A DNA stretch of 64,000 nt from Streptomyces sp. B3I8 (lineage in GTDB: Bacteria; Actinomycetota; Actinomycetes; Streptomycetales; Streptomycetaceae). Where the stretch lies: NCBI RefSeq assembly GCF_030816915.1, contig NZ_JAUSYN010000002.1, positions 62,001 through 126,000 on the forward strand, written 5' to 3'. A model generated the notes under the pieces. It did no database searches. It was given only the letters and a program-made list of their open reading frames with translations, and was not told the origin of the DNA. Within the stretch, counting starts at the first letter, position 1, and every line of letters begins with the position of its first letter. The position numbers and the translations under genes were made by a program. Below are positions 1 to 64,000 of the stretch, piece after piece.

Positions 1-1285
1 GCTGTCGCGCACGGAGCCGGTACCGGCCGGGCATGTGCTGTTCCGGGCGCACGAGCAGAAGAGGAGCGCGGCGTCGGTCGCGGCCCGGCTGCGGGAGCTC
101 GGCTACACCCGGCTGCCCGATGTCCCCGACCGGGACATCACGTCGGACGACATCCGGCTCGTCAGCCCGCACGGGGACGGTGCCGCACCCGTGCTGAAGG
201 ACACCGTGCCGTGGGGCCGGGTCGTCCGGGCGGCGGCCGGCTCCGGTGCGAACCCGCGGGAGGTCGCGGACCGCTACCGGGAACTGGGGTACACCGACGT
301 CGTCGTCCCGGACGGTCCGCTGCCGGACACCGTGCCCGCGCAGGACGCCCTCCTCGCCACCACCGACACCGGCTGGCTCCCGCCGGAGGCGGCCGTCCCC
401 GTCCCGCACGTGGTGCGGCGGGCGCACGAGCAGGGCATCGCCCCGGCCGAGGCCGCCCGCCGGCTGCGCGCGCTGGGGTATCCCGACGTGCCCTCCGGGC
501 TGCCGGAGACGGCGCACCCCGGCGACCTCGCGATGATTCACGAGGAGGCCCGTTCCGACCGGCCGTACCTCCCGCTCACCGGTGTCGGCGCGCGGCACGT
601 CCAGACCGTCGCCGACGTCCTGGGGAGCAGCCCGCACGAGGTCGCGCTGCGGATGGCCGCCCTCGGGTACGCGCCGGCGTTCACCCCGCACCCCGACGAC
701 GCGGTGCTGGCGAGCCGCGACGCCGACGGGCGCGCCCCCTGGGTGGGGCGAGAGTGGGGCCTCGGGCACGTGCTGCTCGCCGCGAGGGTTCTCGGCCGCA
801 CCCCGGAGGAGGTCGCCGGCCGCTGCCGCGAACTCGGCTACGGCGCCTTCCAGTTCGGGAGTTGCGAGGTGCCGGACGCAGGGGGGTTCGAGGACGACGA
901 CATCGTGCTGCTCAGCGCGCACTGCGACGGCCGGGGGCCCTGGCTGACCTGGGAGCGGTCGCCGTCGCTCGTGCACGTGCTGCGCTGCGCGCGGGCCACC
1001 GGCCGCAGTCCCCAGCAGATCGCGGAGCGCTTGACCCGCCTCGGCCTGCACGTCATGGTCTCGCCGCACGTCGAGGTGGCGGACCTCGGTCTGGCGGAGG
1101 CCGTGGACCGGCGGGGCGGGCGCCACTGGGGGACGGGGGAACTGCTGGCGGTGGCGAGCCGGACGGGCCGGAGCCCGGCCGAGGTCGCCGCGCGCCTGCC
1201 CTTCCTCGGGTTCCAGGTGCCCGGACTCCCCTACCCGCAGCGGCGCCCGGGCCCCGGTACGGTGCGCGTCAGTCGAACGGGGTGA
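1..1285 (+). CDS. Tandem helical (wHTH-like) repeat protein, 3' part only
   Basis: The frame is open from the first bases, so the gene begins upstream; the GTG at 35 lies inside a repeat and is not a credible start. The visible ~428 residues hold seven copies of a ~68-residue unit. Each has a variable acidic N-terminal half (D..LLS...DG..PW) and a conserved helical end such as 'AARVLGRTPEEVAGRCRELG', 'RATGRSPQQIAERLTRLG' or 'SRTGRSPAEVAARLPFLG'. There is no catalytic motif, signal peptide or membrane segment. From memory, this unit resembles the wHTH-type repeats annotated in large actinobacterial proteins that also carry Hsp90-like ATPase or caspase-like domains and have been proposed as conflict-system components; that link is inferred, because the N-terminal part is missing. 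Its end overlaps the convergent phosphoesterase gene by 17 bp. Confidence 0.75.
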   Translation, partial: LSRTEPVPAGHVLFRAHEQKRSAASVAARLRELGYTRLPDVPDRDITSDDIRLVSPHGDGAAPVLKDTVPWGRVVRAAAGSGANPREVADRYRELGYTDVVVPDGPLPDTVPAQDALLATTDTGWLPPEAAVPVPHVVRRAHEQGIAPAEAARRLRALGYPDVPSGLPETAHPGDLAMIHEEARSDRPYLPLTGVGARHVQTVADVLGSSPHEVALRMAALGYAPAFTPHPDDAVLASRDADGRAPWVGREWGLGHVLLAARVLGRTPEEVAGRCRELGYGAFQFGSCEVPDAGGFEDDDIVLLSAHCDGRGPWLTWERSPSLVHVLRCARATGRSPQQIAERLTRLGLHVMVSPHVEVADLGLAEAVDRRGGRHWGTGELLAVASRTGRSPAEVAARLPFLGFQVPGLPYPQRRPGPGTVRVSRTG

Positions 1286-3149
1286 GGAAGTCGCGCACCG
1301 GGAGGGCGCGGTTGACGATGCGGGTGTCGCCCAGGGAGCCGTAGAGGCCCTGGCCGTAGCGCTCGTCGGACTGGGTGGCGCCGAGGACGAAGGGTTTGCC
1401 GAGGGTGGCGATGCCGGTCGACGGCTGCGTCGGATTGCGGGCGATCCTCGAGCCGTCGACGTACAGGACGGTGCGGCGCCCGTCGTTGACGACGGCGATG
1501 TGCATCCAGCGGCCGACGGGCACCGCGTGGCTCCATGACGTGGGGTCGGCGTCCTGACGTTCCGGGTAGACCACGAACTGGAGGAACCGCTCGGGCGACA
1601 CGTTGAGGCTGCAGGTGGGCTCCAGCGGTGACCAGCCCGTGGTCTTGCCCGCGTCGCCGTTGCGGCCCTCCCAGCTCAGGATGCCCATCCAGGCGTGGTC
1701 CCCCTCGAAGGGCTCGGGCAGCCGGAGGAAGGTCTCGATGGTGTAGCCGTGGAGGAACTTCTCGCTGTTGAGGGCCGCCCGCGCGGAGGTCGTGAGGATG
1801 GCGCCGCGGTCGGGTTCCTTGCCGCCGTCGAAGCGCAGGCTGGCGTGGGCCGGCTGGCCGGGGTGGTGGTCGGCGGACCAGGTCAGGGTGTCGGAGTCGG
1901 CGCCCGCCAGCCGGCGCACGGTGAGGTCGTTGCCGTTGCCGGTCAGGTCGCGCACGACGGCCCCGTCGGCCACCGTGGCTCCCTCGGTGCCGCCGGCCCG
2001 GGTGCCGGCGGCGTCGAAGCGCCAGTAGGCGAGGGTGCCGCGGGGCATCACCGCGGCGGGCGGCCGGGGCTTCGCGGGGGTGACGGGCGCGAAGCGACGG
2101 AACCTGCGGCCGAAGTCGATGTCCAGGGTGAACCGGTCGACGGGGCCGGTCAGTTCGAGGTTCTCGGCCTCCAGCGGGCTGCGTTCCTCGGGGTCGCGGG
2201 ACAGCAGCCAGGGGGCGAAGGTCTCCACGTCGACGACGCCGCGGACGAGGTCGAAGCCGTAGGTGCGGATCATTCCGGCGCCGCCGTAGTAGCGGTCCTG
2301 GTAGTTGGTGATGTGAACGTGGACATCGTTGTCGGCGTCGTTGGTCAGGACCGTGCGCCCGGGCGGCCAGTAGTGTCCGCCGAGGGCGAGGAAGATCTGG
2401 TCGTTGCCGCGGATCAGCCCGTTCCACAGGCGCGTGCCGTTGTCGGAGAGCTGGGCCTTGCCGTCGTCGTCCGCCCAGGCGATGTCGTGCGTGGTGAGGA
2501 CGGCCGGCAGGGTCGGGTGCGCGTCGAGGACGCCCTGCGCCCAGCTCAGGCCCTTGTCCGACACCCGCCAGTCCAGGGCGAGGACGAGCCACTCGCGGCC
2601 GGCTGCGCGCAGCACGTGGTAGCTGTTGTAGCCGTCCGGCGAGGCGCCGCGGAAGGTCGGCATCGAGGCGTAGCGCGCGGGCCCGAACGCGGCGAGGTAG
2701 GCGGTGTCGCCGCGCTGGTCGTCGGTGCCGGAGCTGATGTCGTGGTTGCCCGCGAGGACGCTGTACGGGACCTTTCCGTGGATCGTGCGGAAGGTGGCGG
2801 CGGCGCGCGTGATCTCGTCCTCGGTGCCGTGTTCGGTGACGTCCCCGAGGTGGGTCATGAAGGCGATGTTGCGCGTGGACCGTTCGCCGACGAGGTGGCG
2901 GAAGGTCGCGGCCAGCGGGGCCGGGTCGGCGCTGTCGGCGTCGAAGAGGTACTGGGTGTCGGGGAGGACGGCGAGGGTGAAGCGCGGGCTCTCGCTGTCG
3001 AACCGGCCCGCGCGGCCGGGGGCGTCCGCCTGCGCCGGGGTGGCGGCCACGGCTGTACTGCCCGCGGCCGCGACACCGGCCGCGGGCAGTACGGCGGTCG
3101 CGCGCAGCAGTGTGCGTCTGTGCAGGGGGTGTGGTGATCGGTCCGTCAT
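1269..3149 (-). CDS. Secreted metallophosphoesterase with C-terminal LamG-like domain
   Basis: A 626-residue exported calcineurin-like phosphoesterase. The ATG at 3149 is chosen over an upstream in-frame GTG because it has a GGACGGAG-type ribosome site and is followed at once by a Tat/Sec-like signal: 'HRRTLLRATAV', a hydrophobic stretch, and an Ala-rich cleavage region near residue 36-42. The metal-binding motifs of the superfamily are visible: PDTQ (63-66), THLGDV (99-104), AGNHD (133-137) and later 'LTTHD' and 'LGGHYW'. Residues about 400-626 form a beta-rich concanavalin/LamG-like region ('ASLRFDGG', 'VLYVDGSRI', 'SLGDTRI') that probably binds glycan or cell wall. The true substrate, a nucleotide, phospholipid or phosphosugar, cannot be told. 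It is convergent with the repeat protein gene. Confidence 0.85.
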   Translation of the reverse strand: MTDRSPHPLHRRTLLRATAVLPAAGVAAAGSTAVAATPAQADAPGRAGRFDSESPRFTLAVLPDTQYLFDADSADPAPLAATFRHLVGERSTRNIAFMTHLGDVTEHGTEDEITRAAATFRTIHGKVPYSVLAGNHDISSGTDDQRGDTAYLAAFGPARYASMPTFRGASPDGYNSYHVLRAAGREWLVLALDWRVSDKGLSWAQGVLDAHPTLPAVLTTHDIAWADDDGKAQLSDNGTRLWNGLIRGNDQIFLALGGHYWPPGRTVLTNDADNDVHVHITNYQDRYYGGAGMIRTYGFDLVRGVVDVETFAPWLLSRDPEERSPLEAENLELTGPVDRFTLDIDFGRRFRRFAPVTPAKPRPPAAVMPRGTLAYWRFDAAGTRAGGTEGATVADGAVVRDLTGNGNDLTVRRLAGADSDTLTWSADHHPGQPAHASLRFDGGKEPDRGAILTTSARAALNSEKFLHGYTIETFLRLPEPFEGDHAWMGILSWEGRNGDAGKTTGWSPLEPTCSLNVSPERFLQFVVYPERQDADPTSWSHAVPVGRWMHIAVVNDGRRTVLYVDGSRIARNPTQPSTGIATLGKPFVLGATQSDERYGQGLYGSLGDTRIVNRALPVRDFLTPFD

Positions 3150-3254
3150 GACGGCTCCGTCCGGGGAGGAGAGGATCGGTGTGCTCGGGCAGGGCGTACG
3201 CTGCTCACCCGCCACGGCCGCACGGTGGCGGCGAGTTGAACGCCCGCTGCCGGG

Positions 3255-5250
3255 TTACCGACGATTGACGGGGCCGGACGGGTCGGCGTCTCGGGGGACG
3301 GGCCGGTCGGCGTCACCGGGAGCGGACGGGCCGGCGTCCCCGGGAGTGGCGGGGCGCAGTATCCGGTGCAGGCGCAGGGCGAGTTGGAGGTCCAGGGTGC
3401 GTTCCGGGTCGGACCAGTCCAGGTCGAGGAGGCGCCGGACGCGGTCCAGTCGCTGGGTGACGGTGTTGGGGTGCACGTGCAGGCGGTCCGCGCTGCGGGC
3501 GGGGGCTGCGGCCCGTGGCGAAGTAGGTCTCCAGGGTGGTGAGCAGTTCGGTGGCGCGCCGGGCGTCGTGACGCAGGAGCGGCCCGAGCGTCCGGTCGAC
3601 GAAGTCGCCCGCGGCGGCGGTGTCACCGAGCAGCAGTCCGGTGTAGCCGAGGTCCGGGACGGTCGCGGACTCCCCCGTGCGGTCCAGTCGCAGCAGTGCC
3701 CGCGCGCAGGCCAGGGCTTCGCCGTGGGCGTGCGGGAGGTCGGCCGGGTCGGTGACGGGTCCGGCGGCGCCGACGGTGACCGGGGTGCCGAGCCGGAGGG
3801 AGAGGGAGGCGGCGAGCTGCCGGCCCGTCGGGGCCGGGTCCGTCGAGGGCAGGGCGAGCACGGCGTAGCCGTCCCGGACCGTGGCCAGGCCGCCGCGGGC
3901 GGCGGCCAGTTCGGCCGTGGCCGCGGACAGCGGCGGCAGTCGGCGGGCGGCGGGGTGGGCGACGAGGACGACGTGGGGTTCGCGCGGCCGGCGACCGAGG
4001 CGCCGGGCGCGTTCGGCCAGTGCCGCTCGGGCCCGGTCGGAACCGTCGAGCAGGGCGTCGAGGAGGTCGCCGCCCGCACGTGACTCCGCCGCGGCGAGTT
4101 CCCGGGCGAACAGCCGTAGCAGCGCCGCCGTCGCCGCCGTGCGTTGCAGCAGGCGCAGGTCGGCGTCGGTGGCGTCGCCGGTGGGTGTGTCCGGTGCCCA
4201 GACCAGGGCGCCGAGGGAGTCGTCGCCCGTGTGCAGTGCCGTCACCCAGCAGCCGTCGGCCCGGGTGCTGCCCCTCGTGCCCTCGGGCGTGCGGCCCGCC
4301 GCCCGGACCATCGTGTGCAGCCGGTCCTCGGGCGTGCCGTCGGTCCATGCCGGCGGGGTGCGCGATCCGTCGACGACGGCCAGGCAGCCGCCGAGGAAGT
4401 CCCGGGCGCCGCCGAGGAGTTCGCGCAGTCCACCGCCCCGCAGGACGAGCTCCGTGCCGTGGTCGTGGGCGGCCAGTTCGCGGGCGGTGGCGCGGGCGCG
4501 TGCCTGAAGTGCCGTGTGTGCCGCGCGGGCCTCCCGCAGGGCCCGTTCCCCGTCGTCCAGGAGTCGGGCGCGGGCGATCGCGGCGGCTGCCGGGGCGGCG
4601 AACGAGGCGAGCCGGAGCACCGCCTGCGCGGCAAAGGGGCCGGCCGTGCGGTTGGACGCGTACAGGACACCGGTGACGTGACCGCGGTGCACCAGCGGGA
4701 CGCCGAGGATGGCCCTCTGCCGTTCGGCGCGGGCCGAGTTGTCCACGGCGGCGTCGTGGTCGAGGCGCCGGTCGTGGAAGTAGTCGGGGGTGGCCAGCGG
4801 CACGGCCGACTCGGCGACCCGGCCGCCGATGCCCGTGCCGAACGGGATGCGTACGCCCTTCCAGTCACCGGTGGTCGCCCCGGCCATGACCCGTACGTGG
4901 GTCTCCGGGCGTGCGGGGTCGTTCAGGCTGAGGTAGGCGAGGTCGCAGTCGAGGAGCCGCCGGGCGCGGGCGACGACGGAGGTCAGCACGGTGTCGGTGT
5001 CGCCGGTGGCCCCGGTCAGCTCGGTCGCGGAGGTCAGCAGGTCCCGTTCGGATGCGGGGCGGGCGCGTCGGGACGTGAGCGGAGTGTGCCGGGCGCCGTA
5101 CCGGTCGCGCAGCCGCAGCGCGAGGCGGTACTCCTCCCGCAGGGTGTCCGCGTCGGCGCCGGGGGCCGCGAGGGCGGCCCGCAGGGCGTCCGCGTAGGCG
5201 GAGGCCGGTGCCCCTTCGGCCAGCAGACGCAGGAAGGTGTGCCGTGTCAT
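3255..5250 (-). pseudogene. GAF / PucR-type transcriptional regulator, frameshifted near its 3' end
   Basis: Reading from the ATG at 5250 (a G-rich ribosome site precedes it), the protein has an N-terminal helical segment, a GAF domain at roughly residues 75-215 ('GTGIGGRVAESAVP', 'ILGVPLVHRGHVTGVLYASN'), a second sensor-like region and a PucR/CdaR GGDEF-like region. In this frame it then runs into Pro/Arg-rich nonsense and stops at 3313. The expected C-terminal PucR helix-turn-helix ('ADRLHVHPNTVTQRLDRVRR') sits in the next frame, ending at the stop at 3255. The two join perfectly ('ATGRSP' then 'ARSADRL') if one base is removed from the G run at 3501-3505. So this is either a real +1 frameshift that removes the DNA-binding domain or a sequencing error in a homopolymer. 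It lies just downstream of acetoacetyl-CoA synthetase on the same strand and may regulate it. Confidence 0.8.
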
Positions 5251-5397
5251 GTCGATACCCCCGGAGCCGGGCCGCCCTGCCACCAGTCACCGGTCACCGT
5301 AGGGCAGCCGGCCGCTCCGGGGCCACGGGGCCCCGAGTACGGCCGGTACCTACCGCGGCCGTACCTACCGCGGCCGTACCCGCCGCGCCCGTCCGCT

Positions 5398-7338
5398 TCA
5401 CGCGCGCCGTGCCCGGTGCTTCGCCAGCCGTACGAAGAACTCCAATGCCGCGGGGTCGTCCACGGCGGTCGGCGCGGCGACGGTGCCGGGGTCCGCGCCC
5501 ATGAGGATGCGTTTGACCGGGACCTCCAGTTTCTTGCCGGTCCTGGTGTGCGGGACGGCCGGCACCGCCATGATCTCGTCGGGCAGGTGCCGGGGCGAGG
5601 CCCGGTGCCGTATCTCGCGGCGGATGCGGTCGCGCAGGGCGTCGTCGAGCACGGCGCCTTCGCGCAGGGCGACGAAGAGGGGCATCCAGTAGCCGCCGTC
5701 GGGCAGTTCGGTCCCGATGACAAGGGCTTCGCCGATCTCGGGCAGGTCCTCGACGGCCGCGTAGAGGTCCGCGCTGCCCATGCGGACGCCGTTGCGGTTG
5801 AGGGTGGCGTCCGACCGGCCGTGGACCACGACGGAGTCGCGTTCGGTGCGCGTGATCCAGTCGCCGTGCCGCCACGCGCCGGGGTACGTGGCGAAGTACG
5901 CCTGCCGGTGGCGTTCCCCGGACGCGTCGCCCCACAGCGCGAGGGGCATGCTGGGCATCGGGCGGGTCACGACGAGTTCGCCCACCTCGTCGACCAGCGG
6001 CCGCCCGCGCGGGTCCCAGGCCTCGACGGCGACGCCCAGGCAGGGCGCGGAGATCTCGCCGGGGACCACGGGGACGGTGGGCGCGCCGCCGACGAGGGCT
6101 CCCACCACGTCCGTGCCGCCGCTGACGGGGACGAGGGGGGCGTGGTCGCCCACCCGGGCGGTGACCCACGCGTGGGCCCGGGCCGGGACGGGCGAGCCGG
6201 TGGCGATGATCTGCCGCAGGGCGGACAGGTCGCAGAGCCGGCCCGGGGACACGTCCGCGCGCTCGCAGGCGGCGAGCAGGCCCGGGCTCGTCCCGAAGTG
6301 GGTGACCCGGTGTGCGGACACCGCCCGCCACACGGCCGTGGGGTCGGGGTGGGTCGGGCTGCCGTCGTACAGCACCGCGGTGGCCCCCACCAGCGGCGCG
6401 GAGACGAGCAGGTTCCAGACGACCCAGCTCGGGGAGGTCGCCCAGAGCAGCCGGCTGCCGGGGCCGAGGTCCCAGTGCAGGGCGAGGGTCTTGTACATCT
6501 CGAGCTGGACGCCGCCGTGGCCGTGCACGATCCCCTTGGGGACGCCGGTGGTCCCGGAGGAGAACAGCACCCACAGGGGGTGGTCGAACGGCAGGGCCAC
6601 GGGCTCCAGGGCGGCCTCGCCCGCGGTCAGTTCGCGCCAGTCGAGGCAGTCGGACGGCACCGTGGCGCGCAGCCGGGGCACGACGACCGTGTGTGCGGGG
6701 CCGACCGCCTCGCGCAGCGCCGTCAGGGCCGGTCCGCGATCGCGGTCGACGCCGGCGTGGCGGTGGCCGTCGGCGGCGATCAGCACCTTGGGGGCCAGCG
6801 GGCCGAGCCGGGCCGCCGCGGCCTCCGGTGCGTAGTCCGAGCCGACCGAGGCCCAGACCGCGCCGATGCTCGCGGCCGCGTAGAAGGCGACCGCCGACTC
6901 TGCGCTGTTGGGCAGACAACCGGCCACGCGGTCGCCCACAGCGACGCCGAGGGAGTTCAACGAGCGGGCGAAAGCGGCCACTTGGCGACGGAACTCACCG
7001 GCGGCCAGGGGCTGAGCGGTGCCGTCCTCGCGGACAGTGATCAGCGCCGGTTCCCGTGGGTCACCTTCCCTGAGCAGTCCGTCGGCGTAGTTCGTGCGGA
7101 CGCCGGGGAACCAACGGGCCCCCGGCATCAGGTCCTCCTCCAGCACAGCCTGGTAGGCGGTGCGGAACGGCACGCCGAGGTACTGCTGCACGGCGGACCA
7201 GAAGCCGGGCAGATCGGTCACCGACCAGCGGTGGAGCTGCCCGTAGTCGGAGAAGCGCAGCCCCCTTCTGACCCCCAGCCAGCGGCAGAAGCCGCCCAGG
7301 GCCGAGGCGTCCTCGTCCAGCGGCCTCGGCCCGGTCAC
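5398..7338 (-). CDS. aacS: Acetoacetyl-CoA synthetase (acetoacetate-CoA ligase)
   Basis: A 646-residue adenylate-forming enzyme (ANL superfamily) that activates acetoacetate with ATP and CoA in the cytoplasm. The open frame runs much further upstream, but the GTG at 7338 has a good site (GGGAG, 7 nt away) and gives the usual family length of about 650. The AMP-binding core motif is 'LFSSGTTGVPKGIVHGHGG'. Also visible are the N-terminal acetyl-CoA-synthetase-like segment ('YADGLLREGDPREPALI'), the 'GDWITRTERDSVVVHGRSD' hinge region and a C-terminal 'PHTRTGKKLEVPVKRIL' carrying the catalytic Lys. Thr/Val-rich pocket residues and the overall length favour acetoacetate over acetate. The upstream neighbour on this strand is the GH38 gene, with a 184-bp gap; the broken GAF/PucR regulator lies downstream. 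Confidence 0.9.
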   Translation of the reverse strand: MTGPRPLDEDASALGGFCRWLGVRRGLRFSDYGQLHRWSVTDLPGFWSAVQQYLGVPFRTAYQAVLEEDLMPGARWFPGVRTNYADGLLREGDPREPALITVREDGTAQPLAAGEFRRQVAAFARSLNSLGVAVGDRVAGCLPNSAESAVAFYAAASIGAVWASVGSDYAPEAAAARLGPLAPKVLIAADGHRHAGVDRDRGPALTALREAVGPAHTVVVPRLRATVPSDCLDWRELTAGEAALEPVALPFDHPLWVLFSSGTTGVPKGIVHGHGGVQLEMYKTLALHWDLGPGSRLLWATSPSWVVWNLLVSAPLVGATAVLYDGSPTHPDPTAVWRAVSAHRVTHFGTSPGLLAACERADVSPGRLCDLSALRQIIATGSPVPARAHAWVTARVGDHAPLVPVSGGTDVVGALVGGAPTVPVVPGEISAPCLGVAVEAWDPRGRPLVDEVGELVVTRPMPSMPLALWGDASGERHRQAYFATYPGAWRHGDWITRTERDSVVVHGRSDATLNRNGVRMGSADLYAAVEDLPEIGEALVIGTELPDGGYWMPLFVALREGAVLDDALRDRIRREIRHRASPRHLPDEIMAVPAVPHTRTGKKLEVPVKRILMGADPGTVAAPTAVDDPAALEFFVRLAKHRARRA

Positions 7339-7440
7339 CGCGTGCTCCCGCCGTCGGCCGTGACGGTTCTTTTCTGCCGCATCCCTGTCCTCCTGCCTCC
7401 CTGCCCGACGTCTCCCCCAGTGAAGGGCGGAGCGCGGGCA

Positions 7441-7454
7441 GGGGGCGATCCCCC
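7441..7454. terminator. Short GC hairpin after GH38 gene
   Basis: GGGGGCGATCCCCC is a 5-bp stem with a 4-nt loop, about 70 nt past the GH38 stop and ahead of the aacS start. It could end the mannoside operon transcript, but it has no U tract. Confidence 0.25.
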
Positions 7455-7522
7455 GGAGCACACGGATTCGGACGTTCCCCTGGGCCGGAGCACATACCGG
7501 CCGCGGGAGCGCGCCGGGCGGG

Positions 7523-10500
7523 TCAGCCGTCGTTTCCGGTGCCGGCCGGGGACAGGTGCAGGAGGACGGCCGCGGTGCCGAGCGCCGGGAGGTCGGCCGG
7601 GATCGCGCCGTCCGGTTCCGGGGCGAGGTCGCGCGGTGCCCGGCCCAGGTAGGTGGTGTGCGCGGCGCGGGCCACGGGGAACGGGGTGCGCAGGCGACAG
7701 GTGACGGGGGTGTCGGCCACCGACTGAAGGCGCACCAGGAGTTGGCCGTCGGCCGGGACGGTGAGTCCGACGAGCCGTACCCGGGGATCGTCCAGGCCGA
7801 GGAACTGTGTCCACGCCGGGGAGTCGCCACCGGTCGCGGCGCGGGCGCGGACGGGCACCAGGGGGTGGCTGGTGACGGCGGCGACGCGGGCGGCGTGGAC
7901 CGAGGGGTGTCCCTCGGCCGTGGTGAAGCCGACGCTGTAGCGGAAGACGTGGTCGAACGCCTGCTGGGCGGGGAAGTTGGTGTCCCAGATGTTGTTGTGC
8001 ACCCAGGAGAAGACGGTGGCCGGTTCCTCCCTCGGCAGCGACTGCGGATAGGGCACGTAAGGGATCGCGATGCCGCCGAGCTGGACGAGCGGGGCGTCGG
8101 CCGTCGCCAGGGCGGCGTGGTGGGTGCCGTCGCTGAGGCTGATCCAGCGCCGGACGGCCCGCATGTGGGCCGCCGAGCCCGGCACGGTCTCGCGGTCGGC
8201 GCCCAGGACACCGCCGGTGGCCTCCGTATGTACGGCGGGGTGGTCGAGGGCGAAGGGGAAGGCGAAGAAGGCGCTCTCCTTGGTGAGGGTGGCCGTCTTG
8301 TCGACGCGGTTCTCGATGTCGAGGCGGGCCGCGTCGTGCGGCAGGCGCAGCGTCGTACGGAGTCTGCGGGTGCCGGCCGGGGCGCATTCGTAGACGAGGG
8401 TCTGTCCGGTGGCGTCCGTGGTGCGCTCGACGAGCGCGGCGGGCGGGGCGGTGCTGCGGGAGGCGAGCAGGTGCATCGAGTCGTCGGCGACGGTCTTGCT
8501 GGACTGGTGGTTGAACCCGCCGGCCGTGGCGTACTCGTCGTACACGTAGCCGTTGAAGCCCACCACGGCGTCCTGGCGCACCAGTTCGCGGCCGGTGGCC
8601 CGGTCGGTGATCGAGGAGACGCACGCCTGGCGCAGGTCGACGGTGACGCGCAGGTGGGCGTTCTCCAGAACGGTGGCGTCGGCGGGTGTCGTCGGCTCCG
8701 TCTTCTCCTCGCCCCGTGCGACGGGTTCGGCGGCGGGGACGACGTCGAGGCGTACGGCCCCGCAGGCCGGGACGTCCGTGACGGGCACGTTCAGGAAGCG
8801 GCCGGCGGCGCGGTGGCGGTCGTTGCTCTGCGCCTCCTCGGCGAAGGGCAGGGCGGTGCCGGTGCGGGCGTCGAGGACCCGGACCGCGTCCCCGAGCGCG
8901 ACGGTGCTCTCCGGGAGGAAGAGCCGGGCCGTCTCGGTGCGCGGCCAGCCGCAGGTGTTGACGACGTAGAAGGACGCCTGCGCGTCCGGGCCGGGTGCGA
9001 AGGCCTCGCCGAGCAGGGCGCCTGCGGCGTCCAGAAGGGTCTCGGCGTCGTCGTGGGCGCGCACGGCCTGGGAGTACTTCCAGTGCCACTGCTTCTCGCC
9101 GGAGCCGTGGCCGTGCTCGCCGTGGGTCCAGGGGTCGCCCGCGCCCCAGGTGTGTTCGTTGAACAGGGAGGCGGAGCGGTAGACGGCCGGGGCCCGCGCG
9201 GTGACGGCCGCGCTCTCGGGTACGCCCTTCAGGTGGGCGTACGCGGCCACGGTCTGCGCCTCGGCGAGGGCGGCCTGTCCGCGCCGGACGGCGGCCAGCG
9301 GGACGGCGCCGGCGCCGACGCCGTCCACCCACCAGTCGGTCCAGTCGCCCCGGTAGGTCTCCAGCCGGTCCCCCACGCGCTTCTCCGCGTCCTCGAAGAA
9401 GTCCTGGTTGCGGGAGGCGCGCAGTCGCGGGTACGCCCACTGTTCGTTCCAGCGGCGCACCGTGTCGGAGATGACGCGGCGGGGCGGGCCGTTGTCCGCG
9501 AACTTGCCGAGCACCCGCAGGTGCAGGACGTCCCACGGGTAGGGGTCGGCCGTGCCGGGCAGGTCGAGGGCGGGGAAGCCGGGGATGCCGCGCCCCTGGT
9601 GGGGGTAGGGGTGGCGGGCCAGGGCGCTGAGGTAGGCGGGGAGCAGGTCGTCGACGTGGTCGTAGGACTCGTCGAAGCCGAGGATCGAGCCCTCCATGTA
9701 GGCCAGGCCGTGCGGGGTGTCGGTCCGCCAGACCAGGACGCTGTTGCCGCTCGGCGCCTGCCAGCGGAACAGCCGGGGAAGGTGTTCCCCGCCGACGAGG
9801 TGGGGCACGGCGCGGCCCGCCCAGTTGTGCGCCACGGACAGGTGGCGGATGCCGTGGTCCGCGAGGACGTCGGGCAGCCCCACCACCTGGCCGGGCACAT
9901 CGGTCTGCATGGCCGTGGTGACGTCGATGCCGTGCCGCTCGCGCAACTCGGCCATGGGGCGCAGCAGTTCGTGCAGTTCGTCGGTGGAGCAGGTCTCGGT
10001 GTGCAGGTTGAACGGCAGGGCCGTGAGTTCGACGCGCCCCTCGCGGACCCGGTCCAGGAGGTTCTCCACCTGGCGGCCGGGCCGGTGCGCCCGCCAGTCC
10101 TGGAAGGAGTGGAGTCCCTCGACGGCCCAGCGGAACCGGGCGGGGTCGGGCCAGTCGTCGGTGTCTCGGCACAGTTCGAGGAGGGAGTCGAGGTAGGCGC
10201 GGCTCTCGGCCATCACCCTGCCCTGGGGGTCGGTGTAGCCGATGTCCAGGTGGGAGTGCTGGACCAGGTGCAGGGTCCAGTGGCGCTGGGGGTGCGCCTC
10301 GAAGGTGAGGTGGGTGCCCTCTTCGAGTTCCGGGAGTTCGATCAGCAGGGTGGTGGGCGCGTCCACCTCCGGGACCAGAAGGCGGGTGTCGCCGTCCGGT
10401 CCCGGAAGGAGGGCGCAGTGGACAGGGGTGCCCCCGGCGGTGGTGACGCGGGCGGTGGTGAGGTGCCGGGCGAGGCGGGTGCCGTCGGGGTGGGTCACCC

Positions 10501-10675
10501 CCAGGCGGACGGACTGCAGCAGGCCGCCCCTGTCGTCGTGGCGCAGCAGGGGCTCGCCTGACAGCCGCACCCGCGCGCCGCCGAGGTCGGCGGTGGTGGC
10601 CACGCGCTCCTTGAGCAGGTCGCGCGCGAGGTCGGCGTCCCACCAGGAGGGCCGGGTGAGCGGTGGCTTGGGCAT
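7523..10675 (-). CDS. Alpha-mannosidase, glycoside hydrolase family 38
   Basis: A 1050-residue cytoplasmic protein (no signal peptide) of the GH38 type, which removes alpha-linked mannose by a retaining, zinc-dependent mechanism. The zinc/active-site signature 'HSHLDIGYTD' lies at residues 140-149. The family's central region follows, with a likely nucleophile Asp in 'TAMQTDVPGQ' near 250, then 'HNWAGRAVPHLVGG'. The C-terminal half is the usual beta-rich GH38 domain. The start ATG at 10675 is preceded by AAAGGA. It is the last gene of a leftward operon (binding protein, two permeases, GH76, GH38), which suggests it degrades imported manno-oligosaccharides inside the cell. Confidence 0.9.
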   Translation of the reverse strand: MPKPPLTRPSWWDADLARDLLKERVATTADLGGARVRLSGEPLLRHDDRGGLLQSVRLGVTHPDGTRLARHLTTARVTTAGGTPVHCALLPGPDGDTRLLVPEVDAPTTLLIELPELEEGTHLTFEAHPQRHWTLHLVQHSHLDIGYTDPQGRVMAESRAYLDSLLELCRDTDDWPDPARFRWAVEGLHSFQDWRAHRPGRQVENLLDRVREGRVELTALPFNLHTETCSTDELHELLRPMAELRERHGIDVTTAMQTDVPGQVVGLPDVLADHGIRHLSVAHNWAGRAVPHLVGGEHLPRLFRWQAPSGNSVLVWRTDTPHGLAYMEGSILGFDESYDHVDDLLPAYLSALARHPYPHQGRGIPGFPALDLPGTADPYPWDVLHLRVLGKFADNGPPRRVISDTVRRWNEQWAYPRLRASRNQDFFEDAEKRVGDRLETYRGDWTDWWVDGVGAGAVPLAAVRRGQAALAEAQTVAAYAHLKGVPESAAVTARAPAVYRSASLFNEHTWGAGDPWTHGEHGHGSGEKQWHWKYSQAVRAHDDAETLLDAAGALLGEAFAPGPDAQASFYVVNTCGWPRTETARLFLPESTVALGDAVRVLDARTGTALPFAEEAQSNDRHRAAGRFLNVPVTDVPACGAVRLDVVPAAEPVARGEEKTEPTTPADATVLENAHLRVTVDLRQACVSSITDRATGRELVRQDAVVGFNGYVYDEYATAGGFNHQSSKTVADDSMHLLASRSTAPPAALVERTTDATGQTLVYECAPAGTRRLRTTLRLPHDAARLDIENRVDKTATLTKESAFFAFPFALDHPAVHTEATGGVLGADRETVPGSAAHMRAVRRWISLSDGTHHAALATADAPLVQLGGIAIPYVPYPQSLPREEPATVFSWVHNNIWDTNFPAQQAFDHVFRYSVGFTTAEGHPSVHAARVAAVTSHPLVPVRARAATGGDSPAWTQFLGLDDPRVRLVGLTVPADGQLLVRLQSVADTPVTCRLRTPFPVARAAHTTYLGRAPRDLAPEPDGAIPADLPALGTAAVLLHLSPAGTGNDG

Positions 10676-10752
10676 GGTGCGTGGGGTCCTTTGCCTCGAG
10701 GGTGCGGGAGTGCGGTGGCACGGTCCGTCGCGTCAGGCGTGCCGGCGACGCG

Positions 10753-11976
10753 TCAGGCGTGGCGACGGGGCTGGTGGGTGGTCTCGGCGAGGGTGGCGAA
10801 GATCTGGACCATGGCCGACTGGTTGAGGGTCGCGGCCGGTGCCGCCGGGTCGTAGTCGCCGCCGTTGGAGGGCTGGAAGCGGAACAGCCCGGTGGCAGGG
10901 TCCCGGTTGGACTTGTACGTGCTGTCCGCGTAGGCGCTGATGGCCTTCAGGTAGGCCGGGTCGTGCCGGACGGCGTCCAGGTCGAGGAGGTCCTTGAAGT
11001 AGAAGGAGTTGAAGACGGCCGGCTGGTCGTGGAGCCTGCTGCCCTCGGTCCAGTACGCCAGGGAGCCGGTCGCGTCCTCCACCGCGTTCTTCAGGTACGT
11101 GGTGTCGCCGGTGCCGCGGTAGAGCGCGGTGGCGGTTCCGATCATGGCGCCGGAGTTGTAGGTCCACAGGGTCTCGTTGGTGCTGCCGTCGTCGCCGCGG
11201 TCGTTGACGTACAGGCCGGGCGCCTTGCGCATGCAGGAGTGCACCCAGCCGTACCACTGCTCGGCCCTGTCCAGGTAGGCGCGGTCGTGGGTGTGGGTGT
11301 AGAGGCGGGCGGCGAGCTGGGCCGACAGGGCGGTGACGTTGGTGGCCCGGATGGTGTTGTTCGGCGAGTCGAACCAGTCCATGCCGCCCGGGCACGCCTT
11401 GGCGGTGTCGTCGTCCCACGCCCGGGAGACGACGGGCACGACCTGCTCGGCCCGCTTCAGCAGGCGCTTGTCGCCGGTGGCCTCGTACTGGTCGAGCTGG
11501 GTGAGGGCGACGACGGCGTTGTCGTCGTAGTACACGTCACCGCCCCCGCCGAGGGGGGCGGGCAGGTACGAGGCGTAGCCGGGGCGCTCGCCGCCGGTGT
11601 GGTAGAGCTGCGCGGTGTCGAACCGCTCGGCGGCGTCCTGCCGGTAGGCGGACCCGGTGCCGGGCAGTTCCTGCATGTCCACGGCGGCCTGCGCGGCCTC
11701 GCGGAACGGCCACAGGTAGGAGTGCTCCTGGTCGGTGGCCTGCCGGGGGGTCTGCTCCAGGTACAGCCCGTGGCTGCCGGGGCCCTGGTACAGGTTGTCC
11801 TGCAGTGCGCGGTAGGCGCCGGTGGCGCGGTCGGCCCAGGTGCCGGAGGAGACGGGGCGGGCGGGTTCCGAGCCCTTGGTGTGCGCGGTGTCCTGGGCGT
11901 GGGCGGGGGCGGCGGTCCAGAGCAGTCCGGCGCAGAGCACGGGGGCGGTGGCACGGAGGAGCAGTGAGCGCGGCAT
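10753..11976 (-). CDS. Secreted GH76 family alpha-1,6-mannanase
   Basis: A 407-residue secreted hydrolase. The ATG at 11976 has AAGGGA upstream and is followed by a Sec signal: basic start, hydrophobic core 'APVLCAGLLWTAAPAHA', probable cleavage after residue 27. GH76 enzymes hydrolyse the alpha-1,6-mannan backbone of yeast mannan and of mycobacterial lipomannan with a catalytic Asp-Asp pair. Here that pair is in 'YYDDNAVVAL' at 151-152, followed by the (alpha/alpha) barrel motifs 'NVTALSAQLAARLY' and 'ETLWTYNSGAMIGTATALY'. It lies in the mannoside operon between permease and GH38, so it likely supplies manno-oligosaccharides outside the cell for the importer. Just past the stop, a 12-13 bp stretch (CACGCCTGACGCG) is duplicated. 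Confidence 0.88.
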   Translation of the reverse strand: MPRSLLLRATAPVLCAGLLWTAAPAHAQDTAHTKGSEPARPVSSGTWADRATGAYRALQDNLYQGPGSHGLYLEQTPRQATDQEHSYLWPFREAAQAAVDMQELPGTGSAYRQDAAERFDTAQLYHTGGERPGYASYLPAPLGGGGDVYYDDNAVVALTQLDQYEATGDKRLLKRAEQVVPVVSRAWDDDTAKACPGGMDWFDSPNNTIRATNVTALSAQLAARLYTHTHDRAYLDRAEQWYGWVHSCMRKAPGLYVNDRGDDGSTNETLWTYNSGAMIGTATALYRGTGDTTYLKNAVEDATGSLAYWTEGSRLHDQPAVFNSFYFKDLLDLDAVRHDPAYLKAISAYADSTYKSNRDPATGLFRFQPSNGGDYDPAAPAATLNQSAMVQIFATLAETTHQPRRHA

Positions 11977-12032
11977 CGATGTGTCCCTTGAGACGAGGAG
12001 GAATGCTACGAGGACGAGAAGGGTGTGCGGGA

Positions 12033-12848
12033 TCAGCGGTGGATCTTCAGGCTGCTGACGAAGAACCGCTGGGCGGAGAAGAACAGCACCAGGGTCGGCA
12101 GGGAGACCAGGAGGGCGCCGGCGAGCACGACGGGCGGCCCGACGTTGGAGTAGTTGCCCTGCAGATCGGCGAGCGCGGCCATGACGGGCCGGATGTTGCG
12201 GCTGGTGACCATGGTGATGCCGAACATCAGGTCGTTCCAGACCGCGACGAACTGGAACACGAACACGGCGATCATGGCGGACCGGGTCAGCGGGACGTGG
12301 ATCTGCCAGTACACCCGCCACCAGGACGCGCCGTCGATGCGCGCGGCCTCCACGACCTCGCGCGGCAGCGTCAGGGTGTAGTTGCGCATGACGAAGAAAG
12401 CGAACGGGATCGCGATCGCCGTGTAGATCAGCACGAGCCCGAACTGGGTGTCGTAGAGGGAGGTGTGCGCGTACGACAGGAACAGGGGCCGCAGGAAGAC
12501 CTGGAGGGGCAGCAGGGTGCCGGAGTAGATCACCCAGAACCACACCGCCTGCCGTCTGACGGGCATGACGACGGTGGCGAAGGCGGCGAAGCCGGCGAGC
12601 ACCGCGGCGGCCACGGCGCTGACCACGGCGTACACCAGGCTGTTGCCGAGCGCCGGTCCGAGGTTGGCCTTGTCCCAGGCCTGGGACATGTTGTCGAAGA
12701 GCCCGAAGTCCTGGGGCAGCCAGTGCGGGCTGCCGGAGTAACTCGTCGCGGGGACGAGCGCGTTGACGACGAGGAGCCAGGTGGGGACCAGCCACAGCAG
12801 GGCGAGTACCGCGAGGGTGGTGTTGCGCAGAACGCGGCCGAGGGACAT
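12033..12848 (-). CDS. Carbohydrate ABC transporter permease (MalG/UgpE type)
   Basis: A 271-residue inner-membrane permease with about six hydrophobic segments and the binding-protein-dependent permease loop 'EAARIDGASWWRVYWQIHVP' (EAA motif). The ATG at 12848 is preferred to the GTG at 12854, which overlaps the previous stop, because the GAAAGG ribosome site is too close to the GTG. The gene starts 2 bp after the MalF-type permease stops, so the two are translationally coupled. No ATPase gene is in the operon; Streptomyces CUT1 importers of this kind commonly share a multitasking MsiK-type ATPase encoded elsewhere (known for the group, inferred here). The likely substrates are manno-oligosaccharides. 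Confidence 0.9.
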   Translation of the reverse strand: MSLGRVLRNTTLAVLALLWLVPTWLLVVNALVPATSYSGSPHWLPQDFGLFDNMSQAWDKANLGPALGNSLVYAVVSAVAAAVLAGFAAFATVVMPVRRQAVWFWVIYSGTLLPLQVFLRPLFLSYAHTSLYDTQFGLVLIYTAIAIPFAFFVMRNYTLTLPREVVEAARIDGASWWRVYWQIHVPLTRSAMIAVFVFQFVAVWNDLMFGITMVTSRNIRPVMAALADLQGNYSNVGPPVVLAGALLVSLPTLVLFFSAQRFFVSSLKIHR

Positions 12849-12850
12849 GG

Positions 12851-13810
12851 TCACACGCCTTTCACGTCGAGCTGGCGGCGCAGGTAGAGCCAGGAGGCCG
12901 CCAGCACGATCACGGTGAGGACGACCGCGATCGCCGCTCCCGCGCCGGGCCGCAGCTCCAGGAAGGTCTCGTTGTACATGGACACGGCGAGCGTCTCGGT
13001 GGCCCGGCCGGGGCCGCCCTGGGTGAGGACCCAGATGAGGTCGAACGACTTGAGTCCGTTGACCAGGCTCATCCCGATCACGATGATCGAGACGGGGCGG
13101 AGCTGGGGCAGGACGATGTGGCGGAACTGCTGCCAGCCGGTCGCGCCGTCCAGGGCGCCTGCCTCCAGGGTCTCGGGCGGGATGGACTGCAGTCCGACGA
13201 GGAAGAGGATGACGGCCACGCCGGTGGCCTGCCAGGCGTTGGCGAGGATCATGACGAGGGTGTTGCCGGGCCAGGTCAGCAGCCATCCCTGGGCCAGGGA
13301 GTCGAGTCCCAGGTTGGTCAGGACCTGGTTGACGGCGCCGTCGGTGGTGAGCATGAAGTTCCACACCACCGCCACCGCGGATCCCGACAGGGCGTAGGGG
13401 AGGACGACGCACAGTCGGGCGAGGCGGGAGAAGCGGCTGGAGTCGGTCAGGCAGGCGATGGCGAGGCCGAGCACGAACGGCAGCGCGACCGTGCCCACCA
13501 CCCACAGCAGAGTGTTCTCGATGGAGCGGGACAGGGCCGGGTCGGAGGCGAACAGCGTGTAGTTGTCGAACCAGCTGAACGGCGAGGTCCGCGAGTCGCC
13601 GAAGAAGCTGCGGTAGATCGTCCAGACGAACGGGGCCAGCAGGAACAGCGCGACCAGGAGGACGGCCGGGGCCATGAAGCCCCCCGCCATCAGGCGTTCG
13701 CGCAGACCGTGCCGGGAGCCGCCGAGGGGCGTGCGCCGTTTCGTGCGCCGGGGTGCCGCCGTACCGCCGGCCGCGGTCGGCGGGTGTCGGTCCGTCAGGG
13801 AGGTGCTCAT
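12851..13810 (-). CDS. Carbohydrate ABC transporter permease (MalF/UgpA type)
   Basis: A 319-residue permease. A cytoplasmic basic N-terminus of ~50 residues is followed by six hydrophobic segments and the conserved loop 'EAGALDGATGWQQFRHIVLP'. Its ATG overlaps the binding-protein stop as ATGA (13807-13810), showing tight coupling. The start is fixed by that overlap; longer readings of the frame would run through the binding-protein gene. It pairs with the MalG-type permease that follows to form the membrane channel of the mannoside importer. Confidence 0.9.
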   Translation of the reverse strand: MSTSLTDRHPPTAAGGTAAPRRTKRRTPLGGSRHGLRERLMAGGFMAPAVLLVALFLLAPFVWTIYRSFFGDSRTSPFSWFDNYTLFASDPALSRSIENTLLWVVGTVALPFVLGLAIACLTDSSRFSRLARLCVVLPYALSGSAVAVVWNFMLTTDGAVNQVLTNLGLDSLAQGWLLTWPGNTLVMILANAWQATGVAVILFLVGLQSIPPETLEAGALDGATGWQQFRHIVLPQLRPVSIIVIGMSLVNGLKSFDLIWVLTQGGPGRATETLAVSMYNETFLELRPGAGAAIAVVLTVIVLAASWLYLRRQLDVKGV

Positions 13811-15120
13811 GCTTCGTCTCGCTTCCAGGCGGCCCATTCGTCGTGTGCGCGGTCCTGCATCCGGCGCAGTGTCGTGGCCGGGGAGGTCTGTCCGGCCATG
13901 AATCCGCCGAGGTCGTCGGTGTTGCCCTGGATGAGGCTGGGCGGGCCGGCCTCCCAGTAGCGGACCAGCGGCAGCCGGTGGTCGCGGGCGATGTCCCGCT
14001 GGAGAGCGGCCACCACCGGGTTGCTCGAGCGCACCGTCGGGTTGGCCGAGCTGTCCTGGAGGAAGTCGCTCCAGACGCGCTGGACGGAGGGGTCGAGCCA
14101 GGACGCGATGTTCGCCATCGCCGCCGTGTGCGAGGAGGCGTGGCTGGGGACGGCGAAGACTCCCGACTCGGCGATCACGCTCTTCGCGGTGGTGGGGCGC
14201 ACCGTCGGCAGGATGAAGGCGCCGTAGTCGGTGCCCGGTTTCAGGCCCGCCGCGGCCATGCCGGCCGACTGCCAGGTGCCGTGCAGGAACATGCCCACCG
14301 TGCCCTCCTTCAGGGCGCCGGGGCCGCGTGCCTGGTCGAAGTCGGGGGGTGTCATCCAGCCCTTGCGCATGAAGTCGTGCCAGAGGTCCATCGCCCGGCG
14401 GGCCGGTTCGTCGGTGTACGAGGCCTGGCCGGCCGCCAGCCGCTGGTAGAAGTGCGGGTCGGTCTTGCTGACCAGTTCCTGGAACCACTCGATCGCGGGC
14501 CAGCCGCCCACCTGGCTGGCGAGGAACGGGGTGATCTTGTTCCGTTTGAGCACCTCGGCACAGTGCAGGAGTTCCTCCCAGGTTCCCGGGGCGGAGAGTC
14601 CGAGCTTCTTGAACACCGGGACGCTGTAGAAGAGCACGTAGTACGACTCGTACAGGGGGATGCCGTACACCGTGCCGCGGTAGGAGAAGGCGTCCCGGGA
14701 CTCGCTGCGGACCCAGCCCTTGTCCGCGTAACCCTTCCAGACGCCGCCCAGGTCGGTGAGTCCGCCGGCCCGGGCGAGGCGCTTGAGCTGGTAGCCGGAG
14801 GCCCACTTGACGAGGTCGGAGGACTTCGAGGTCTGCAGGGTCATCTGCACGACCTGCTGGTAGGAGGTGACCGACGGGTTGGACAGCGGCCGCAGCGAGT
14901 AGCCGGTGATCTTCTTCAGTTCACGGCCGGCCGCGCGGTACCCGTCGTCCCAGGTGGCGTTGTCGTTGGAAATGCTCGTGGTCCCCGGCTGCGCGGACGT
15001 TGCTGTGCCCCGCGCGCAGCCCGCCGCCGTCAGGGCGGCCGCACCGGCGGCCGCCCCGGCGAGGAAGCGGCGCCGGGCGAGCGGCGCCGCCGCACGGCTG
15101 GTCCTGCCCGATGCTGACAT
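13807..15120 (-). CDS. Sugar-binding lipoprotein of ABC transporter
   Basis: A 437-residue extracellular solute-binding protein (family 1). The N-terminus has a twin-arginine-like 'ARRRFLAGAAAG' and a lipobox 'LTAAGC', so it should be exported and lipid-anchored at the Cys near residue 34. The start ATG at 15120 follows GAAGGTGATCA. It is first in the leftward mannoside operon and divergent, across a 292-bp regulatory gap, from the phosphomannose isomerase gene. Its substrate is inferred from the operon (GH76, GH38) to be mannose-containing oligosaccharides; nothing in the sequence itself proves that. Confidence 0.88.
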   Translation of the reverse strand: MSASGRTSRAAAPLARRRFLAGAAAGAAALTAAGCARGTATSAQPGTTSISNDNATWDDGYRAAGRELKKITGYSLRPLSNPSVTSYQQVVQMTLQTSKSSDLVKWASGYQLKRLARAGGLTDLGGVWKGYADKGWVRSESRDAFSYRGTVYGIPLYESYYVLFYSVPVFKKLGLSAPGTWEELLHCAEVLKRNKITPFLASQVGGWPAIEWFQELVSKTDPHFYQRLAAGQASYTDEPARRAMDLWHDFMRKGWMTPPDFDQARGPGALKEGTVGMFLHGTWQSAGMAAAGLKPGTDYGAFILPTVRPTTAKSVIAESGVFAVPSHASSHTAAMANIASWLDPSVQRVWSDFLQDSSANPTVRSSNPVVAALQRDIARDHRLPLVRYWEAGPPSLIQGNTDDLGGFMAGQTSPATTLRRMQDRAHDEWAAWKRDEA

Positions 15121-15223
15121 TGATCACCTTCACGGAATCGGGCCATTGCGTGGCCGGATGTGAAGCACAGGGCGCGTGCCACCGGAGAACATCCCGGAGC
15201 TGCCCGGTACGTGTTGCGTGGAG

Positions 15224-15231
15224 GTTAACGA
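15224..15231. promoter_or_regulatory. Half-site GTTAACGA in divergent mannoside promoter region
   Basis: GTTAACGA is the exact inverse of the half-site TCGTTAAC at 15375-15382. It lies 104 bp upstream of the binding-protein start, on the side of the leftward operon, and may be a second, weaker site for the locus LacI regulator. Confidence 0.3.
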
Positions 15232-15370
15232 CACCATTCCGGCGGTAGCAAGACTTCAGGGCGAAGAGAATCTGTCCAGACGAGCCGGGTCAGACAAAAT
15301 GCATGGTCACAAGCTTTCACCCCTCCGGGAAAAGCGACACAACCTCCATGGACATCCCCGGCCAAGCGTT

Positions 15371-15382
15371 GTTATCGTTAAC
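15371..15382. promoter_or_regulatory. LacI-type operator candidate before manA
   Basis: GTTATCGTTAAC has GTTA/TAAC arms around a central CG, the usual shape of LacI-family operators. It ends 30 bp before the manA start. The LacI regulator encoded at 18138 is the obvious candidate to bind it. The rest of the 15121-15412 gap shows no gene. Confidence 0.45.
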
Positions 15383-15412
15383 TGACCTCGTGGAGCCGAG
15401 CAAGGAGTCGCT

Positions 15413-17131
15413 GTGCCCGTGTCCCGTTCGTACGACCCCCTCCCCAGCTACCCGCCGGCCGCCGGGGAAGTGACCGCCGGCTGGTCCGCACCGGCCGCTG
15501 AGCTGCCGCCCGGCCCGCTGGTCCTGGCGGTGGACGGCCCCGCGGCCCTCGACTGGGCGGCACTGGCCGACGGTCTCGCGGGCGCCGTGCGCGCCGCGGG
15601 CCGTGCGGTGGACCTGCTGGACGTCCGCGCGCACTACGCGCCGGCGGCCGGGGAGCGGATCGCCGCCCGCCCCGTCCCCGCCGACGACCCGTTCTTCACA
15701 CCCCTGTCCACGGCGCGGATCGAGGACCTCTTCGACGCCGTTCCGCACCCCGTGCGCCCCTCCGGGGACGGAGTGCTGGTCGTGTACGGTCCGGGCGCCT
15801 CGCTGTGCGGGCCGGACGTGCTGTGGTACGCGGACCTGCCGAAGCGGTACGCCGAGGCCGCCGTGTCCCGGGGCGAGCTGCCGGTCGGCGTCAACCTGGG
15901 GCGACCCGCGGGACCCGGCGATCTCGTGCGCCTGTTCTACACCGACTGGCCCGTGCAGGACCGGCACCGTGACACGCTCGCGGGCCGGGTCGACCAGTGG
16001 ATCGACACGCAGGACCCCGCCCGCCCCGCCTCGCTGGACGGCACCGCGCTGCGCGGCACGCTGGCGCACCTGGCCCGGGGCCCGGTGCGCACCCGTCCCT
16101 ACTTCAATTCCACACCGTGGGGCGGCCAGTGGGCGGCGAGCGAACTCGGCTTCACCCCGCAGGCCGGCAACACCGCCCTCGGCTACGAACTGATCGCGCC
16201 CGAGGCGGGCGTACTGGTCGGGGACAGGGGCGGCGCACAGGTCGAGCTCCCGTTCCAGCTCCTGTGCGTCGAGCACCCCCGGGATCTGCTCGGCGAGGAC
16301 GTGCACCGCCGGTTCGGCACGTCCTTCCCGATCCGGTTCGACTATCTCGACACCATGGGCGGCGGCAACCTGTCCCTGCACCTGCACCCGCGGGAGCGGT
16401 ACATGCGGGAGGTGTTCGGCTGGCCGTACACCCAGCACGAGACGTACTACGTCACGGCGCGGGAGGACGGCTCCCGGGTGCTGCTCGGTCTCACCGAGCA
16501 CGCGGACCTCGACACCATGCGGCACCAGGTGGAGGAATCCATCACCGAGGGCACACCGCTGCCCGTCGAGGAGTACGTCCAGTCCCACCCGGCGGACGTG
16601 GGACAGTTGTTCATGATCCCGGCGGGCACCCCGCACGCCTCCGGCGCGGGCAACCTGGTGCTGGAGGTGAGCGCGACGCCGTACCTGTACTCCCTGCGGC
16701 TCTACGACTGGCTGCGCAGGGACGCCGCCGGTGCCTCCCGCCCGCTGCCCTACGCGCACGGTTTCGCCAACCTGGACCCGGCCCGGCGCGGGGCGGACGT
16801 CACGAAGGACCTGGTCCAGCAGCCGCGCACGCTGCGCGACGGGGAGGGGTGGCGCGAGGAGGTCATCGGCGCGCTGCCCGAGATGTTCTACGCGGTGCAC
16901 CGCCTCGTCGTGGCGTCGGGCCACGCCGTCCCCGACGACACCGCGGGCCGTTTCCACATCCTCAACGTCGCCGCGGGCGAGGGCGCCGTCGTCGAGACGC
17001 ACGACGGCCGCACGCACACGCTGGCCTTCGCCGAGACCCTCACCGTGCCCGCCGCGGTCGGCGCGTACCGTGTCCGGGCGCTGGGCGGTGCCGAGGTGCG
17101 GATCGTCAAGGCCCTGGTGGTGGAACCGTGA
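15413..17131 (+). CDS. manA: Class I mannose-6-phosphate isomerase with extra N-terminal domain
   Basis: A 572-residue protein starting at GTG 15413 (AAGGAG six bases upstream). The C-terminal ~350 residues are a type I phosphomannose isomerase, a zinc cupin converting mannose-6-phosphate to fructose-6-phosphate: 'NLSLHLHPRERYM' (His 323, His 325), 'QHETYYV' and 'IPAGTPHASG'. The first ~200 residues are unusual. 'LVLAVDGPAALDWAALADGL' near 37-56 has the shape of a uridine-kinase-like P-loop but lacks the Gly-Lys-Ser/Thr, so this looks like a degenerate nucleotide-kinase fold of unknown use. The stop overlaps the ROK kinase start (GTGA). Together with that kinase it would turn mannose into fructose-6-phosphate. 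Confidence 0.87.
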   Translation: MPVSRSYDPLPSYPPAAGEVTAGWSAPAAELPPGPLVLAVDGPAALDWAALADGLAGAVRAAGRAVDLLDVRAHYAPAAGERIAARPVPADDPFFTPLSTARIEDLFDAVPHPVRPSGDGVLVVYGPGASLCGPDVLWYADLPKRYAEAAVSRGELPVGVNLGRPAGPGDLVRLFYTDWPVQDRHRDTLAGRVDQWIDTQDPARPASLDGTALRGTLAHLARGPVRTRPYFNSTPWGGQWAASELGFTPQAGNTALGYELIAPEAGVLVGDRGGAQVELPFQLLCVEHPRDLLGEDVHRRFGTSFPIRFDYLDTMGGGNLSLHLHPRERYMREVFGWPYTQHETYYVTAREDGSRVLLGLTEHADLDTMRHQVEESITEGTPLPVEEYVQSHPADVGQLFMIPAGTPHASGAGNLVLEVSATPYLYSLRLYDWLRRDAAGASRPLPYAHGFANLDPARRGADVTKDLVQQPRTLRDGEGWREEVIGALPEMFYAVHRLVVASGHAVPDDTAGRFHILNVAAGEGAVVETHDGRTHTLAFAETLTVPAAVGAYRVRALGGAEVRIVKALVVEP

Positions 17132-18093
17132 CCGGGGACGCCAACGGACGGACCCCCGCCGGGCGGACCTCGGCCCCGGCTTCGGTGCCGGTGCCGGTTC
17201 TCGACATCGGCGGTACGCACGTCACCGCCGCGCTCGTGGACCCCGCCGCCCGCGCGCCCGTCCCCGGCGCGGTGCTGCGCGCGCCGCTCGACGCGCACGC
17301 GGCGGCCGGCGACCTCCTGGACACCGTCGCCCGGGCCGCCCTCGCACTGCCCGCCGGGCACGGCACGCGCTGGGGCGTGGCGATCCCCGGTCCGTTCGAC
17401 TACGCCACCGGCGTCGGCCGTTTCACCGGCGTGGGGAAGTTCGAGTCGCTGTCCGGCGTCGACGTCGGGGCCGGGCTGCGCGCACGTCTGCCCGGCCGTG
17501 CGCGGCGGCTGTGCTTCCTCAACGACGCCGACGCGTTCGCGCTCGGCGAGTACGACTCGGGTGCCGCCGCGGGGCACGACCGGGTCGTGTGCCTGACGCT
17601 GGGCACGGGTGTGGGGTCCTCGTTCCTGTCCGCCGGCCGCCCCGTCCACACCGGGCCCCTGGTCCCGCCGCACGGACATGTGCACCGGCTGACGGTGCAC
17701 GGCCGGCCGCTGGAGGACACGGTCTCGCGCCGCGGCATCCGCGGCCACTACGCGCGCCTCTCCCCCGTGGCGGACGGCCGCCCCCTCCCCGACGTCCGGG
17801 AGCTGGCCGCCCTCGCCGCGAAGGGCGACGCCGCCGCGGCCGAGGCGTTCCGCTACGCTTTCGAGGCACTCGGACTGGCCCTGGCTCCCTGGATCGACCG
17901 CTTCGGCGCAGGCGCGGTGGTCATCGGCGGTTCCATGGCCCGCTCGTGGCACCTGATCCACCCCGCGCTCACCGCGGGGCTGGCCTCGGCCGGCGGACCG
18001 GACGTACCCGTACGACCGGCCCGGCATCCCGAGGAGGCCCCCTTGACCGGGGCCGCCCGCTGGGCACAGGGCGCACCGGACGACACCCCGTGA
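17128..18093 (+). CDS. ROK family sugar kinase
   Basis: A 321-residue ASKHA-fold kinase. It has the phosphate-1 motif 'DIGGTHVTAAL' (about 26-36), catalytic 'FLNDADAFALGEY', and phosphate-2 'LTLGTGVGSSFL'. Its GTG start overlaps the manA stop. The ROK zinc signature CxCGxxGCxE is absent: the equivalent stretch is 'PHGHVHRLTVHGRPLEDTVS', with no cysteines. It is therefore a zinc-free variant of the family. Given its partners, it probably phosphorylates mannose (or a mannoside) in the cytoplasm; glucose or fructose are alternatives. No helix-turn-helix precedes the kinase fold, so it is an enzyme rather than a ROK repressor. Confidence 0.85.
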   Translation: MTGDANGRTPAGRTSAPASVPVPVLDIGGTHVTAALVDPAARAPVPGAVLRAPLDAHAAAGDLLDTVARAALALPAGHGTRWGVAIPGPFDYATGVGRFTGVGKFESLSGVDVGAGLRARLPGRARRLCFLNDADAFALGEYDSGAAAGHDRVVCLTLGTGVGSSFLSAGRPVHTGPLVPPHGHVHRLTVHGRPLEDTVSRRGIRGHYARLSPVADGRPLPDVRELAALAAKGDAAAAEAFRYAFEALGLALAPWIDRFGAGAVVIGGSMARSWHLIHPALTAGLASAGGPDVPVRPARHPEEAPLTGAARWAQGAPDDTP

Positions 18094-18137
18094 GGACCGG
18101 GGCGCCGGGGCGGGCAGACGGAGGAAGGGGCAGGGGG

Positions 18138-19139
18138 ATGACCGCTCGCCGGGGCAGCGTGCCGACCATGCAGGACGTCGGCAGGCTCGCGAAGGTCAGC
18201 GCCATGACCGTGTCGCGCGTGCTCAAGAACGACCCCGGCGTGTCCGAGGCGACGCGTGAGCGGGTCTTCGCGGCGGTCGACCGGCTGGGCTACCGCCGCA
18301 ACCAGACGGCGCGCAGTCTCCGCCTCGGGGGCAGCGGGATGATCGGCCTCGTCGTCACCAACCTCGCCAACCCCTTCTACTCACGGCTCGCGCTCGGCGT
18401 CCAGGAGATCGCGACGGAGTACGGCTTCCGGATGCTGCTGAGCAACTCCGGCGAGCAGCCCGACCGGGAACCGGAGCTCATCGACGGGCTCGTCGACCAC
18501 CAGGTCGAGGGGCTGATCGTGGTCCCGGCGGGCAGCCGGCAGCAGCACCTGGTCGCGGCCATGCGGCACGTCCCGGTCGTCTTCGCGGCGCGGCCGCCCG
18601 CCGGGCTCGACACCGACTGCGTCCTGGTCGAGGACTTCCACGGCGCGCGCGAGGCCACCGCCTGCCTCCTGGCCGACGGGCACACCCGGGTCGCGTTCCT
18701 CGGCAATCCGCCGGCGCTCTACACCGGAGCCGAACGGCTGCGCGGGTTCTGGGCGGCGCACGAGGAGGTCGGCATCGAGCCGGACAACGCCCTCATCCGC
18801 CAGGGCCTCGTCGACTCGGCCGCGGCGGAGCGGGCCACCGTCGAACTGCTCGGGCAGGCCGAGCGGCCCACCGCGCTGTTCTGCACCAACAACCGCATCA
18901 GCCAGGGCGCGATCCGCGCCCTGTACAAGGCGGGCGTCACTCTGCCGGTCGCCGGTTTCGACGACTTCGACCTCTCCGACGTCCTCGGTCTGCCGCTGAC
19001 CCTCGTCTCGTACGACGCCGACGAGGTCGGCCGGCAGGCCGCGCGGCTGCTCATCGACCGCCTCGAACACCGTGACGCGGCCCCGCCGGCCGCCCGCCGT
19101 GTCACCGTCCCCACCCGGGTCGTCCGCCACGGCGGCTGA
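18138..19139 (+). CDS. LacI family transcriptional regulator
   Basis: A 333-residue repressor. The N-terminal LacI helix-turn-helix with hinge reads 'MQDVGRLAKVSAMTVSRVLK' (residues 11-30), then 'GYRRNQTARSLR'. It is followed by a periplasmic-binding-protein-like effector domain ('IGLVVTNLANPFYSRLALGV' to 'YDADEVGRQAARLLIDRL'). The ATG at 18138 is preceded by GAGGAAGGGG. It is third in the manA-ROK-lacI unit and is the best candidate to bind the CG-centred palindromes at 15371 and perhaps 53376. It probably senses mannose, a manno-oligosaccharide or their phosphates. Confidence 0.9.
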   Translation: MTARRGSVPTMQDVGRLAKVSAMTVSRVLKNDPGVSEATRERVFAAVDRLGYRRNQTARSLRLGGSGMIGLVVTNLANPFYSRLALGVQEIATEYGFRMLLSNSGEQPDREPELIDGLVDHQVEGLIVVPAGSRQQHLVAAMRHVPVVFAARPPAGLDTDCVLVEDFHGAREATACLLADGHTRVAFLGNPPALYTGAERLRGFWAAHEEVGIEPDNALIRQGLVDSAAAERATVELLGQAERPTALFCTNNRISQGAIRALYKAGVTLPVAGFDDFDLSDVLGLPLTLVSYDADEVGRQAARLLIDRLEHRDAAPPAARRVTVPTRVVRHGG

Positions 19140-19155
19140 CCCCTCAACCCGCCTG

Positions 19156-19216
19156 AGGCCTGTTGCGAAAGTCCCGCCTGCCCCGCGGGCGGACGACGGG
19201 ACTTCGCAACAGGCCT
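19156..19216. terminator. Long inverted repeat between convergent genes; terminator or IS-end remnant
   Basis: Arms 19156-19176 and 19197-19216 match over 20 bp with one bulged base, separated by a 20-nt loop that itself contains a CCGCC/GGCGG hairpin. Placed between lacI (+) and the ABC ATPase (-), it can terminate both; the right arm includes the start of the TAA stop of the ATPase gene. The outward sequence AGGCCTGTTGCGAAAGTC also resembles IS5-type terminal repeats. Confidence 0.7.
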
Positions 19217-20007
19217 TAATCGTGTGCGAGGGGCCGGGCGGCGTAGGTGAGGCGGACGACGCCGTCGGCGTGGCGTTCGGTGTGCGCGCGGACGCCGAAG
19301 ACATCGGCGAGGAGGTCCGGGGTGAGCACCTCCAGTACGGGGCCGGCCGCCGCCACGGCTCCGTCGTGCAGGACGACCAGGCGGTCGCAGAGGCGGGCGG
19401 CGAGATCGAGGTCGTGCAGGACGGCGAGGGTGGTCACGCCGGTCGCGCGGATCAGGTCGAGCAGTTCGAACCGGGCCCGGACGTCCAGGTGGTTGGTCGG
19501 CTCGTCCAGCACGAGCAGTCCGGGCTCCTGGGCCAACGCCCGGGCGAGCAGTACGCGTTGGCGCTCGCCGCCGGACAGGGAGGCGAACTCCCGGTCGGCG
19601 AGGGGCCGTACCCCGCAGCGGTCGATGGCGTCGGACACGGCCTCGTGGTCCGACGGCCCGTCCCGGCCGAGCAGTCCGTGGTGCGGGGCGCGTCCGAGGG
19701 CCACGATCTCGGCGACGGTCAGCCCGGTGGTGTTGCCCCCGGGGTCCTGGAGGACGGCGGCCGTACGGCGGGCCGCCGTCCGCGGTGACAGCTCCCAGAC
19801 GTCGTCCTCCCCCACCTTGACCACTCCGTCCGCCGGGCGGAGCGAGCGGTACACGGTGCGCAGCAGGGTGGACTTGCCGCTGCCGTTGGGGCCGACGAGG
19901 CCGACGACGTCGCCCGTGCGGACGTCCAGGCTGACGTCGCGCAGGATCGGCCGGCGCCGCAGGACGACGTGGAGCCGGTCGACGGTGAGGTCCATGCGCT
20001 CTTCCAT
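19216..20007 (-). CDS. Iron-chelate/metallophore ABC transporter ATP-binding protein (FecE type)
   Basis: About 263 residues. It has Walker A 'GPNGSGKST', Q-loop region 'AVLQDPGGNTTGL', signature 'LSGGERQRV', Walker B 'LLVLDEPTNHLD' and switch His in 'VLHDLDLAARL'. Three in-frame ATGs lie at 20019, 20007 and 19995. I chose 20007 because GGGAGA lies at the right distance, but the others are possible. It follows the FecCD permease by a few bases and a binding lipoprotein lies before that, so it powers a siderophore/cobalamin-type importer. The short gap to the Zur-like-boxed biosynthetic genes at 23-28 kb suggests a metallophore complex as the substrate (inference). Confidence 0.9.
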   Translation of the reverse strand: MEERMDLTVDRLHVVLRRRPILRDVSLDVRTGDVVGLVGPNGSGKSTLLRTVYRSLRPADGVVKVGEDDVWELSPRTAARRTAAVLQDPGGNTTGLTVAEIVALGRAPHHGLLGRDGPSDHEAVSDAIDRCGVRPLADREFASLSGGERQRVLLARALAQEPGLLVLDEPTNHLDVRARFELLDLIRATGVTTLAVLHDLDLAARLCDRLVVLHDGAVAAAGPVLEVLTPDLLADVFGVRAHTERHADGVVRLTYAARPLAHD

Positions 20008-20023
20008 CGGGTCTCCCATGCGG

Positions 20024-21049
20024 TCAGTCCAGTCCCTTGTCGCGACGCAGCAGCCACAGGAAGAAGGGGGCGCCGAGCAGCGCGGTGAGGATGCCCAGGG
20101 GCAGTTCCTCGGGGCGGTCGAGGGTGCGCGAGAGCAGGTCGACGAGGACCAGGTAGACGGCACCCAGCAGGGCGGTCAGGGGCAGCAGGCGCCGGTGGTC
20201 GGCTCCGGTGGTCAGCCGCACCAGGTGCGGGATCATCAGGCCGACGAAACCGATGGTGCCGGCGACGGCGATGATCGTGCCGGTCAGCAGCGCGGTGAGG
20301 ACCAGCAGGACGGCGCGCAGCCGGTTGACGTCGGTGCCGAGCGCGGTGGCCGACTCGTCGCCGGCCAGCAGCACGTTGAGGCGGCGGCCGAACCCGGTCA
20401 GCAGCACGGTCGTGGTGAGGACCACCGCGGTGACCGTGGGCAGTTGGTCCCACTGGGCGCCCGCGACGCTGCCCAGCGTCCAGAACATGACCGTCCGCAG
20501 CTCGGTGGGGGTCGCGTGGAGCTGGACGTAGCTGGTCGCGGAGAGGAAGACGTAGCCGACGGCGACGCCCGCGAGGACCAGCCGGGTCGGGGCCAGCCGC
20601 CCCCGGCTCCGGCCGAGCGCGAAGACGAGGGCGCCGGCGGCCACCGCGCCCACGAAGGCCGCCGCGGACACCCCGAGCCCGGCCACCGCCGCGCCCCCGC
20701 CGAGGGTGAGGACGAGGACCGCGCCGAGCGTGGCGCCGTAGGAGAAGCCCAGCACGAGGGGGTCGGCCAGGGGGTTGGCCACCACGGTCTGCAGCACCGC
20801 GCCGGTCACGGCCAGGCCCGCGCCGGCCAGAGCCGCCAGGACCACCCGCGGGGTGCGGAAGTTCCAGACGATCTGGTCGAGCGCGGGGTCGGACGATGCC
20901 GCTCCGAGGCCGGTGACGTGGTGCAGGACGATCCCCCACACGTCGCCGAGCGGGACGTTCACGGCGCCCACGCTGATCGCCACGATCATGACGGCGACCA
21001 GCAGGACGGGCAGGAGTACGAAGGCCAGCGGGACCTTGACCCTGCTCAG
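20024..21049 (-). CDS. FecCD family permease of iron-chelate-type ABC transporter
   Basis: A ~341-residue, ~10-helix membrane permease. Family features are 'GAVLQTVVANPLADPLVLGFS', 'GAGLAVTGAVLQ', 'FVGLMIPHLVRLTTGADHR' and 'ELPLGILTALLGAPFF'. The start is odd: before the first membrane segment the frame has no ATG, GTG or TTG short of 21163, which would overlap the binding-protein gene by 118 bp. A CTG at 21047-21049 overlaps the upstream TGA as CTGA, mirroring the ATGA couplings common in this genome, so I place the start there with low certainty. The next in-frame ATG falls inside helix 1. Confidence 0.82.
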   Translation of the reverse strand: MSRVKVPLAFVLLPVLLVAVMIVAISVGAVNVPLGDVWGIVLHHVTGLGAASSDPALDQIVWNFRTPRVVLAALAGAGLAVTGAVLQTVVANPLADPLVLGFSYGATLGAVLVLTLGGGAAVAGLGVSAAAFVGAVAAGALVFALGRSRGRLAPTRLVLAGVAVGYVFLSATSYVQLHATPTELRTVMFWTLGSVAGAQWDQLPTVTAVVLTTTVLLTGFGRRLNVLLAGDESATALGTDVNRLRAVLLVLTALLTGTIIAVAGTIGFVGLMIPHLVRLTTGADHRRLLPLTALLGAVYLVLVDLLSRTLDRPEELPLGILTALLGAPFFLWLLRRDKGLD

Positions 21050-22104
21050 AACGCGTCGGGGTGCAGCAGCTTCGCGACCCTCTCCACGGCCAGGTCGTTG
21101 CTCGGGCCGAGGTACATCGAGTCGGACAGCGTCACGTACGTGTTGTTCCTGGCGGCCGGCCACTGGGGGAACTCCTTGAACAGTTTCCTGGCGTACGCCG
21201 CCGGGTCGGAATCGTTGAAGCCAAGGACGACGACGGCGTCGACGTCGGTGGCGGCCACCTTCTCCTTGCTGAGGTCGGCGAAGAGGGTGGTGGCGGCGCC
21301 CTCGAAGGCGTTGGTGCCGCCGGCCCGGGCGAGGATGTCGTTGACGATGCCGCGGGCGAACACCGAGCTGAAGGCGTTGTTGCCCATGGCCATGTCGGAG
21401 AACAGGACCATGACCTTCGGCTTCTCCTGCCCCCTCTTCGCTGCCGCCTTCTCCACCTTCCGGGAGACCGCCGCGATGTGCTTCCTGGAGGCGGCGATGA
21501 GCTTCTCGGCCCGGTTCTCGACGTGGAAGATCTTTCCCATGTCGCGCAGCAGCCGGTAGCTGTCGGCGACGGTCATCCTGGAGGGGTCGTCGTCGCAGCC
21601 CTGCGGGGAGACGTAGGTGTGGGCCCCCACCTGTTCGAGCTGCTCGCGGGTGGCGAAGCCGTTCTTCTGGTCGAAGCCGTACGTGGTGACGGACAGGACG
21701 AGGTCGGGGCGCAGTCCGAACATGGCCTCGCGGGGGATGTCGGAGGCCTCGTTGAGCTTGATGTCACCGGTGGGCAGTGCCTTGACGGCGGCGGCCCGGC
21801 CGGCGACCTCGGACATGCCCCAGCTCTGCTGGTTGGCGATGATCCGGTCCTTCAGGCCGAGGGCGAGGAGGGTGGAGACCTCCGCGACGGAGGCGCCGTT
21901 CATGACGACGACCCGGCTGGGCGCCTTCTCGAAGGTCTCCTTGCGTCCGCAGTTGTCCAGCGTGACCGGATAGCCGGACCCGGCACCCGCGGCCCCGTCC
22001 GCTCTCGTACTCTCCTCATCTCCGCCGGAGGAGGAGCCGCACGCCGCCGTGAGCAGACACAGGGCGGCGGTCAGGGCGGCCGCGACCGGCCGGTTCAGCG
22101 ACAT
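21046..22104 (-). CDS. Metallophore/siderophore-binding lipoprotein
   Basis: A 352-residue Peripla_BP_2-type binding protein. The ATG at 22104 has AAGGAG five bases upstream. The signal ends in a lipobox 'LCLLTAAC', followed by a Ser/Gly/Asp linker. The mature part shows 'PSRVVVMNGASVAEVSTLLALG', 'RPDLVLSVTTYGF', 'VMVLFSDMAMGNNAFSSVFA' and 'DVDAVVVLGFNDSDPAA', the two-lobe siderophore-binding fold joined by a long helix ('EKLIAASRKHIAAVSRKVEK'). It is first of a three-gene leftward importer. The next genes upstream are a broken DeoR gene and the zinc-box methyltransferase. I see no Zur-like box in its own promoter. Confidence 0.87.
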   Translation of the reverse strand: MSLNRPVAAALTAALCLLTAACGSSSGGDEESTRADGAAGAGSGYPVTLDNCGRKETFEKAPSRVVVMNGASVAEVSTLLALGLKDRIIANQQSWGMSEVAGRAAAVKALPTGDIKLNEASDIPREAMFGLRPDLVLSVTTYGFDQKNGFATREQLEQVGAHTYVSPQGCDDDPSRMTVADSYRLLRDMGKIFHVENRAEKLIAASRKHIAAVSRKVEKAAAKRGQEKPKVMVLFSDMAMGNNAFSSVFARGIVNDILARAGGTNAFEGAATTLFADLSKEKVAATDVDAVVVLGFNDSDPAAYARKLFKEFPQWPAARNNTYVTLSDSMYLGPSNDLAVERVAKLLHPDAF

Positions 22105-22367
22105 ACGGGCTCCTTGCGCAGGGGCGTCGGCGGAGTGAGAGGTTCCGCCCCAGTAGTCGGACCGGGACGGCCGTGAGTTCCCGGCCGGGTGAACTTCCCA
22201 CTCCCGCGCGCCGAGCGCCCTCACCGTCAGCCGCACGTGGCCGGCGCCGGTACGGGTCGGGCGACGGCCGGTGCGTCAGCCCCGGGAGGTGCGGGTGGCG
22301 GTGTAGCGGACGGTGAGGGGAAGGGCGGGCCTGGCCGCGTCACGTGAGCCGCCCGAGGTGAACCAGT

Positions 22368-22901
22368 ACCGCCAAGCGCCGCATCGCGGCAGAGGTGGCG
22401 TCGCTCCTCACCGACGGGGAGACCGTCCTGCTGGACAGCGGCACGACCTGACTGGAGGTCGCACGGCTGCTGCGCGGGCGGCAGGTGACCGTGATGCCCC
22501 TGTCCCTGCGGGCGATCGGGATTCTCGGCGACTCCCCCGAGCCGACCTCGCTCCTGGTCCCGGGCGGGCGGCCCCGCGTCGGTGAGGGGGCCCTCACCGG
22601 CCCCCTCACCCTCGCCTCCCTGTCGGCGCTGCGCTTCGACACGGCCGTCCTGGGCTGCTGCGGTCTGTCCGCGGCCGACGGGATGACCGCCTACGACCTC
22701 GACGAGGCCGCCGTGAAGAAGGCGGTCATCGCCTCGGCACGCCGGGTCGTCGCCGCCGCCGACGGCGGCAAACTCGGCCGCACCGCCCACGCCCACGTCG
22801 GGCCGGCCTCCCTCGTGCACCTCCTCGTCACCGACGCGAGCGCCCCCGCCGACGAGGTCGCCGCGCTGAAGGGGGACGGCGCCACCGTCAGGACCGTCTG
22901 A
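22368..22901 (+). pseudogene. DeoR/GlpR family regulator remnant
   Basis: In one frame, from about 22374, the sequence reads 'KRRIAAEVASLLTDGETVLL' then 'DSGTT', a TGA at 22449-22451, then 'LEVARLLRGRQVTVMPLSLR' and on to a stop at 22899. This is the sensor half of a DeoR regulator (the D-S-G-T-T sugar-phosphate loop, later 'GCCGLSAADGMTAYDLDEA' and 'VVAAADGGKLGR'). The N-terminal helix-turn-helix is missing and a nonsense codon lies inside the ligand loop, so the gene is dead. A GTG at 22485 could give only a partial domain. Between it and the binding-protein gene (22105-22367) I see no gene. Confidence 0.75.
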
Positions 22902-22998
22902 GGCGCCGCGTCCGACGGCCACCGCGCATCGCGTCACGGGGGGGCATGGCCCCGGGCCCGGCGGGGCTGCGGGGGCGGCACAGTCGTACGGCGGGCCC

Positions 22999-23766
22999 TC
23001 AGGCCTTCAGGGCCACCAGCACCCGGCTGTCGCCCGCCTGCCACACCGGGGTGACATGGCGGAAGCCCCCCCGGTGGAGCAGCCGGGTGTGCCTGGCCAC
23101 GGAGAGGTGCTGGTTGCCGTCGCCCGAGGACGCGCGGCCCTTCTCGCGCTGCCGGTACAGATCGGTCAGCTCGGGATCGGCGGCGACCGCGCGCCACCAC
23201 GACTCCCAGTCCTCGTCCTCGTGCCCGTGCGCCCCGGTCCGCTCGGCCCGGCGGCGCCCCACGTGGGCGGTGAGGTCCGCGCAGGGCGACTCCTCCGGGG
23301 GGAAGTGGTCGCCGTTGACCAGCGCTCCGCCGGGGCGGAGCAGCGCGGCGAGGCCCCGGTACGCGCGCAGCAGGTCGGGGGCGGGGAGGTAGTGCAGTGC
23401 CGTCGTCGAGACGGCGACGTCCACGCCGCGGTCCAGCCCCAGCGCGTCCGTCCAGCCGTCCTCGCCGATCACCGCGTCGACGTACCGGGCCGCGTCGCAA
23501 TGATGGGTGCGCCCCAGTTCCAGCAGTACGGGGTCCATGTCGACGGCGACGATCTCCGCGTCCGGCAGGCGGCGGGCGAGTCTGGCGGACAGGGAGCCGG
23601 GGCCGCAGCCCAGGTCGAGCAGGAGCGGCCGGTCACGGCCGGCGCAGAGATGCTCCGTGACGTCGGCGATCACGGCGAACCGCTCCTCGCGGTCGACCGC
23701 GTAGCGCTGCTGCTGCCGTTCCCAGCGCTCCACCCACATCCTGGCCGTTCCCATGCTCACACCCAT
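22999..23766 (-). CDS. Class I SAM-dependent methyltransferase
   Basis: A 255-residue Rossmann methyltransferase: motif I 'LLLDLGCGPGSLSARLA' (about 48-64), acidic 'IVAVDMDPVLLELG', motif IV region 'VDVAVSTTALHYLPAPDLL', then 'LLRPGGALVNGDHF'. ATGs at 23766 and 23754 are both possible; the first has GAGGTGG upstream. The acceptor is unknown. It lies downstream of the PLP-enzyme operon on the same strand but has its own promoter region, with a Zur-like box 82 bp upstream, a TAGATT -10-like hexamer and a leader of 9-bp repeats. It may methylate a product of that operon. Confidence 0.85.
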   Translation of the reverse strand: MGVSMGTARMWVERWERQQQRYAVDREERFAVIADVTEHLCAGRDRPLLLDLGCGPGSLSARLARRLPDAEIVAVDMDPVLLELGRTHHCDAARYVDAVIGEDGWTDALGLDRGVDVAVSTTALHYLPAPDLLRAYRGLAALLRPGGALVNGDHFPPEESPCADLTAHVGRRRAERTGAHGHEDEDWESWWRAVAADPELTDLYRQREKGRASSGDGNQHLSVARHTRLLHRGGFRHVTPVWQAGDSRVLVALKA

Positions 23767-23791
23767 CCGGCCGCCACCTCGTCCGTCTCGC

Positions 23792-23824
23792 GCCTGTCTT
23801 GCCTGTTGTGCCTGTCACGCCTGT
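23792..23824. repeat. Four tandem 9-bp GCCTGT repeats in methyltransferase leader
   Basis: GCCTGT occurs at 23792, 23801, 23810 and 23819, exactly 9 bp apart, between the Zur-like box and the methyltransferase start. On the coding strand this gives ACAGGC every 9 nt in the 5' leader. Confidence 0.7.
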
Positions 23825-23847
23825 CGGGTCACCACACAATCTACAGG

Positions 23848-23862
23848 TGGAAACGGTTATCA
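23848..23862 (-). promoter_or_regulatory. Zur-like box upstream of methyltransferase
   Basis: On the minus strand the site reads TGATAACCGTTTCCA, a near-palindrome TG..AAC.GTT..CA. It differs by one base from the site at 28059-28073 and fits the Streptomyces Zur core as I recall it (TGAAAATCATTTTCA) at most positions. It overlaps the -35 region of a likely promoter (TAGATT at -10), as expected for a repressor site. Confidence 0.6.
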
Positions 23863-23920
23863 ATAGCATTCTGCTCCGCCGGCCGACGCTCGTTCGGCCG
23901 GCGTCGCGCTTCCGCCCTCC

Positions 23921-25129
23921 TCACTCCAGGGAGTCCAGCACCGCCAGCAGCCGGTCGATCTCCTCGTCCGTGTTGTGGACGTGCAGGCTGACCCGTACGG
24001 ACCCGGCGTTCCCGTCGGCGCCGGCCTGGCAGAGGGTGTCGGCGCGGACCATGAAGCCGTGGCTGTAGAGGATGAAGCCCAGGTCGTCGGCGGGGATGTC
24101 ACGGTGCCGGAAGGTGACGATGCCGTGCCGCCGCTGCGCCACGGGGAGCGTGCTGTCCGCGGTGAGACTCGCGGGGCAGCCCTGGACGTCGTACGCCTCC
24201 AGGCGTCCCAGCCGGTCGGTCAGGCGGGTGGCCAGCCGGGTGACATGGCGGTCGATGCGCGCGGGATCCGCCTCCTGGAGCCAGTCGAGCGCCGCGAGCA
24301 GCGAGACGATGCCCACGGTGTTGGGGGTGCCCTGCCAGCCCCCGGGGCGGAGCGCCGGGCCCCGCGCGTTGCGCGCCCACACGGCTCCCGTACCGGGCAG
24401 GGCCATCGCCTTGTGCCCGGAGAAGACGACGAAGTCCACGTCGAGGGCAGGGTCGTCGACCCGCACGGGGAGGTGGCCGACGCTCTGCGCGGCGTCCAGG
24501 CAGATCGGTACGTCGGGGCCGACGGCGGCGCGCAGCCGGTGCACGTTCATATCGCCGCCGTAGACGTGATGGACGTGGGTGGCCGCGACGAACCGGGTGC
24601 GGGGGCCGGTCACCGCGGCCAGGGCACGGTGGTCGTACTCCCCGGAGGTCTCCTGGACGGGCAGGGCCCGCACCCGCACGTCGGTGCCGCGCTCGGCCAG
24701 CAGCCGCTGGGCCTCGAGCCAGGGGTCCAGGTTGGCCCGGTGGTCGGTGAAGGGCACGAGGATCTCGTCGCCGTCCTTCAGGTAGGGCACGAGCCAGTCG
24801 CGGGCGACGGTACGCAGGCCCTCGGTGGTGCCGCTGGTGAAGTGGACGGCGGAGTGCTCCGGCCGCGGATCGCCGAGGAACTCCTTGATCCGCCGCCGGG
24901 TCCGCTCCACCAGCTCGGTGGTGCGGTTGGCCCAGGGGTACGTGCCGCGGCCGGCGTTGGCGTTGGACGTGGTGAGGTAGGTCCCCACGGCCTCCAGTAC
25001 CGCCCGCGGCTTCTGCGAGGTGGCCGCGCTGTCCAGGTAGGCCAGGTCCGGGTGCGCGGTGACGATCGGGAACTGTGTCCGCAACTTCTCCTGCCAGGCC
25101 CGGAGTTCACCGGGTGTCTCCTCGGGCAC
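23921..25129 (-). CDS. Class V aminotransferase / cysteine desulfurase-like PLP enzyme (SufS type)
   Basis: A 402-residue fold-type I PLP enzyme. The Schiff-base Lys lies in 'VVFSGHKAMALPGTG'; other landmarks are 'YLDSAATSQKPRAVLEAV', 'FTSGTTEGLRTVA', 'THVHHVYGGDMNV' and 'CLDAAQSVGHLPV'. A Cys in 'FMVRADTLCQAG' sits where SufS enzymes have their persulfide Cys, so desulfurase or selenocysteine-lyase-type chemistry is possible, but Ala/Asp lyase or aminotransferase roles are not excluded. The GTG start at 25129 is 3 bp after the stop of the SbnA-like/rhodanese gene, making it third in the operon. The genome's housekeeping suf genes are not in this context. A desulfurase-like enzyme beside a rhodanese domain suggests sulfur transfer into a metabolite. 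Confidence 0.82.
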   Translation of the reverse strand: MPEETPGELRAWQEKLRTQFPIVTAHPDLAYLDSAATSQKPRAVLEAVGTYLTTSNANAGRGTYPWANRTTELVERTRRRIKEFLGDPRPEHSAVHFTSGTTEGLRTVARDWLVPYLKDGDEILVPFTDHRANLDPWLEAQRLLAERGTDVRVRALPVQETSGEYDHRALAAVTGPRTRFVAATHVHHVYGGDMNVHRLRAAVGPDVPICLDAAQSVGHLPVRVDDPALDVDFVVFSGHKAMALPGTGAVWARNARGPALRPGGWQGTPNTVGIVSLLAALDWLQEADPARIDRHVTRLATRLTDRLGRLEAYDVQGCPASLTADSTLPVAQRRHGIVTFRHRDIPADDLGFILYSHGFMVRADTLCQAGADGNAGSVRVSLHVHNTDEEIDRLLAVLDSLE

Positions 25130-25132
25130 GGG

Positions 25133-26470
25133 TCACTCCCTCACCAACGGCGCACCGGCGTCCCGCCAGGCCACGATCCCGCCCGCGAGGCTTCTGACGT
25201 CGGGATGGCCCATGCCGGACAGCAGCGCGGCGTAGCGCAGCGACCTCTCCCCCACCGGACAGGCGAGCAGCACAGGGGTACGTTTGCTGAACGGCAGCCC
25301 GCCGCGCACCAGTTCCTCGAAGAGTTCGTCGACGATGTTCACCGATCCCTCGATGTGCAGGGCCGCGTAGGCGTGCGGGCCGCGCAGGTCCACCACCAGG
25401 GGTCGGGGTTCGCCCTCGGCGATCCAGCGCCGCGCGTCCTCGACGCCGACCGCGCGGCCCCGCGCCCTGATGTCGTCGTCGTCCAGTGCGGCCGGGGAGT
25501 GCCCGCGCCGTGCCCTGCCGAGCAGTTCCGGGCGGCGCCGGCGCACATAGCTCAGATAGCTCTCGGCCCGGTCGCAGACGATGAAGACGGCGGTCTGTCG
25601 GCGTCCGGTGCCCTCCAGTTCGGCGTCCACGCCGGCCAGTTGGCGCACGGCCCCGTAGTAGGCGGCGCCGCCGGTGGGTCCGGAGAGCAGGCCACAGCGG
25701 CGGATCAGGGTGATCATTCCGTCGATGGCCTGCTGGGAGGTGACGGGCGCCAGCAGGTCGTAGGTGGCGGGGTCGAACAGGCCGACCTGGTGCACCTCGT
25801 CGAGGGTGCGGATGCCGGGGATGAAGTCGGACTTGTCGGCGACCAGCCCCAGCACCCGTACGCCGGCGTCGTGTTCACGCAGGACGCGGGCGACGCCGGT
25901 GGAGGAGCCCGCGGTGCCGACGCAGGCCACGAACCAGTCCGGTGCCCGCCCGTCGAGGTCCTTGACTATCTCGGGCCCGGTGCCGGCCGCGTGCGCCTCG
26001 ACGTTGCGCGGGTTGAAGTACTGGTCGGTGTGCAGATAGGTGGTGCCGGGCCCGGAGAGCGCCTGGTGGAAGCGGGTGAGCGGGTCGTCGGTGTCGGTGG
26101 GGTCGAGGCACTCGCTGCGGCCGGGCAGTTCCTCGATCTCGGCGCCGAGCAGCAGGAGCAGTTCCTTGATCTCGGGTACGCGCATCCGGTTGGTCACGCT
26201 CTTGAACTTCAGCCCGTGCATCCCGGCCAGCAGCGCGAGCGCCTTGGCCGTGTTGCCGCTGGAGAGTTCCACGACCGTTCCGTCGCCGCCCGCCGCCTCC
26301 TGAAGGTGGGGGCGGGCCATGTGCCAGGCGGGCCGGTCCTTCACGGAGCCGAAGGGGTTGAGCATCTCCAGTTTGGCGTAGAGGTCGATGTGGCGCAGAC
26401 CGTGCACCGCCGGGTCGATGCGGACGAGCGGGGTGTTGCCGATGGCTTCCGTGATGCTGTCGTACCTCAT
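25133..26470 (-). CDS. SbnA-like PLP synthase fused to a rhodanese domain
   Basis: 445 residues in two parts. Residues 1-~325 are a fold-type II PLP enzyme of the cysteine-synthase/SbnA group: 'GNTPLVRI', Schiff-base Lys44 in 'NPFGSVKDRPAWH', phosphate/substrate loop 'ELSSGNTAKAL', then 'VACVGTAGSSTGVAR' and 'SGPTGGAAYYGA'. SbnA itself joins O-phosphoserine and glutamate for staphyloferrin B. Residues ~340-445 form a rhodanese domain with an intact active-site loop 'LLACPVGERS' (Cys, Arg). The ATG at 26470 overlaps the previous stop (ATGA) and has GGGAG upstream. Beside a decarboxylase and a SufS-like enzyme, it may build an amino-acid- or sulfur-containing metallophore. No SbnB-type dehydrogenase partner is present. 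Confidence 0.85.
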   Translation of the reverse strand: MRYDSITEAIGNTPLVRIDPAVHGLRHIDLYAKLEMLNPFGSVKDRPAWHMARPHLQEAAGGDGTVVELSSGNTAKALALLAGMHGLKFKSVTNRMRVPEIKELLLLLGAEIEELPGRSECLDPTDTDDPLTRFHQALSGPGTTYLHTDQYFNPRNVEAHAAGTGPEIVKDLDGRAPDWFVACVGTAGSSTGVARVLREHDAGVRVLGLVADKSDFIPGIRTLDEVHQVGLFDPATYDLLAPVTSQQAIDGMITLIRRCGLLSGPTGGAAYYGAVRQLAGVDAELEGTGRRQTAVFIVCDRAESYLSYVRRRRPELLGRARRGHSPAALDDDDIRARGRAVGVEDARRWIAEGEPRPLVVDLRGPHAYAALHIEGSVNIVDELFEELVRGGLPFSKRTPVLLACPVGERSLRYAALLSGMGHPDVRSLAGGIVAWRDAGAPLVRE

Positions 26471-27984
26471 GACGGCACTCCCTGCGGGTGTGTGAGCGGC
26501 CAGTAGTTCTCGTCCGGGCACCAGCGCCAGGTCCCGCCCTCCTCCGTGACCGCCACCGACCGCGCGAGCGGCCTGCGTTGCGCGTGGTGGGCGTGGAAGT
26601 CCATGACGTATCCGGCGGTGTTGACGAAGGCCATCAGGTCCCCCGGCCGGGGCAGCCGGGGCAGGAACACCAGGCGGCGGGTGATCAGGTCGGCCTCCAG
26701 GCAGAGGTTGCCGACGAGGTGGACCCCGACCGGCTCCCCGCCCGCCGCCTCCTGGTGCGGCGGGCCGCCGCGCGGCAGCAGAACGGGATCGACGAGGACC
26801 CCGTGCTCCTCCAGGCTCACGTCCCCCGCGTTCATGCCGAGCCGTACCAGGTACCGGCCGGGGCCGTCGCCTCCCAGGGGCCGCACCTCCTCGACCCGCG
26901 CCAGCGACAGTCCGCACTGGTCGACGAGGGCGCGGCCGGGTTCGACGTACAGGTCGTGGAGGTGCTCCAGGAGCAGGGTGGCGGCCGGCCGGCCGAGGAC
27001 GGGGGCCGGGCGGGAGAGCAGCGCGTCGAGGTAGCCGGGGCCCGCGGTGGGCCGGTGGGCGGGGTAGAGGGCGGCGGTGCCGCGCACCGTGCCCGCCTCG
27101 TTGCGCAGGCCGTAGCCGTGGCCGCGCCAGGTCAGCGGCGGGCGGGTGCCGAGGACGGCCTCGCTCAGCGCGGTCGTCCAGCGCTCCCACTCACCGGCGT
27201 CCTCGACGTAGCCGACGCCGAAGCCGCCGCCGATGTCCACCGCGCGTGGCGCGAGACCCCGTGCGCGGCACTCGTCCATGAGCAGCACGCAGCGTTCCAG
27301 GGCCCGGCCCTTCTCCTCCAGGCCGGTGGTGTCCAAGTGGTGTGCGAGGCCGACGAGTTCGAGGCTGTCCGCATGCCGTTCCAGCGCCGCCCAGAGCCCG
27401 TCCGCCTCGGCGACCGGGGTGCCGAACCGGCTGCGGCGCGAGAGCAGCCGGGTGCCGGCGCCGCCGGGTTCGGCACCGGTCGCCGACTCGAACCCGGACA
27501 GCCGCACCAGTACGTCCGTCCTGGCCAGTCCGTATTTCCGTACGAGCGCTGCCAGTTGGTCGAGTTCGCCGGGCGAGTCGACGTTCACCGTCGCACCCGT
27601 CCGGGCGGCCAGCCACAGGAACTCCGGGTCCTTCGGGCCGGTCGCCATCACGCGGTCCCCGGTGAAGCCGCAGCTCAGCGCGTGGCGCAGTTCCTCCAGA
27701 GAGGCCACGTCGATGCCGACGGCGGCCGGGTCGCAGGCCGCGAGTCTGCGCACCAGAGCGCTGGAACGATTCGCCTTGTGGGCGAAGTACACCCGCCCGG
27801 CCAGGTGGTGGCGCCGGTAGACGGAGCGGAAGCGCTCCGCGTTCGCGGCGACCACCTCCGGGAGCAGCACGTTCAGCGGCGATCCCAGGGCGTCGGCCAG
27901 GGAGTGCAGCAACGGCGCGTTCCCGAGCAATGAGGCGAGCGGTGGGTCGACCCGCGGCCTCAGATACAAGGGCGCGTCCTTCAC
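26467..27984 (-). CDS. Fold-type III PLP enzyme, diaminopimelate/ornithine decarboxylase-like (Y4yA-type)
   Basis: A 505-residue alanine-racemase/DAP-decarboxylase-fold enzyme: PLP Lys70 in 'YFAHKANRSSALV', Gly-rich phosphate loop 'VDIGGGFGVGYVEDAG', 'VEPGRALVDQCG' and the second-subunit Cys in 'LVGNLCLEADLI'. Its length exceeds plain LysA (about 420-460). It looks like the group called Y4yA in rhizobial symbiosis plasmids, which I recall also sitting beside a cysteine-synthase homologue (Y4xP); that parallel is from memory. The GTG start at 27984 has an excellent GGGGAGG site. It heads the three-gene operon 27984-23921 and is preceded by a Zur-like box. SbnH, a decarboxylase of this fold, works in staphyloferrin B synthesis. 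Confidence 0.85.
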   Translation of the reverse strand: MKDAPLYLRPRVDPPLASLLGNAPLLHSLADALGSPLNVLLPEVVAANAERFRSVYRRHHLAGRVYFAHKANRSSALVRRLAACDPAAVGIDVASLEELRHALSCGFTGDRVMATGPKDPEFLWLAARTGATVNVDSPGELDQLAALVRKYGLARTDVLVRLSGFESATGAEPGGAGTRLLSRRSRFGTPVAEADGLWAALERHADSLELVGLAHHLDTTGLEEKGRALERCVLLMDECRARGLAPRAVDIGGGFGVGYVEDAGEWERWTTALSEAVLGTRPPLTWRGHGYGLRNEAGTVRGTAALYPAHRPTAGPGYLDALLSRPAPVLGRPAATLLLEHLHDLYVEPGRALVDQCGLSLARVEEVRPLGGDGPGRYLVRLGMNAGDVSLEEHGVLVDPVLLPRGGPPHQEAAGGEPVGVHLVGNLCLEADLITRRLVFLPRLPRPGDLMAFVNTAGYVMDFHAHHAQRRPLARSVAVTEEGGTWRWCPDENYWPLTHPQGVPS

Positions 27985-28058
27985 GAAGTACCTCCCCGTG
28001 TCAGGCGTCGGTGGTCGGACGTCGCCCGATCACCACGCCGTCCCCGATGATCAGGTCG

Positions 28059-28073
28059 TGATAATCGTTTCCA
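28059..28073 (+). promoter_or_regulatory. Zur-like box upstream of the PLP-enzyme operon
   Basis: TGATAATCGTTTCCA matches the recalled Streptomyces Zur core TGAAAATCATTTTCA at 12 of 15 positions and the methyltransferase site at 14 of 15. It lies 75 bp upstream of the decarboxylase-like gene and 100 bp upstream of the divergent TetR gene. The position is equivalent to that of the methyltransferase box. Confidence 0.6.
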
Positions 28074-28145
28074 ACTCACGTGCCGTTAAGCATCCTTCTC
28101 CGCGCGTGATGCCGCGGCGGGGCCGGAACCTGGCACTCCGCCCGA

Positions 28146-28162
28146 GCGAACACGTTCGTTAC
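28146..28162 (+). promoter_or_regulatory. TetR operator candidate at the tetR promoter
   Basis: GCGAACACGTTCGTTAC contains the palindrome CGAACACGTTCG and overlaps a TACGAT -10-like hexamer. It ends 10 bp before the tetR start, so the tetR mRNA may be leaderless. The same sequence recurs twice before the monooxygenase gene. Confidence 0.6.
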
Positions 28163-28172
28163 GATCGCGGCC

Positions 28173-28868
28173 ATGACTGCCAGAAGAGAGCCGGTCAGCC
28201 GCCGGGAGCGGCCGGCGAAGCCCGCCCTGTCCCGGCGCGTGATCGTGGACGCCGCCGTGCGGATCATGCGGGCGGAGGGGCTCCACAAGGTGACGATGCG
28301 CCGCCTCGCGCAGGAGCTGGACACCGGCCCGGCGTCGCTGTACGTCTACGTCGCCAACACCGCCGAACTGCACGCGGCCGTGCTGGACTCCCTGCTCGGA
28401 GAGGTCGACCTGACCGGACGGGACGGCGGTGACGACTGGCGCGAGCAGCTCCGCGCCGTCATGACGTCGTACACCCTGGTGCTGTTCGCGCATCCGCAGC
28501 TCGCGCGGTCCGCGCTGGTCGCCCGCCCGAGCGGCGAGAACTACCTGCGCCTGGTGGACCGCGTCCTCGCCCTCCTGTCGCGCAGCGGGGCGGAACGCGG
28601 GCAGGTCGCCTGGGGGGTGGACAAACTGCTCCAGGACGCGACGGCCACCGCCGCCGAGCACGGGGCACAGGAGAACGACCCCGCCTTCGAGGAGGACTGG
28701 AACGCCACCGTGCGGGCCCTCCGCGCCGCGGACGCGACGACGTACCCGGCGATCGCCGCACACATGCCCGACCTGATCGGCGGCCTCGCGCGGGACCGGA
28801 TGCGCTGGAACTTCGACGTCCTCGTCAACGGGATCACGTACACGCCGGTACCGGGCACGGAGGACTGA
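28173..28868 (+). CDS. TetR family regulator (TetR_C type)
   Basis: A 231-residue repressor. The N-terminal helix-turn-helix is in 'LSRRVIVDAAVRIMRAEGLH', 'VTMRRLAQELDTGPASLYVY' and 'VANTAELHAAVLD'; the all-helical C-terminal domain ('LPDLIGGLARDRMRWNFDVL') is like that of tetracycline-type TetRs. The operator at 28146 covers its own promoter and two further copies precede the next gene, so it likely represses itself and the monooxygenase. It is divergent from the PLP-enzyme operon, with the Zur-like box in between, but the different operator suggests no functional tie. Confidence 0.88.
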   Translation: MTARREPVSRRERPAKPALSRRVIVDAAVRIMRAEGLHKVTMRRLAQELDTGPASLYVYVANTAELHAAVLDSLLGEVDLTGRDGGDDWREQLRAVMTSYTLVLFAHPQLARSALVARPSGENYLRLVDRVLALLSRSGAERGQVAWGVDKLLQDATATAAEHGAQENDPAFEEDWNATVRALRAADATTYPAIAAHMPDLIGGLARDRMRWNFDVLVNGITYTPVPGTED

Positions 28869-28955
28869 GCCGGAGGGCACCCGCCCGCCCGCCGACCGGG
28901 AGCCGCCCCCGCCCGCGCATCCCGCGCGCCCCGTCCTGATCCGGCGAGGATGTGA

Positions 28956-28987
28956 GCGAACTTGTTCGTGACGAACATGTTCGTTAC
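28956..28987 (+). promoter_or_regulatory. Double TetR operator before the FAD monooxygenase
   Basis: Two adjoining copies, GCGAACTTGTTCGTGAC and ACGAACATGTTCGTTAC, about 15 bp apart, share GAAC..GTTCGT with the site at 28146. They overlap TTGTTC/TACCCT promoter-like hexamers, which fits repression of the downstream gene. Confidence 0.6.
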
Positions 28988-29061
28988 CCTCGACGAGCCG
29001 GAGCGGCACACAGGCGTGCCCCGGCGCTCACTTCCCCCCTTCGTTCCTCCCGGAGGTTCCG

Positions 29062-30204
29062 ATGAACACCCCGCACTTCCCCGTAGCGATCATCGGCGGC
29101 GGGCTCGGCGGCCTGACCGCCGCCCGCGTCCTGCACGTGAACGGCATCGAGTCGGCGGTCTTCGAACGCGAGGCCTCGGCCGCGGCCCGCACGCAGGGCG
29201 GCATGCTCGACATCCACGCGGAGAACGGACAGAAGGCGCTGCACGCCGCCGGCCTGTACGACGCCTTCCGCGAGATCGTCCACGCGGGCGGCCAGGCCAT
29301 GCGCCTGCTCGGCCCCGACGGCACGGTGCACGTGAGCGAGGAGGACGACGGTTGCGGCGACCGCCCGGAGGTGGACCGCGGCGACCTGCGCGACCTGCTG
29401 CTCGGCTCACTGCCCGACGGCACCGTCCACTGGGGGCGCAAGGTCACCGGTGCCCGGCCGCTGGGCGACGGGCGCCACGAGGTGACGTTCACCGACGGCT
29501 CCGCCCTCACCACCGACCTGCTGATCGGCGCGGACGGGGCCTGGTCCCGGGTCCGCCCGCTGCTCTCGGACGCCGTCCCCGGCTACACCGGCGTCTCCTT
29601 CGTCGAGGCCGACCTGTTCGAGGCCGACACCCGGCACCCGCGCGGCGCGGCGGTCGTCGGCGGCGGGTTCTTCCTCGCCCTGGGGGACGGACGCGGTTTC
29701 CTCGCCCACCGGGAGACGGACGGCAGTCTTCACGTCTACGCGGCGCTCAGGGCCGACGAGGGTTGGCTGGACACGGTCGACTTCGCCGACCCGGCCGCCG
29801 CCAGGGCCGCGGTTCTCACCCGCTTCGACGGCTGGGACGAGGGGCTGCGCGGTCTGGTCGCCGACGCGGACACGCTCACCCCGCGCCGCGTCCACGCCCT
29901 TCCCGTCGGACACCGCTGGGACCGCGTCCCGGGCGTGACGCTGCTCGGCGACGCCGCCCACCTGATGTCCCCCTTCGCGGGCGAGGGCGCCAACCTCGCC
30001 ATGTTCGACGGCGCGGAACTCGCCCGGACCCTCGTCGCCCACCCTGACGACACCGAGGCCGCCCTGGCCGCCTACGAGGAGGCGCTCTTCCCGCGCGGGG
30101 AGGCGTCGGCCGCCGAGTCCGCCGCCTCCCTGGAGACGATGTTCGGCGAGCGGGGCCTGGAGCGGATGGTCGCCTTCTTCTCCTCCCCTCCGGCGGCGGA
30201 GTGA
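29062..30204 (+). CDS. FAD-dependent monooxygenase, TetX-like
   Basis: A 380-residue class A flavoprotein hydroxylase. It has the FAD Rossmann motif 'VAIIGGGLGGLTAARVL' (7-23), the middle 'DG' motif region 'LLIGADGAWSRVRPLL', and the FAD pyrophosphate/ribityl motif 'VTLLGDAAHLMSPFAGEGAN'. Extended 'PFAGEGANLAMFDGAELA' resembles TetX-type tetracycline-inactivating and related drug-modifying oxygenases. The ATG at 29062 has CGGAGG upstream. TetR regulation by repeated operators makes it a likely inducible detoxification enzyme, but the substrate cannot be read from sequence, and in antibiotic producers such genes may act in tailoring. Confidence 0.87.
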   Translation: MNTPHFPVAIIGGGLGGLTAARVLHVNGIESAVFEREASAAARTQGGMLDIHAENGQKALHAAGLYDAFREIVHAGGQAMRLLGPDGTVHVSEEDDGCGDRPEVDRGDLRDLLLGSLPDGTVHWGRKVTGARPLGDGRHEVTFTDGSALTTDLLIGADGAWSRVRPLLSDAVPGYTGVSFVEADLFEADTRHPRGAAVVGGGFFLALGDGRGFLAHRETDGSLHVYAALRADEGWLDTVDFADPAAARAAVLTRFDGWDEGLRGLVADADTLTPRRVHALPVGHRWDRVPGVTLLGDAAHLMSPFAGEGANLAMFDGAELARTLVAHPDDTEAALAAYEEALFPRGEASAAESAASLETMFGERGLERMVAFFSSPPAAE

Positions 30205-30220
30205 ACTCCCGCCCGAGGCG

Positions 30221-30826
30221 TCAGGGAGCCGCCGCGTAGCAGTGGACGGTCACGAGCGTGGACGGGCCCCACCGCTGCTCGACCGTGGCCATCAGCTCCC
30301 AGCCCAGCCGCTCGTACAGGGCCCTCGCGGCGGTGTCGCGGGACAGCACGTCGAGCACCGGGTGCAGGTCACGGCGTCGCGCCTCCCGCACGGCCCGGTC
30401 GAGCAGCAGCGCGCCGGCACCGAGCCCTCTGGCCCGCGGTCCGACGAACAGCCGGCCGACCACCGCCGCCGACGCCCCCTCCGTCCCGTGGCGCGCGCCC
30501 CACACTCCGGGAGCCAGGTCTCCCTCACCCCCGAGGGACAGGACGACATGGCCGACGACGTCCTCGTCGAATTCGGCCACCCAGGCGCCCAGCGGGTGCG
30601 GCGGCGTCAGCCAGACAGCGGGCCGGTCGGGCCAGTCGACCGGATAGCCGTCGGCCCGGTGGACCTGTGCGAGGACCCGCGCGCACGCCGGGACATCCTC
30701 CTCGGTCCGCGGCCGGATCCGCAGCCCCGTCCGCTCCGCTCCGGCGCCGGAGCGCGCCGCGTGCACCCCCTTCGCCGGCACCCCGTCCGCCGCATGCACC
30801 CCGTTCACCTCGTCGGCCTCGTTCAC
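30221..30826 (-). CDS. GNAT family N-acetyltransferase
   Basis: About 201 residues, with the GNAT core at ~35-195: 'LRIRPRTEEDVPACARVLAQ', 'WVAEFDEDVVGHVVLSLGG', the acetyl-CoA loop 'VGRLFVGPRARGLGAGALLL' and 'LDVLSRDTAARALYERLGWE'. Several GTG starts are possible (30826, 30808, 30799) in a low-complexity N-terminus; the choice of 30826 is weak. The acceptor is unknown. It is convergent with the monooxygenase gene, 16 bp away. On its 5' side lies a remnant of a PucR-type regulator. Confidence 0.8.
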   Translation of the reverse strand: MNEADEVNGVHAADGVPAKGVHAARSGAGAERTGLRIRPRTEEDVPACARVLAQVHRADGYPVDWPDRPAVWLTPPHPLGAWVAEFDEDVVGHVVLSLGGEGDLAPGVWGARHGTEGASAAVVGRLFVGPRARGLGAGALLLDRAVREARRRDLHPVLDVLSRDTAARALYERLGWELMATVEQRWGPSTLVTVHCYAAAP

Positions 30827-30876
30827 CCCGCCATGGAAACACGGACGGGGCGCGGGCACGGTGGCAGGCGGCGGTC

Positions 30877-31041
30877 TCACTGCCACGCTCCCGCCGGCCG
30901 TCGCGCGACGAGTGTGCTGAGGATGCGCACCCCTCGGGTGGAGGCGGGATCGAAACCGGTGAGTCGGCGGACCCGGGTCAGGCGGTGGTCGAGCGTGCGC
31001 GGGTGGACGTCGAGGGCGGCCGCTGCCGCCCTGCGGTTCAT
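30877..31041 (-). pseudogene. PucR/CdaR-type helix-turn-helix remnant
   Basis: The 54-residue open segment contains 'NRRAAAAALDVHPRTLDHRL' and 'TRVRRLTGFDPASTRGVRIL', the C-terminal HTH_30 domain of PucR-family regulators. The sensor part is absent: reading upstream in frame gives no family sequence. It is therefore a 5'-truncated fragment left by a deletion. The ATG at 31041 is probably just the internal Met of the parent gene. 31042-31147 holds nothing recognisable. Confidence 0.6.
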
Positions 31042-31147
31042 GTCGCCGGCATCGGGTGCGTCGCGACGGCCTGACCGGGCAACACCCGTGCCGCCCCGCC
31101 GGCATCGGGTTCCCCCGCCGCACCACCGGCCGACGGCCCCGGCGAAG

Positions 31148-32071
31148 CTACCGCCCCACGACGTGGCGTGCCGCCTCGCGCAGGGCGGTCACGGCGGGGT
31201 CGTCACGGTTGCCGGGCAGCCAGGCCAGTTCGCTCGTCGAGGCGCCGAGTTCGGGACAGTCCACGTAGGTGATGCCGGCCCTCGGGTACAGCCGGCGGGC
31301 CGCGGCGGGGAGGAAGGTGATCGCCCGGCCCTGGGTGATGGCGAGGACCATGGCCTCGGTGTCCCTGACGACGGGCCCGAACCGCACCGCGGTGCCGTCG
31401 GGGCGCGGGTTGACGGTGAGGTGGTCCCACCACGGGCGGGGCACCTCCGGCGGCATGTCGACGACCGCACGGTCGGCGAGCTGGGCGAGGGTGAGTGTGT
31501 CCCGGTCGGCGAGCGGGTCGTCGGCGGACAGACAGACCACCCGGGCCTCCGCCGCCAGGCGCAGCGACTGCATGCCGGGAGGGAGCGGGCCACGCAGGAA
31601 GGCGGCGTCCACCTCCCCGGCGAGCAGGGTGGCGAACATGTCGGTGAAGGTGAGGTTGCGGACCTCGATCTCCAGGTCGGGGTGTTCACCGCGCAGCCGG
31701 GCGAGGACGGCCTGGGCGTGGGGCATGCCGGCCTCGGCGCCGAGACTGCCGATCCGCAGCCGTCCGCGTGCCGCGCCGGCGTGCCGGTCGGCGGTCCGGC
31801 GCAGTCGCGCCATGGCGTCGACCACCGTCCTCGCCTCCTCCACGAGAGCGTGTCCGGCCGCGGTCAGCCGCACGGCGCGCCCGCCCCGCTCGACGAGCGG
31901 GACGCCCAGCCGCCGTTCCAGGGACCTGATCTGCTGACTGAAGGCGGGCTGGGTGACGTAGACGCGTGCCGCGGCCCGTCCGAAGTGCAGTTCGTCCGCG
32001 AGGACGAGCAGCAGCCGGAGCTGGTGGATGCTCGGCTCCGGCGCACCGCCGGAGCCGCGACCGGGAGTCAT
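31148..32071 (-). CDS. LysR family transcriptional regulator
   Basis: A 307-residue LysR regulator. The N-terminal HTH includes 'IHQLRLLLVLADELHFGRAA' and 'YVTQPAFSQQIRSLERRLGV', followed by the linker helix and a two-lobe effector domain ('GRLRIGSLGAEAGMPHAQAV' to 'RLYPRAGITYVDCPELG'). It starts at ATG 32071. It is divergent from the ArsR-like gene at 32199 across 127 bp. No adjacent metabolic gene shows its target. Confidence 0.88.
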   Translation of the reverse strand: MTPGRGSGGAPEPSIHQLRLLLVLADELHFGRAAARVYVTQPAFSQQIRSLERRLGVPLVERGGRAVRLTAAGHALVEEARTVVDAMARLRRTADRHAGAARGRLRIGSLGAEAGMPHAQAVLARLRGEHPDLEIEVRNLTFTDMFATLLAGEVDAAFLRGPLPPGMQSLRLAAEARVVCLSADDPLADRDTLTLAQLADRAVVDMPPEVPRPWWDHLTVNPRPDGTAVRFGPVVRDTEAMVLAITQGRAITFLPAAARRLYPRAGITYVDCPELGASTSELAWLPGNRDDPAVTALREAARHVVGR

Positions 32072-32198
32072 ACAGGGCAGGTTATCGAGAAGGAGACCGT
32101 CCTCTCCGCGCGCCGGGCTTCCGGTCCGGAACTCGCTGCGTCAGGATCATCACGATCCCCCTCACCGAGCCGTGTTCACCACGACCCCGAGGAATCAC

Positions 32199-33221
32199 TT
32201 GTTACGCATCCACTTCGGCTGGCGCGATGTACAGAACGTGCGGCTGGCGCAACAGCCGGACCCGCTGTGGGAGTTGATGTGCGCGGTCTGCCGCTGGCAG
32301 ACGGGGCAGGGTCCGTTGGAGTTCGGCCACTGGCGCCGCGAGACCGCCGGGCGGCTCACCCGGGACCCCCGCGGCGCCCGCGCCCTGGACATGCTGCGCG
32401 CCTTCGTGCCCACCGCCGGCTACATCCCCGACCTCCTGACGCCGCCGGTCACCGGTGAGGGGCTGGAGGCGGGGCTGGAGAGCGTACGGACGACCCCGCG
32501 CGGCCGGCTGGAGTCGGAACTCACCCGGCTCTCCGAGGCGACACCCCCGCCGGGAGGGACGAGGGGCCCGCGCGTACCCGCGACGGCCTCCGCCACACTC
32601 GTCACGGCCCTCCTGCGCGACTCCTTCCACGCGCTGCTCGGACCGTACTGGCAGCAGGTGCGGTCCTCCGTCGGCGACGACGTGGCCGTCCGGGCGCGCT
32701 CCGTGCTCGGCGGCGGGACGGCCGCGCTCCTGGACAGCCTCGGCCCGTTCGCCCGGTGGAACCCGCCCCATCTGGAGGTCGACTACCCCACCGACCGTGA
32801 ACTGCACCTGGAAGGGCGCGGGTTGACGCTCGTCCCGTCGTACTTCTGCTGGCGCAGGCCCACCGCCCTCGCGGACCCCGGGCTCGATCCGGTCCTGGTG
32901 TACCCCATCGCCCGGCAGCCGCTCGACATCGTGCGGTCCGGCGAGCAACGGCTGGAGCAACTGCTGGGCAGGACACGGAGCGCGGTGCTCACCGACGTGG
33001 CCTCGCACCGTACGCGGACCACCACCGAGGTGGCCCACACCCTCGGACTCGCACCGGCCAGCGCGAGCTACCAGGTCGGCGTCCTGCGCGGCGCGGGACT
33101 GATCGTGAGCCACCGCGAGGGCAAGCACGTGGCGCACTCGGCGACGCCTCTGGCCTTCGGCCTGCTCGCCGGGAACGGGCAGACGTTTCGAAGAGGTTCG
33201 AAAGCCTGGTCGCTCCCGTAG
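32199..33221 (+). CDS. ArsR-like winged-helix regulator (DUF5937-type)
   Basis: A 340-residue protein. I start it at the TTG at 32199, because GAGGA lies at the right distance and the family N-terminus 'LLRIHFGWRDVQNVRLAQQP' begins there; further upstream the frame has no family-like sequence. The N-terminal ~250 residues are an uncharacterised helical domain ('DPLWELMCAVCRWQ', 'LVPSYFCWRRPTALADP'). The C-terminal ~75 are an ArsR/SmtB winged helix ('RTTTEVAHTLGLAPASASYQ', 'VGVLRGAGLIVSHREGKHVA'). There is no Cys-rich metal site of the ArsR type. It is divergent from LysR and is followed 71 bp later by the small secreted peptide gene. Confidence 0.85.
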   Translation: MLRIHFGWRDVQNVRLAQQPDPLWELMCAVCRWQTGQGPLEFGHWRRETAGRLTRDPRGARALDMLRAFVPTAGYIPDLLTPPVTGEGLEAGLESVRTTPRGRLESELTRLSEATPPPGGTRGPRVPATASATLVTALLRDSFHALLGPYWQQVRSSVGDDVAVRARSVLGGGTAALLDSLGPFARWNPPHLEVDYPTDRELHLEGRGLTLVPSYFCWRRPTALADPGLDPVLVYPIARQPLDIVRSGEQRLEQLLGRTRSAVLTDVASHRTRTTTEVAHTLGLAPASASYQVGVLRGAGLIVSHREGKHVAHSATPLAFGLLAGNGQTFRRGSKAWSLP

Positions 33222-33292
33222 GTCCGTGTCAGTGTCTCCGCATCAGCCACCGCGCGAAACGGCGGAAAGGTGGCGGAAGAACGGAGCGATGG

Positions 33293-33640
33293 ATGAATCT
33301 GCGCAGGCGCGCACTGACCGTGTGCATTCTGACAGCGACCGCGTGCGGGGCCCTCGGGGCACCGGCCATGGCGATGCCGATGCCGTGGGAGACGAGCAAC
33401 GTCCCTGCCACCGCCTCGGCCACCGACGGACAGAGCAACACCGCCTCCGCCCAGGACGGGAACCCCTGGCACGGCGTCGCGCCGGCGGGAACCACCGCCG
33501 CGTACGGGAACCCCTGGCACGGGCTCGCTCCGGCGCTCCCGATGCCCTGGGAGACCGGCACCTCCCCCGCCGTCCCCTCCGCCGCCGACGGGCGGAACGG
33601 AACCGTCACCGTCCTGTGCTCGGGGAGCTGTTACGAGTAA
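33293..33640 (+). CDS. Small secreted peptide with mirrored PMPWET / GNPWHG repeats
   Basis: 115 residues, with GGAG seven bases before the ATG. The N-terminus is a Sec signal ('NLRRRALTVCILTATACG', cleavage near residue 27, AMA). The mature ~88 residues have a symmetric design: 'MPMPWETS', then 'GNPWHGVAPA', a short linker, 'GNPWHGLAPA', then 'LPMPWETG', and finally 'VLCSGSCYE' with two Cys that could form a ring. I know of no family with this arrangement. It could be a secreted structural, signalling or antimicrobial peptide, or a RiPP-like precursor, but no maturation enzyme is adjacent. Its 3' end overlaps a FAD-monooxygenase remnant on the other strand. Confidence 0.7.
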   Translation: MNLRRRALTVCILTATACGALGAPAMAMPMPWETSNVPATASATDGQSNTASAQDGNPWHGVAPAGTTAAYGNPWHGLAPALPMPWETGTSPAVPSAADGRNGTVTVLCSGSCYE

Positions 33641-33759
33641 CGGGCGCGGGCGGTGAGTCGGGCCGGGACCGAGGCGAGGCCGCCGGCGCCGGAGATCAGT
33701 GCGATGTGGCGGTCGGGCCGGATCAGGACGGGGGTGCGGTCGGTCCCGGTGCGCCGTCC
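33631..33759 (-). pseudogene. Possible C-terminal remnant of an aromatic-ring FAD monooxygenase
   Basis: The minus strand reads 'GTDRTPVLIRPDRHIALISG' and then 'AGGLASVPARLTARARYS' to a TAA at 33631. 'VLIRPDxHIA' is the typical C-terminal strand of PheA/RdmE-type flavin hydroxylases. Upstream the frame runs into the cupin gene. It is a short fragment overlapping both neighbours and is likely debris. Confidence 0.4.
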
Positions 33760-34256
33760 TGCTGTCCCAGGGCGTACAGGTGCGGGAGGTTCACCACGAT
33801 CGCCTCCTGTGTGCTGCGGGCGATGACGACCACCGCCTCCTCGGTGGGATCGGGGTTCTCCTCGCGGTGCGGGACGAACGGCGGGACGAAGATGTAGTCG
33901 CCGGGCGCGGTCCGCAGCCGCACCTCCTCGGGCCGCGGTCCGGAGTCGTCCACGAAGACGAACTCCGGGTGGCCGCTGACGACATGGATGGCGGTCTCGG
34001 ACTCGCCGTGGTGGTGGTCGGAGGACGAGGTGGCGGGGGCGACATGGGTCTGCCCCATCCAGAGTTTCTCCGAGCCGACCGTCGTCCCGCTGATGGCCGC
34101 GAACCGGCGCATGCCCGAGGTCTGGGCGGTGCCCCCGTCGAGGGCGTCGGCGCGGATGTGGTGAAGTCGCGTGCGCAGGGGGGCGGTGGGCGCTCCCGCC
34201 GCGTCACCGAGGTGGGGATGGAAACCTTCGCCGGGGGTGGTCAACGGCTCACTCAT
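33723..34256 (-). CDS. Cupin domain protein
   Basis: A 177-residue single-domain cupin. Motif 1 is 'HHHGESETAIHVVSGHPEFV' (metal-binding His/His/Glu) and motif 2 'APGDYIFVPPFVPHREENP'. It has no signal peptide. A TTGACA -35 hexamer upstream on the minus strand (in 34285-34300) marks a promoter. The C-terminal 'IARSTQEAIVVNLPHLYALG' is as in the 'cupin with PHB depolymerase-like' or dioxygenase-type small cupins, but the function is open. It is divergent from the Rrf2 gene. Confidence 0.8.
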   Translation of the reverse strand: MSEPLTTPGEGFHPHLGDAAGAPTAPLRTRLHHIRADALDGGTAQTSGMRRFAAISGTTVGSEKLWMGQTHVAPATSSSDHHHGESETAIHVVSGHPEFVFVDDSGPRPEEVRLRTAPGDYIFVPPFVPHREENPDPTEEAVVVIARSTQEAIVVNLPHLYALGQQDGAPGPTAPPS

Positions 34257-34296
34257 GGCTCGGACGCTAAAGCTGTCCGAAAAAGGATGTCAAGAG

Positions 34297-34306
34297 GTGT
34301 CCATTG
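34297..34306 (+). promoter_or_regulatory. GTGTCCATTG motif at the Rrf2/cupin promoters
   Basis: GTGTCCATTG recurs exactly at 35827-35836, before the leader peptide. Here it overlaps a TTGGCC -35-like hexamer of the Rrf2 gene. It is a candidate site for the Rrf2 protein (autoregulation). Confidence 0.4.
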
Positions 34307-34394
34307 GCCTTCACCTGCGGCAATGTTCCCGCAATGAGGCGGTGAGACGCGCTCGGGCCCGCGTGGCGGCGGACCGCTCGGGCATCATGGGCCC

Positions 34395-34859
34395 ATGCAC
34401 ATCTCCGCGAAGGCGGACTACGCCGCGCGGGCGCTGCTGGAACTCGCCCGCGAACCCTCCCGCCCCTTGACGTGCGAGGCCATCGCCTCCTCGCAGCAGA
34501 TCCCGTTCCGCTTCCTGAAGTCCGTGGTGGGCGAGTTGCGCCGGGCCGGACTGGTGCGCAGTCAGCGCGGCTGCGAGGGCGGGTACTGGCTCGGCCGGCC
34601 CGCCGAGACCATCACGCTCCTCGACGTCGCCCACGCCGTGGACGGCGAGTTGATCACCCTGCGGGGCGAGCCGTTGACCGGGCTCGGCTATCCCGGACCC
34701 GCCGCCGGGCTGCCCGGGGTGTGGCGCAGGCTGGAGGACGAGGCCGCCGCCCTGCTGCGCGCCACGACGCTCACCTCGCTGCTGTCCGGGGCCCCGGCCG
34801 CGCCGCTGCCCGCCGGTGCGGGCGCACGGCCGGCGAGCGAGGGGGCCACCGCCGCATGA
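34395..34859 (+). CDS. Rrf2 family transcriptional regulator
   Basis: 154 residues. The winged HTH reads 'ISAKADYAARALLELAREPS', 'LTCEAIASSQQIPFRFLKSV', 'VGELRRAGLVRSQRGCEGGY', typical of Rrf2/IscR/CymR proteins. The family's three-Cys Fe-S cluster segment is not seen; only one Cys ('RGCEGGY') is present, more like CymR-type or NsrR-lacking members. The stop overlaps the DsbA-like start (ATGA). Because some Rrf2 proteins control sulfur assimilation, and the next operon looks like sulfur scavenging with the same GTGTCCATTG motif, I infer it is that operon's regulator. Confidence 0.85.
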   Translation: MHISAKADYAARALLELAREPSRPLTCEAIASSQQIPFRFLKSVVGELRRAGLVRSQRGCEGGYWLGRPAETITLLDVAHAVDGELITLRGEPLTGLGYPGPAAGLPGVWRRLEDEAAALLRATTLTSLLSGAPAAPLPAGAGARPASEGATAA

Positions 34860-35773
34860 CCGTCGTGGCGGGCCGTGCGCCGGTCGAGGTGGTGGAGTAC
34901 ACCGACCCGCTGTGTCCGTGGGCGTGGGGTTCGGAGCCCGTGCTGCGCAGGCTGCGCGCGGCGCTGGACGGCCGGGTCCGCTGGCGTCGCGTGTACGGCA
35001 TCCTCTTCGACCACGACGACGACCCGGCCCCCGACCCGCCCGCGGAGACGCTCTGGTACGCCCGGCACGTCGAGGACATCGCGCGTCACACCCGTGCGCC
35101 CCGGGCGTTCCGGCTGAGCCGCGTGGCGGTGAGTTCCTGGCCCGCCTCGCTCGTCGCCAAGGCGGCCGAGGCACAGGGGCCGGAGGTCACCGAGCGGGTG
35201 CTGCGCCGGCTGCGGGAGAGTGTCTTCGTGCTCGGTGAGCCCGCGGACTCGCCGAAGCTGGCCCTGGCCGCCGTGCGGGGCGTTCCGGGCCTGGACGTGG
35301 AGCGGCTCGCCGCGGACGCCGCCTCGGCCGCCGTACGGGACCGGGTGCGCGCCGATCACGCCGAGACGCGCCGACCGGTGCCCCAGGTGCTGTCCGCGGG
35401 CGGGGACTCCCCGCATCCGGGGGCCGCCAAGGAGACCCCGGACGGCGGTCGCCGTTACGCCCTGCCCACACTGCTGGTCCGTACCGTCGACTCGCTGCGG
35501 GCCGTGCCCGGTTGGCGGCCGTACGAGGAGTACCTACACGCCGTCGAAGCGGTGTGCCCGGGGCTGTCGGCGGACCCCGCGCCCCTGCCGGCCGGGGCCG
35601 CCCTCGCCCGGTACCGCAGTCTGACGGGCCCTGAGCGGGAGCTGCTGACGCGTGGGGCGTGGCCCCCGCCCCGGGCCGTGCGGATCGACACCGCCGGGGG
35701 TCCGCTGTGGCTGCACCCCGAGGAGGCCACGACCCATCCGGCCGCCCACCTCGCTCCCCCGTCGGGGCCCTGA
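34856..35773 (+). CDS. DsbA/FrnE-like thioredoxin-fold protein
   Basis: 305 residues. The thioredoxin fold begins at once: 'VEVVEYTDPLCPWAWGSEPV' (motif CPWA, one Cys only), then the helical insertion of DsbA/FrnE-type proteins ('RVAVSSWPASLVAKAAEAQG', 'VLRRLRESVFVLGEP', 'LPTLLVRTVDSLRAVPG'). Loss of the second Cys of the CxxC means a glutathione- or mycothiol-dependent or non-oxidoreductase role is more likely than disulfide exchange. A C-terminal ~80-residue extension is not recognised. It is translationally coupled to the Rrf2 gene. Confidence 0.8.
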   Translation: MTVVAGRAPVEVVEYTDPLCPWAWGSEPVLRRLRAALDGRVRWRRVYGILFDHDDDPAPDPPAETLWYARHVEDIARHTRAPRAFRLSRVAVSSWPASLVAKAAEAQGPEVTERVLRRLRESVFVLGEPADSPKLALAAVRGVPGLDVERLAADAASAAVRDRVRADHAETRRPVPQVLSAGGDSPHPGAAKETPDGGRRYALPTLLVRTVDSLRAVPGWRPYEEYLHAVEAVCPGLSADPAPLPAGAALARYRSLTGPERELLTRGAWPPPRAVRIDTAGGPLWLHPEEATTHPAAHLAPPSGP

Positions 35774-35815
35774 CCACCCTTTCGATCTGCGGAGACGGCC
35801 CGTCCCGCCCAATGA

Positions 35816-35863
35816 GACACCTTTTAGTGTCCATTGACAGCCGGTCACGGCTCGCCCCAGGAT
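35816..35863 (+). promoter_or_regulatory. Promoter with GACAC/GTGTC inverted repeat for leader peptide operon
   Basis: GACAC (35816) and GTGTC (35827) form an inverted repeat just before TTGACA (35834-35839). CAGGAT lies 18 bp further at 35858-35863. Transcription would start at about 35870, i.e. at the leader ATG, giving a leaderless leader peptide. GTGTCCATTG here is shared with the Rrf2 promoter. Confidence 0.5.
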
Positions 35864-35870
35864 GAGCACC

Positions 35871-35945
35871 ATGCATACGACGCACCCCGGTGTGGTGTGC
35901 CGCTACGTGGACCTGCGGCGCACCTGCAGCGCTCTCTGTCGCTGA
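35871..35945 (+). CDS. Cys-rich leader peptide (cysteine attenuator)
   Basis: A 24-codon frame beginning ATGCATACG and ending '...VVCRYVDLRRTCSALCR' then TGA, with three Cys, two of them near the stop. This C-terminal pattern (R-x-VDL-R-x-x-SALCR) is that of the 'putative leader peptides' found before sulfur-metabolism genes in Streptomyces, and Cys-rich upstream frames are known to act by cysteine attenuation in mycobacteria. An in-frame ATG at 35862 would add three residues but lies too close to AGG. Slow translation when Cys-tRNA is scarce would alter expression of the ABC importer that begins 433 bp later. Confidence 0.75.
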   Translation: MHTTHPGVVCRYVDLRRTCSALCR

Positions 35946-36378
35946 CCGCCCGCCACCCACGGTTCACAGGCGCCGGTTCCGCTCCCCGCCGGCCCCGGCC
36001 TCCCGCCGCACGGCCGTACGGCGTCCGCCTTCGCGCCCGTGTTCCCGGCAACGGCCGTTCCCGCTCGCCCCGTCCGCCGGTGCCCGCCGGCGCGATGCCG
36101 GCCCCTCATGACCTGAACGCTCCCGAGCGCCCCTGAGCATGGTGCGGCCCCGTGCGCGCCGCGCCGACCGGGCCGACCGGGCCGACCGGCCTGCCCGATT
36201 CGCGCCCGATCCGGCGCCCGATCCCGTCCGCCCCGGCGCACGACGACGCCGCTGTGGCACACCGCCCCGTTTCCCGAGCCCGTCCCCGCAGCCGAGTTCG
36301 TCCCTGAGCGCACGGTTCCCGCACCGCGCGCCGGACACGGCCCGGCCCCGGCCCGCGCCCTCGAAGAAGGAATTCGCG
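35946..36378 (+). other. Long untranslated region between leader peptide and binding protein
   Basis: This 433-bp GC-rich stretch has no convincing gene. The frame of the binding protein is open back to 36139, but that part is Pro/Arg/Ala-rich and has no ribosome site. It holds GCCGACCGG three times in tandem at 36163-36189 and many C-rich blocks. It is the place where an attenuator or Rho-dependent terminator linked to the leader peptide should act. Confidence 0.5.
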
Positions 36379-37947
36379 ATGTTCGCACCATTCATCCACC
36401 CCGGTCCCGGCCCGGACCCGCGCCCCGCCCGACGGGGCCGGCTGCGCGCCGCCGCGCTGGGGACCGTCCTCGTCACCGTGCTCACCCCTGCCCTGAGCGC
36501 CTGCGGCGGCGACACCGCCGCCGCGAGCGGCACCGCGACCCTGAAGTGGGCCTCCTCCTACTTCCCCTCCCACTGGGACCCGGTGGTCAGCGGCAGCGGC
36601 GCCCAGTTCCGCGAACTCGCTCTGGTCTACGCCTCGTTGACCCGCACCGACGAGAAGGGCGACGCCGTCCCCGACCTGGCCGAGAGCTGGAAGTACAACG
36701 CCAGGGGCGACGAGATCACCTTCCGCCTGCGCCCCCATCTGAAGTTCAGCGACGGCGAGCCGGTCGACGCCACCGCGGTGAAGGCCGCGATCGAACGCGC
36801 CAAGAAGCAGAAGGACTCCGCGCTGTTCGGCGATCTGACGTCCATCGAGTCGGTGGACGCCAACGGTCTGGACGCGGTCGTCCACCTGAACCAGGTCGAC
36901 TACCAGATACCCCAGTTGCTCGGTGAGCGGGTACTGCAGATCGCCAGCCCCAAGGCGGCACGGGACGCGAGCGCGCTGGACCGCGACCCGGTCGGCGCGG
37001 GCCCGTTCCTCGTGACGCAGATCGTCCCGGGCACCAAGGCGGTGCTGAAGAAGAACCCCGACTACTGGGACGCGAAGGACATCCACATCGACCGCGTCGA
37101 ACTCACCTCCGCGCCCGACGCCGCCACGGTCGTCTCCGGCCTGCGAACCGGCGTCTACAACTTCGCCGACATCGACCCCAGTCAGGCACAGGCCGCCGAG
37201 AAGGCCGGACTCGACGTCTTCGTCCAGCCCGGCTTCAACGCCTCCAACATCAGCCTGAACGTCAACAAGGCACCGTTCGACGACGACAGGGTCGTCGACG
37301 CCGTCCGGTACGCGGTCAACCGCCAGGAGTTCGTCGACAAGCTGACCTTCGGCTACGGCGAGACGACCGACCAGCCCTTCCCCAAGGGTTACGTCGCCTA
37401 CGACCCCGCGTCCGCCGATGCCTACCCCTACGACCCGGCCAAGGCGAGAGAACTGCTCGCCGAGGCCGGTCACAAGGCCGGCGATCTCCAGCTGGACCTG
37501 GTCGTTCCGGCCGAGGACCCGCAGGCGGAGATCGTCCAGTCGCAGCTCGCGAAGGTCGGCATCAAAGTCACCATCAAGATCGACAAGAACTGGGCGACCC
37601 CGTTCTTCGCCAAGGACCTGGCGTTCTCGCTGTACTCGACGACCGGCCGCGACTCGGCGCTGCAGACGCTCACCGCCCACTTCGGCCCGCACGGACCGCT
37701 CAACCTCAGTTCCCCCTACGAGCCGGCCGGCTTCGAGGCGGCCGCGGCCAAGGTGCGCCGGACGCCGCTGAACTCGCCGGACTACGCCACGGTGCTGCGC
37801 GCGGCGACCCGGGCCGGGCTGAAGAGCAAGGCGCTGGTCTTCACCTACTCCCAGCCCAACCTCATCGCCAAGAGCACGTCCGTCTCCGACCTGCCGAAGA
37901 ACCCGGCCCACCTCGACTGGACCGGCGTGACCATCGGCGGCCACTGA
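36379..37947 (+). CDS. Peptide/nickel-type ABC transporter substrate-binding lipoprotein
   Basis: A 522-residue SBP_bac_5 family protein. The ATG at 36379 has GAAGGA eight bases upstream; the signal ends in lipobox 'LTPALSAC'. Domain landmarks are 'LVYASLTRTDEKGDAVPDLA', 'WKYNARGDEITFRLRPHLKF', 'SDGEPVDATAVKAAIE', 'VGAGPFLVTQ' and 'NPDYWDAKDIHIDRVEL'. This family binds peptides, nickel, opines, glutathione and other small ligands. Here the following monooxygenase and FMN reductase suggest a sulfur-containing organic ligand. First structural gene of the rightward operon. Confidence 0.88.
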   Translation: MFAPFIHPGPGPDPRPARRGRLRAAALGTVLVTVLTPALSACGGDTAAASGTATLKWASSYFPSHWDPVVSGSGAQFRELALVYASLTRTDEKGDAVPDLAESWKYNARGDEITFRLRPHLKFSDGEPVDATAVKAAIERAKKQKDSALFGDLTSIESVDANGLDAVVHLNQVDYQIPQLLGERVLQIASPKAARDASALDRDPVGAGPFLVTQIVPGTKAVLKKNPDYWDAKDIHIDRVELTSAPDAATVVSGLRTGVYNFADIDPSQAQAAEKAGLDVFVQPGFNASNISLNVNKAPFDDDRVVDAVRYAVNRQEFVDKLTFGYGETTDQPFPKGYVAYDPASADAYPYDPAKARELLAEAGHKAGDLQLDLVVPAEDPQAEIVQSQLAKVGIKVTIKIDKNWATPFFAKDLAFSLYSTTGRDSALQTLTAHFGPHGPLNLSSPYEPAGFEAAAAKVRRTPLNSPDYATVLRAATRAGLKSKALVFTYSQPNLIAKSTSVSDLPKNPAHLDWTGVTIGGH

Positions 37948-38023
37948 CACCCCGTCCCCCACTCCCGTCCCATCCCCGCACACCGTTCACCCGCCCAGAG
38001 CCCACTTCGAGAGGGGGCATCCC

Positions 38024-39064
38024 ATGACGACAACACAGGCGCAGGCGCGGCAACCGGCCCCGGCCGCCGACGGCCGCACGGCCGCCGGGACCCGGGCGCG
38101 GCACGCCGCGGGCCGCGTCCTTGCCACCGTCGCCCGGTCGGCCGCGCTCTTCGTGCCCGTCTTCCTGGTCGCGACCCTCGTGACCTTCGCACTGCGCTCG
38201 CTCAGCGGGCTCAGCCCGGCCAGGATCCAGCTCGGCGAGCAGGCCACGCCCGAGGCGATCGCCCGGGTCGAGTCCCAGTGGGGCCTGGACCGTCCCTTCC
38301 TGGTGCAGTACGGCGACTGGATCGGCGGCGTGCTGCACGGACAGCTCGGCGCGAGCTGGACCAACGGGGCCGACATCTCCACCCTCATCGGGCTCGGCCT
38401 CGGCGTGAGTCTGTCGGTGGCCGTCCTCGCCCTGGCCATCGGCGTCGTCGCGGGCTTCGCCCTGGGAACGCTCGCGGCGCTGCGCCGCACCACCTGGGTC
38501 GACCGCGTCGTCACCGGCTTCGTCACGGTGATCTCCGTGATGCCCGCCTTCGTGGTCGGGATCTTCCTGGTGGCGGTCCTCGCGGTCGGGCTGGGGCTGT
38601 TCCCTTCCGCCGGCTACGTCGAGCCGGGCCAGGGCATCGGACCGTGGCTCGCCCACATCACGCTGCCGGCAGTCGCCCTGAGCTTCGACGTCGTCGCCGA
38701 CGTCGCCCGCCAACTGCGTACGAGTCTCGTCGCCGCGTACCGCGAGAACTACGTGACCGGCGCGCTGGTGCGGGGCCTGAGTCCGCGCCGGATCTTCTTC
38801 ACCCACGTCCTGCGCAACGGCCTCGGGCCGACGCTGGCGACCCTCGGGCTGAAGTTCCCCTCGCTCGTGGGTGCTTCCGTCGTCACCGAGTGGATCTTCG
38901 GGCTGCAGGGGTTCGGCCGGTTCGCCAACGACTCCGCCCAGTCCGGCGACGTGCCCGCCGTCCAGGGCGTGCTGGTCGTGTCGATCGTCCTGGTCGTGGC
39001 GTTCAACCTCGTCGTCAACCTGGTGCTGGCGCGTGTGACGCCCGCGTCGCAGAGGGGAGTGTGA
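38024..39064 (+). CDS. ABC transporter permease (DppB/OppB type)
   Basis: 346 residues: a basic leader, then six hydrophobic segments with the long extracytoplasmic loop after helix 1 ('RIQLGEQATPEAIARVESQW') that marks DppB/OppB permeases. The EAA loop is 'GALVRGLSPRRIFFTHVLRN' and the C-terminus 'NLVVNLVLARVTPASQRGV'. ATG at 38024 with GAGAGGGGG upstream. It forms the channel with the DppC-type protein that starts 3 bp later. Confidence 0.9.
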   Translation: MTTTQAQARQPAPAADGRTAAGTRARHAAGRVLATVARSAALFVPVFLVATLVTFALRSLSGLSPARIQLGEQATPEAIARVESQWGLDRPFLVQYGDWIGGVLHGQLGASWTNGADISTLIGLGLGVSLSVAVLALAIGVVAGFALGTLAALRRTTWVDRVVTGFVTVISVMPAFVVGIFLVAVLAVGLGLFPSAGYVEPGQGIGPWLAHITLPAVALSFDVVADVARQLRTSLVAAYRENYVTGALVRGLSPRRIFFTHVLRNGLGPTLATLGLKFPSLVGASVVTEWIFGLQGFGRFANDSAQSGDVPAVQGVLVVSIVLVVAFNLVVNLVLARVTPASQRGV

Positions 39065-39067
39065 ACC

Positions 39068-39961
39068 ATGGTGCGCCGTGTGCTGTCCCTGCCGTCCGGC
39101 CGTGTCGCCGTGTGCGTGCTCACGGTGATCGCGCTGCTCGCGGCGTTCGGCCCGCTGCTCGCCCCGCAGGATCCGCTGGCCGGGGGCGACCACCCCCTCG
39201 CCGCCGCCTCGGGCGCCCACTGGCTGGGCACCGACTACCTGGGCCGGGACGTGCTGAGCCGCCTGCTCGACGGTTCCCGGGTCAGTGTGCTGGGTTCGCT
39301 GGAGGTGGCGCTGACCGCGCTGGTGGTGGGGGTGGTCCCGGGGATCCTGTCGGTGTACCTCGGCCGGGCCTTCGAGTGGATCACCCTGCGGCTGGCCGAC
39401 ACCCTCGTCGCGCTGCCCTTCCTGCTGTTCGCCGTCGCCGTCGTCGCCCTGCTCGGCAACGGCATCACCCAGGCGATGCTGGTGACCGGAGTGCTGGTCT
39501 CCCCGCTGTTCTACCGGGTCTCGCGGGCAGCCACCCTGGCGGTGGCGCGGTCGCCGTACGTGGAGGCGGCGCTCGTCTCCGGCGCCACGATCGGCTGGGT
39601 CGTACGCCGTCACGTCTGGGTCAAGGTGCTGCCGCCGATCGCGGTGGCGCTCGCCCAGACCGTCGGCACCGGCTTCGTGATCGTCTCCAGCCTTACGTTC
39701 CTCGGCATCGGCGTCCAGCCGCCCGCGCCCACGTGGGGCGGGCTGCTCGCCTCCGACCTGGGCTATCTCGGCCAGCGGCCGTGGGCGCCGGTCACCCCCG
39801 CACTCCTGATCATGGTCACCGTCTGGGCCTGCAACGTCCTCGCCGACGTCCTGCGCGACGTCTCCGGCGAGGCCGGCCGCGCGCTGCTGGGCAGCCGCCG
39901 GGCGCGCGCCGCCCGCCGGATCGACCAGGCCGATCCCGCTCCCGCCGGAGGCGCACGATGA
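39068..39961 (+). CDS. ABC transporter permease (DppC/OppC type)
   Basis: 297 residues with the DppC N-terminal pattern 'GPLLAPQDPLAGGDHPLAAA', 'HWLGTDYLGRDVLSRLLDGS', then the membrane domain and EAA-like loop 'VEAALVSGATIGWVVRRHVW'. It ends in 'LADVLRDVSGEAGRALLG'. The start is 3 bp after the previous stop and the stop overlaps the next ATG (ATGA). Inner-membrane half of the importer. Confidence 0.9.
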   Translation: MVRRVLSLPSGRVAVCVLTVIALLAAFGPLLAPQDPLAGGDHPLAAASGAHWLGTDYLGRDVLSRLLDGSRVSVLGSLEVALTALVVGVVPGILSVYLGRAFEWITLRLADTLVALPFLLFAVAVVALLGNGITQAMLVTGVLVSPLFYRVSRAATLAVARSPYVEAALVSGATIGWVVRRHVWVKVLPPIAVALAQTVGTGFVIVSSLTFLGIGVQPPAPTWGGLLASDLGYLGQRPWAPVTPALLIMVTVWACNVLADVLRDVSGEAGRALLGSRRARAARRIDQADPAPAGGAR

Positions 39962-40896
39962 GCACCCTGTCCCGGAAGCCGGCCGCCGGTCACCGCGCCG
40001 CCGAGCCGCCCGCCCCCGCACCACCGGTGACGCCCGCGTCACCGGTACCCCCCGTACCACCGCCCGCCTCCGCACCGCCGGTGGCTCCCGCGCTGGCCGT
40101 GCGTGATGTGCGCATCAGTGACCGGGCCGGGGACCGCGAGATCGTCCACGGGGTGAGTTTCACCCTCACCCCCGGCCGGACGATCGGCATCGTCGGCGAG
40201 TCCGGCAGCGGGAAGACCCTCACCTGCCGCGCCGCGCTGGGCATCCTGCCCCCGCACTTCGAGATCACCGGTGGCTCGGTCGAGATCGGGGGCCGCGACA
40301 CCGTCGGTCTGACGCCCGCCGAGTGGACGGCGCTGCGCGGCGCCACCATCAGCGCGGTCTTCCAGGACCCGGCCTCCTACCTCAACCCCTCGATCCCGGT
40401 CGGCAGGCAGGTCGCCGAGGTCGTCCGGGTCAAGAAGGGCGCGGGCCGGCGCGAGGCCCGCCACCGGACGCTGGAGCTGCTGCGCGCCGTACACCTGCGG
40501 GACCCCGAACTCGTCTACTCTCAGTACGCGTTCGAGCTCTCCGGCGGCATGCTCCAGCGGGTGCTCATCGCGGCGGCCGTCGCCGCCGACCCGCGCGTCC
40601 TGATCGCCGACGAGGCCACGACCGCCCTCGATGTCACCGTCCAGGCCGAGATCCTCGACCTGCTGGCCGAACTGCGCGCACGCGCCGGCCTCGCCCTCGT
40701 GGTGGTCTCCCACGACCTGGCCGTCGTCGCCCAGTTGTGCGACGAGGTGCTCGTCATGCGCCGGGGCGAGGTGGTGGAGCAGGGCCCCACCGAGGAGGTC
40801 CTGCACCGTCCGCGGCACGACTACACCCGGCTGCTGATCGCCGAACACCAGCAGTACGGCCTGGAGAAGTTCCTCACCCCGGAGGAGGACGCGTGA
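39958..40896 (+). CDS. ABC transporter ATP-binding protein (DppD type)
   Basis: 312 residues. The first ~45 are a Pro/Ala-rich tail (PAPAPPVTPASPVPPVP-like) not usual in DppD; the ATPase follows: Walker A 'GESGSGKT', Q-loop 'AVFQDPASYLNPSI', signature 'LSGGMLQRV', Walker B 'VLIADEATTALD', switch 'VVSHDLAVVAQL'. The C-terminus ends '...EEDA' without the four-Cys Fe-S patch of some DppD proteins, though 'HRPRHDYTRLLIA' is kept. ATGA overlap with the permease. Confidence 0.9.
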   Translation: MSTLSRKPAAGHRAAEPPAPAPPVTPASPVPPVPPPASAPPVAPALAVRDVRISDRAGDREIVHGVSFTLTPGRTIGIVGESGSGKTLTCRAALGILPPHFEITGGSVEIGGRDTVGLTPAEWTALRGATISAVFQDPASYLNPSIPVGRQVAEVVRVKKGAGRREARHRTLELLRAVHLRDPELVYSQYAFELSGGMLQRVLIAAAVAADPRVLIADEATTALDVTVQAEILDLLAELRARAGLALVVVSHDLAVVAQLCDEVLVMRRGEVVEQGPTEEVLHRPRHDYTRLLIAEHQQYGLEKFLTPEEDA

Positions 40897-41741
40897 GCGA
40901 CGACACCACCACCGGGCCGGACCGTCCCGTGCTCGAGATCGACGGCCTCGAGGTGCACTACGGGGTGCGCCGCCGGCGCCGGCGCGCCCTGCACGGCGTG
41001 TCGTTGAGCGTCGCCCCCGGGGAGACCGTCGGCATCATCGGCGAGACCGGCTCGGGCAAGTCCACCCTCGCGCGGGCCGCGCTCGGCCTGGTGCGCGCCT
41101 CCGCCGGATCGATCGCGGTCGACGGCGAGGACGTCACCGCCCACGGCACCCGCCAGTGGCGCGCGCTGCGCCGCAGAGGGGTCGTCCAGTACGTGTTCCA
41201 GGACCCGCTGCGCAGTCTCGACCCGGACCTGAGCATCGAGACCTCCCTGACCGAGCCCCTGCTCATCGGGGGCGCCACCCGTGAGGAGGCGGCGGCGCGG
41301 GTGCGGGAGTTCCTCCCCCGCGTCCGGCTCGACGAGGACCTCCTCGGCAGGCTGCCGGGCGAGCTGTCCGGCGGGCAGCGCCAGCGTGTCGCGGTGGCCC
41401 GCGCCCTGGTCACCGGGCCGCGGCTGGTCATCCTCGACGAGCCGGTCAGCGCCCTGGACTCCGCCAACCGGGTACAGGTCCTGGAGATCCTCAAGGGGCT
41501 GCGCGCCGACGGCGTCGCCCTCGTGTTCATCTCCCACGACCTGGGCTCCGTCGCCGGGGTCGCCGACCGCGTCGCGGTGCTGTACCGGGGCGAACTGGTC
41601 GAGGCGGGCGCCACCCGCGACGTCATCACCGCGCCCCGGCATCCGTACACGCGGCTGCTCCTCGGGTCCGCGCCCACCCTGCGCGGCGCACCGGCGGACC
41701 GCGCCGAACGCGACGCCCTGCGCGCGCTGCTGCACACCTGA
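40893..41741 (+). CDS. ABC transporter ATP-binding protein (DppF type)
   Basis: 282 residues: Walker A 'GETGSGKST', Q-loop 'YVFQDPLRSLDPDLSI', signature 'LSGGQRQRV', Walker B 'LVILDEPVSALD', switch 'FISHDLGSVAGV', and the C-terminal 'APRHPYTRLLLGSAPTL' seen in oligopeptide ATPases. The GTG start (40893) overlaps the DppD-type stop and has GGAGGAGG upstream. It completes a five-protein importer with binding protein, two permeases and two ATPases. Confidence 0.9.
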   Translation: MSDDTTTGPDRPVLEIDGLEVHYGVRRRRRRALHGVSLSVAPGETVGIIGETGSGKSTLARAALGLVRASAGSIAVDGEDVTAHGTRQWRALRRRGVVQYVFQDPLRSLDPDLSIETSLTEPLLIGGATREEAAARVREFLPRVRLDEDLLGRLPGELSGGQRQRVAVARALVTGPRLVILDEPVSALDSANRVQVLEILKGLRADGVALVFISHDLGSVAGVADRVAVLYRGELVEAGATRDVITAPRHPYTRLLLGSAPTLRGAPADRAERDALRALLHT

Positions 41742-41767
41742 GACTCACCAGGAAAGGACACCTTGTC

Positions 41768-43108
41768 ATGCCCCGCACCCTGCACCTCGCGCTCCACCCC
41801 TACGGCGTCGGCGGCCCCGGCCAGCACGGCCTGTGGAAGGACCCCCGCGTCGCGAAGAACGCCAGCATCGACATCGACTACTACATCCGGCTGGCCCAGG
41901 CGGCCGAACACGCCCTGTTCGACGCGCTGTTCATCGTCGACAGCCAGTTCATCAACGCCACCTACCCCGCGCACTACCTCAACCGTCTCGAACCGCTGAC
42001 GCTGCTGTCCGCGGTCGCCACCCACACCCGGCACATCGGGCTGGTGGGCACGGCGAGCTCCACCTACAACTCGCCGTTCAACCTGGCCCGCCGGTTCGCC
42101 TCGCTCGACCACATCAGCGGCGGACGGGCCGGCTGGAACGTGGTGACCAGCTTCGACACCGGCACCGCGCGCAACTTCGGGCTGGACGAGCACCTCGACT
42201 ACGCCACCCGATACGGCCGCGCCCTGGAGTTCGTCGAGGTCGCCCGGGGGCTGTGGGACTCCTACGAGGACGACGCCTTCCCCGCCGACGTCGAGCGCGG
42301 TGTCTTCCTCGACCCGGACAGGCTGCACTCCCTGGACCACGTGGGCGAGCACTTCTCGGTGGCCGGTCCGCTGAACCTGTCCCGTTCCCCGCAGGGCCAG
42401 CCGGTGATCTTCCAGGCCGGGGTGTCCGAGGAGGGCCGCGACCTCGCCGCCCGGGTCGCGGAGGGCATCTACGCACCCGGCGGAACCCTGGAGCAGGCGC
42501 AGGAGTACTACGCCGACATCAAGCGGCGCACCGCCGCGTACGGCCGGGACCCCGACCACATCAAGATCTTCCTGCACGGCGGGCCGATCGTCGCCGCCAC
42601 CGACGAGGCCGCCCGGCGCCGTGAGCGGGAGATCTTCGAGGAGGACAACGACTTCGCGCGCAACCTCGCGCTGCTCGGCCGTTCCTTCGGGGCCTACGAC
42701 TTCAGCGTGCACGATCTGGACGCGCCCTTCCCGGACGTCGCCCACCTCGCCGAGAAGGGCGGCCGCACCGGCGCCGCGAAGCTCATCGAGCGGGCCCGCG
42801 CCGAGCATCTGACGTTGCGTCAAGTCGCGGAGAGTGTCAACCAGTTCCGCCGGTCGCCGTTCGTCGGGGATCCGCGCACGGTGGCCGACACCATCGAGCG
42901 GTGGTTCGACGCCGGCACCCTCGACGGCATCAATCTCGCCTTCCGCACCGAGGAGGAACTCAGCCTCTTCGTCGACGGCGTCGTGCCCCTGCTGCAGAAG
43001 CGCGGCCTGTTCCGTACCGAATACACCGCCGACACCCTGCGCGGCAACCTCGGCCTGCCCGTCCCGGCGAACCGCCACACCCGCGAGCGGGCGCTCGCGG
43101 CCGGCTGA
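41768..43108 (+). CDS. LLM-class flavin-dependent monooxygenase (NtaA/SnaA/DszA family)
   Basis: A 446-residue reduced-flavin-dependent two-component monooxygenase: TIM-barrel core with 'AEHALFDALFIVDSQF', 'GLVGTASSTYNSPFNLARRF', 'LDHISGGRAGWNVVTS' (FMN phosphate region) and 'PVIFQAGVSEEGRDLAARVA'. The NtaA/SoxA subfamily includes enzymes that attack nitrilotriacetate, dibenzothiophene sulfone and dimethyl sulfide. It needs FMNH2 from a reductase, and an SsuE-like reductase is encoded 1 kb downstream. With the cysteine leader peptide this suggests C-S bond cleavage for sulfur supply; nitrogen-chelator oxidation is the main alternative. ATG at 41768 with AGGAAAGGA. Confidence 0.88.
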   Translation: MPRTLHLALHPYGVGGPGQHGLWKDPRVAKNASIDIDYYIRLAQAAEHALFDALFIVDSQFINATYPAHYLNRLEPLTLLSAVATHTRHIGLVGTASSTYNSPFNLARRFASLDHISGGRAGWNVVTSFDTGTARNFGLDEHLDYATRYGRALEFVEVARGLWDSYEDDAFPADVERGVFLDPDRLHSLDHVGEHFSVAGPLNLSRSPQGQPVIFQAGVSEEGRDLAARVAEGIYAPGGTLEQAQEYYADIKRRTAAYGRDPDHIKIFLHGGPIVAATDEAARRREREIFEEDNDFARNLALLGRSFGAYDFSVHDLDAPFPDVAHLAEKGGRTGAAKLIERARAEHLTLRQVAESVNQFRRSPFVGDPRTVADTIERWFDAGTLDGINLAFRTEEELSLFVDGVVPLLQKRGLFRTEYTADTLRGNLGLPVPANRHTRERALAAG

Positions 43109-43136
43109 GGCCGCCCCCGACACGAAAGACGTGCTC

Positions 43137-43295
43137 ATGACCAGCGACGGACCCCGTTCCCGGCCCGGCCGCCGGCCCCGGCGCCGGGGCCGGACGACGA
43201 CGTCCCTCATCACGACCGCGGTCGCACCCGCCCCGGGCGGGACGCCCGCCCACTCCAGCCTTCCCGTTCCCGCACCCGCAGGGAGTTCGACATGA
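43137..43295 (+). CDS. Possible 52-residue basic peptide
   Basis: A short frame with an Arg-rich N-terminal third ('RSRPGRRPRRRGRTTT') and a Pro/Ala-rich end, preceded by GAAAG. It is not recognised. Its stop overlaps the ATG of the hydrolase gene (ATGA at 43292-43295), the same coupling used by true gene pairs here, which is the main support. It may instead be the untranslated gap between two operon genes; it includes a GGGCG/CGCCC hairpin. Confidence 0.3.
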   Translation: MTSDGPRSRPGRRPRRRGRTTTSLITTAVAPAPGGTPAHSSLPVPAPAGSST

Positions 43296-44065
43296 CCCAG
43301 TACAGCGACTTCTTCGCACCGGAAGGCCTGCGCGTGCGCGGCACGGTCGTGGTCGTCCCCGGCCGCGGCGAGACCCTGGCGACCTACGGCCGGCTCGGCA
43401 GGCGGCTCGCCGCGGACGCCTACCGCGTACGCGTCCTGAACGCCCCGGCCCTCGACGGCGACGACGCGACGGTGGAGCTGAGCACCCTGCTCGAGGCCGC
43501 CGTCACCGGCACCGTCGCGGAGGGGAGCGCCGGCGGTGAGGACGTCGTACGGCCGCTCGTGGTCGTCGGCGCCGACTCGGGGGCCGCGGCCGTGGCCGCG
43601 CTCCTCGGCCGGGCGGGGACCGCGGCCACCGTACGGCCCGACGCGCTGGTCCTGGCCGGTCTGCCGGGCCGGGGCGCGGGCTCCGCCGGGAGCTGGGAGG
43701 AGGAGCTCGACGTGCGCACCGCCTGCCCCACCCACCGGGGCACGCTCACCGACGACCCGGACGTCCGGCGCGGCTCGCTCGGCCGGGCCCTGCCGGACAC
43801 CGTGTCGGCGGCGGCCCTGGAGGTGCGCACCGATCTGCCGGTCCTGTTCCTCGTCGGTGACGCCGACCCCCTGGCCGACCACGAGAGCCTGCGGCGCACG
43901 GCGGAGTCCGCGCCGCGGGCCCGGCTCTCGGTCGTCCACGGCGCCCACCACGACGTCCTCAACGACCTCCAGCACCGGTCGGTGGCCGCCGAACTCGTCG
44001 ATTTCCTGGAGACCGTGCGCAACGGCCTGCGGCCGCTGGTCACCGTGGAGTCCAGCGCGTGGTGA
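43292..44065 (+). CDS. Alpha/beta hydrolase
   Basis: 257 residues with an alpha/beta-hydrolase layout: 'GTVVVVPGRGETLATYGRLG' (oxyanion/first strand), nucleophile Ser in 'VVVGADSGAAAVAAL' (the elbow reads G-A-D-S-G instead of G-x-S-x-G), acid Asp in 'LFLVGDADPLADHESL' and catalytic His in 'VVHGAHHDVLND'. It has no signal peptide. It lies between the LLM monooxygenase and the FMN reductase, so it probably hydrolyses an ester, amide or thioester formed in the same pathway. Confidence 0.8.
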   Translation: MTQYSDFFAPEGLRVRGTVVVVPGRGETLATYGRLGRRLAADAYRVRVLNAPALDGDDATVELSTLLEAAVTGTVAEGSAGGEDVVRPLVVVGADSGAAAVAALLGRAGTAATVRPDALVLAGLPGRGAGSAGSWEEELDVRTACPTHRGTLTDDPDVRRGSLGRALPDTVSAAALEVRTDLPVLFLVGDADPLADHESLRRTAESAPRARLSVVHGAHHDVLNDLQHRSVAAELVDFLETVRNGLRPLVTVESSAW

Positions 44066-44100
44066 ACGGCCGCCCCGCACCCCTCGCCCTCCCGCTCCGC

Positions 44101-44130
44101 CCCAGCCCCAGCCCCAGCCCCAGCCCCAGC
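44101..44130. repeat. Hexanucleotide repeat (CCCAGC)x5
   Basis: Five perfect CCCAGC units end 16 bp before the FMN reductase start, adjoining its GGAAGG ribosome site. Slippage would change spacing or leader length but not the reading frame of a gene. Confidence 0.85.
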
Positions 44131-44146
44131 CCCGGAAGGTAACCCC

Positions 44147-44701
44147 ATGGCCGCCATCCTGTCCGTCTCCGGTAGCCCCTCCCCCACCTCCCGCACCACC
44201 CGCCTCCTGCGCCATCTCGACGAACGCCTGCGGCAGCAGGGGCACGAGGTGACACCGCTGGAGGTGCGCACCCTGCCCGCCGACGTCCTGCTCGGCGCGG
44301 ACGTCCGGCACCCGGCCATCACCGGCGTCGCGGAGCTGTTCGCACGTGCGGACGGGGTGGTGATCGGTACCCCCGTCTACAAGGCCGCGTACTCGGGCCT
44401 GCTCAAGTCGCTGCTCGACCTGCTCCCGCAGTACGCGCTGAGCGGGAAGACCGTCCTGCCCCTGGCCACGGGCGGCAGCCAGGCCCACGTCCTGGCCATC
44501 GACTACGCGCTGCGCCCGGTCCTCAGCTCCATGGGCGCCACCCACATCGTGCCCGGCTGGTTCACCCTCGACCGGGACATCGCCCGCGGCACCGACCCGC
44601 TCGTGGTCCCGGCCCCCACCGCCAGGGCCCTGGAGGAGGTGACGGACCGTTTCTCGGCTGCCCTCGGCGGCAGCGTCACCGCCCTGGCACCCACCGCCTG
44701 A
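44147..44701 (+). CDS. NAD(P)H-dependent FMN reductase (SsuE-like)
   Basis: 184 residues, flavodoxin-like: 'ILSVSGSPSPTSRTTRLLRH' (phosphate-binding), 'ADGVVIGTPVYKAAYSGLLK', 'LLDLLPQYALSGKTVLPLAT' and 'GGSQAHVLAIDYALRPVLSS', close to SsuE, which is 191 residues. It would reduce FMN with NADPH for the LLM monooxygenase of the same operon. It is the last gene of the operon. The upstream spacer contains the CCCAGC repeat. Confidence 0.9.
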   Translation: MAAILSVSGSPSPTSRTTRLLRHLDERLRQQGHEVTPLEVRTLPADVLLGADVRHPAITGVAELFARADGVVIGTPVYKAAYSGLLKSLLDLLPQYALSGKTVLPLATGGSQAHVLAIDYALRPVLSSMGATHIVPGWFTLDRDIARGTDPLVVPAPTARALEEVTDRFSAALGGSVTALAPTA

Positions 44702-44774
44702 GCCCGCGCCCGCCGACGGGCGTCACGCATCCGGGCCGACCACCGGCGCGGCGGCGGCGCGTGGGGGATGCTGG

Positions 44775-45332
44775 GTGACCATGACAGCAAACGCGGACAA
44801 CACCGAGAACGTACGGGACACGGCTCCGGGCGGTGCGGCGAGCAGCGAGGTGCGGGCGCTCCTGCGGAGTCTGGACGGGCAGCGACGCCATGTCCTCGAC
44901 ACCCTCGACGGGCTGGCCGCGAGGGACCTCCGACGGCCCGTGCTGCCTTCCGGGTGGCACTGCCTGGGGCTGGTCCAGCATCTGACGCTCGATGTGGAGC
45001 GGTTCTGGTTCCGCGCGGTCGTCGCCGGGGACGAGGAGGTCATCCGCGCCCTGCCGAGCGGCGACGAGGCGTGGCGGGTGGCCCCGGAGCTGCCGGCCGC
45101 CGAGGTGCTCGACCGGTACCGGCGGGAGGCGGAACTCGCCGACGCCCTCATCACCGTCACCTCCGCCGACGCCGCCCCGGTCTGGTGGCCGCACGACCTG
45201 TTCGGCGAACCGCACCTGCACACCCTGCGCGACGTCCTGCTGCACGTCATCACCGAGACCGCGTGTCACGTCGGCCATCTCGACGCGGTCCGGGAGCTGA
45301 TCGACGGCCGCCGCCGACTGGTGCTGACCTGA
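44775..45332 (+). CDS. DinB family protein (DUF664-like)
   Basis: 185 residues, four-helix DinB-like fold: 'LLRSLDGQRRHVLDTLDGLA', 'LPSGWHCLGLVQHLTLDVER', and C-terminal 'LLHVITETACHVGHLDAVRE'. The His residues at the three helix ends (QHLT, ETACHVGH) can form the metal site of this superfamily, which includes mycothiol-dependent enzymes. Start GTG 44775 has GGGGGA upstream; ATG 44781 is an alternative. A perfect terminator follows 40 bp after the stop. Confidence 0.82.
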   Translation: MTMTANADNTENVRDTAPGGAASSEVRALLRSLDGQRRHVLDTLDGLAARDLRRPVLPSGWHCLGLVQHLTLDVERFWFRAVVAGDEEVIRALPSGDEAWRVAPELPAAEVLDRYRREAELADALITVTSADAAPVWWPHDLFGEPHLHTLRDVLLHVITETACHVGHLDAVRELIDGRRRLVLT

Positions 45333-45371
45333 GGGTGCCCGAGGAACACGGGTGGACACCGGGGCACGACG

Positions 45372-45400
45372 AAGGCGAGGAGTCTGCTTCTCCTCGCCTT
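45372..45400 (+). terminator. Rho-independent terminator after the DinB gene
   Basis: AAGGCGAGGAG and CTCCTCGCCTT form a perfect 11-bp stem with a 7-nt loop, followed by TTTTAC. It separates the DinB gene from the rph promoter. Confidence 0.85.
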
Positions 45401-45421
45401 TTACAAGGTATAGCTCACCGG

Positions 45422-45441
45422 GGGGCTTGCGGCAAGGCCCC
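45422..45441 (+). promoter_or_regulatory. Rifamycin-associated element (RAE)
   Basis: GGGGCTTGCGGCAAGGCCC matches the RAE known upstream of rifampin-inactivating genes in actinomycetes. It sits 57 bp before the rph start and just after a TATAGC -10-like hexamer. It marks rifamycin-inducible expression. Confidence 0.85.
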
Positions 45442-45498
45442 CGTCGTACCGGACAATCTGCGGCCGAGGCCACCACCTGCGGAAACGGAGCTGTCGCA

Positions 45499-48111
45499 GT
45501 GAGCGAGCGGTACGTGTGGGATCTGCGAGAGGTCGACGGGGAACACGTCGCACTCGTCGGAGGCAAGGGAGCGCACCTGGGCGAACTGTCCCGGATCGAG
45601 GGCGTCCGGGTGCCCGAGGGGTTCTGCGTGACGACCGGTGCGTTCCGGCGGGCGCTGGAACGGGCGCCGTGGGTCGGGGAGGGGATCGAGCGGCTGTCGC
45701 GCGTGGACCCGGACGACCGGGAGACGCTCCGCGCACTCGGCACGCGGATCCGCCGGGCGATCGAGGAGACGCCCCTGCCGGACGAGGTCGCCGGGGCGAT
45801 CACCGGGGCGCTCGCCCGGACCGGTGAGCGGGCCGCGTACGCCGTCCGCTCCAGCGCCACCGCGGAGGACTCGCCGACGGCGTCGTTCGCCGGCCAGCAG
45901 GACACGTATCTCAATGTCCTGGGGCCGGCGGAGGTGCTGCGGCACGTCAGCCGGTGCTGGGCCTCGCTGTTCACCGAGCGGGCCGTGGCCTACCGGCGAC
46001 ACCACGGCATCGACGACCGGGCGGTCGGCATGGCCGTGGTCGTGCAGCGGATGGTCGTCGCCGAAGCGGCCGGCGTGCTGTTCACGGCCGATCCGGTCAC
46101 GGGAAACCGCACGGTCGCCACCGTGGACGCCGGTTACGGCCTGGGCGAGGCGCTGGTGTCCGGCACGGTGACCCCGGACGTGTTCACGGTGCGGCACGGC
46201 GATGTCGTCGCCCGGTCGATCGGCGCCAAGCAACGGGCCGTCCACGCCGTGCCGGGCGGCGGCACGCGGACGGTGGAGGTGGAGCCGCGGCGGCAGAAGG
46301 AGCCTGCCCTGACGGACGCCCAGGTGAGGGAACTGGTAGGGCTCGGGCGGCGGATCGAGGCGCGGTTCGGCCGGCCGCAGGACATCGAATGGTGCCTGGC
46401 CGACGGCGGCTTCGCGATCGTGCAGAGCCGGCCGATCACCACGCTGTTCCCGCTCCCCGAGAACGTCGACGGGGGGAACCACGTCTACCTCTCCGTCGGC
46501 CACCAGCAGATGATGACCGACCCGATGAAGGCCCTCGGGCGTTCGGTGTGGCAGCTGTTGGCCATGGCGCCGATGCTGGAGGCCGGCGGCCGGCTGTTCG
46601 TCGACGCCACCCCGCATCTGATCCCGCCCGCACGCCGTGCCGCCTTCCTGGACATGGTCGGCAGGTCCGATCCGGTGACCCGGGACGCGCTGGAGACCGT
46701 CCTCGACCGCGACGGCTTCCTCCCGACACTGCCGGACGAGGCCCCCTCCGGGCCCGCGGCCGACAGCACCCCGCCGCCCCCGCCGCCGGCCGATCCGGCC
46801 CTCCTCACCGAGCTGGTCGAACACAGCAGGGCGTCACTGGCCGCCCTCCGGCGCGACCTCGCCGACAAGAGCGGGCCGGCGCTGTTCGACTACCTGCTGG
46901 AGGTGGCCGTCAAGGAGCACAAACGGGTCCTGTCCCATCCGCCGAGCATGCGGGTCGTCATGGCGGGGATGGAGGCCACGTGGTGGCTGAACGACAAGCT
47001 GCTGGAGTGGCTGGGGGAACAGAACGCGGCCGACACGCTCATCCTGTCCGCCCCCGGCAACATCACCTCCGAGATGGGGCTGGCCCTGCTCGACGTGGCG
47101 GACGTGATCCGCCCGCACCCGGAGGTGGCAGCGTTCCTGCGGACCGTCGACAAGGCCGAGGACGCCGGCTTCCTGGACCGGCTGGCGGATCTTCCGGGCG
47201 GGGCGGCCGCCCGGGACGCCCTCCGGGCCTACCTCGACCGGTACGGCATGCGCTGCGTCGGCGAGATCGACCTCACGAGGGAGCGGTGGAGCGAGCGTCC
47301 CTCCACCCTCCTGCCCGTCCTCCTCGACCACGTCAGGAACTCCGCACCGGGCGCCGCCGCACGGCGCTTCGAGGAGGGACGGCAGGAGGCGCGGCGGAAG
47401 GAACAGGACGTACTGACACGCCTGCGGGCCCTCCCGGACGGGGAACGCAAGGCCGCCGAGACCAAGGTGGTGATCGACCGGGTCCGTACCTTCGTCGGCT
47501 ACCGGGAGTACCCGAAGTACGACATCGTCAACCGCCTCTTCCTGTACAGGCAGGCGCTCCTCGCCGAGGCCGACCGGCTCGTGACGGCCGGCGCGCTCAC
47601 CGACCGGGAGGACGTCTACCACCTCACCCTGCGAGAGTTCCACGAGGCCGTGCGCGTGGGACGGGTGGACGAGCGGCTGATCCGGCGGCGCGAGGAGGAG
47701 TTCCGGTCGTACCACGCGCTGACGGTGCCGCGGGTGCTCACCTCGGACGGCGAGTCGGTCACCGCCTCCTACCGACGGGAGGGGGTGCCGGAGGGGGCCC
47801 TGGTGGGCCTGCCGGTCTCCACCGGGACCGTCGAGGGCCGGGCGCGGGTCGTCCGCGACATGGCGGAGGCCGAGCTGGAGGCGGGCGACATCCTGGTCAC
47901 CGTCTTCACGGATCCGAGCTGGTCACCGTTGTTCGTCGGGATCGCGGCGCTGGTGACGGAGGTGGGCAGCCTGATGACCCACGGCGCGGTCATCGCCCGG
48001 GAGTACGGCCTGCCGGCGGTGGTGGGCGTGGACGGCGCCACCCGGCTCATCCGGGACGGGCAGCGGATCCGCGTCCACGGGAGCGAGGGGTACGTCGAGC
48101 TTCTGGGCTGA
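45499..48111 (+). CDS. rph: Rifampin phosphotransferase
   Basis: 870 residues in the PEP-synthase-like layout: N-terminal ATP-grasp domain ('VALVGGKGAHLGELSRIEGV', 'AVRSSATAEDSPTASFAGQQ', 'QDIEWCLADGGFAIVQSRPI'), a central helical rifampin-binding domain, and a C-terminal swivelling His domain with 'SLMTHGAVIAREYGLPAVVG', catalytic His828. PPDK/PPS enzymes keep a PEP-binding barrel at this end; here it is absent and the length fits Rph. The enzyme transfers the ATP beta-phosphate to the ansa-bridge hydroxyl of rifamycins. The frame is open further upstream through a terminator, so the GTG at 45499 (CGGAG upstream) is chosen. The RAE in its leader supports the call strongly. Confidence 0.93.
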   Translation: MSERYVWDLREVDGEHVALVGGKGAHLGELSRIEGVRVPEGFCVTTGAFRRALERAPWVGEGIERLSRVDPDDRETLRALGTRIRRAIEETPLPDEVAGAITGALARTGERAAYAVRSSATAEDSPTASFAGQQDTYLNVLGPAEVLRHVSRCWASLFTERAVAYRRHHGIDDRAVGMAVVVQRMVVAEAAGVLFTADPVTGNRTVATVDAGYGLGEALVSGTVTPDVFTVRHGDVVARSIGAKQRAVHAVPGGGTRTVEVEPRRQKEPALTDAQVRELVGLGRRIEARFGRPQDIEWCLADGGFAIVQSRPITTLFPLPENVDGGNHVYLSVGHQQMMTDPMKALGRSVWQLLAMAPMLEAGGRLFVDATPHLIPPARRAAFLDMVGRSDPVTRDALETVLDRDGFLPTLPDEAPSGPAADSTPPPPPPADPALLTELVEHSRASLAALRRDLADKSGPALFDYLLEVAVKEHKRVLSHPPSMRVVMAGMEATWWLNDKLLEWLGEQNAADTLILSAPGNITSEMGLALLDVADVIRPHPEVAAFLRTVDKAEDAGFLDRLADLPGGAAARDALRAYLDRYGMRCVGEIDLTRERWSERPSTLLPVLLDHVRNSAPGAAARRFEEGRQEARRKEQDVLTRLRALPDGERKAAETKVVIDRVRTFVGYREYPKYDIVNRLFLYRQALLAEADRLVTAGALTDREDVYHLTLREFHEAVRVGRVDERLIRRREEEFRSYHALTVPRVLTSDGESVTASYRREGVPEGALVGLPVSTGTVEGRARVVRDMAEAELEAGDILVTVFTDPSWSPLFVGIAALVTEVGSLMTHGAVIAREYGLPAVVGVDGATRLIRDGQRIRVHGSEGYVELLG

Positions 48112-48174
48112 GTCGTTTCGTCGCGGCTCCTGTTCCGGTCGCGGTTCTTGTTCCCGTTCCGCGGCGCATGGAGA

Positions 48175-48206
48175 GGGCCCGGTGGCCGACGGTGACCACC
48201 GGGCCC
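48175..48206. terminator. Bidirectional terminator between rph and the epimerase
   Basis: GGGCCCGGTGG and CCACCGGGCCC form a perfect 11-bp stem with a 10-nt loop, lying between convergent genes. Confidence 0.75.
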
Positions 48207-48236
48207 GCGGTCCGGTCGGGCGTGGCGCCGGACCGG

Positions 48237-49142
48237 TCAGTCGTCCCGCAGCCCGGCCTTCCACGCCCGGTACAGCAGCGCGGGATCGTCGGTGACGGCG
48301 ACGTGCCGGGGGCGCCAGCCGAGGAGGCGGCGGGCCTTGTCGTTGGAGACGAGTTCGTCCTGGTCGGCGGCCATGTGCATCATGCCGCCCGCCTCCGCGG
48401 GCTCCAGCCCGATCTCCTCGGTGCAGCCGGCGGCCCCGATCACGGACCGCTGCACGTCCAGGGTCCGCAGGCGCTGGTCGTCGGCGATGACGAACACCTC
48501 GCCGTCGACCGCCGCCGGGTTCTCGAGGACGCGGACGTAGGCCTCGGCGAGGTCGTCGACGTGGACCCAGCTGTAACGCTTGGCGGTGTCGCCGTAGAAG
48601 ACGGGCTTTCCGGCCTCGGCCGCGACGAACCAGTGTCCGGTCATGGAGGTGGTGGCCGGGCCGCCGTACACGAAGCCGGGGCGCACGACGGTGTGGGCGA
48701 GCGGGCCGGCGGCGAGTTCCTTCTCCAGCAGGAACCGGAAGCCGAGGGGGCTCTCGGGGTTGCCGGGGGTGTTCTCGTCCATGAGGGGCAGGCCCGTACG
48801 GCCGTAGGAGGAGATGCCGGTCGTGTAGACGAGGTGGTGGCGGCGCCCGGACCGCTCCTGGGCGGCGGCGAGTTCGGCGAACAGCCGGCGGTCGGTGCCC
48901 AGCGGGTCGTTCATGTCCAGGAGGAGATGGACGACGGCGTCCGTGCCGTCCAGGTGCTCGCGCCAGGTCTCGGGAACGGCGAAGTCGCCCTGTACCGGGG
49001 TGACTTCGTCCCGCATCAGTTCACGGGCCGCAGGGCCGGAGGCGTCGCGGGTCAGGCCGAGGACGGTGTGTCCGGCGCGGGCCAGGGCAGCGGAGACGCG
49101 GTGTCCGACGTATCCGGTGGCGCCGATGACGAGGATGTGCAC
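48237..49142 (-). CDS. NAD(P)-dependent epimerase/dehydratase family protein (extended SDR)
   Basis: 301 residues. GTG at 49142 has GCAGGAG upstream; longer readings run into a 7-bp repeat array. The Rossmann motif is 'ILVIGATGYVGHRVSAALAR', and the active site Tyr region 'VYTTGISSYGRTGLPLMDEN' has an SSYG where classical YxxxK would be expected, so catalysis may be atypical. Further motifs are 'VVRPGFVYGGPATTSMTGHW' and 'YSWVHVDDLAEAYVRVLENP'. It resembles NmrA-like/atypical SDRs. The substrate is unknown. The old yellow enzyme gene lies upstream on the same strand, separated by 178 bp. Confidence 0.82.
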   Translation of the reverse strand: MHILVIGATGYVGHRVSAALARAGHTVLGLTRDASGPAARELMRDEVTPVQGDFAVPETWREHLDGTDAVVHLLLDMNDPLGTDRRLFAELAAAQERSGRRHHLVYTTGISSYGRTGLPLMDENTPGNPESPLGFRFLLEKELAAGPLAHTVVRPGFVYGGPATTSMTGHWFVAAEAGKPVFYGDTAKRYSWVHVDDLAEAYVRVLENPAAVDGEVFVIADDQRLRTLDVQRSVIGAAGCTEEIGLEPAEAGGMMHMAADQDELVSNDKARRLLGWRPRHVAVTDDPALLYRAWKAGLRDD

Positions 49143-49248
49143 GCTGTTCGCTCCTGCGAGGGTGTGGGGCTGCGGTGTGGGAGGTCGGGTGTCGTTCCGG
49201 CTGTGTGCCGTGTGCGGTGTGCCGGTGGTGTGCGCGGTGCGGGGCCCG

Positions 49249-49283
49249 GCATCGGGCATCGGGCATCGGGCATCGGGCATCGG
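49249..49283. repeat. Heptanucleotide repeat (GCATCGG)x5
   Basis: Five perfect GCATCGG units lie between the old yellow enzyme and epimerase genes, within a low-complexity GT/GC stretch. Confidence 0.85.
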
Positions 49284-49320
49284 CGGATACCCGACGCGTG
49301 TCGCCCGGCGCCGTCCGGTG

Positions 49321-50445
49321 TCATGCGCCGGGGTCGGTGACCGCGGGGTAGTCGACGTAGCCGGTCGCGTCGCCGCCGAAGTAGGTCGTGCGGTCCGGGG
49401 GCGTGAGCGGGGCTCCCGTGCGGAACCGTTCGACGAGGTCGGGGTTGCTGATGTACGGCTGTCCGAAGGCCGCCAGGTCGATGATGCCGGCGCCGATCAG
49501 CTCGTCGGCGCTCTCCCGGGTCATGCCGCCTGCCAGCACGAACGGCGTTCCCGGCATCCGCGCACGCATGTCGCGCAGCAGCGCGCGCAGCCGCTTCCGC
49601 GGCTCGCCGCCGTCGTCCGCGAAGCCGCTCGTGTCGTGCACGTGGACGTAGGCGAGGTCGCGGGCCGCGAGCTCTTCGGCCAGGGCCAGGTAGGTCTCCT
49701 CGGTCCGGTCGTCCGCAGGCATGTTGCCGACCGTGCTGAACGGGGAGAACCGTATGCCCACCCGGGAGGCACCGATCCGCTCGACGACGGCGTCGGTCAC
49801 CTCCAGGGTGAAGCGGATCCGGTCGGCGACGTCGCGGCCCCCGTACCGGTCCGTGCGGTCGTTGAGTTCGGCGTTGAGGAACTGTTCGAACAGGTACTGG
49901 GTGGCGGCGTGCAGCTCCGTGCCGTGGAAGCCTGCCTTGTCCGCGGCTGCCGCGGCGGCGGCGAAGTCGGCCGCCACACGGCCGACTTCGGCGGTGCCCA
50001 GCGCGCGCGGTGTCGATGCCGGGACTCTCCCCGGGGTGCCGTCGGGCCCGTAGGCGAAGGCCACGTCGCCCGAGGCCCTGGCCACGGAGCTGACCGGTGC
50101 CCGCCCGTCCGCCTGCAGGGACACGTGCGAGGCCCGGCCGGCGTGCCAGAGCTGGGCGAAGATGCGGCCGCCGCGGTCGCGGACGGCGTCGGTGACGCGC
50201 TGCCAGCCGGCGACCTGCGCGGCGGTGTACAGGCCCGGCGTGAAAAGGTAGCCGGTCGCCTCCCTGGAGATCGGCGCCCCCTCCGAGACGATCAGACCGG
50301 CGCTCGCGCGCTGTGCGTAGTAACGGACGGTGAGGTCGTCGGGGACCTCCTCCAGCGCCCGGGCGCGCGTCATCGGCGCCATCACCACGCGGTTGGGGAG
50401 CCGCAGACCTCGCAGGTCGAAGGAATCGAAAAGGTGCTGTGCCAC
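49321..50445 (-). CDS. Old yellow enzyme-like NADH:flavin oxidoreductase
   Basis: A 374-residue FMN TIM-barrel ene-reductase: 'LPNRVVMAPMTRARALEEVP', 'GRIFAQLWHAGRASH', active-site His/Asn region 'GFHGTELHAATQYLFEQFLN', 'YGGRDVADRIRFTLEV' and FMN phosphate region 'VLAGGMTRESADELI', 'AAFGQPYISNPDLVERF'. H-A-A-T at the His/Asn site is as in NemA/xenobiotic reductase types with a changed second residue. GTG start at 50445. A 56-bp perfect palindrome 36 bp upstream and a TetR gene nearby suggest an inducible NemR-like arrangement for electrophile or quinone detoxification. Confidence 0.9.
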   Translation of the reverse strand: MAQHLFDSFDLRGLRLPNRVVMAPMTRARALEEVPDDLTVRYYAQRASAGLIVSEGAPISREATGYLFTPGLYTAAQVAGWQRVTDAVRDRGGRIFAQLWHAGRASHVSLQADGRAPVSSVARASGDVAFAYGPDGTPGRVPASTPRALGTAEVGRVAADFAAAAAAADKAGFHGTELHAATQYLFEQFLNAELNDRTDRYGGRDVADRIRFTLEVTDAVVERIGASRVGIRFSPFSTVGNMPADDRTEETYLALAEELAARDLAYVHVHDTSGFADDGGEPRKRLRALLRDMRARMPGTPFVLAGGMTRESADELIGAGIIDLAAFGQPYISNPDLVERFRTGAPLTPPDRTTYFGGDATGYVDYPAVTDPGA

Positions 50446-50480
50446 GGGAACGGCCTCTCACTCATGCGTCTGCTGCCGCA

Positions 50481-50536
50481 GTACCTGTTACATCTGTACC
50501 TGGTACGCATGTACCAGGTACAGATGTAACAGGTAC
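50481..50536. promoter_or_regulatory. 56-bp perfect palindrome upstream of old yellow enzyme
   Basis: Arms 50481-50506 and 50511-50536 are exact 26-bp reverse complements with a GCAT loop that is itself palindromic, so the whole 56 bp is a perfect palindrome. Inside each arm are smaller palindromes (GTACCTGGTAC) and TACATCTGTA-type sites, and GTACAGATG continues beyond the right arm. Likely a multi-site operator for the TetR at 50797. Confidence 0.85.
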
Positions 50537-50796
50537 AGATGTACAGATGCAAGGCCGGGGGTCGGCGACGTGACGGAGTCGAGCGCGGGAGAAGAAGACC
50601 GGTGCGCGTCGCGGGTATGCGAAGGAGCCGGAGCGCGGCGGCGGGGAGAGCACAGCAGGAGGGACGGAAAGGCACCGCGAGCGGACGCCCCCAAGGCGGG
50701 ACGCCGCCGCACCGCGCGGGGCGCGAAGGGAAACGGGAAGCCGGGGAACACGAGGACCGGCACGTGCCGGACAGCGCGCGTGCGCGCCCTCGGCCG
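50537..50796. other. Non-coding gap between palindrome and TetR gene
   Basis: 260 bp with open frames on both strands but no recognisable family, no ribosome site of quality and no repeats. I see no gene. Confidence 0.4.
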
Positions 50797-51369
50797 TTAC
50801 GCCGCCGGGTGCGCGCCCAGGCGCCGGATCAGGTCGAGAACGGACGCGTGGAAGCAGTCGATGTCGAGATCGGGGTAGGTCAGAGCGGTGAGGACCTGAC
50901 CCTGGAGGACGGCCGCCATCGCGAACCCTGCGGTGACCCCGCCGACGCACGGCGCCATCATCTCCGCGATCCTCGCGTGGTACTCGTGGAACGTGGGCCG
51001 CAGCGCGGGGTCGTGGGTGGCCGCGACCACCATCTCCTGCACCGCCGCGGCCGCGTCCCTGTGCTCCGTGACCAGCGAGACCACGTAGTCCGCCACCAAC
51101 CCCGGCAGTTCCTCCGCCGTCACGGTCGGCGGCGGTTCGGTGAGCTGGTCGCTGACGATCTGCAGCGCCCGCTCGAACATCGCACGGCGCAGTTCCTCGA
51201 TCGAGGAGAAGTGGTACGTCACGGAGGCCAGGGACGCCTTGGCGGTCGCCGCCACGGTCCGGTGCGTCAGGCTGCCCGAACCGCCCTCGGCGACGACGGC
51301 GATGGCGGCGTCCAGCAACGCGGTACGCCGCGCGGCACCACGGGCCGTCAAGGTGCGGACCTCGCTCAC
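50797..51369 (-). CDS. TetR family regulator
   Basis: 190 residues: HTH in 'RRTALLDAAIAVVAEGGSGS', 'LTHRTVAATAKASLASVTYH', 'FSSIEELRRAMFERAL', then an all-helical ligand domain. GTG at 51369 follows GGAGGGAGAGG. It ends 351 bp upstream of the old yellow enzyme gene on the same strand; the palindrome at 50481 lies between them and may be its operator. Confidence 0.87.
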   Translation of the reverse strand: MSEVRTLTARGAARRTALLDAAIAVVAEGGSGSLTHRTVAATAKASLASVTYHFSSIEELRRAMFERALQIVSDQLTEPPPTVTAEELPGLVADYVVSLVTEHRDAAAAVQEMVVAATHDPALRPTFHEYHARIAEMMAPCVGGVTAGFAMAAVLQGQVLTALTYPDLDIDCFHASVLDLIRRLGAHPAA

Positions 51370-51523
51370 GACCTCTCCCTCCACCGCTTGGCCACCGCCG
51401 GCAGGCACAAACGTACCGGATGCCCGGGAGCCGACGGGATCCCGCCGGCGGGGCACGGCGGAGGAGGTCCCGGCAGGGGCCCGACGAGGACACCGCCCAC
51501 GTCGGGCACGTACCCGCGCGGGA

Positions 51524-52444
51524 TCAGAGGAGGACCACGACCTTGCCGTGGACGTGGCGGCCCGCCTGGAGTTCCACGGCCTCCCGCACCCGCTCGACGG
51601 GGAACGTGGCGGCGATGGGCACGGTGATCTCACCGGCGGCGACCGCGGCGGCGATCCGCTCCAGGTCCTCGGGCCGTGCTTGGAAGCCGCCGGTCGGGCG
51701 CACCCCCTCGGGCACGTCGGTGCCCGCGGCGATCGTGGAGATCCGCGCGGCGGGGACGCCGAGGGCGAGCGCCGCCTCGGCGGTCTCGGTGCCGAACAGG
51801 TCCGTCGCCGCGCTCACCCCCTCGGGCGCCAGCGCGCGCACCCGGTCCGCCAGACCGGGGCCGTACGTGACGGGCTCGACGCCGAACTCACGCAGGAAGC
51901 CGAAGGTGGCCTCGGAGGCGGTGCCGATCACCCGGGCCCCGGCCCGTCGCGCGAGCTGCACGGTGAGCACACCGACACCGCCGGCCGCGCCTCCGACCAG
52001 GACGGTGTCGCCCTCCTTCAGGTCGATCGCGGCGAGCGCCGCCGCCGCCGTCAGCCCCGCCACGGAGAGCGTGGCGGCGACCTCGTCGCCGACCTTCTCG
52101 GGCGTACGGAAGAGCCACTCCGCCGCGGGGTCGACCACCACGAGGTCGGCGACGGCGCGGCCGGTCGCGCCCCCGTGGACCCGGTCGCCCACCGCGAATC
52201 CGGCGACCCCCTCGCCCACCTCGTCCACGACACCGGCGAAGTCGGTGCCGAAGCCGCCCGGGAGGGAGAGGCCGAACCGCTCCGCCACCGGCGGTGTGGA
52301 GGTGAGCACCCAGTCCATGGGGTTGAGGCCGGCCGCGGTCACCCGCACGCGCACCTGGCCGGGGCCCGCGTGCGGCTCCGGAACCTCGCGCAGCTCCAGC
52401 ACCTCGGGGCCCCCGAACGTCTCGTGCACAACGGCTCGACTCAT
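51524..52444 (-). CDS. NADP-dependent quinone oxidoreductase (zinc-free MDR family)
   Basis: A 306-residue medium-chain reductase: 'VRVRVTAAGLNPMDWVLTST', 'GFGTDFAGVVDEVGEGVAGF', cofactor loop 'VLVGGAAGGVGVLTVQLARR' (A-A-G-G-V-G), and C-terminal 'RVREAVELQAGRHVHGKVVV'. The structural-zinc Cys cluster is absent, as in quinone/enone reductases. The ATG at 52444 has GGAGG upstream. It is divergent from a TetR gene across 94 bp that contain two matched operators, a typical repressor-target pair. Confidence 0.9.
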   Translation of the reverse strand: MSRAVVHETFGGPEVLELREVPEPHAGPGQVRVRVTAAGLNPMDWVLTSTPPVAERFGLSLPGGFGTDFAGVVDEVGEGVAGFAVGDRVHGGATGRAVADLVVVDPAAEWLFRTPEKVGDEVAATLSVAGLTAAAALAAIDLKEGDTVLVGGAAGGVGVLTVQLARRAGARVIGTASEATFGFLREFGVEPVTYGPGLADRVRALAPEGVSAATDLFGTETAEAALALGVPAARISTIAAGTDVPEGVRPTGGFQARPEDLERIAAAVAAGEITVPIAATFPVERVREAVELQAGRHVHGKVVVLL

Positions 52445-52474
52445 GACATACCTCCACGCGAAGCGATCAGTGAT

Positions 52475-52518
52475 GAGACTTGGTCCCATCACTGTACACG
52501 GCGATGGGACCGAGTCCC
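52475..52518. promoter_or_regulatory. Paired TetR operators GRGAC-N3-GTCCC
   Basis: GAGACTTGGTCCC (52475-52487) and GGGACCGAGTCCC (52506-52518) are palindromes whose centres are 31 bp apart, three helical turns. The pair as a whole is also roughly inverted. It covers the promoters of both divergent genes. Confidence 0.7.
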
Positions 52519-52538
52519 GTGGCCCGTAAGCTGTGTCC

Positions 52539-53108
52539 ATGGCCCGCTGGGAACCCAATGCCGCGCAACGACTCGCCGTCGCCGCGCTCGAACTGTTCGA
52601 CGAGCGCGGGTACGACCACACGACCGTGCTCGACATCGCACAGCGCGCGGGACTCGCCAAGAGCACCTTCTTCCGCCACTTCCAGGACAAGCGGGAGGTG
52701 CTCTTCGGCGAGGACCCGCTCACCGGGCCGCTCGTCGCCGGGATCACCGCGGCGCCCGCCGCAGCCACTCCGCTCGAAGCGGTGGCGCAGGGTCTCGACG
52801 CGCTCGGGCAGGAGGTGTTCACCCCCGCCCGCCACCCCTTCGTCGCCCGCCGGCGCTCCGTCATCGACGCCCACGACGACCTCCAGGAACGCGAGGCCCT
52901 GAAGGGCCTGCACCTCACCGCCTCAATGACCCGGGCCCTGACGGACCGCGGGGTGGCCGCCCTCACCGCGGAAGTGGCCGCCCAACTCGGCGCGCTCGCG
53001 CTGAAGACGGCGTACGAGCGCTGGAGCGGGGCGGGCGGCACCGAGGAGTTCGGCGCCCTCGCCCGGCGGGTCCTCGGCGAGGTCGAGGCCGCCGCCTCCG
53101 GCCTGTGA
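52539..53108 (+). CDS. TetR family regulator of the quinone oxidoreductase
   Basis: 189 residues: 'PNAAQRLAVAALELFDERGY', 'TTVLDIAQRAGLAKSTFFRH' (HTH), 'FQDKREVLFGEDPLTGPLVA', then a helical C-terminal domain. ATG 52539 is preferred to an in-frame GTG six bases earlier. No clear ribosome site is present, so the message may be leaderless. The paired operators lie 21 bp upstream. Confidence 0.88.
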   Translation: MARWEPNAAQRLAVAALELFDERGYDHTTVLDIAQRAGLAKSTFFRHFQDKREVLFGEDPLTGPLVAGITAAPAAATPLEAVAQGLDALGQEVFTPARHPFVARRRSVIDAHDDLQEREALKGLHLTASMTRALTDRGVAALTAEVAAQLGALALKTAYERWSGAGGTEEFGALARRVLGEVEAAASGL

Positions 53109-53375
53109 CGAACCGTCCGCCCGGCACGGGTGGGGCGATGCGTGCCGGGTGGGAGGTTCGTTCCGCCGGTCGGGCGGTCGGGTGGTCGGGTGGTCGGTCG
53201 GGCGCGGGTGCTGCGCGGATCACCCGACGTGCGGCCTTCCCGACGGCCGCGGTTCGCCTCCCGTACGCCTTTCCCCTGTGTGATGGGGGAGCAGTCGTGG
53301 GCGCGGCGGGTGCAATTCCGCGGTGGTCCATTACCGTCATTCCCCGAGTGCGTGCGTACCGGCCGTTTCGACTGT
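53109..53375 (+). other. Gap before the GH92 gene, with low-complexity GGTCGG repeats
   Basis: No gene seen. 53168-53203 is a degenerate GGTCGGG(T) repeat run. The frame of the next gene is open to 53323 but lacks a ribosome site there. The remainder is the promoter region of the GH92 gene. Confidence 0.5.
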
Positions 53376-53387
53376 GACAACGTTGTC
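53376..53387. promoter_or_regulatory. Perfect palindrome GACAACGTTGTC before the GH92 gene
   Basis: A 12-bp perfect palindrome with a central CG, the usual form of LacI-family operators, 49 bp upstream of the GTG start. It differs from the site at 15371, so the same LacI protein may or may not bind both. Confidence 0.55.
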
Positions 53388-53436
53388 TCCACGGTGGCCG
53401 GGGGTGCCCGGGTATCGCGAACGCTGGAGAGGTTTC

Positions 53437-56400
53437 GTGCCGAGAAGACCCGTAGGACTTCGACCACCTGCCCACCGAGCGGCTTCGGCGCGGACCGTCC
53501 GCCGTCGGCCGCTGCGTGCCGCGGCGGCCGCGCTGCTCGCGGGAGCGCTGGCCCTCGCCGGGTCGGCGGGCGGCGGCGGTACGGCCGTGGCGCTGCCCGG
53601 CGCGACCGCCCCCGCGGGGTCCGCCGCGTCCGCGGGGACGCCCGGCGGCACGGACCACACGAAACTCGTCGACCCGTTCGTGTCGACCGCGGGTGACGAC
53701 GGCAACGACCTGCCGGGCGCGCAGGCGCCGCACGGTCTGGCCAAGGTCAACCCGATGACCACGCCGGGTCGTAACCACTCCGGGTACGACTACGACGAGG
53801 ACCACATCGCCGGGTTCACCGCCACGAACCTCGACGGCGTCGGCGGCTCCGGGGGCGGCGGCGACCTGCTGGTCGTCCCGACCTCCGTGCGGTACGACAG
53901 CCGCCCCACCGCGAGCGGTTACGCGCACCCGTACAGCCATGACGACGAGAGCGCGACGCCGGGTTACTACCGGGCGGGCCTCGGCGCCCTCTCCGGCACC
54001 GGGTCGAAGGTGACCCAGGGCTCCGGAACGATCGACGCCGAGATGACCGCGACGACGCGTACGGCGCTGGAACGGTACCGCTTCCCCGCCGGGTCGACCC
54101 CCCAGCTCGTCCTCGACCTCGCCAACAACTACACCAGCCGCACCCGTTCGACCCTGAAGGCGACGACGCTCGCGGACGGCACCACGTCCCTCACCGGGCA
54201 GATCGCGGGGTCGTTCAACGGCGCCTCGTACCGGATGTACTACGCCGCCACCACCAACGTCCCCGTCACCTCCCTCAGGAGCTGGGGCGCCGACGGCAAG
54301 CTGAGCGACGCCACCGAGCGGGACGGCACCGACACCGGCGCCGTCCTCGGCTTCGGCACCTCCGCCGGCGACGACGTCGAACTGCGCGTCACCCTCTCGC
54401 CGATCAGCGCCGAGCAGGCCGTCGCCGACCAGCGCGCCGAGGTGGGCGGCCTCACCTTCGACCAGGCGCGGGCACGGACGAAGGCGGAGTGGAACGACAC
54501 GCTCGGCGCCGTCGCCGTGCGGGCGTCCGCGACCTCGGACCCCGGCTCGACGCTGACCAAGGAGTTCTACACGCACCTGTACCGCATGTACGCGCTGCCG
54601 GTGAACGCGACCAGCACGAGCGGAACGTACCGCGGTGTCGACGGGGCGGTGCACGAGGCGAACGGCTTCACGTACTACGACGGCTGGTCGTCCTGGGACG
54701 ACTTCCGCAAGTACTCCGTGGAGGCGTACATCGACCCGGACACCTACCGGGACATGGTGCAGTCGGCCGTCCTCCTCTTCGCCGACGCGCACACCGCGGG
54801 CAAGAGCCCGGGCAGCCTCACCCACTCGGTGCCGACCGTGCGCTGGGAGCGCTCGGCCGTGGTGATCGCCGACGCGTTGTCCAAGGGCTTCGAGAACTTC
54901 GACCGGCTGGACGAGGCGTACCCGGCGCTGAAGTCGTACGTCGGGTACTACACGGGCACCCAGTTGCGGCAGGGGTACGTGGAAGGTGATCCGGGAACGA
55001 CCGTCCAGCGCGGCTACGACCAGTGGGCGCTGTCCGTGATCGCCGACGCGCTCGGCAAGGACTCGGAGGCGGAGAAGCTGCGCAGCCAGTCCACGATGGC
55101 CATCGACCACCTGGTCGAGCCCGGCGCCTGGACGGCGGCGGACGGCACGCAGGTGGGTCTGCTCACCCCGCGCGCCTCGGGCGGCGACTGGCAGAGCGCG
55201 GACCACGAGAGGTTCGAGGCCGCCAAGCTGTACCAGGGCACGCTGTGGCAGTACCACTGGTACGACGCCTACGACATGGGCGGTCTGATCAAGGCCATGG
55301 GCGGCGAGAAGGCCGGCCGGGCCGCCGTGGAGCACATGTTCGGAGAGGACTCCGACGCCGACGACGGCTCGACCATGCTGCACTCCAACGCCAACGAGAT
55401 CGACCTCCAGGCGCCCTACCTCTTCAACTACGTCGGCGAGCCGAGCCTGACGCAGAAGTGGGTGCGCGCCATCTACACCGGCACCACCTGGAACCGGTAC
55501 CTCGCGACCGGCTCCACGGGTGAAGCCCCCAGCTCCGGCGGCGAGTTCACCCCGCCGGTCAAGACCCAGGTGTACAGGCTCTCCCCGCACGGCTTCCTGC
55601 CGACGATGGACAACGACGCCGGCACCATGTCGACCATGTTCGTCGCCGCCGCGCTGGGGCTGTTCCCGGTGACCGCCGGCTCCAGCCAGTTCCAGATCGG
55701 CAGCCCGTTCTTCGACTCCACGACCATCACCTACGCGAACGGCACCAAGTTCACGGTGAAGGCCGACGGCGTCTCGTCGTCCGACTACTACGTGCAGCGG
55801 GCGACCTACAACGGCTCCCGGTTCTCCGACACGTGGCTCGACTACTCCCGGATCATCTCCGGCGGCACGCTCGACCTCACCATGGGCGCCGAGCCGTCCC
55901 GGTGGGGCGCGGACGCGAAGCCCGCGTACTCGCTGGACACCGACGGCGGCGACACGGGCGGCGGCACGGACACGGACAAGGGCGACACGGTCCTCTCCGC
56001 CCGCCCGGCCACCGTCGCGGCCGCCGCTGACGGCTCGGTCGACGCGAGCGTACGGCTCACCCTGTCCGGACGGGCACGGTTCGCCGCACGCGCGGGCACC
56101 AGCCTCACCCGGACCGGGGCGGCGTCGGTGACCGGTCTGCCGGACGGCGTCACCGCGGACCTCCGCGTCACCGGCTCGCGCACGGCGGCGCTGTCGCTCG
56201 ACGGCACCGCGAAGGTCGACGCGCGCTTCGGCCTCACGTTCGCCGACAAGGCCTTCGCCCACCACGTACCGGCCTCGTCGGTGCGCGGCACCGGGGTGTC
56301 GGTGACCGACCCGCTCCGCCTCTCCGCCGCCGCGGTGCGGCGCGGGAGTCTGAAGTCACTCGTGGACCAGGCCTCCCTGGTGCGCGGCGCCCACTACTCC

Positions 56401-59400
56401 GACGGCTCCTACAGCCTGTTCCGGTCGGCGCTCGACCGCGCGCGGACCGTCCTCGCCGACGCCGCCGCCACGACCGCGACACTCATGGCCGCGCAGGACG
56501 CGCTGCGGTCCGCCGCCGACGCGCTCACCATCGACGAGGGCGGCTACGCCGTCCTCCAGGCCGAGGCCCCGGACGCGATGGAGGGCCCGAGCCTGGTGAA
56601 GGAGGCGTACTACTCCGACGGCGACCTCGGCGGCGTCACCGAGGGCGCGTGGGAGAAGTTCGCCGAGCTGGACTTCGGCGGCGTCGCCCCGCGCAGCGTC
56701 TCCGTCCGCTACGCCAACTCCCAGGCGGCGACGGCGAAGCCGAGCAGCGTCGACATCCATGCCGGTGGCGCCGACGGCCCCGTGGCCGCCACGGTCTCGC
56801 TTCCCGGCACCGGGAGCTGGCAGAACTACTCCACGGTGCGGGCGACCGTCACCGACCCCGGGGCCCTGCTGAACGCGTCGGCCGCGACGTTCGTCTTCCA
56901 CGCCCCGTCCGGGCAGAGCTGGGTGTCGAACTTCGACCGGTACCAGTTCTCCCCGTACGACGTGTCCTCCTCCCCCACCACCACGCTCGCCACGCTGACC
57001 GCCGCCAACAGCACCACGACCGGCGACGGTTCGGTGCCGCTCAAGCTCTCGGGCGGCATCTTCGAGAACGTGACGGACGGCGCGTGGGCCCAGTGGCACG
57101 GCACCGATCTCGGTGACGGCGCCGACAGCGTCTCCGTCAGCTACGACAAGCCGCAGTCACGCGCGGCGTCGGACTCGCACATCGAGCTCCACCTCGGTAC
57201 GAAGGACGGCGCGAGAAGCGTCGACGTCCCCCTGGACTACACCGGTGCGGGCTGGGGAACCCTCGCCACCACGACCGTACGGCTGGACCCGGGCGTCTTC
57301 ACCGGCGTCCAGGACGTGTACGCCGACTTCGTCTCCAGCACCCAGACCTCCGACCGGCCCTACGTGGGCAACATCCACTCCCTGACCCTGACGCGGAGCG
57401 CCGACACCCCGGTGTCCTTCGACGCCACGGCGTTCACCTCGCACAGCGGCGGCGGGCTCAAGAGCGAGCCGGCCGGCTGGAACGACGCGGGTTCGGCCAC
57501 GGACCTCGGCGGCACCTACGACGGGGCGTGGCTGGACTACGGCGACATCGGCTTCGGCCGCTCCGCGAAGAACACCGTCACACTCACCTACGTCAACAAC
57601 TCCGCGCGCTGCGGGACCGGTTCGGCCGTCCAGCTCTACCTGGACGGCTTCGACGCGGCGCACCCGGGCACGCCGTACACGACGATCCCGCTGCCGGTCA
57701 CGGGCAGCGCCTGGTCCTCGGGCGGCACGACGAGCCTGTCCCTGCCGAAGGCGATCACCGGCACGCACGGCGTCCACCTGCGGCTGACGACGACCCCGGA
57801 CTCCTCGCACCCCTACGTCGCGAACCTGGGCCGGATCACGTTCAGCCACGTCGAGACACCCGCCGAGACGGACAGGTCCGCGCTGAACAAGGCGATCGAC
57901 CAGTACGCGGGGCTGTCCGCCGGCGCGGAGCGGTACGGCACCATCGACTTCGGGGTGTTCCGTCGCGAACTGGCCGCCGCCCGCGCCCTGGCCGGTGCCG
58001 ACGACGCCGCGCAGCTCGAGGTGGACACGGCCACCCGTAGTCTCACCCTGGCCGCCGAGCAGCTCGTCCCGCTGCCGAGGCTGAGGCTGGAGGATCTGGT
58101 CGCCACCGCGGCCGCGCTGACCGACGCGCGCTACACGGACGCGTCGTGGGCGGCGTTCACCGACGCGCTCGCCGATGCCAGGACCGCGCTCGCGGACGGC
58201 GCGGCCGAGGACGAGACCCTCACCGCGCGGTACAAGGCGCTCGACCATGCCATGGGCGCGCTCACCACGAAGCGGAGGACGGTGCCCGCCGCACCCGGCG
58301 CCGTGTCGGCCACCGTTTCCGGCACGAGCGTGACGGTGCGTTGGTCCGCCCCCGAGGACACCGGCGGCTCCGCCGTCACCGGCTACGTGGTCACGCTCGA
58401 CGACGGCCACCGGAGCGGAAGCGGCACCGGTCACCGGGGCGAGACCGACAACGGCCACCAGGTCGAGATCCACGACCCGGGCAGCAGGGCCACCGTCTTC
58501 ACCGGGCTGCCCGCCGACCGCTCGTACACGGCGCGCGTCCGGGCGGTGAACGCCGTCGGCACCTCGCCGGCGAGCGCGGCCACCGCGCCCGTGGTGACCG
58601 GGAACAGCAGGCCGCAGCGGCCGACGGTCACCGGTGTGCTCACCGACGGCAAGCAGGTCCGGGTGACCTGGCGGTCGGCCGGTGACGGCGGTTTCCCGGT
58701 CCTCGGCTACACCGTGGCCCTGGACGACGGCACCACCGCGCACGTCGGCGCGACGACGGACACCGCGCTGCTCGGCACCCGGAGCGGGGCGAAGGCCCAC
58801 ACGGCGACCGTCACCGCCCTCACCCTGGCCGGCTCGTCGGACACGTCGGACACGGCCGTCACGACGGCCGCGAGCGCCGGCGACCCCGGCACGTACGAGC
58901 CCTCCCCCTTCCCGGACGGCACGCTCGACACGCACTACGCCTCGGACCAGTGGCCGAGGACCGGCGACGGCACGGACTACTTCGACAACCTGCTCGGCGG
59001 CTTCGATGACCTCCCCTCCGGCACCCTCGGCGCCAACGAGAAGTCGCCCGCCGGGGCCCCGCTCACCGCCGAGAACGACGAGATCGCCGTACGCGTCAAC
59101 AACGCGGCGACGCAGAAGGAGGTGGACCGGGCCGAGGTCGACGCCACGCACAGCGCCACCGTCACGATGGCCGACGGCCTCGGCTCACGCCTCGGCGCGC
59201 TCTACGAGGACGCGCTGAGCGGCGGCCGACTGCCCAGGACGAGCGCGCTGTTCTCCCGCGTCACCGAGAACCTCGACACCCATGACGCGGCGAAGAACCA
59301 CTTCGGCTACCTGCGCCCGTACGTGCGGCTCCGGTTCGTGGGCGACGGCGGCGAGATCTACGAGTCGCAGGACGGCTCCTACGGCTCCCTCACCAGCAGC

Positions 59401-60459
59401 GGATCGTACCCGAGCGGCCACACCTACGGCGGCTACGAGGCCGGGACCATCCTGGCCACGCTGCTGCCGGAGCTGGCGCCGTCGATCCTCGCGCGCACCT
59501 CGGAGTACGGGCACAACCGGATCGTCCTCGGGTTCCACTACCCGCTCGACGTCATGGGCGGCCGCATGACCGCCCAGGCCACGGTGGCGCACCGGTGGGC
59601 GGACCCCGAGTTCGAGAAGCTGCTCACGCAGGCCCACACGGAGATCGAGAACGTGCTGCTCGCGCGGTGCGAGCAGGAGGGCTACGGCGACACCCTGGCG
59701 GCGTGCGCGGGCGACCCGTACGCCGGTCTGAGCACGGCGCAGGACGTCGACCTGTACACGCGACGGCTGACCTACGGGTTCTCCCGGACGGGCAAGGCCG
59801 GGCAGACCCTGAAGGCGCCGGCCGACGCGGCGGCGCTGCTGGTCACGGCCTTCCCGGACCTCACCGCCGAACAGCGCACCCAGGTCCTCGTGCAGACGGC
59901 GACGGACTCGGGGTATCCGCTCGACCCGACCGGGGACGGCGGCGCGAGCTGGCAGCGGATCAACCTGGCGGCCGCGATGGCGGCGGACGTGGTCGTGAAC
60001 GCCGACGGTTCGGTCACGGTGACGAACGTCGCCGACGCCACGAAGGCGAGCGTCGCGGACGCCCGCGCGCTCACCGTGGGAGGCGCGGCGCTCGACGGGT
60101 TCGCCCCGGAGGTGTCCACGTATGTCGTGGACCGGTCGGCGAACGGGCCGGTCCCGGCGGTCACCGCCGTGCCGGCCGCGTCCGGGGCCCGGGTGAGGGT
60201 CACCACCGGCGGTTCCGTGCTCACCTCGGACTCGCCCCTGTTCACCAGCCGCACGGTCACGGTGACCTCGGCCAACGGCGCGGTCACCCGGACCTACACC
60301 ATCGGGTTCCGGCGGACGGGCCACGGCCACGGCCCAGAGGTGACGGGCGGCGCCGGTGGTACCTGGGGCACCGGGAGCACCGGCCCGGGTTCCGGCGGCA
60401 TCCCGCTGTGGTCCCCGGCGACGGAGTGGGCGGAGCGGACAGGGTTGCGGGGCTGGTGA
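53437..60459 (+). CDS. Giant secreted GH92 alpha-mannosidase with CBM, FIVAR, FN3 and PAP2 phosphatase domains
   Basis: 2340 residues. GTG 53437 is chosen for its GGAGAGG site; it is followed by a long basic leader and a hydrophobic core 'AAAALLAGALALAGSAG'. Rough layout: GH92 at 75-832 ('DPFVSTAGDDGNDLPGAQAP', 'YYDGWSSWDDFRKYSVEAYI', 'HSNANEIDLQAPYLFNYVGE', 'MDNDAGTMSTMFVAAALG'), FIVAR at 971-1032, three CBM6-like domains between 1040 and 1472, FIVARs at 1482-1545 and 1550-1613, two FN3 at 1618-1812, and an acid-phosphatase PAP2 domain at ~1822-2058 with 'SYPSGHTYGG' and 'GHNRIVLGFHYPLD'. The tail is a beta-sandwich ('LDGFAPEVSTYVV'); no sortase signal or membrane anchor is seen. GH92 enzymes are calcium-dependent exo-alpha-mannosidases. 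Joining one to a phosphatase suggests action on phosphorylated mannans. Confidence 0.9.
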   Translation: MPRRPVGLRPPAHRAASARTVRRRPLRAAAAALLAGALALAGSAGGGGTAVALPGATAPAGSAASAGTPGGTDHTKLVDPFVSTAGDDGNDLPGAQAPHGLAKVNPMTTPGRNHSGYDYDEDHIAGFTATNLDGVGGSGGGGDLLVVPTSVRYDSRPTASGYAHPYSHDDESATPGYYRAGLGALSGTGSKVTQGSGTIDAEMTATTRTALERYRFPAGSTPQLVLDLANNYTSRTRSTLKATTLADGTTSLTGQIAGSFNGASYRMYYAATTNVPVTSLRSWGADGKLSDATERDGTDTGAVLGFGTSAGDDVELRVTLSPISAEQAVADQRAEVGGLTFDQARARTKAEWNDTLGAVAVRASATSDPGSTLTKEFYTHLYRMYALPVNATSTSGTYRGVDGAVHEANGFTYYDGWSSWDDFRKYSVEAYIDPDTYRDMVQSAVLLFADAHTAGKSPGSLTHSVPTVRWERSAVVIADALSKGFENFDRLDEAYPALKSYVGYYTGTQLRQGYVEGDPGTTVQRGYDQWALSVIADALGKDSEAEKLRSQSTMAIDHLVEPGAWTAADGTQVGLLTPRASGGDWQSADHERFEAAKLYQGTLWQYHWYDAYDMGGLIKAMGGEKAGRAAVEHMFGEDSDADDGSTMLHSNANEIDLQAPYLFNYVGEPSLTQKWVRAIYTGTTWNRYLATGSTGEAPSSGGEFTPPVKTQVYRLSPHGFLPTMDNDAGTMSTMFVAAALGLFPVTAGSSQFQIGSPFFDSTTITYANGTKFTVKADGVSSSDYYVQRATYNGSRFSDTWLDYSRIISGGTLDLTMGAEPSRWGADAKPAYSLDTDGGDTGGGTDTDKGDTVLSARPATVAAAADGSVDASVRLTLSGRARFAARAGTSLTRTGAASVTGLPDGVTADLRVTGSRTAALSLDGTAKVDARFGLTFADKAFAHHVPASSVRGTGVSVTDPLRLSAAAVRRGSLKSLVDQASLVRGAHYSDGSYSLFRSALDRARTVLADAAATTATLMAAQDALRSAADALTIDEGGYAVLQAEAPDAMEGPSLVKEAYYSDGDLGGVTEGAWEKFAELDFGGVAPRSVSVRYANSQAATAKPSSVDIHAGGADGPVAATVSLPGTGSWQNYSTVRATVTDPGALLNASAATFVFHAPSGQSWVSNFDRYQFSPYDVSSSPTTTLATLTAANSTTTGDGSVPLKLSGGIFENVTDGAWAQWHGTDLGDGADSVSVSYDKPQSRAASDSHIELHLGTKDGARSVDVPLDYTGAGWGTLATTTVRLDPGVFTGVQDVYADFVSSTQTSDRPYVGNIHSLTLTRSADTPVSFDATAFTSHSGGGLKSEPAGWNDAGSATDLGGTYDGAWLDYGDIGFGRSAKNTVTLTYVNNSARCGTGSAVQLYLDGFDAAHPGTPYTTIPLPVTGSAWSSGGTTSLSLPKAITGTHGVHLRLTTTPDSSHPYVANLGRITFSHVETPAETDRSALNKAIDQYAGLSAGAERYGTIDFGVFRRELAAARALAGADDAAQLEVDTATRSLTLAAEQLVPLPRLRLEDLVATAAALTDARYTDASWAAFTDALADARTALADGAAEDETLTARYKALDHAMGALTTKRRTVPAAPGAVSATVSGTSVTVRWSAPEDTGGSAVTGYVVTLDDGHRSGSGTGHRGETDNGHQVEIHDPGSRATVFTGLPADRSYTARVRAVNAVGTSPASAATAPVVTGNSRPQRPTVTGVLTDGKQVRVTWRSAGDGGFPVLGYTVALDDGTTAHVGATTDTALLGTRSGAKAHTATVTALTLAGSSDTSDTAVTTAASAGDPGTYEPSPFPDGTLDTHYASDQWPRTGDGTDYFDNLLGGFDDLPSGTLGANEKSPAGAPLTAENDEIAVRVNNAATQKEVDRAEVDATHSATVTMADGLGSRLGALYEDALSGGRLPRTSALFSRVTENLDTHDAAKNHFGYLRPYVRLRFVGDGGEIYESQDGSYGSLTSSGSYPSGHTYGGYEAGTILATLLPELAPSILARTSEYGHNRIVLGFHYPLDVMGGRMTAQATVAHRWADPEFEKLLTQAHTEIENVLLARCEQEGYGDTLAACAGDPYAGLSTAQDVDLYTRRLTYGFSRTGKAGQTLKAPADAAALLVTAFPDLTAEQRTQVLVQTATDSGYPLDPTGDGGASWQRINLAAAMAADVVVNADGSVTVTNVADATKASVADARALTVGGAALDGFAPEVSTYVVDRSANGPVPAVTAVPAASGARVRVTTGGSVLTSDSPLFTSRTVTVTSANGAVTRTYTIGFRRTGHGHGPEVTGGAGGTWGTGSTGPGSGGIPLWSPATEWAERTGLRGW

Positions 60460-60498
60460 CCACCGCCGCCACGCCCCGCTGACCCGGGGCGCACCGCG

Positions 60499-60543
60499 GG
60501 CCGCCGCCGTCAGGACGAGAGCACCGTCCTGACGGCGGCGGCC
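60499..60543 (+). terminator. Terminator after the GH92 gene
   Basis: A perfect 18-bp GC-rich stem (60499-60516 with 60526-60543) and a 9-nt loop, followed by GTTTCGT, 40 bp after the stop. Confidence 0.85.
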
Positions 60544-60551
60544 GTTTCGTC

Positions 60552-60826
60552 TCACTGCGCCGCGGCGAAGAACACGGCGCCACTCAGGAAGAGGGCGCCG
60601 CAGAGGAGGAGGAACACCGCTGTTCCCCCGACATGCCGTCACATGAGGACCGCGCCTCCCGCGGGTCGTCCGGCAGGTACACCACCGGTACCCGCCGCCC
60701 GGTCGCAGGCCCGAGACCGCTGCCCCGGGCCCGGGGCGAGAACTCCACCCGGTGTCCCCTCAGGTCGCTGAAGGCGATGACGGGGACCCGGGCGGGCCCG
60801 TCGTCGCCGGTTGCCCGGCACTCCGG
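60552..60826 (-). pseudogene. DUF3592-type membrane protein remnant, frameshifted and truncated
   Basis: The minus strand reads 'RVPVIAFSDLRGHRVEFSPR' and 'GRRVPVVYLPDDPREARSS', the DUF3592 beta-domain pattern. The frame then breaks, and in another frame, after a stop, follows 'VFLLLCGALFLSGAVFFAAA' and a stop at 60552, resembling the C-terminal membrane helix of such proteins. The N-terminal part and first helix are missing. Alternatively the 21-residue GTG-started hydrophobic frame is an independent peptide, which I think less likely. Confidence 0.45.
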
Positions 60827-60882
60827 TTACGCAGCGCCCCGGTCACGGCGTGCGGCGTGCGGCACGCGCCCGGAGGGCGGCC

Positions 60883-61749
60883 TCACCCCTCCCCCGCCGC
60901 ACCCGCGGCCTCCACCGCCGCGGCGACGAAGGAGGCGACCGGTCGGCGGCGGTCCTCCTGCGCCCAGGCGACGACGAGCGCGCTGCGGGCCGCGTCGGCC
61001 ACCGGCCGGTAGACGAGGCCGGGTTGGGCCGGCAGGGCCAGCGAGCGGGGCAGGACCGCGACCGTGCGCCCCAGCCTGATCAGGTCCATGAGCACCGCCC
61101 CGTCCTCGACCTCGGGCCCCGGCCGGCCCTCGGGCGCGCCGGTCCAGCGCACGCCCTTCCAGCGGGGCAGTGGCTCCTGGGCCAGGTCGGCGAGGGTGAC
61201 CTCGGAGCGGGTGGCGAGCCGGTGGCCGGGCGGCAGGATGGCGACGCGCCCCTCGACCGTCAGGGTCTCGTGGTCGAGGCCGGTCGTGTCGTCGAACGGC
61301 ACGTAGAGCAGGGCGACGTCCGCGCGGCCGTCGCGCACGTGGTCGGCGCGGTCGGTGGCGCCGCCGAAGAGGATGTCCACCTGGTGGGCGTCGGGCCGGC
61401 GGGCGTAGGCGGCGAGGATGCCGGACAGGAGGTTGGCGTCACCCCCGGCCTTGATCACCAGTCGCAGCCGGGTGTGCCGGTCGCCGGCCCGGCGGGCCAT
61501 CTCGACGGCGGCGCCGACGGCGTTGAGCGCGTGCCGGCCGTGGGTCAGGAGCGCCTCGCCCGCCGGGGTGAGGGCGACATGTCTGCTGGAGCGGAGCAGC
61601 AGTGCCGTCCCGAGCCGGGACTCCAGCCGCCGGACCGCCTTGGACAGGGCGGGCTGCGCGATCGCCAGCCGGGTCGCGGCGCGGCCGAAGTGCAGTTCCT
61701 CGGCGACGGCGACGAAGTACTCCAGCTCGCGGGTCTCCAGCTCGGCCAT
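60883..61749 (-). CDS. LysR family transcriptional regulator
   Basis: 288 residues from ATG 61749, chosen over an upstream in-frame start because 'MAELETRELEYFVAVAEELH' is the family N-terminus. HTH: 'FGRAATRLAIAQPALSKAVR', 'RLESRLGTALLLRSSRHVAL'. An effector domain follows ('LRLVIKAGGDANLLSGILAA'). It is divergent from the small A/B-barrel gene at 61845, with 95 bp between, so that gene is its probable target. Confidence 0.88.
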   Translation of the reverse strand: MAELETRELEYFVAVAEELHFGRAATRLAIAQPALSKAVRRLESRLGTALLLRSSRHVALTPAGEALLTHGRHALNAVGAAVEMARRAGDRHTRLRLVIKAGGDANLLSGILAAYARRPDAHQVDILFGGATDRADHVRDGRADVALLYVPFDDTTGLDHETLTVEGRVAILPPGHRLATRSEVTLADLAQEPLPRWKGVRWTGAPEGRPGPEVEDGAVLMDLIRLGRTVAVLPRSLALPAQPGLVYRPVADAARSALVVAWAQEDRRRPVASFVAAAVEAAGAAGEG

Positions 61750-61844
61750 GCGGACCAGCGTACCGTCCGATCCATTCCCAGGAGGCATCGAACGGGGTCG
61801 GACGGATCTTGGACGGGTGGAGGAAATGCCTGTTCACTGGCGTC

Positions 61845-62162
61845 ATGATTCACCACACGATGATCGTCGCGTTCGACAGTCCCATTCCCGCGAGTGAACT
61901 GGAGCAGTACCTGAAGGAGTTCGAGGAGCTGGTGGCGGCCTCCGGCCTGATCGAGACCTGCGTGGTGCGGCCGCACCTGCGCGTCCCGGGTGACGACCAC
62001 GCCCCGGTGGCCGTCGCCGACGCGATCGTGCAACTGGGGGTGAGTGACTTGGACGCCCTCGAGGCCAGTTTCGCCATGCCCGGCGTCGGCGAGTTCATCG
62101 GGCGCTGGCAGGCCCGCCATCCGTACAAGGCGATCTGGGCCAACCACGAGCCGCTGGCCTGA
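61845..62162 (+). CDS. Small Dabb-like (A/B barrel) protein
   Basis: 105 residues: 'MIHHTMIVAFDSPIPASELE' , 'QYLKEFEELVAASGLIETCV', 'ADAIVQLGVSDLDALEASFA' and 'FIGRWQARHPYKAIWANHEP'. The beta-alpha-beta-beta spacing and the His near the start fit the dimeric alpha+beta barrel (Dabb/stress-responsive) group, which has varied small-molecule roles. The ATG at 61845 lacks a close ribosome site; a second ATG at 61860 is possible. It is divergent from LysR. Family assignment is tentative. Confidence 0.7.
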   Translation: MIHHTMIVAFDSPIPASELEQYLKEFEELVAASGLIETCVVRPHLRVPGDDHAPVAVADAIVQLGVSDLDALEASFAMPGVGEFIGRWQARHPYKAIWANHEPLA

Positions 62163-62490
62163 GCCCGCGGGCGCGGGAGGCGTCCGCCCGTACTGCTCGG
62201 ATGCCCTTGGAACCCGCACGTCCGATGTGAGGGATCGTGCGGGGGATGAGGTCCGCGCGACAGCTCCCGGTGCCCGTCCGCCCGGTGCACACGGCACGTG
62301 GTGACACGTTTCACACGGAGTGCGCTTTGTGGCCGGAATAGGCGGGCCGTTGCCGTGGCTGCACCGTCGGGGGCTCGCCCCCGTCTCAGGGGGCCGCCGA
62401 GCGACGGTGCTCGGCGCGAGCCGGACGATTGTGTCCCACGCCCGCGCCGCCGGCCCCGCGGCCGTCGCTCACGAAAGGTTCCACCTCCCC
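62163..62490 (+). other. Long leader region before the MFS gene with nested hairpins
   Basis: No gene seen in these 328 bp. GCACCGTCG (62361-62369) pairs with CGACGGTGC (62402-62410), enclosing a CGGGGGC/GCCCCCG hairpin. This could be a three-way RNA structure about 80 nt before the MFS start. CACGTGGTGACACG near 62295 may be part of an operator. The MFS frame is open back to 62320 but is low-complexity there. Confidence 0.45.
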
Positions 62491-63744
62491 ATGCCACTGG
62501 CTCTGCTGGCCCTGGCTGTCGTCGCTTTCGGCATCGGCACGACCGAGTTCGCCACGATGGGCCTGCTGCCCCAGATCGCCGACGGGGTCGGCGTGTCCGT
62601 ACCGCACGCGGGGAATCTCGTCTCGGCCTACGCGCTCGGCGTCGTCGTCGGGGCGCCCGTACTGACGGGGATCGGCGCGCGCATCCCCCACAAGCGGCTG
62701 CTGCTGCTCCTGTCGGGGATGTTCGTCGTCGGCAACGTGGCCTCCGCCTTCGCGCCGTCCTTCTCCCTGCTGTTCGCCGCGCGGTTCCTGGCGGGGCTGC
62801 CGCACGGCGCGCTGTTCGGCGTCGGCGCGGTCGTGGCCTCGCGGCTGGTCCCGCCGGACCGGGCGGGGCGCGCGGTGTCCCGGATGTTCCTCGGGCTCAC
62901 CGTGGCCAACATCATCGGTGTGCCGGCGGGCACCGCGCTCGGGCAGCACCTGGGCTGGCGGTCGGCGTACATCGCGGTCGGCGTCCTCGGGGTCCTCGCC
63001 CTCTTCATGCTGGCCGTCTTCGTGCCGCACCAGCCGCGCGGGCGGCAGTCGGGGATCCGTCACGAGCTGCGCGCGATGAGCAACAGGCATGTGGGGATCG
63101 GCGTGCTGACGGCGATCGTCGGCTTCGGCGGGTTCTTCGCCGTCTACAGCTATCTCGTGCCCATCCTGACGCATGTGACGGGCATCTCCGACTCCTCGAC
63201 GACGCTCGTCCTCTCGCTCTACGGCGTCGGCATGACCGTCGGCACGCTGGTCGCGGGTCCGCTCACCGACCGTGCCCTGCGGCCGACGCTGTACGCGGGA
63301 CTGTCCTCGCTCGCCCTCGCGTTGCTGGCCTTCTACTTCACGGTCCACTCCACCGTGCCGGCCCTGGTGACGCTCGTCCTCATCGGTGCGCTGGGGGCCC
63401 TGGTCACCACGCCCGTCCAGATGCTGCTGATGGCCAAGGCGAAGAACGCGCCGACGATGGCGGCGGCCTCCAACCACTCGGCCTTCAATCTGGCGAACGC
63501 CGGCGGTGCCTGGCTCGGCGGACTGGCGATCTCGGCGGGCTGGGGCTGGACCTCACCCGCGCTGGTGGGCGCGGTACTCGCGGCGGCGGGCCTCGCCCTG
63601 GCGGTGGCCGGCGGGCTGGTGGACCGGGGCAGTCCCTCGGAGGTGGTCACCTCGGCCGGTGCCGGCCAGGAACCGGCCACGCTCCCGGCGACGCCGCTCC
63701 CGGAACCGGCTCCGGCCCCCGAGGAACCCTCGCGCCGCGGGTAA
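62491..63744 (+). CDS. MFS transporter (DHA1 drug-efflux type)
   Basis: A 417-residue, 12-helix transporter. I start at ATG 62491, where 'PLALLALAVVAFGIGTTEFA' begins helix 1. Signature motif A lies in 'GIGARIPHKRLLLLLSGMFV' and motif C-like 'GVPAGTALGQHLGWRSAYIA'. Later segments include 'LLMAKAKNAPTMAAASNHSA', as in AraJ/Cmx/PbuE-type proteins. The last ~35 residues are a soluble Pro/Glu-rich tail. Substrate unknown; sugar-efflux and chloramphenicol-type export are both common in this group. Confidence 0.88.
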   Translation: MPLALLALAVVAFGIGTTEFATMGLLPQIADGVGVSVPHAGNLVSAYALGVVVGAPVLTGIGARIPHKRLLLLLSGMFVVGNVASAFAPSFSLLFAARFLAGLPHGALFGVGAVVASRLVPPDRAGRAVSRMFLGLTVANIIGVPAGTALGQHLGWRSAYIAVGVLGVLALFMLAVFVPHQPRGRQSGIRHELRAMSNRHVGIGVLTAIVGFGGFFAVYSYLVPILTHVTGISDSSTTLVLSLYGVGMTVGTLVAGPLTDRALRPTLYAGLSSLALALLAFYFTVHSTVPALVTLVLIGALGALVTTPVQMLLMAKAKNAPTMAAASNHSAFNLANAGGAWLGGLAISAGWGWTSPALVGAVLAAAGLALAVAGGLVDRGSPSEVVTSAGAGQEPATLPATPLPEPAPAPEEPSRRG

Positions 63745-63760
63745 CGGCACATCGGGGCAT

Positions 63761-63784
63761 CGGGTCGGGTCGGGTCGGGTCGGG
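63761..63784. repeat. Pentanucleotide repeat (CGGGT)n
   Basis: Four CGGGT units plus a partial fifth lie just after the MFS stop, before the next gene. Confidence 0.8.
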
Positions 63785-63849
63785 CAACGGCACCTCGGGG
63801 AGCGGTGCTTCCGGGCCCGTTGTCAGTGGCGTGCGCCAGTATCGGCGAC

Positions 63850-64000
63850 ATGACACCTCTGCTTCTCACCGACATCGAAGCCGCCGTCCGCGCCGGTTGG
63901 GGCGCCGACACGGCCACGCCCGAGTACCGGGCACAGTGGACGGTGGACAATCCGGCCCGGGACCAGTGCCCGGTGACCGCCCTGGTGCTCCATGACCTGC
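63850..64000 (+). CDS. YunG-like hypothetical protein, cut by the window end
   Basis: The first 50 codons only: 'TPLLLTDIEAAVRAGWGADT', then 'WTVDNPARDQCPVTALVLHD'. The W..(D/E)NP..(D/G)QC.VTALV pattern is that of the small YunG-type proteins of unknown function. The frame is open to the last base. Confidence 0.6.
   Translation, partial: MTPLLLTDIEAAVRAGWGADTATPEYRAQWTVDNPARDQCPVTALVLHDL

Follow-up and report, generated by a model that had tools for sequence, protein, structure and literature searches.

A conserved Streptomyces cassette of three PLP enzymes and a methyltransferase as a candidate Zur-repressed pathway

We analysed a 64,000-nucleotide stretch of the Streptomyces sp. B3I8 genome (the window; positions 62,001 to 126,000 of contig NZ_JAUSYN010000002.1), in which three genes for PLP enzymes are followed on the reverse strand by a methyltransferase gene, a 15-bp palindrome lying in front of the first and of the fourth gene. 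The features are, in window coordinates:

26467..27984, minus strand: DC, fold-III PLP enzyme, diaminopimelate-decarboxylase-like, 505 aa (PF02784)
25133..26470, minus strand: SBNA, fold-II PLP enzyme resembling CysM, with a rhodanese domain fused at its C-terminus (PF00291, PF00581)
25160..25438, minus strand: rhodanese domain of SBNA with a catalytic-type Cys in CPVGERS (PF00581)
23921..25129, minus strand: SUFS, SufS-like class-V PLP enzyme with a persulfide-type Cys367 (PF00266)
22999..23766, minus strand: MT, SAM-dependent methyltransferase, 255 aa (PF13649)
23848..23862, minus strand: predicted Zur box before MT, TGATAACCGTTTCCA in MT orientation (genome pattern scan, conservation)
28059..28073, minus strand: Zur-like box before DC, TGGAAACGATTATCA in DC orientation (complete as a palindrome chiefly in close relatives)
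23838..23843, minus strand: probable -10 element TAGATT, separated by 4 bp from the MT box on its downstream side (assigned from its sequence and from conserved columns to the right of the box)
19216..22104, minus strand: SBP-FecCD-ATPase importer genes downstream of MT (PF01497, PF01032, PF00005)

A preceding sequence-only reading had described three tightly coupled PLP genes with a methyltransferase behind them, and this is confirmed at these coordinates: DC and SBNA overlap by 4 bp, SBNA and SUFS are separated by 3 bp, and MT starts 154 bp after the end of SUFS. Its fold assignments for the cassette enzymes, including that of a decarboxylase-like fold-III enzyme, agree with Pfam and NCBIfam. 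Likewise, the two near-identical palindromes are present, differing in the same orientation at one of 15 bases and standing 74 bp before the start codon of DC and 81 bp before that of MT. No IucA/IucC-type synthetase was found among the ten window proteins scanned by Pfam.

Both boxes fit the 15-bp, 7-1-7 palindrome tGaNNatSatNNtCa that a ChIP study gives as the Zur motif of S. coelicolor (PMC5472717), both lie near promoters, and the resemblance to the Streptomyces Zur core noted earlier is borne out by a third exact match at znuA. The pattern TGRNAAYSRTTNYCA occurs exactly at three places in the 7.98-Mb genome, i.e. the DC box, the MT box and the znuA promoter, with about 0.2 places expected by chance under a first-order Markov model of the window. 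As this pattern was composed after inspection of both boxes, together with known Zur boxes, the znuA match and the orthologous loci are its fair tests. The gene was named znuA from its own sequence and the ATPase gene following it, and a Fur-family gene (PF01475 match, C2:2206189) lies about 3 kb from its box. Allowing one mismatch, TGRNAAYSRTTNYCA gave 20 places in the genome compared to nine for the reversed pattern; among the 17 one-mismatch places, one adjoins the znuA box and the other 16 were inspected, one of them lying at rpmG2/rpmB2-rpsN2 and no zinc gene being recognised at the remaining 15. Across 30 hand-chosen genomes of the 72 fusion-bearing ones described below, exact TGRNAAYSRTTNYCA matches number 125, and those of the reversed pattern three. 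The confinement of exact boxes to the cassette and znuA supports a Zur-repressed cassette. A LacI-type operator was not favoured, because the centre of the palindrome is odd.

A genome scan yielded 182 relatives of the fusion protein SBNA, of which the best 80 were used as named loci, all from Streptomyces records except one from Actinacidiphila. Since this set is biased toward close relatives, we added an even sample of the order, in which the fusion is present in 72 of 293 genomes, all 72 belonging to one genus of nine. Sixty of these 72 were analysed, several of these strains being represented in the set of 80 as well; the twelve omitted are the own genome, G031, G042, G043, G046, G049, G057, G100, G157, G267, G269 and G282. 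Among seven of the omitted genomes, an exact box is present in G031, G043, G100, G157, G269 and G282 and absent from the stretch of G042. The sequence-only reading had proposed searching other actinomycetes for the same neighbourhood, and the order DC-SBNA-SUFS-MT is indeed matched in all 80 of the best 80 loci, five matches covering less than 80% of the query and MT standing 2.8 kb beyond SUFS in L048, and in 58 of the 60 sampled genomes, which overlap the former set. In the other two, MT is absent from the fetched stretch, one of them, apparently the L048 strain, having MT about 3 kb further. The four genes as a coherent set are thus strongly supported. The importer of the window, in contrast, was rejected as a conserved part, a complete SBP-FecCD-ATPase trio within 10 kb being found in only one of the 80 loci (L022); the window trio has no exact box, and its membership in the cassette is uncertain.

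The box before MT is widely conserved. It is exact (13/13) in 78 of the best 80 loci and matches at 12/13 in the other two, and among the 58 sampled genomes with MT it is exact in 42, 12/13 in two and 8/13 in one, the remaining 13 carrying the half-degenerate variant CTGCAATGATTT[TC]CA (11/13), so that 14 of 58 fall below 12/13. As a control, 133 of 5000 220-bp windows of the same stretches reach 12/13, true sites included. In the 78 loci, which were selected because the box is exact, its information content is 1.72 bits per column compared to 0.41 over the 30 bases to its left and 0.53 over the 50 bases to its right, where conserved columns include a TGTAG stretch. The box before DC is real in the window but mostly unconserved as a palindrome. 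It reaches 12/13 or better in eight of 77 loci when sought within 300 bp, and in six of the 60 genomes within 200 bp, three of these six being of lower identity (L316, L318 and L319); L009, L040 and L070 were excluded from the best 80, their DC start being truncated or wrongly placed. Many loci have TGGAAACGACTAC before DC instead of the full palindrome, inside a longer conserved element of about 50 bp. An RNA leader at this position was considered and rejected, as RNAalifold gave no structure and Rfam a single chance match on 401 bases.

By sequence, there is therefore good support for Zur control at MT, and such control of the DC-SBNA-SUFS operon is plausible; with its box mostly unconserved, this operon may not be under direct Zur control in many strains. 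The earlier proposal of zinc regulation through Zur accordingly holds for the MT box, on account of the znuA match, its conservation and the zinc-related neighbours described next, but lacks support as a conserved trait at the DC box. Absence of the 15-mers from orthologous loci had been named as an observation that would speak against the proposal; at these loci the MT box is present and the DC box largely absent.

Zinc-starvation genes, i.e. those for alternative L28, L33 and S14, COG0523 GTPases and zinc ABC transporters, named by reading, occur no more than 10 kb away, with a minimum of 38% identity, in 33 of the best 80 of 182 loci (27 of 62 full-length ones), and in 28 of 80 under stricter cut-offs (at least 60% identity, minimum lengths), which supports a Zur-repressed cassette. 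By our own rough estimate, from about four boxes per genome, the chance expectation is about 1%, with the loci being mutually related. A single contig of G240 carries a coelibactin-like NRPS region, ABC transporters, the cassette, five exact boxes, a Fur-family gene, a COG0523 gene and alternative ribosomal protein genes, the names being given by reading. In eight of the 80 loci, genes for a SagC-like, a CocE-like, a YcaO, a SagB-like and two ABC transporter proteins precede DC on the same strand, an array missing from the other 72; Pfam matches in examples confirmed YcaO and the ABC genes, SagB and CocE were named by reading, and the SagC-like protein has no Pfam match. In G268 an exact box is followed after about 50 bp by an SBP gene, two FecCD genes and an ATPase gene, then by this whole array without a break and by DC, the fusion, SUFS and MT, all on one strand within about 18 kb, with an NRPS gene beyond MT; its FecCD-type importer differs from that beside the window cassette. 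Both the G240 island and the YcaO-ABC arrays of G268 and the eight loci argue for a specialised-metabolite cassette, while the absence of the array from most loci argues against a ligand cassette.

Outside Streptomyces the fusion was found in five of 394 genomes sampled in the class (E <= 1e-50). None of the five has an MT homologue near the cassette, and their boxes are absent or lie away from the cassette promoter. Two genomes of family f91 encode DC, the fusion and SUFS at 61-75% identity with no MT match in 20 kb, and in one of them (L218) a 12/13 site directly follows SUFS. The other three share one genus, presumably Nocardia to judge by the relatives of an extra protein, and at their cassette promoter no box reaches 12/13, the exact site of L214 standing about 5 kb upstream. 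This extra protein is encoded between SUFS and DC in L215 and L217 and shows a C-terminal heavy-metal-associated domain scoring 25.8 and 23.9 bits at a cut-off of 24.8; it has at least 352 relatives, and the organisms named among the 120 matches listed are all Nocardia. The L214 cassette shows 57-66% identity; a stop interrupts its DC frame, and about 7 kb upstream of the cassette are genes read as reductase-like and P450-like. A heavy-metal-associated domain protein within a divergent three-enzyme operon speaks for a metal-ligand cassette. The lack of MT and promoter boxes outside Streptomyces counts against it, as do the degenerate MT boxes within the genus.

The enzymes themselves point to sulfur chemistry. 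The fusion scores 162.1 bits with the NCBIfam cysKM model and 133.6 with the SbnA model (TIGR03945, cut-off 349.95), both below cut-off; its best PDB match is M. tuberculosis CysM with 118 bits compared to 76 for SbnA, and among own-genome paralogues CysM is nearest (36% identity), an SbnA-like protein of another cluster reaching 28%. As the CysK/CysM models, the CysM structure and the own CysM all score higher, equivalence to SbnA was rejected, and the analogy to staphyloferrin B synthesis drawn in the sequence-only reading is weak. The Lys of VKDR and the Arg of PGIR are conserved in 81 sequences and in six variants. The latter aligns with Arg220 of M. tuberculosis CysM, the phosphoserine determinant of that enzyme, and the fold-II enzyme probably uses O-phosphoserine. 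The rhodanese Cys is conserved in at least 98.5% of the 81 sequences, invariant in 27 and kept in six non-Streptomyces forms, down to 37-48% identity. AlphaFold predicted the fusion poorly (pLDDT 59.8, pTM 0.42), and this model was left unused.

For DC, the best NCBIfam model is lysA, scoring below cut-off, and diaminopimelate decarboxylases (DAPDC) are both its best PDB sequence relatives and the best match of its predicted fold (AlphaFold model of moderate quality, 70.6). The PLP Lys of its AHKAN motif is invariant in 27 sequences, and none of the 19 matching PDB sequences is named SbnH in a library that possibly lacks this enzyme. SUFS reaches 230.8 bits with TIGR01979, below the cut-off of 475.1, and has SufS as its best PDB match; conservation of its PLP Lys and Cys367 extends from the Streptomyces set to variants down to 37-48% identity, and it is a distant paralogue of the own-genome SufS (30% identity). 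MT is, by its sequence, a generic class-I methyltransferase.

Several known systems resemble parts of the cassette. Coelibactin of S. coelicolor and [S,S]-EDDS of Amycolatopsis japonicum share with it Zur boxes and the logic of zinc limitation (PMC5472717, PMC6103462), but none of the four cassette genes encodes an NRPS. Staphyloferrin B synthesis by SbnA, SbnB and SbnH (PMC12414870) likewise combines a fold-II PLP enzyme with a fold-III decarboxylase-like enzyme. In contrast, the fusion is nearer to CysM than to SbnA and carries a fused rhodanese domain, DC is closest to DAPDC, and SbnB and an NIS synthetase were not found among the scanned neighbours. SBNA recalls the CysM-CysO-Mec+ route by its CysM-like domain with the aligned phosphate-site Arg and differs by the rhodanese domain, the lack of an adjoining CysO gene and DC and MT as partners. 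SUFS shares with the SufS of SufS-SufU pairs the PLP Lys and persulfide-type Cys, but its operon partner is a rhodanese fusion rather than SufU. In a full-text literature search, whose coverage mostly leaves out subscription papers, the gene set is undescribed among the matches listed, in line with the earlier statement that no such pathway was known; related work includes PMC12161575, PMC11888242, PMC8914351 and PMC12910592.

Our data suggest, as the most parsimonious reading, a model to which we give about an even chance and according to which the four genes form a Zur-repressed specialised-metabolite cassette for a small sulfur-containing ligand that serves to obtain or handle zinc. At low zinc, Zur would leave the MT box and, in this strain, the DC box too, allowing expression of the four genes; the set appears to be switched on at zinc depletion. 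The SufS-like enzyme would take up cysteine sulfur as a persulfide, the rhodanese domain would carry it, and the CysM-like domain would join this sulfur or a sulfur-bearing nucleophile to an aminoacrylate formed from O-phosphoserine. DC would decarboxylate and MT methylate the resulting amino acid, and the product, presumably secreted, would be a small sulfur ligand for zinc. The conserved rhodanese and SufS-like cysteines favour a sulfur-containing product, which is probably a small molecule and perhaps a zinc ligand. The earlier reading as a metallophore is plausible and fits the metal, export and import neighbours found in a minority of loci. Its interpretation as a whole is partly supported, and the observation behind it is confirmed. 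The conservation of the MT box and the genes being kept together support the Zur-repressed cassette; four conserved genes without a ligase, exporter or importer argue against a ligand as its product.

These findings may be read in other ways. Mec+ and SufU need zinc, and M. tuberculosis reportedly has a zinc SufU-SufS pair. Under zinc starvation the fusion and the SufS-like enzyme could replace CysM-CysO-Mec+ and SufS-SufU, a zinc-sparing route that we regard as rather unlikely yet worth testing, since the own genome holds the systems to be replaced: cysM-cysO-mec+ with a JAMM-type HSH...SRTD motif and sufC-sufS-sufU, both named by reading. Their distant paralogy to the cassette enzymes and the conserved phosphate-site Arg fit such a route, and Zur regulons include replacements such as alternative ribosomal proteins (PMC6103462). 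It leaves DC and MT unexplained, however, and sits poorly with a fusion found in only a quarter of the order sample and with the Nocardia-type forms, whose stretches of up to 20 kb have no promoter box. Quite unlikely in our view is a combination of sparing and acquisition, in which a Zur-switched, zinc-free sulfur relay from the SufS-like enzyme through the rhodanese to the CysM-like domain would bypass Mec+ and SufU, and DC and MT would convert the resulting thiol amino acid into a zinc-binding metabolite without a ligase; if true, one cassette would both spare and fetch zinc.

The cassette might also supply nearby NRPS, PKS or YcaO clusters with a modified sulfur amino acid as a precursor, a reading we hold improbable. 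In its favour is the linkage to the coelibactin-like genes of G240, the reductase- and P450-like genes of L214, the YcaO/SagB/ABC genes of eight loci and the NRPS gene of G268. The YcaO set is missing from most loci, however, a reductase-like match occurs in only 4 of 80, and the clustering may merely reflect islands of Zur genes. We consider it highly unlikely that MT is the only Zur target, with the three PLP genes serving sulfur metabolism under another regulator next to it by accident. This would account for a conserved MT box beside a mostly unconserved DC box and for the different element of about 50 bp before DC, but not for the fixed gene order, nor for the DC boxes in the close relatives of the window and in three loci of lower identity.

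New zinc ligands and zinc-sparing enzymes can be reached directly through gene sets under Zur control. The cassette lacks NRPS, PKS and NIS enzymes, the usual targets of genome-mining rules, and the MT box makes its zinc dependence simple to test. It is frequent in the sampled Streptomyces and short enough to be expressed as a whole.

In the sampled genome G240, the cassette of decarboxylase-like (DC), CysM-like/rhodanese fusion (SBNA), SufS-like (SUFS) and methyltransferase (MT) genes lies within one zinc island (contig C4:1-60000; loci L168-L170), in which we identified five exact copies (13/13) of the Zur box, a 15-bp palindrome, together with coelibactin-like NRPS genes and alternative ribosomal protein genes. 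In G268 (C1:805000-823400; L172, L173), the cassette is preceded by an array of which a Zur box and the genes of a FecCD-type importer form the start, and which includes same-strand YcaO, SagB/SagC-like and two ABC transporter genes; it is a candidate Zur-controlled RiPP metallophore locus. The same-strand YcaO, SagB/SagC-like and two ABC transporter genes also precede the cassette in L011, L016, L023, L026, L028, L029, L035 and L039.

Upstream of DC, an element of ~50 bp (GCTTAGCGGCGCGTGTA..TGGAAACGACTAC..) is conserved in the window (28030-28110) and in L010-L047, and occurs in a related form in L057-L084; in most loci it shows no Zur palindrome. In L215, L216 and L217, SUFS, DC and the rhodanese fusion form a divergent Nocardia-type operon, which in L215 and L217 encodes an additional protein with a heavy-metal-associated domain at its C-terminal end; no Zur box of at least 12/13 was found in the stretches of these three loci scanned (up to 20 kb).

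Of the 80 cassette loci, the best of 182 fusion relatives, 15 encode a small His-rich protein no more than 10 kb from the cassette (example, L042:10308-10607), and the one such protein tested matched no Pfam family. In L174 its gene adjoins a gene that we read as ArsR-like, 11 bp upstream of which lies an exact Zur box; box and ArsR-like gene are arranged likewise in L171.

Another DC homologue (35%) is present in G000 (C2:7463900-7473700; L220), next to genes for SbnB-like and SbnA-like proteins and for an ABC transporter of the oligopeptide/nickel type, all named by reading. The locus is a possible aminopolycarboxylate cluster. For the similar L224, Pfam confirms the SbnB-like gene and a MATE gene.

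The match to the fusion gene is split in two in G042 (C34) and G043 (C1), the parts lying in different frames with the break near the interdomain linker, and window positions 22449-22901 hold the remnant of a DeoR-type regulator with an in-frame TGA upstream of the surviving sensor domain.
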